Assembly (NCBI RefSeq): GCF_031877795.1
Contig: NC_133948.1
Coordinates: forward strand, 11,950,948-12,014,947
Direction of reading: 5' to 3'
DNA: 64,000 nt
Source: Strix aluco
Taxonomy: Eukaryota; Chordata; Aves; Strigiformes; Strigidae
This document shows positions 1-64,000 of the stretch, piece by piece (positions within the stretch are counted from its first letter, which is position 1; each line of letters opens with the position of its first letter). The notes beneath the pieces are model-generated. The model was not told where the DNA came from. It worked only from the letters and a program-made list of their open reading frames with translations, and did no database searches. The position numbers and the translations under genes are program-made.

Positions 1-627
1 ATGAACTGGAAGAGAATTTGATACACACTAACCAGTTTCTCAGCACTCTCCTGAAACTACTGTTCACCAGAAGTTCACCCATATCGTTCTCTTTTCACAA
101 CCCTAAGTCTGCAGCACAAAGCCTACCCAGCTAGAAGTTACCAGCTTAACTACTTCACAGATCCCTTTTTAGCAATTCTCTGCATCACAAGGTGCAATAA
201 TGTGTCCAGGCTAACCATATCTACTGCACAAAGCAATGCACATATGCAAAGAGGTGGCATCAGGCTTGTGGTAAGAGAAGACCACCTGAGGAAAAAAATA
301 GAGCACCAACAGGCTAAGGCATGGCAACGTCATGCATGAGAGCTTGGCTTCTCATTGAATGAGCTAACTCTTCTGATTCTGATTCCAGCCACAGCAGCAT
401 GGGATACTTATTCCAGGTAAATTTAATTAGTTCAAGAATAGCAAGGTGTTAACAAGGCCATACTATTTGAAATTTGAAACAGTACGTTGGTCAGCACTGT
501 GCTTTATGTATGGATTAGCCACACAGATACACATATACCCCCAACTTGCTTGGGATTGTCTCAGAGTCACTCGATGGTTCAGATAAAACTCAAACTCAGC
601 TTCTCACCCAACTAAAAGCTGACTCAC

Positions 628-28153
<27,526 letters not shown>

Positions 28154-29478
28154 CTTGAATTCCAGTTCTTCTCAGGTGCTTTGCGTAAAAACAGTTGAAG
28201 ACATCTTGCATATCTAATATGGAAATGGAAGCAAACACAGATCTCTTGTCATCGCAAAACCATTCTTTCCGCTCTGTGCATGAACAATGTCGTTCCACCA
28301 CATAGCCAAGAACGCCACACCTGAAAGGCAGGCACGTTACAAAGCTTAATAAACATCAAACTAGTAGTAACGACCTCTTCTACCAGCACTCCTGACAGAG
28401 AGCTAGTACCGCTCTCTAAAGTCATATCTGTTATATTTCAAGGACAATTTCTGAACCGTGTGTTAAACGCATTAAAATAATACCCAGACTTACACCCCTT
28501 GCCAACTATATCATCTGGTTTTGCCACTCCATCTCTTTCACACATCGTTTTCCACGTCTCAAAGACGCTGGAATCCTCAAGCAGGTGACCTCCCACTGAC
28601 GCCACGGAGCTGTACCCAGCAGAGGGCAGCGCTACAGCGGTACATCAAAGTTTGACGCACTGGTTTGTTATTTTGTCTTAACTACACCAACCACCGCATT
28701 TTTTTTTCCTCCTGTCACTTTCATTTAAAATAAAGCATATTTCAAAGGAGGAGCTTTACTTTTACAATTTACTCTTTTTAGAAGTGCATTTAAACTGGAA
28801 ATTATCAGTGGGAATAAGATTTTATTCATAAAACTACAGCCACATTATTAAAAGCTCTTCTAGTTCTTCCTCTTACACCAAATCAAAACAGAGGAACTTA
28901 AAAGTATGCCTTTCAAATAGACTAAAGTATTGAGCTTGCAGATGTGCTTTTCAGAAAGTCGATTCAATTACTGAGCTACAAAGGCATGGTGGGAAAAAAC
29001 CCAGACATCCAAAGTTTGTTAAACTGTATAAACCCTTCGAACTTGGAATTGATGGGGGTCTGGAAGAACCAGACACGCGGCCGCAGCGGGTGGGTCAGGC
29101 CTCGCCCCGGGGCCGCCACAGGTACGCGGGGCCGGCGGGTCCTGCCCCACAGGGTGGAAGGGAGCGCGGATAAACCCGATGCCTCTACCGGCAGCTCTCC
29201 CGCCTGCAGTCATGGACCCGGCCGCGGAACGCCTGGGCTTCTTCAGGCGCACATTCGCAAAATGAGTTAGAGGAGCGAAGCGAGGCGCCTGGGGCTCTCC
29301 CCCGGAGCAGCTCTCGGGGCGGTCTGGCAGCGGCGGGGGCCGCGGCCCTCGGGGCGGGCGGAGGGGGGGGGGGCGGTACCGCAGAGCGAGCAGCGCGGCG
29401 GCCCCCGGCAGAGCCCCAGGGAAAGGGGAGCGGGGGGCGGCGCGCAGCCCGGGCGCGGAGGGAGCTCGGACGCCTCAC

Positions 29479-29740
29479 CGCTCGCCCCTCCGGCCGCCGC
29501 GGGAGCAACCAGCCCCCCAGCAGCGGCGCCAGGGCCGGCCTCCCGCGGCAGGCCGGGGCGCGGCCCCACCCCTTCCAGCAGCCGCGGGGCGAGCGCGGAG
29601 CCCTGACCTCCCGGTGCCGTGTCCCCCGCCGGCAGCCGGCCGCAGCGGCACCGTCCCGACGAGACACCGACACCACCCCCCAGCCCGTCGGGCAAGCGCT
29701 CGCCACTTCCGCATCCGGGGCCGCCGGGCCGGCACGCGCG
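29479..29740 (-). other. DEPDC5: Candidate DEPDC5 non-coding first exon
   Basis: The start codon sits in a separate exon about 1.3 kb downstream, so a leader exon in the CpG island is expected, as in mammals. The best donor I see is GAGCG|GTGAGG, with the exon edge at 29479. The transcription start is unknown and the right edge is a guess. Confidence 0.35.
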
Positions 29741-29885
29741 CGTCACGTGACGCGCCACAGAGCCGGGGAGGGAAGGAGCGGAGAGGGCCGGGCCGACCCG
29801 GTGCGTCACGGCGGGCGGAGCCATAACAACGGCCGGCGGGGCTGGGCGGGCGGGCAGCGGGCCCGGATGAGGAAGTGATGTGAGT
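29700..29885. promoter_or_regulatory. Bidirectional DEPDC5/PRR14L promoter core
   Basis: Between the predicted first exons there is no TATA box. An ETS/GABPA-like CACTTCCG lies at 29704-29711, a CLEAR/E-box palindrome at 29738-29755, a CRE-like TGCGTCA at 29802-29808 and a second ETS-type GGAAGTGA at 29871-29878. This is typical of a housekeeping divergent promoter. Start sites are not mapped. Confidence 0.7.
29738..29755. promoter_or_regulatory. Palindromic CLEAR/E-box site
   Basis: An 18-bp perfect palindrome, GCGCGTCACGTGACGCGC, centred on GTCACGTGAC (29742-29751). That 10-mer is the consensus bound by TFEB/TFE3 (CLEAR) and by USF. It sits in the shared promoter of a lysosomal nutrient-sensing gene. 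The sequence match is direct; use by TFEB is inferred. Confidence 0.7.
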
Positions 29886-29967
29886 GGGGAGGGAGAGGGT
29901 GGGCGGCGCGGCGGGGCACGGCACGGCGGTGCGGGAAGCAGCGGGGCCGGCGGCCGCTGCCGCTGAG
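29850..29967 (+). other. PRR14L: Candidate PRR14L non-coding first exon
   Basis: The PRR14L start codon is in an exon with a clear acceptor at 31352, so a leader exon upstream is needed. CGCTGAG|GTAACG gives a plausible donor with the exon end at 29967. The 5' edge is a guess. Confidence 0.4.
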
Positions 29968-30029
29968 GTAACGGGAGTAGACTGCGGGGCTCTGTGGGGC
30001 GCGGACCGCTACTGCTGTTGGGCTGCGGA

Positions 30030-30061
30030 GCGGGGGGTCTCCGGCGCGGGGGGTCTCCGGC
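30030..30061. repeat. Perfect 16-bp tandem duplication
   Basis: GCGGGGGGTCTCCGGC occurs twice head to tail in the CpG island, in the predicted PRR14L first intron. Each unit carries a six-G run. Confidence 0.9.
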
Positions 30062-31396
30062 GCGGGCCCGCCTCTTCCGCCCGCCGCCGGTTGGGAGTGG
30101 GCAGCGGCCCCCGAGGCGGGGCGGGGGGCGAGGGGCTGCCAGCGGTGTCCGCCCTGCCCGGGCGCGGTGGGGGCTCTGCGGCGCCGAGCCCGCTCCCTGC
30201 CCACCCCGGGGGAGGCACCGGCGGTTGCATAATTACCGAGAGCGGCGGCCTCCTCCGGTGTGCTGCCTCGGGGCGGGTGCTGACCACCGGGGCCGGGCCG
30301 AGCGGATCTCGCTGTGCAGGGTCGAAGCGGGGGCTGGTGCCCGCGAAGGAGGAGAGGGCTCCGGGGCTGCGCCTGCCCGCGCGGCGGCGACGCTCCGAAC
30401 AAAGGCGCGGCCCCGGCCCTGCCCGCAGCCGCCGCTCCCGCAGCGCAGGGCCCCGCGCCGAAGCTGCAGTCAGTCGGTGTCGCGGGGAGGGTGGTCGCCT
30501 CCTAAAGACAAGGGTCCTCGCGTATCCCCGTGAGGCTGGCGCAAGTGAAGCCCGTTGTCCCCACAGGCTGGGTGCGCTTAGGGAGCGGGGGGATCAGCGC
30601 TCGACGAATAAGCCCGTGTTCCTGTAAACCGAGTAGCTGGTGCTCTGTAAAAACCCAGCTTAGCCCCTTCCTGTTGGTGCGGGCGCCTTCAGGAGCGGGT
30701 AGACTGCAGCGTTTTCGTCACAGAGCTTGTGTCCGAGCAGTCGAAACCACCCTGCCCCGCGGGCCCCCGCTGCCCCAGCAGGGACCCGGGCCCGCCCGTC
30801 TGGGCTGAAGAGGATCCCGGCACCGGGGCTGTGCGGAAAAGCAGCGCTGGCACAAGGCATCCTGCGTACACGCCTGTCGGGTGCTTGTATGAGAGAAGCT
30901 GCAGGCACAGTGTATGATGGATGATGTCTTAGCGTGCCTTTGAGGCAGAAAACATGAAGAAAAGTTGGGGTTTTTTTCCAAATATTAGAAACTTAAGCAA
31001 ATCACAGGAAAATAAATGATGCCTTAGGTTTAGATAAGGAGTAGATGTCTGATACAAGCCCCAGCGACTTGCTTTATAGTCTCTTTTCAGGTTTTCCAGA
31101 AGATGAGGTTATATCTCCAGGAAGACGTTTGAATGTGAAAGTGAGGTTTAGGAATATATTTGTCCATACTCTCAGCTCTTGTTAATGAAGCATTTGCTTA
31201 GATACTCAAAATGTTTCTCGGCTCCTTTCTTAAAAAAATTTTTGTAAGTATCTTTCTTAAACATATGCTTGAATCTTGAAGAATGAAGCTTTTCCTTTTA
31301 ATCTGGAGATTACTTCTATTTACGTTGATCTAACATTGCTTTTATTTTTAGGGTAAATTGTGGCAAGCTCAGGACAACCAATCTCTAACTGCCCTG

Positions 31397-47096
<15,700 letters not shown>

Positions 47097-50086
47097 GGGA
47101 GCTAATGAGCTGAAAATGGTCCAGTCAGCTCTTTCAGTATTTTAGTCCCATTGGGAGAAATCTACTGACTTCTCATACATTGTTCTACCACTCTGTTCTT
47201 ATATCTGATGATCAGTTTTTGGCTGTGGTCCTCTTTAAGGTGCTATTTTAATTTTTTTTTTTTTCTTAAAAGCTGTTGGAGGGATTCTTTTAGGTCCTTG
47301 TTTGAGTGTAACAGCCACATACAATTTACCATTCCTTCCACAACCTCTGGAAATTACTGCTAATGTTTAATTATGTTTAAACACCTTTTGGAGGTAGAGT
47401 AGGAGTGTGAAGGAGGAAGTAGTGCACCTTCAGTGATGCTAGAACTCTGTACTCAAGATCATTTGCACATTTGAGTCTACTGTTGTTACTGTAATGGCTA
47501 TTTTGAACAACCTGACAGAAGAGATACAGTGTTCGATCAAGGTGAATTCTAGCAAACACATTCTTGATATACCACTAATTTTTTAACAATTAGAAGTAGC
47601 TGCCTGGGTTTGCTTTCAATTGTTTCTTCCTTCTGTTTACTTAGAAGGTTCCTTCTGAGTTTCTGTGCCCTTCCTGGCTTCAGGCAGCAGAAGCCCCACA
47701 TAACTAGACTTTAAATAACTTGCACTTTGTATATGTTTCTTTATTTGCTGCATGAGGACCCCTTTTAACATGATTGAGCTCAAAACCAGGTAATATTTTA
47801 AGAAAAAGTTGTGCCCAGTACTAATTTTTCCCAAATAGTAGAGTTATTATCTACTTGGCTGATGCCAACCTCTTTTCCAGAGGAAAAGGCAGTTAGCCCA
47901 TGAGGATGTTAAGCCGCAGGATACGTAAGTAGAGGGGTTTTTTTTAACTAAGCTGAGCTGCTGCATGCAGGAACACCAGCAAAATCTTTGAGACTCATTT
48001 TTAAGTGATTTTTAATTCCATTAAAAATACTGTTTGATTTTAATGCCAACAAGAAAATAGGGGTTTTTTGCATCTTGAGGGTTTTTTTACCATTTTAAAT
48101 TTACAATTCGTGTAGCTCATAATTAGATGTTCTCTGTACAGCACTGTTGTACATGATAGCTAGTGTTGTACAAAGAGCCTCCTAGCATGTCGAAATTTTT
48201 TTTTTTCGTTGTGTAAGGTCATTTGTAATTATCTGATGCAGCACTGGGCAATTTCTCAGCTATACCTTTTGAAGGAAGAGAGCTCCCTTCTGGGATAACT
48301 TCTGTTAAACTTACTTGAAGCATAATTCAAAATGAATGCTAGCTGCAGTTCAGGTAATTTCTGTCCTTTAGTGCCTATAGAAGTTATTCAGGCAAAGCTA
48401 TCACTGCTGGGATGCTCAAATTTAATTAGTCTGTTCTTTCTTTCACATGAAACTTGCACTTTCTTATTTCCCTACCCATATAATAGAGTTTCTATTTACC
48501 TTCAAAATGAGCAAATATCTGGGGGTGGGTATTTTTAGTAAAGTCCCAATAAATGCAGGACTGAAAATACCATCATTTGTTGCTCTGCCACTTCTGTTAC
48601 TGACCGAACAGAAGACTAAAAATTAACAAGCAATCTGTTGAATCCCAGAGCTTTGAAAGTAGAGAAATGGAAGAGGATTATTACACTGTGTGTGCCTGAG
48701 TTGTAAAAGAAATGTAGTCTGGGCTTGTTTTGCTCCCAGCTTATGTGCTGGAATTCCTAGAAGTTTACATTCCTGTTTTGGAGGCTAATTAATTCTCTTT
48801 AATCAGGAAGACTGAAGAAAAGTGAGGAGTGCACACTTAAAGTTAGTGGTGTTTGAGTTTTGAGGGTAAAATAACAAGGCAGGCAAACTTTGAACATACC
48901 AGCATACTATTTCAGCAGCAAGGTCTGGTTAACCTATTTGGGCTGCTGCAGAACATTTTAACTGATCCTCTTTATTTTTATAAAAAGAAATCCCTAAACA
49001 ATAAAGGTTGACTGCCTTTTAAAAAATGTTTGAAACTTCCCCTATACTGGTTTATTAGCATAATTGACTGGTTGGAGTGAGATATATATATTTTTACAGT
49101 TTTATGCTATAGGATGGGATTATTACACAGCATTCTTTCACCTTCTATTAATATGGGAGGCTTCTAGTGCTGTGACACAATTGAGCTGTAACCTTACGGG
49201 GCTCTTAACGAAACAAGGATATGGGTGGTGAGGGAGGAAACTTGGGTCCAGGCAAAGTTCAGACCTCTAATGTGCTTCAAAACATGGAATGTGTTGGGTT
49301 TTTCCTTTGGGTTGTGGAGCTTTTTCTGCTTTATTTGTTTTTGTCTGCTTCCCTGCTCTGTCTTGTTTCTGATTGCTAAGAAATGTTATTTCAAAGCATT
49401 TTTTAACAGCTACAGCAGAGAGAGCAGAGCAAAGAAAACACTCCATTCTCTTTTGTTTACAATAATTGGAGGAGTTACAAAATGGTGTTGCAGTTGCCTA
49501 GCTTGTCCCACACCTTAGTTGGTGGAAACCCAAATATACAGCATTATTCTGTTTTGGTTTAGTCTTTGTATGATGATAGAGATGTTAGCTAATTAACAAA
49601 GCATCTCTTTTCCCCCTCCAGCATACAGATGTCAGTCATGCTTGTGCACTTTTTCTGTTTTCCTTTCCCACCTCTGTTCCTGTTTACAGCACTCGTGGAA
49701 CAGCCTTGTTCCTTGTGGCTGCTGCTTGTACACTGGGAGTGATGACTGTGCAAAAGCTATGTATTTGCCCCTCTGAGCTGCTTCTGTCTCAGATAATTGA
49801 AAGAAAAAAGTATAGAGGATGCATATTTTTAGGTCTTGCATACATTCCTAGCTGAAGGATATGTACACTTGCCTTTTTATAAAGTGAATCCACGCCAGTG
49901 AGGATTTTTTTTTTGGTATCATCATGGAAAGACATTGTACATACTGCTCACAGAATGATGACTACAGCAGCTTGAGAAGAATTGCAAAGCTTTTGCCATG
50001 TACTGTCTCTTAGTCACAAGTTTTACAGAGCCAGGCAGCTCTTTGCTAAACTTGCTGATTATGGGAGGTAGAAAGATCACTTTCTT

Positions 50087-50156
50087 AAAAAAAAAAAAAA
50101 AAGCCAAACAACAAAAAAAAAAAAAACAAACCAAAACAACTAAACCAACAACAAAC
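50087..50156. repeat. A-rich/CAAAC low-complexity tract
   Basis: Two A-runs of about 14 nt followed by CAAACCAAAACAAC-type units, inside the PRR14L 3' UTR. Similar in kind to the DEPDC5 intron tracts. Confidence 0.7.
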
Positions 50157-50529
50157 TTATTTTAATCATACTATGACTGGAGCAGCTAAGGGCTAAGGCT
50201 ATTTAATGTATGTTACAGCATTTGCCTGGCTGGCCTTGTGGCTGCATACACTTGAGTTCTGATGCTTGCTGGATATTAGTTTCTGCAAGCAGTTCTCATT
50301 CATTGTATTTGGTTTGAGGTGGGCCTTTGTATTATGTTCCAGGTGCTCTTCTAGAATATGGATGGTAACTGTGGATTAAAAGTCTATATGATGATATAAT
50401 GTTAACAGATAGAGGATTTGTACACTTGTGCCATTAGCCTCCATCGTGCTCGTGGCATTTTGTTTCTGTTCAATATTGTGTGAATCTAAACTTTTACTGT
50501 TTCTTTTGTGTGTGTTTTTAATTTATGGA

Positions 50530-50535
50530 AATAAA
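50530..50535 (+). promoter_or_regulatory. Poly(A) signal, PRR14L
   Basis: AATAAA with a T-rich region 20-30 bp downstream. It is the last canonical hexamer before the convergent gene. Confidence 0.6.
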
Positions 50536-50555
50536 TTTTTCTGAGAACCTTTCAG

Positions 50556-52799
50556 TTTTTTAAGGCCTTCTTTAGGCTTGTATCAGTAAATATGCATGAT
50601 ACATCTGTCTTGCATATGTGGGGGGAAGAGGTCAAATCTCCAAAGAGATTAACACCATTAAGTAACTGGGTGGGCTGTTGATGGGCAGGGAGCAGCAATT
50701 CCAGTGTTCATTCATCCGTAGCCATACTTTAACAGAAACAGACCTGAGGGATTTTAAGCCTGGTCCCGGCTACTATTCATAGCATTCAGACAGCATCCAT
50801 CTCCTGAAGTAGCAGAGTAGTAGGAACCAGCCAGCTACGTTCAGAACGGAGAGATTCAAAGCTGAAGCAGGGCGCTGGTTCAGGTTTAAAGCATCAGGCT
50901 GATGCTTTAAACCAAAGCTGAAGCACTGGAACACCAAAAAGGCCTATTAAGCATTTATGCCAGGAAACAACACCCCACCCCTCCAACCCCTGAAATCTTG
51001 TGTATAAACCAGATTTGAATTTATTGCTGTTCAGCTGCATGCTGCTCTTGCCAAAACCGAGCTGGCAGATGCATTTCATTACTGTTCTCCTAAGCCCTTT
51101 TCCGACTGAAGTGCAGTGTTAACGTGGGTCCCGCAGATGGCGTGTAAGCTCCAGTAAAGAAAGGAAGGGAGCCCCTCACAGATCTAAACAAGCATCCTGC
51201 TCTTCCCCCGCTGCTTCAGGGCTACAGCTTGCTGCCTACACCGCAGCATATGAGGAATTTGTTCTGTTACCATACTGGGACTTGCTTCATTCACCGTTTA
51301 GCTCTCCCCCTTTCCTCTGAGAGGTATATGAGTTTGAACTTGCATCCTTTCTCTGGTGGTTGATTAGTGTCAAACAGTGGGACAAATGAGATGGAGAACA
51401 GTCTCAGCTAAGATGCACTGAATCCAAAACCCTTGCTACTGGGCAGACTGCAAATTTTTTTCTCTCTCTCAGGAAGTGAATAGGGGGAGGAGAGAGTAAA
51501 TTAAACAACAGGAAAGATAATCTAGGCATGGAAGGAACTGTTTAAAACCAGGTTTTTTACAACTGAATACTGCTGTCTTTCTTTGCTGGTTTTGGTGGAG
51601 GGCTTTTTTAATGTTTTTTCCCTTATTTAGTAGATACATTGACTTTTTCTCTATTGCAGCTTGCCTGTTTTCACTATTTGCATCTCATTTATTGCTAGCA
51701 GAGGTAAATACAGCTGCAATATATGTAGCAAGGACCAGAAAGTTTTGGGTAAAGGATTTTTAAATCACTTTTTTAAATTAAAAATCTTATCCTTGCCTGG
51801 TTCAGGGTGCATGGGAGCAGGAGGTGATAACACTCTTGCAAACTGAAATGAGCCCTACCCATGAAGAGCCATCCACCCTAAAACTTCATCCACTAACAGT
51901 AAAACATTAATACATGATACATTCTGTTCAAAACACTTCATGTCATGTTCAGGCAGTTTCTGCTTGTAAAACCAATGCTGTTTAATTGATAAATCATCTT
52001 TCAACACTTCACAGAATCATAGATTCAAAGTGCCAAAGTACTATAAAGTAATGGTTGAAGGTTTTGACAAGGATGAATATCCATTGCTTTCCTTCACCTT
52101 AAGGTTGCAAGCATCCAGTTCTGCTGGCTATTAGATGCCTTAATACATTAATTTGTGAGATAAAAATATTTTGATTTACTAGTATAAATCCTTGGTTAAA
52201 AAAGCAAATACATTCTTCCCAGTTAAAAGCAGAAAAGACTACCGATTCAGATAGCAATTATATATACAACCTATAGCATATATGTGTATTCAGCAAGGCC
52301 TACCTAGCTGCAACCAAAATCATGGATATAGGAGGACAATGCTGCAACTACCAAAATGTCAGCTGATATTTTTTTTTTTTGCATGGAAACAAGCAAGGCA
52401 AACTGCTACCAACTAACCTGTGACACTCATGACAGTCTGTATTTTAGCTCATGGTATTGGCCCTGCTATTTCCACAAAAATGCTGATTTCTCCATAGTAG
52501 TTGTACAGAACTGCTGATCCTAGTTCTGTGCTGTGGGTTATGCAGACTGGCCTGTGCTGTTCCACATGATGCCATGCTCCAAACAAGAAAGGTGTGACAT
52601 ATAAGTAGTATTACATTATCATAAACATAAAATCTGCTTTTTTTAAAAAAAAAAAAAAAAAAAAGACGAGAGTATTCAGCATACATTTCTAGAGGTGACT
52701 GTCTCCTTGCTGATTGGTTTGGATGGGTTGGACTTGCATACTCATACTTCCTTGTTTTCAACATTGGTGGTGATGTATGTGTCGTGGAAAGCCTCTGTA
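50556..52799. other. Convergent intergenic region and transferrin-like 3' UTR
   Basis: No coding exon was found here. It holds a perfect hairpin (50883-50913), an A20 run (52645-52664) and possible minus-strand poly(A) hexamers: ATTAAA at 51981-51986 and AATAAA at 51688-51693. Either would give the transferrin-like gene a 3' UTR of about 0.8-1.1 kb. Confidence 0.6.
50883..50913. repeat. Perfect inverted repeat, 15-bp arms with 1-nt centre
   Basis: GGTTTAAAGCATCAG, one G, then CTGATGCTTTAAACC. A 12-bp direct repeat, AAAGCTGAAGCA, lies at 50858-50869 and again at 50914-50925, directly abutting the right arm. It does not look like a terminator because both flanking genes end elsewhere. Confidence 0.9.
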
Positions 52800-52855
52800 T
52801 TAGCTGTCATTTGATGAGGATGCACAGATATCCTGTTTGCAGAAGTCTAAGATGC
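52800..52855 (-). CDS. Transferrin-like exon 17 (C-terminus)
   Basis: GILDFCKQDICASSSNDS then TAA (52802-52800). The two cysteines match the C-terminal Cys pair of transferrins. Acceptor TTGTAG. Short and soluble, with no hydrophobic tail. Confidence 0.9.
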
Positions 52856-55800
52856 CTACAAACCAGTAAGAAAGTATACACTTAAAGATGCTTTCAGCTT
52901 TAAAAATAACAAATTCTTCAGGTACTATTCACTAAAACAGTAGAATAGAGGTAAAATTCCCTTTCTGAATTGCAGTTCTTTAACAACTTGGACTCTTCAT
53001 TTACTTCAATCTGAATTTTCAGATCCCAAAACAGCTTGACCCTGGCTCATAGACAGTTTTAGTGATAGCTAAATGCATACTTCATACAGCTTTCTGTGGA
53101 AAATAATGAAAAAGCTATCCCTTAAGTTTATAAAGGTTTTGATCTTGAGTTCTATAGTGCGCTCTTTTTAAAAAGGAAATTATTTAACTTATTTTGAGGT
53201 TAATTCAAGAATTAAATACAAAATTTCTTATCTTTGGCATAAGTTTGGCATATCCAAATGAATACAACATTCCCTTTCCCCAGAACTAATATTTGGAATT
53301 GAAGGGGAAAATCTCAGAGTGGGAATAAACCAGTCCTATTTCAATAACCTCATATTTGCTCTGAGATATATTGTTTATTCTCTTCCTGCAGAGCTCCAGT
53401 TTCAGTGCTTTTGGATAGGAGTTCTAAGAGGCTCTAAAGGAGCTCCAAACACAGTACTCCTTGGAAAATTGTTGCTAACAGGATTATGTAGAAGGTACTT
53501 CTCCTTTCAGTCTAAACAACAGGGCAATAGCTATGCACAGAAGGCTTCCTGCTTTGCATTTTTCTCTAACTCAAAGAACTTGATGTTACCTGCAGGTGTG
53601 CAATTAAACACTGATTCTGCCAGCTGAAAGAAAGACACTCCAAGAATCTCCTGATAGCTCATGTGACTTGCATGAACAAGGTACTGAGTAGTATCTTTGA
53701 AAAGCAGATCGCTTCCACCATACTTCCACGACTGGAAAAGGTGGAACTCAGAATCCAGTTTGCTTCCCAGAGATTCCTAAACAGAAAATAAATAAGTTTC
53801 ACAGCTTGGATCATAAATAGAAAGGTTAAGTTGGTGACCCTCAGTTTTATAGAAACATCTAGCAGAAAAAAGGTTCTCCTTTCACTTAGCACTGTCCTTA
53901 TTCATACAAAAAGATGCAGTTGTGCAGCAGCTTATTTCTCAGCAAAAGTATGACCACTACAGAATGGCAGCTGGTGCCAAAATGCCCCTTTAGAGAATCC
54001 AACTAATTATTTCTCAATCTCCTACGCACATTCTTAATTCTTTCATATTGGACCTGAAGGCACTTTACGTACTTAGTATATAAAGCTTTTGATCTTGAAA
54101 GGGTTTTTAGCAGTCGTACATAACAAGTGATAACACGCTAGCTTTTTCCCTGTTACCTGTCTTACCTGGGATTTCATTAGAAAGTCATAGATTTTGGTGA
54201 CAGTGACTGGTCGAGTCATGACGGTGCTGGGGGGAATCGGGCCAAGGTTACAGCCTGCCCATTCTGTGACTGCAGCACGTGTTCCGTCCGGACACAAGAG
54301 TTCAAAGTCAAGAGGGGTGTAACCTTTTGCCCAACCAGAGCTGTCCAAATCTGAAAAGAAGATGAAGTGAAAACAAATCCTTTTAAAAAATGAAAGCAGA
54401 AGACATGGTGAATCTCATGCAAAATGTTAAAAATTGAGAGGAAGAAGTTTAGTTAATATGTTCAAAACAAATGCAGCATGCTATGTCAGCGTTTATTAGG
54501 AATGCTTAAGAAGCAGGGTAGTGTTTTCACTGAGAAAACAGTCAGTGAACTTAAACTGCACCTATCAACTAAAAACTAGTAATATCAAGGCATGCAAACA
54601 GCTTATCATGCCTCATTTTCATCTGTAATCAGACTGCTTTCTGAAAACAATTCAGCCTGCATGTCCTTTGCTCCCGCAAACCAATTGCTTATTGCTTCAT
54701 GAATTCCTCTGCGTTTCCAAGCTCTTATACCTCCACTTGATTTTAGAGGTTCCTCTCTTAGAAAAGTCTCTTCTGTCAGTGAAATTGCCTAAATTAGAAT
54801 TTCAGTGTGCTTTATCAGGCTGAACAAAATAGGGGTTCCCTTTCTCTTCAACTCTATGAAAAGGCAGCATATTTTGGCTGTTACAGCAGTAGGTATAATT
54901 TAAGAGACTGAGGAGATTTAAGCTACTGTACCCAAAACCATTTTCATCACCAAAATCCAATTGCTAGACTGTTGCAAAGATCAGTATTTCCCAGGGGAAA
55001 TTAAACATTTCACAGTGTACTAACAATGTTGTTTCAGAAAGTGTGAAAGGCAAAATAATTTGTAGTACTTTTACCTATTAAACTATTTGGACTGCTTATT
55101 CCAGAAATGCCTGTGAAACAACATGAGGAAGCTGTCGTGTCATGAAGAAGCCATAGAACATCTCCCAGCACAAGCAGCCCACAGCATCGCCCTTATCTGC
55201 TATTTTTATTCTTGAAACTCTGATTAAAAACAACGGGTACATGCACTATGGCTGCCTATGGGAGAAGGTCTGGTGGGAAGTCACTTGCTTTTTAAAGCTG
55301 TGAGCTTTCCAAAAATTAGTGCAGTCTCCAAGGATGATTACCCCCCCAGCACACACATTGGTCTTTGCACTCAGTGCAATTCCTCTTTCCTCTCCAAAAC
55401 TGAACAGTATCTCAATTTTGAGCTTGACTGGAACACCTACATGCGGGAAGGTTCTTGCAGTTTTCCAGTCACAAACACAACTTCATGGACCTAGATTAAA
55501 CCTGTAAGAGCTGATCCTTGGGAGTGATGGTCACTGTGTAGGAAGTAACTGACACTAATGAACATTCTCAAAGGAAAAGAGAATATCTGCATCTCACTCT
55601 CTATGTTCTGGAGTAGGTTAGAGTGTTCCAGGAAAGCTACATCTCCAAAGCTTCTTCCACTGGGATTGCCAACTAGGCACCTAGTGCAGGAAAAAAAACA
55701 AGAAGGTATCAGACACAGCCACTACAGGATGGCTGACATTTGGACGGTCATCTGAAGCTAAAACAGGAGTAGCTGGAAGTATCCCTCTTGTCTGTAATTA

Positions 55801-58800
55801 CTTGGTTGTTATATGGAACAAGTTAGTGATGTCAGTATAGATCTCAGTGGACAGTGTTCATGTATTTGATAAGACAATCCCTTTCATCTCTTAAAGCAGC
55901 TCTCAAGTCAAAGCTGTGGCACAATGTCCATGCAGACTCACCTGTGCCTAGCCAGGAAAGAGAATGTAATTCAACTAAATGCATTACGTATATATATTTT
56001 ATAAGAGTGCTTTCACCTTGTTGAAGACAGAGGCAGTATTCTTCTCTGCCTGTCTTCAGCTATTTTTTTTAGTATCTCCAGTCTATTTAATTACCTCCTG
56101 TACCCTACACTGCTTCTTACCACATCACCTCTGCTCTCTGACCTTCTAACTACCTTCATCCCTTCCCTTTAATGAGTCTGTATCAATACTCTAAGCCTTA
56201 TATATTTGGGAGCATTGTCTTGCTCTGGAAAGGGTTTCATAACTGGTTTAAATCATCAATCAGGTGAACATCCCATAGCAACTGCAACAAAACCAAAACA
56301 CATGCTAGCAAAAGTTTATACAGACAGTTGCTTAACAAAAAAACCCAAATTCCAAAGAAAACCATCAGCAAAGTAATAAACCAATTCTGGCTATTGCTCT
56401 GCATTTCTGACTCTGACAAAAAGCTTACCTGAGTGCTCCCATATTGCCATAGTAACGTTCGTTGTGACTTGCAGCACATCTGCTAGATACTCGAGCCCCT
56501 TCCACCTCACTGTCTCCAACGCACACCTTGCACAGGTTTCCATCTGCTCCTGGCATGCACCCCTTCCAAAAGTAATTCTGATAAACTGAGTAAAGAAAAC
56601 CGAGGTGAGATTAAGGTAAAGTATTTCAAAGCCTCTTCACACATAGGAAAAGACAGGCATGGAATTCCATCCTAATAGCTATCAAGAAGAGGGCTAGTGT
56701 CAAGAATTGCTCATAGTCAGGTAGGAGGAAGAGCTGCTTCAGTACCCTCTGAGACAGCAATCATCACTTGCTGGTCAAATCCTCATGGGCCCATCCATTT
56801 TACTCCCAAATTTGGGGCTTCAGATCTCCATGGCCTAGTCAACAGATAACCCAGAGCAGCCCTTACCAGAGTCAATGTCACAGTTCTCAGTATCATTCTC
56901 CAGAGCTCCCACTGTGTATCTAGAAAGAAGTAACCATCCTCCAGGACTATACAGGTGACTGTGGCAGGATCGCCTTCCCCTGAGGTTATGGATGTTAATC
57001 TGTTTGGCGTTTTTCTTAGCTAGGGCAACAGCATAAACAGGTGGCAGTGCTGTAAAACAATGACAACAACCAGTTATACCAAGGCAATTAAGTATTCCAG
57101 AGAGGTACAGCCCCCTCTTCCCTCCCTCATCCTGTCATGATATGTTCAGTTACAGTACAGGATCTGCACTCTTTGCTTAGCCACAAAGCTCTTGTCCTAG
57201 CTGCCAGGCATTATCTATAAAGCTCCTACTGAACATGCACAGCAAGTTCTTTCCCAAACAAATGCAAATACATTCCTACATAAATCCTGGAGGCAATCTC
57301 AGGAAAATCTAAATCTTTTGCCTTCTCAAAGTTGTCCTGTTACCTTTGCGCTTAACATGAATTAGTTTCCCTGTTTCTTCCAAGCTCTCAGCAGCCGGGG
57401 CACAATCCCTCCCTGGAGAGGAGAGACAATGGTTAAGGATCCTGCAACTGCTGTCATTCCTATTACATGGCAGCACCCCATCAAAAGCCTCGCAATCCTC
57501 TTGATCCAGGTCAGCATCTCTGTCCCTTTTACAGAAGAGATATAACAAACAGCCAGACCAAATGCTAGAGCAAATCAGTGGAAGAGCTGGGAAGAGTATT
57601 TGGACATATATATTGATTCCTCCTTCTATCACAAAACACCAAAAACTGTGGAAATTTAACTACATTCTTCAACGGTACTTTTTTGATTCCCCCCCTTCTT
57701 GCTAAGGTCACGTGAGAACTTACCATAACATTCTACAGCCACAGGCACCAATCCACACCTCCCTGCAATGTAGACGTGTGTTGCATCCAGGGTGACTGCA
57801 TCAGCCTCACTACTCTGCCAACAGCATTATAGAAGATAACAAAAACAGGATTCGCATTAATTGTGTAACCAAGCAGCTGTACTTTCCCACTGGTTGGAAA
57901 TTCCCCTGCATAAATTTGCTCTCATTCCCACTGGTTCCTCTCGTGTACAAGCTGGTTTTCCTCTTGTTCAGCTCAGACAAGGACATACACACCCTCTGTG
58001 GTCTTACCATATACTCTGACCAGAGGGAGTCTCCTACCTTGATCATTTCAATGCATTTGGTCATGGAAGTTGTTTGGACACAGACCAATGGGTCGGATTT
58101 GATGCTCAGTGCCCACTCCTCACATTTGTGAAGCTCAGCATCACTGATGCAGCACCAGCGCACAACACTGTTGTCCAAAGAGCTCCCTGAAATTGGAAGG
58201 AAGGAGCACAGTGAGATCATGTCACCTATGTGCCAATCTGTTCTTTGTAAGGGGACATTTAGGTCTATGCACTTGTGCCTGGCAGGGAGGAATTACATAG
58301 AAAGAGAACTTTTTCTTCCCTTTGCTTACCTACAGTCCTCTAAATGGCTCCTCACCTTCGTGGCCTAGTCCCTTAAGGAGAGCTACATAATCCAGACCAA
58401 GGACATAGGCAATCTCTAGCTGCTCCTCAAGAAGCTGCAGGTGCTGAGTGGCATCCCGGAACAGCAGGTTCTTTCCCCCAAAGGGCGCTGAAGTGAAGAG
58501 TTCAAACCTGGCTCTTTCCTTTCCTTTTCGCCCAAAGAGGCGCTAGGACAAGAACAACACTTTTAATGGCAATAAATCTGCTCATCCTTCCAGTAATAGG
58601 CAGCCTCATCCTTCCCTCCCTTCATATCAATGGTTTGTAACATAACACTCAGGGTTCCATCACACTGGGACAAAGCCCACAGGCACTGCAGTGAGTGGAT
58701 GGTTCCAGTCCTTAAAAGCATTATAGGATTCACTTTTTTGAAGATTTTTTACCTATCTTAGTTATTCCAATTTACTGGGCTCTGCTCAATGTCTCCTACC

Positions 58801-61800
58801 CTGGAAAGGCAACTGAGGGAGTATAGCTGAGTGAGAACCACTTGTGATAAAGATCAGCACAGTAAAGGGGTACAGGATATCTTGTGCTTTATGATTGGGA
58901 AATACCACGTGCAAAGTACCTCTGTTCTGCCTGATGATACTGGAAGAGAAGCAAGCACTGAGAAGTGTACTAGGAACACTGCTGCACAGCCACTGCTATG
59001 TATGGGGGAACACAGCTGAGGTATGTGTTCATAAGTGCACAGACAAAGGCACAGGAAGATCTCTCAGTAGAGATTTGTACAACTGCTATCTACCAGAGTC
59101 CGCGGGACAGCACAACCCAGCCCACTGGGTTGAATTATTCACTGGCTACTGGACTATTTTAAGGGCCAGATGGCTTCATAGATTCTTTAAATTTGCACTT
59201 AAATATGCATTTCCAGTTCAGCTTAAAATAGAGTCCTGGATGTCAAGGTAACAGATACTATTTATAAGTTGAGAAAAAGAGAGGAACAAAGGTGAACGCT
59301 GCCTGAACTTATGCGTCTCCCTCAGCTACATAAGAATTCATGTAAGTTCCAGGGCAGGATGAACATCATCAGCCATTTTCCAGCTTGGGTGTTATGGCAT
59401 CTTCCCCTTCTTTATTTACTTATTCCCAACCTTCCACAGAGGAACACTTTAGAGAAAAGTAGAACCTTCTTCCAGAAGCCAATGCAGGATCCTTGCCCAG
59501 AACAACCAATTTTTAGTGCTTTGTTCACACTAACTATAAATTTCTCAAGAAAAAAGGCAAACTGGGTGGTAATATCCAAAGATGGAATTAAAACCTGTGT
59601 CTGGAGATACACAATTTACAATGTCCACTCACTTGGACCATGTTAAGAAATTTGTTGGTGATCTTCTGGAAGTTGTGGCGGGTGACGATGCCACGGCCAG
59701 GTCCCTTGCCCAAGTTACAGGTGCTGTATTCAGCCAGCTCAGCTGTAGTCCCATCAGGACATAAGAGTTCATATTCCTGTTGTTCTGACTCTGAAACAAG
59801 AGGACACTCATGAATCTATGAAGTGAGACATGACTTGGCAGCAGGCAGAGATGGAAGGTAAAACATTTTTCGGAGAAGGTTGCTCAAAAGATTATGCAGG
59901 CAGCACAGTGTAGCAAGCACACTTGAGAAAGTTGTCTTTGATATATTCTTCTCTTAACAAAGAGAGGGATCTCAGCCAGAGGTATTCCAAAATACTCTTT
60001 AAGTTGTACCCCTGTAAATATGTTTGTTTAAAAATACTTACCTGCAAATACTACTGCTAACCACCTTCAAAAACATCAGTACAGAGCTTGACTGAGTTTA
60101 AAAATACAAAACAGGTGTACAGGAACTGCGCGTTCTAGCACCTCAATACACTGAATTTTAAAAGGAATCTTGTAACTCAGGCAATGCAAATACTGACAGC
60201 TACCTCAGAGACTTTAGGCTTGAGAAATCACCTGTATAAAAACATCTGTCTTCTCCCATTCTAAATCTCCTGTGAGCAATTATTGCTCACTTAGTCTTTC
60301 CTCTTCTGTTTCCTTCTGACTTGCATAGAGAGACAAGAAATAACACTGAACTGCTTGCAGGGATTGAATTTTCCCTGGAAACAACAAAAATATAGGCATA
60401 TCCCCCAAACTCCTATGCAGGAAAGGGCATAGCCAGAGGTTAAAAGGAATCTGAGTTTTTAGGATTACCTGTGGCACCCATAATTGTTAAATGATCTAAA
60501 AAGGCAACATCTGCCACTCCATTCTTCAAGCACCTGCAGGAAGACAAATGCCAGCCTATTAACATGTCACTTGGCTTTTCCTCCCTTGAAAGTTCTTTTT
60601 CCCCCAGGTGAATTCAGTACCAGTGTCACAGAGCTCACCTGAAGGCTCCCTCAGAGTCATAGAAGGGTTCGTTACCACTTGTCTCACAGAAGTGGTTCTT
60701 GTCTCTGACATAGGATTTTTGTCCTTGGCAGAGAGCACACAGTCGAGGAGCAGCAACACCAACCCCAGGGATGCAACTTGCATTGAAATACTCACTGATT
60801 ACTGCGGGGGGGGGGGGGGGGGAAGAAAGAAAAAAAGTCAAATGGGAAAAAATGGAAGAAGGAAAAGGGGCCAAACATATCATTAACATAACTAGGACTG
60901 TGGTGCTTAAAAAAAAAAAAAAAAAGATAAATCAGCAAATGTGGTTTCATTGTCTAATTGTCAAATTTGAAACATTTGCTGGAAACAGAGTGATCAAATT
61001 TCACTTGTTTAAAACCATCTTTGTGCTGGTTAGATATTGAAAAGAATTGTTCCCTGTTGCATACAAAACAAAAGATTTCCTCTTTTGGTAACAATTCTGC
61101 TGCTTTGAGGTCACTAGAAAAGTTCTGACAAGAGCTAAGAGCCAGTAGCAAAAACACTCCAGGAGGATATCTCAATCGCAAAGCCCTTCAGCTTCCACAC
61201 AGCTCTGTTCATCCTACATCTGCTTGCATTTCACTCACTTTTGCTGAGGGCAGAAACACAGCCCTACGGCTCCTATTACCCACCTTGGCTCAGAGGCTGC
61301 GCCTCATCCCAGGAAAGATCATTTCTTGCAAGGAGAAAGCCAAGTGGAATATTCCAGCCTGATGTCCATCTGGCTCCATTGTGGCAGCTGTGTGCACCTC
61401 GTAGCCTCTGGATATCCAGAGTTCCTCGTCTGGCAATGGCCACAGCAAACACGCAATTTCCTGCAATAGCACAAAATATGTAACAGAAATAACTAAATCC
61501 CTATTCTACCGCTTCCATCTGTGTACAGGAGTTCAACTGCTTCTGTGAACATGGCTAAGGAAAAAAAACTCTTAGGTGCACGAAAAATAGGCACTTATGC
61601 TTTACTATATACTGGCTACATGGCACCTTGTCAGACTGAGTGATGCAAGTGATGTGCAAAGCAAGAATGTAAAAATCTGGTGGAAGAGGCTTACAGGATC
61701 ATCCAGCTCTGTCATGCAATGCAATTGCTGCTTAAGAATTTTGAACGTTTGTATCACACTGTTTAGGTATTGTAATGGAAAGAACTCCTATGCCATATCC

Positions 61801-63919
61801 TCAGAACATACTTTCCACCTGAAACATATCAATTCCACTAGGATTTCATGGTTCTTCAGCCAAAACAAAATTCACCTCTGTTCCCATACTGTCCCTTATT
61901 AGTCTCTTCCTACATTTATCTGCTAATTTGGCTTCCTTCTCAGATTCCTGTCGCACAAGTATTTTCTACTGTATGCTTGATTTTGGCTCAGATTTATTTA
62001 TTCTTGCCTTATAAATCATTCATTGCACAGACTGTTCAGGTCTTCCAGGAATGAAGAGGAATCTTACCATAACAAGATTCTTCACCTTATATTTGTGTCT
62101 CTTTAGGGTGAGAAGGAGAGAATTAATTAATGAGAGAAGTTAATCTCTTAAAGAACTGCTAGTAAATATTCAGTTACACTAGCAAAGAGCATGGTATAAG
62201 AATTGACACCGATAGGATAAAGCCCTTCTTGCAGGCTGTAGAACTCCAGTACACTTGTGCTGCAGGTAGCAGTAGATGCAGACAATTTGTCATAGTGACA
62301 TTACCACAGGCAGAAAGGCTACTAGATACAAAGTACCACTGGTATTTTATTCATCATCACTTAAGTATTTTAGAAACAGTTGTTAGTCACCTCCATACTC
62401 TTATGAAGTTGATGAAAACATACAGACTTTTTGTCAAGAATTCTTGAGCTGTGCCTTTCACTGCACAGCAATTTATTAGCCAAATCAGAAGTACAGTTTA
62501 TTCTTTTGCTTTATGAACCTACCTTGATCATAGATCTCCTTTGCCACCACTGTCAAACCATAGAGCTTTACAGCAGAGTAAACATCTCCAGCATCCAAGG
62601 AGGCAGCATCTGCTTTATTCACCTTAAAAACAACAGCAAAACCCTCAAAATAAATGTGCTTACAGGGAAACAAACAGAGCAGCTTCAAGAACAGAGTTTC
62701 TGCCTGAGAAGTAGTAACCAGTGATTTTTACAAGCATTTGCTTTGTTTTTAAATGAATCCCTGCTACTAAGCATGGTGAAACGTTACCAATGAAGGCTGA
62801 GTTACATTCAAAAAATACCAGTTCTTTTCCAGTAGCATCCTTTCTCACCTCTTTTTTGGGTCTTGCATTCCAAAAACTCAATTCTGATGCCGACTGAAGA
62901 GAAAAGGCAACCCCTATTTCCTCCTACTGCTCCCCCAAGACCCCAAATCCTTCTCAGAGTTCTCCTGGCTATAATCTTTCCATAACCCAGAAAGTGGAAC
63001 TGAAATTTATTAACAAGGGTTGCAGGACTGAATGAAAACACAAAATAAATTATTCCCTGAACCAACAAGAAAGGTTTTCTTTGTTTTGTTTTCCAGGTCA
63101 GATTTGGACTCCATTGAAGGCAGCTGGGACTGAATGAAAATGGAAACTGAAATTCTCTATTCCAATCAAGTTTTAGGTATGTTAATGAAATTATTACATG
63201 GCAAATGCTTATCTTCCTTTTTCATGGGTGATTTTTTTTCAAATCATATAGCATTATGACAATTTCATTTCAGAAATGGACAATTATAAGAGCTTACACT
63301 TACAAAAGGTTTGATATCTAATTTTATTCAAATTAAATATATGAAAAAAGGCTTTGCTCCTTACTTCAGAAAAGACTGACTAGGGGCTAAAACTAGCAGG
63401 GAAGAAAGGGAAGAGAAAATATTCATTATAGTCGGAGTAGGACCAAAACCCACGAGCAAGGGGAATGCTCTGAGCAAGTTTTAACTTAGCAGTTTGGTTT
63501 TGTCCATTTATTTTCAAGCAGCTTTTTACTTATTTCCTGGAGATTGAAAGAACATTAGCTGGGGTAAAATAGTACATCTAGTAGAATGCTCACGGGGTTT
63601 AATTCTTGCCTCTCAAGGTACTGTGTATATGTGTGTCATATATGCAATACCATCACTTCAGTATCATTTTATTCTCCTATGGATTCTGTTTACCAGTTAG
63701 CTCTTCAAAAGAGGATTGGACTCAAAATCGGTTTTAAAAATCTCTGTGAACTCACCCTGATTTTATCAATGCAGTCATATGTATTGTGGGCTCTGATGCA
63801 AGAAATCCTAGCGAACGAATTGACAGTAGCAAGGGGAAGCACAGCCATAAGTGCTTTGGACAGTTCAGCACACTTTCTCTGTTCTAGGTCAGAAAGGGTG
63901 CACCATCGGAATTTCTTCC
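52800..63919 (-). CDS. Transferrin-family secreted protein with degenerate iron sites (lacks exon 1)
   Basis: Sixteen minus-strand exons join in phase to 723 complete codons, matching exons 2-17 of the usual 17-exon transferrin gene. The signal-peptide exon is beyond the right edge. The N-lobe opens KKFRWCTLSDLEQRKC and the C-lobe opens VVRWCCISDAELHKC. Lobe cysteines, GWNIP and LLFKD motifs are present. Compared with human serotransferrin, each lobe keeps only the Asp ligand. N-lobe: Tyr95 is Val, Tyr188 Ser, His249 Arg, Arg124 Trp. C-lobe: Tyr426 is Val, Tyr517 Asn, His585 Ser, Arg456 Ser. It ends DFCKQDICASSSNDS with no GPI or membrane tail, unlike melanotransferrin. Three N-glycosylation sequons are visible. 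Introns show no thyroglobulin-type insert as in frog saxiphilin. The exact orthologue is unresolved; a ligand other than iron is an inference. Confidence 0.93.
53590..53776 (-). CDS. Transferrin-like exon 16
   Basis: ESLGSKLDSEFHLFQSWKYG, then SDLLFKDTTQYLVH and LAESVFNCTPA. Matches the C-lobe LLFKD block; NCT sequon. Acceptor TTTAG, donor GTAACA. Confidence 0.95.
54166..54350 (-). CDS. Transferrin-like exon 15
   Basis: DSSGWAKGYTPLDFELLCPD, then CNLGPIPPSTVMTRPV. The His585 position is Ser. Acceptor TTTCAG, donor GTAAGA. Confidence 0.96.
55598..55680 (-). CDS. Transferrin-like exon 14
   Basis: CLVGNPSGRSFGDVAFLEHS then NLLQNIE. Carries the GDVAF block, with about five extra residues before it relative to usual C-lobes. 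Acceptor ACTAG, donor GTGAGA; phase agrees on both sides. Confidence 0.9.
56429..56585 (-). CDS. Transferrin-like exon 13
   Basis: VYQNYFWKGCMPGADGNLCK, then SHNERYYGNMGALR. The Tyr517 position is Asn. The acceptor is ACTCAG at 56586; the CAG eight bases further in breaks phase. Donor GTAAGC. Confidence 0.93.
56867..57049 (-). CDS. Transferrin-like exon 12
   Basis: ALPPVYAVALAKKNAKQINI, then LRGRRSCHSHLYSPGGW. The Tyr426 position is Val; Thr452 and Arg456 are Ser and Ser. NDT sequon near the end. Acceptor TTACAG, donor GTAAGG. Confidence 0.94.
57344..57412 (-). CDS. Transferrin-like exon 11
   Basis: GRDCAPAAESLEETGKLIHV then KRK. This is the variable loop before the YFAVAV strand, poorly conserved across the family. 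Supported by the CTCCAG acceptor, GTAACA donor and exact phase. Confidence 0.85.
57724..57814 (-). CDS. Transferrin-like exon 10
   Basis: SSEADAVTLDATHVYIAGRC then GLVPVAVECY. The Asp of TLDAT is the equivalent of Asp392 and is retained. The acceptor is GGCAG at 57815; a TAG six bases further in gives the wrong phase. Confidence 0.92.
58038..58186 (-). CDS. Transferrin-like exon 9 (start of C-lobe)
   Basis: SSLDNSVVRWCCISDAELHK, then CEEWALSIKSDPLVCVQTTS. The inter-lobe hinge runs straight into the C-lobe VRWC motif. Acceptor TTTCAG, donor GTAGGA. Confidence 0.95.
58356..58542 (-). CDS. Transferrin-like exon 8 (end of N-lobe)
   Basis: RLFGRKGKERARFELFTSAP, then GKNLLFRDATQHLQLL and VLGLDYVALLKGLGHE. 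Matches the RLFG...LLFKD...YLGxxYxxA block. Acceptor TCCTAG, donor GTGAGG. Confidence 0.95.
59633..59790 (-). CDS. Transferrin-like exon 7
   Basis: EYELLCPDGTTAELAEYSTC, then NLGKGPGRGIVTRH. The His249 position is Arg. Acceptor TTTCAG, donor GTGAGT. Confidence 0.95.
60469..60533 (-). CDS. Transferrin-like exon 6
   Basis: CLKNGVADVAFLDHLTIMGA then T. Matches the CLKxGxGDVAFVKH block of transferrins, with Val-Ala in place of Gly. 65 nt, acceptor CTGCAG, donor GTAATC. Confidence 0.94.
60639..60801 (-). CDS. Transferrin-like exon 5
   Basis: VISEYFNASCIPGVGVAAPR, then NEPFYDSEGAFR. The Tyr188 position is Ser. NAS is a glycosylation sequon. The acceptor GCAG is preceded directly by 17 C (gene sense). 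Donor GTGAGC. Confidence 0.93.
60806..60822 (-). repeat. C17 homopolymer serving as a splice pyrimidine tract
   Basis: Seventeen G on the plus strand read as C17 in gene sense, four bases from the exon 5 boundary (C17-GCAG). It forms most of that acceptor's pyrimidine tract. Confidence 0.85.
61284..61460 (-). CDS. Transferrin-like exon 4
   Basis: GNCVFAVAIARRGTLDIQRL, then SCHNGARWTSGWNIP. The Tyr95 position is Val; Thr120 and Arg124 of the carbonate pocket are Asn and Trp. Acceptor TTGCAG, donor GTGGGT. Confidence 0.94.
62523..62622 (-). CDS. Transferrin-like exon 3
   Basis: VNKADAASLDAGDVYSAVKL then YGLTVVAKEIYDQ. The Asp of SLDAG is the equivalent of iron ligand Asp63 and is retained. 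Acceptor TTTAAG, donor GTAGGT. Confidence 0.94.
63756..63919 (-). CDS. Transferrin-like exon 2 (N-lobe start)
   Basis: Reads KKFRWCTLSDLEQRKCAEL and ISCIRAHNTYDCIDKIR. The Cys pattern matches the start of transferrin N-lobes. Acceptor CTACAG, donor GTGAGT. The first codon is split with an exon off the right edge. Confidence 0.93.
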
Positions 63920-64000
63920 CTGTAGGATCAAAAAGAAGTCAAGATTTGTAGGATTTAGTGAAAAAAACCTCTCAGTTTAAGACCTTATGGAAAAGGGAGG
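63920..64000. other. Intron sequence at the right edge
   Basis: Only 81 bases are visible. No signal-peptide exon is present, so transferrin-like exon 1 and its promoter are outside the window. Confidence 0.7.

Follow-up and report, generated by a model that had tools for sequence, protein, structure and literature searches.

Gene structure and genomic context

The window analyzed here, a 64-kb stretch of the Strix aluco genome taken as a whole, carries a transferrin gene that adjoins PRR14L, with PISD ~26 kb upstream of it. A DEPDC5 exon lies in an open frame at 607..876 on the minus strand, where all five distinct PDB sequences matched were DEPDC5 (E 8.7e-50 to 8.9e-25). On the plus strand, a large open frame at 34614..40403 belongs to a gene that we take to be PRR14L, the C-terminal part of which, at 46797..47093, matches the Tantalus domain at E 2.9e-7, with a score of 30.8 bits that falls below the Pfam cut-off of 32.8. 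Toward PISD, a 30-kb stretch contains 140 open frames of at least 60 amino acids; the 10 of these that were compared with Pfam matched no family, and a further gene may lie there. An Rfam scan of the 64-kb window returned no match at the gathering score, and none of the six tandem repeat rows of the window falls inside the transferrin gene. At least three transferrin loci are present in this genome, namely TF, MELTF, and the gene described here.

Within the window, the transferrin gene consists of 16 coding exons on the minus strand, running from 63919 down to 52800 and bounded by 16 AG acceptors and 15 GT donors, which join into a single open frame of 723 codons ending in TAA; the coordinates, exon count, and in-phase open exons reported in the first-pass annotation were thus correct. 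Adding an exon 1 that encodes the signal peptide (52 bases, C18:12017317-12017368, 2.4 kb outside the window) gives a gene of 17 exons and 741 amino acids. This exon encodes MKTMILIVLIIFTLLSS followed by G, in a phase that fits exon 2 (63756..63919), the first full codon of which, Lys1, starts the residue numbering used throughout. The transferrin family PF00405 matched the protein over two stretches (471.5 bits, E 1.9e-141), indicating two lobes, the second of which begins in exon 9 (58038..58186). Exons 6 (60469..60533), 8 (58356..58542), 14 (55598..55680, with its donor at 55598), and 16 (53590..53776) complete the two lobes together with those detailed below, and exon 17 (52800..52855) encodes a hydrophilic C terminus, ...CKQDICASSSNDS, followed by the TAA stop. 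Read by eye, this end (CASSSNDS) is hydrophilic and shows no membrane-anchor tail.

Iron and anion sites and constraint on the gene

Residues were called from an alignment of the window protein with nine relatives, comprising seven TF, LF, and MELTF rows and two saxiphilins. In the N-lobe, the iron-ligand columns are occupied by Asp64 (exon 3, 62523..62622), Val91 at the first Tyr position (exon 4, 61284..61460), Ser196 at the second Tyr position (exon 5, 60639..60801), and Arg255 at the His position (exon 7, 59633..59790). Their C-lobe counterparts are Asp397 (exon 10, 57724..57814), Val445 (exon 12, 56867..57049), Asn549 (exon 13, 56429..56585), and Ser623 (exon 15, 54166..54350). The carbonate-binding Arg is replaced in both lobes, by Trp119 in exon 4 and Ser475 in exon 12, as is the anion-site Thr, by Asn115 and Ser471 in the same two exons. 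The window protein therefore keeps 2 of the 12 site residues, both of them Asp, whereas the five TF/LF rows keep all 12. Its retention at these sites is also lower than at the other residues invariant in the five iron-binding rows, 166 of 275 of which are kept (Fisher p = 0.003). The alignment thus bears out the earlier claim that only Asp is left of the four ligands in each lobe, together with all ten residue calls made at that stage, including Trp119 and Ser475 at the carbonate Arg, and places no Tyr or His at a ligand position of the window protein. Judged from the sequence, these replacements are best explained by a protein that would be incapable of binding ferric iron in the transferrin manner. 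The two Asp residues are probably retained for structural reasons, because the N-lobe Asp is also kept by both saxiphilins.

The loss of the metal sites stands against a backbone that is largely held. Among the positions invariant in the five iron-binding rows, 26 of 27 Cys are present, compared with 142 of 260 other residues (p = 5e-6), and of the 137 positions at which all nine relatives agree, 116 carry the shared residue. One disulfide is lost, both partner Cys being absent from the window protein, with the pairing of the two assumed from human TF. The description of the disulfide framework as kept therefore holds, as does that of an intact bilobal transferrin without iron chemistry, given an open frame, two lobes, and 2 of 12 site residues. 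The inference that the gene is under constraint also gains indirect support from this selective retention of Cys and from simulations of an unconstrained copy, in which the probability of meeting no stop was 0.46 at 1%, 0.024 at 5%, and 0.0005 at 10% neutral change. A very long branch (1.6) and the disappearance of the ligands from both lobes are what a gene en route to loss, newly freed from selection and open by chance, would predict, and the value at 1% is compatible with a very recent release. That reading is nonetheless very unlikely in our view, since all 741 codons and 16 introns are intact, the probability of an open frame becomes small at 5 and 10% change, and Cys and family-invariant residues are selectively retained. 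Pseudogene status is likewise unlikely.

Relationship to saxiphilin and other transferrins

All 15 introns compared with TF share its phase and lie within 3 alignment columns of the TF position, and the intron that creates the small exon 11 (57344..57412) is found in the window gene and TF but is absent from MELTF. The trees, on the other hand, set the window protein apart from TF. They were computed on four overlapping data sets that lack mammalian TF and mICA rows, with the bullfrog saxiphilin row completed from an entry that differs, in the part compared, only in a C-lobe pocket residue. A clade of the window protein with TF was rejected in all four sets (p 0.0007-0.025), as was a clade with LF (p 0.010-0.034), and the identity to the TF of the same bird is 37%; the tree tests and this identity rule out a recent duplicate of bird TF. 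In the unconstrained tree, the window protein fell on the MELTF side (95/97.6), and the same side was preferred in all four sets, although its place is uncertain because its branch is very long, at 1.6 changes per column.

Saxiphilin, as a bilobal transferrin in which the iron residues are mostly gone, offers a parallel in ligand loss, 3 of these 12 site residues being kept by one saxiphilin and 2 by the other, and the window protein is 37.1% identical to Nanorana saxiphilin and 35.2% identical to bullfrog saxiphilin. It could be asked whether amphibian saxiphilin has its bird orthologue in this gene, with the thyroglobulin domains either lost or never acquired and another alkaloid or toxin bound, as an avian "toxin sponge". 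In line with such an origin, two residues are common to the window protein and both saxiphilins but absent from all seven TF, LF, and MELTF rows: Cys90 (exon 4), which precedes the column of the first Tyr in the N-lobe, and Asn549, which fills the column of the second Tyr in the C-lobe. Both saxiphilins likewise carry Cys716, near the C terminus, which the TF of this bird lacks; the rows of LF and MELTF stop short of that column. A clade of the window protein with saxiphilin was tolerated by the AU test in the four overlapping sets (p 0.103, 0.097, 0.374, and 0.087). These shared states may be convergent, however, because both are long, ligand-free branches. Unique states are shared less often with saxiphilin (15 of 149 columns) than with MELTF (19 of 103), the unconstrained trees of every set favor the MELTF side, and saxiphilin itself clusters with TF and LF (95/97). 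The saxiphilin sequences also carry an unaligned extra stretch, presumably the thyroglobulin type-1 domains of the N-lobe, at the place of window intron 3 (61461..62522, minus strand). No thyroglobulin domain was seen by eye in the three minus-strand frames of this intron and none of the 29 Thyroglobulin_1 genome matches lies on contig C18, so a domain concealed in intron 3 was rejected. The saxitoxin site is absent as well: 1 of 12 mapped pocket positions is identical and Glu540 is replaced by Val, which rules out an avian saxitoxin binder on pocket residues. In this mapping, Glu540 was taken from the literature, the numbering of Tyr558 was assumed by assigning it to the residue at which PDB entries differ, and the positions other than Glu540 and Tyr558 were taken to be saxitoxin-site residues. 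Taken together, we regard saxiphilin orthology as unlikely.

Two further readings concern what an iron-free transferrin might do. A biomineral matrix role, in otoconia or eggshell, would have a precedent in the fish otolith matrix protein (OMP), which is described as an iron-dead transferrin expressed in otoliths, the knock-down of which leads to smaller otoliths in zebrafish, with the cod protein lacking all key residues save one Tyr (PMC3125230). Birds make both eggshell and otoconia, and the window protein is iron-dead like OMP. By the same account, OMP has a single lobe and its gene neighbors are Senp2, Tra2b, D2hgdh, and Slitrk3 (PMC3125230), whereas the window protein is bilobal and its gene lies beside DEPDC5, PRR14L, and PISD; lobe number and locus rule out an OMP orthologue. 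With both carbonate Arg residues lost in addition, a biomineral function acting like that of OMP strikes us as very improbable. The secreted bilobal scaffold devoid of an iron site would also suit a soluble apo-transferrin mimic that binds a receptor or microbe receptor as a decoy and has no cleft ligand, but the identity to the bird's own TF is 37%, and we give this reading very little credence.

A candidate non-iron binding scaffold and its relation to known transferrins

Our data point, with fair but not high probability, to a functional, secreted, bilobal, iron-dead paralogue that belongs to an old lineage apart from TF/LF and MELTF and serves as a non-iron binding scaffold. The lineage would have been kept in this bird within the DEPDC5-PRR14L-PISD neighborhood, and its product may bind or sequester, outside the cell, a partner other than iron, either a small molecule or a protein, as saxiphilin does with saxitoxin. 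Because almost every iron-holding residue is lost, the window protein probably binds something other than iron. By analogy, the new ligand, carrier, or structural role suggested in the first-pass annotation is plausible. The likeliest contact surface would be a remodeled mouth of the C-lobe cleft, at the exon-11 loop, which none of the nine other rows matches in length and which aligns with the saxiphilin loop bearing Tyr558.

Iron-dead transferrins are an already known kind, since the saxiphilins and, as reported, cod OMP precede this one (PMC3125230). A bolder proposal is that a whole vertebrate lineage, present in birds and missing from mammals, abandoned iron in both lobes while holding the fold, and now acts outside cells as a general-purpose sponge or carrier, its ligand being something other than a metal. 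Such a lineage, parallel or sister to saxiphilin, would supply a candidate toxin "sponge" in poison birds; we consider this quite improbable. An iron-free secreted bird transferrin is nevertheless worth testing in this respect, because toxin resistance in pitohui has been proposed to rest possibly on as yet unnamed sponge proteins (PMC8348241).

From a broader point of view, iron-free transferrins illustrate the reuse of a metal-binding scaffold, for a toxin in saxiphilin and for mineral in OMP. With 17 intact exons and the metal site of each lobe dismantled, this bird gene offers a clean system in which to address the function of a non-mammalian transferrin lineage, and it suits the question of whether the ligands were lost long ago and in common or only recently. 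Even as an ordinary plasma paralogue, the protein would be a third transferrin beside bird TF and MELTF. No literature on this gene in birds was found among the matches listed, most subscription papers lying beyond the search.

Among known systems, TF/ovotransferrin shares with the window protein the intron pattern, two lobes, and disulfides, and differs in all the Tyr, His, Arg, and Thr site residues, which the latter has replaced. MELTF is nearest in the tree and is the top PDB match summed over three overlapping stretches; it is, however, a separate gene in the same genome, keeps 9 of the 12 site residues, lacks the exon-11 intron, and contains an N-lobe stretch of ~10 residues that is absent from the window protein, TF, LF, and saxiphilin. 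MELTF also ends in a GPI-anchored tail, which the window protein is missing. In mICA, a bilobal transferrin with a non-iron role as carbonic anhydrase inhibitor, the scaffold has been reused for an enzyme; it resembles the window protein in this respect but scores below ovotransferrin and LF (364 versus 387 and 381 bits) and stands outside the tree. A further transferrin clade is said to occur in fish, amphibians, and sauropsids, to be absent from mammals, and reportedly to stem from an old duplication followed by accelerated evolution. Compared by description only, the window gene resembles it in being one more vertebrate transferrin beside TF and MELTF, and it is most likely a candidate member of this novel transferrin clade of non-mammalian vertebrates (Mohd-Padil, Mohd-Adnan, and Gabaldon 2013, Mol Biol Evol 30:894).

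Gene model and iron sites

The third transferrin gene runs on the minus strand from position 63919 to 52800 of the window (C18:11950948-12014947) and, in agreement with the first-pass annotation, its 16 exons are open and in phase, with AG acceptors and GT donors (that of exon 14 at 55598) and 723 codons followed by TAA. Exon 1 lies 2.4 kb past the right end of the window; its 52 bases code for MKTMILIVLIIFTLLSS and end one base into a Gly codon, GTAAGG comes next, the phase fits exon 2, and the complete product is 741 amino acids long. Because the signal sequence is hydrophobic and the C terminus hydrophilic, as judged by eye, the protein should be secreted and carry no anchor.

The protein was aligned with nine relatives, namely serum transferrin (TF) and melanotransferrin (MELTF) of Strix aluco, both spliced from contig C9, and, from the PDB, chicken and duck ovotransferrin, horse and human lactoferrin (LF), human MELTF, and two saxiphilins; Strix aluco TF shows 80.3% identity to the duck ovotransferrin and 77.9% to that of chicken. 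All ten residues assigned earlier to iron and carbonate positions fell in the expected columns (numbering from the first full codon of exon 2). The Asp/Tyr/Tyr/His columns hold Asp64, Val91, Ser196, and Arg255 in the N-lobe and Asp397, Val445, Asn549, and Ser623 in the C-lobe, leaving just Asp in each lobe and neither Tyr nor His in any ligand column. The anion Thr/Arg columns hold Asn115 and Trp119 in the N-lobe and Ser471 and Ser475 in the C-lobe, the carbonate Arg being replaced in both. The protein retains 2 of 12 site residues, whereas of the 275 remaining residues on which the five iron-binding rows agree it retains 166 (p = 0.003); the loss is significant, with a modest contrast because the whole protein is divergent. 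Elsewhere, the TF and LF rows keep 12/12, each MELTF 9/12, and the saxiphilins 3/12 and 2/12. Strix aluco MELTF (G000:C9:16667735-16684314, minus strand) has Gly at the C-lobe Asp position, Gln at the C-lobe His position, and Arg at the N-lobe His position, unlike human MELTF, which retains that His; the N-lobe iron site of the Strix aluco MELTF may likewise be altered.

The disulfide framework reported earlier also held: of the residues invariant in iron binders, 26 of 27 Cys are present, compared with 142 of the 260 that are not Cys (p = 5e-6). Of the 137 positions at which all nine relatives agree, the protein shares the residue at 116. Going by the disulfides of human TF, the absent Cys (Tyr675 here) is one end of a bond that has also lost its opposite end. 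Under simulated neutral decay, the probability of no stop was 46% at 1% change, 2.4% at 5%, and 0.05% at 10%. Together with the selectively retained Cys and invariant residues, these values argue for selection until recently, without implying a particular strength. The protein also has extra Cys at 90, 350, 416, 421, and 716, the first four of which do not occur in any of the seven rows of TF, LF, and MELTF.

Family placement and locus

On its long branch (1.6 changes per column), the protein falls in a free tree on the MELTF side of TF, LF, and saxiphilin (support 95/97.6), which, because the root is not given, can also be read as sister to these three. Across four overlapping data sets (two alignments and each lobe alone), grouping the protein with TF was rejected in all four (p 0.0007-0.025), as was grouping it with LF (p 0.010-0.034); grouping it with saxiphilin was rejected in none (p 0.087-0.374). 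Unique states, counted with the chicken TF row left out, are common to the protein and MELTF in 19/103 columns, saxiphilin in 15/149, LF in 5/70, and TF in 7/93. The tree alone is insufficient. Two further features favor a place outside the MELTF side: in gene structure, each of the 15 introns separating exons 2 to 17 shares its phase with the TF intron and sits no more than 3 alignment columns away from it, and the intron creating small exon 11 is absent from MELTF (compared up to the end of its reference, short of the last intron); in the N-lobe, about 10 residues kept in MELTF are missing here and in TF, LF, and saxiphilin. The clade has very likely been described already, as the non-mammalian vertebrate transferrins published in 2013 (Mohd-Padil, Mohd-Adnan, and Gabaldon).

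A six-frame Pfam search of the genome (1.41 Gb, 202 contigs), which gives a lower bound, found at least three transferrin loci, TF and MELTF on C9 and the present gene, and no fourth, monolobal locus resembling otolith matrix protein was seen. To one side lie DEPDC5 (minus strand, from sequence matches) and a plus-strand gene that we take to be PRR14L, with a Tantalus domain just below the Pfam cut-off and a putative giant exon at 34614-40403 (+), a single uninterrupted frame of 1930 codons. Between the two, a CpG island at 29000-31000 (GC 0.59-0.79, CpG observed/expected 0.76-0.92) is possibly a shared head-to-head promoter. On the opposite side, about 26 kb past exon 1, is the only phosphatidylserine decarboxylase gene that the genome search detected, which we take to be PISD (C18:12043535-12047180, plus strand). 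In the intervening DNA (pieces L009 to L011), none of the 10 open frames scanned out of 140 gave a Pfam match; two GC-rich regions that contain long open frames and gave no Pfam matches (L009:5600-6600 and L010:9400 to L011:430) are perhaps promoters of PISD or of another gene. In human, DEPDC5, PRR14L, and PISD are neighbors with no known transferrin among them, which fits a loss in mammals.

Comparison with saxiphilin and other iron-dead transferrins

Like saxiphilin, the protein has lost its iron residues; Cys90 and Asn549 are found in both saxiphilins, whereas all seven rows of TF, LF, and MELTF lack them, and Cys716 occurs in both saxiphilins but not at the end of TF, a comparison confined to the Strix aluco row since LF and MELTF stop short. 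No thyroglobulin domain like those of saxiphilin was found in the gene (intron 3 read by eye), and none of 29 genome matches lies on its contig, C18. Binding of saxitoxin in the known manner is rejected because the pocket is gone: of 12 mapped positions a single one is identical, and Val stands in place of Glu540, a residue whose change to Ala in saxiphilin is reported to lower affinity about 2000-fold (PMC13376186, PMC12022044). The loop around exon 11 exceeds its counterparts in all nine relatives in length and lines up with the Tyr558-bearing loop of saxiphilin, and on this basis our first guess for a ligand site would be the mouth of the C-lobe cleft.

The first-pass annotation, correct in every detail checked, had proposed a new ligand, carrier, or structural role, a reasonable interpretation although not complete. 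By analogy, we lean toward a secreted bilobal scaffold that would have given up Fe-carbonate closure to bind some other partner in plasma or a secretion, and an iron-dead, secreted, old lineage is held more likely than a small-molecule carrier. Iron-dead transferrins are already a known kind, and the models here would be saxiphilin with saxitoxin and the inhibitor of carbonic anhydrase (mICA) with the enzyme on which it acts.
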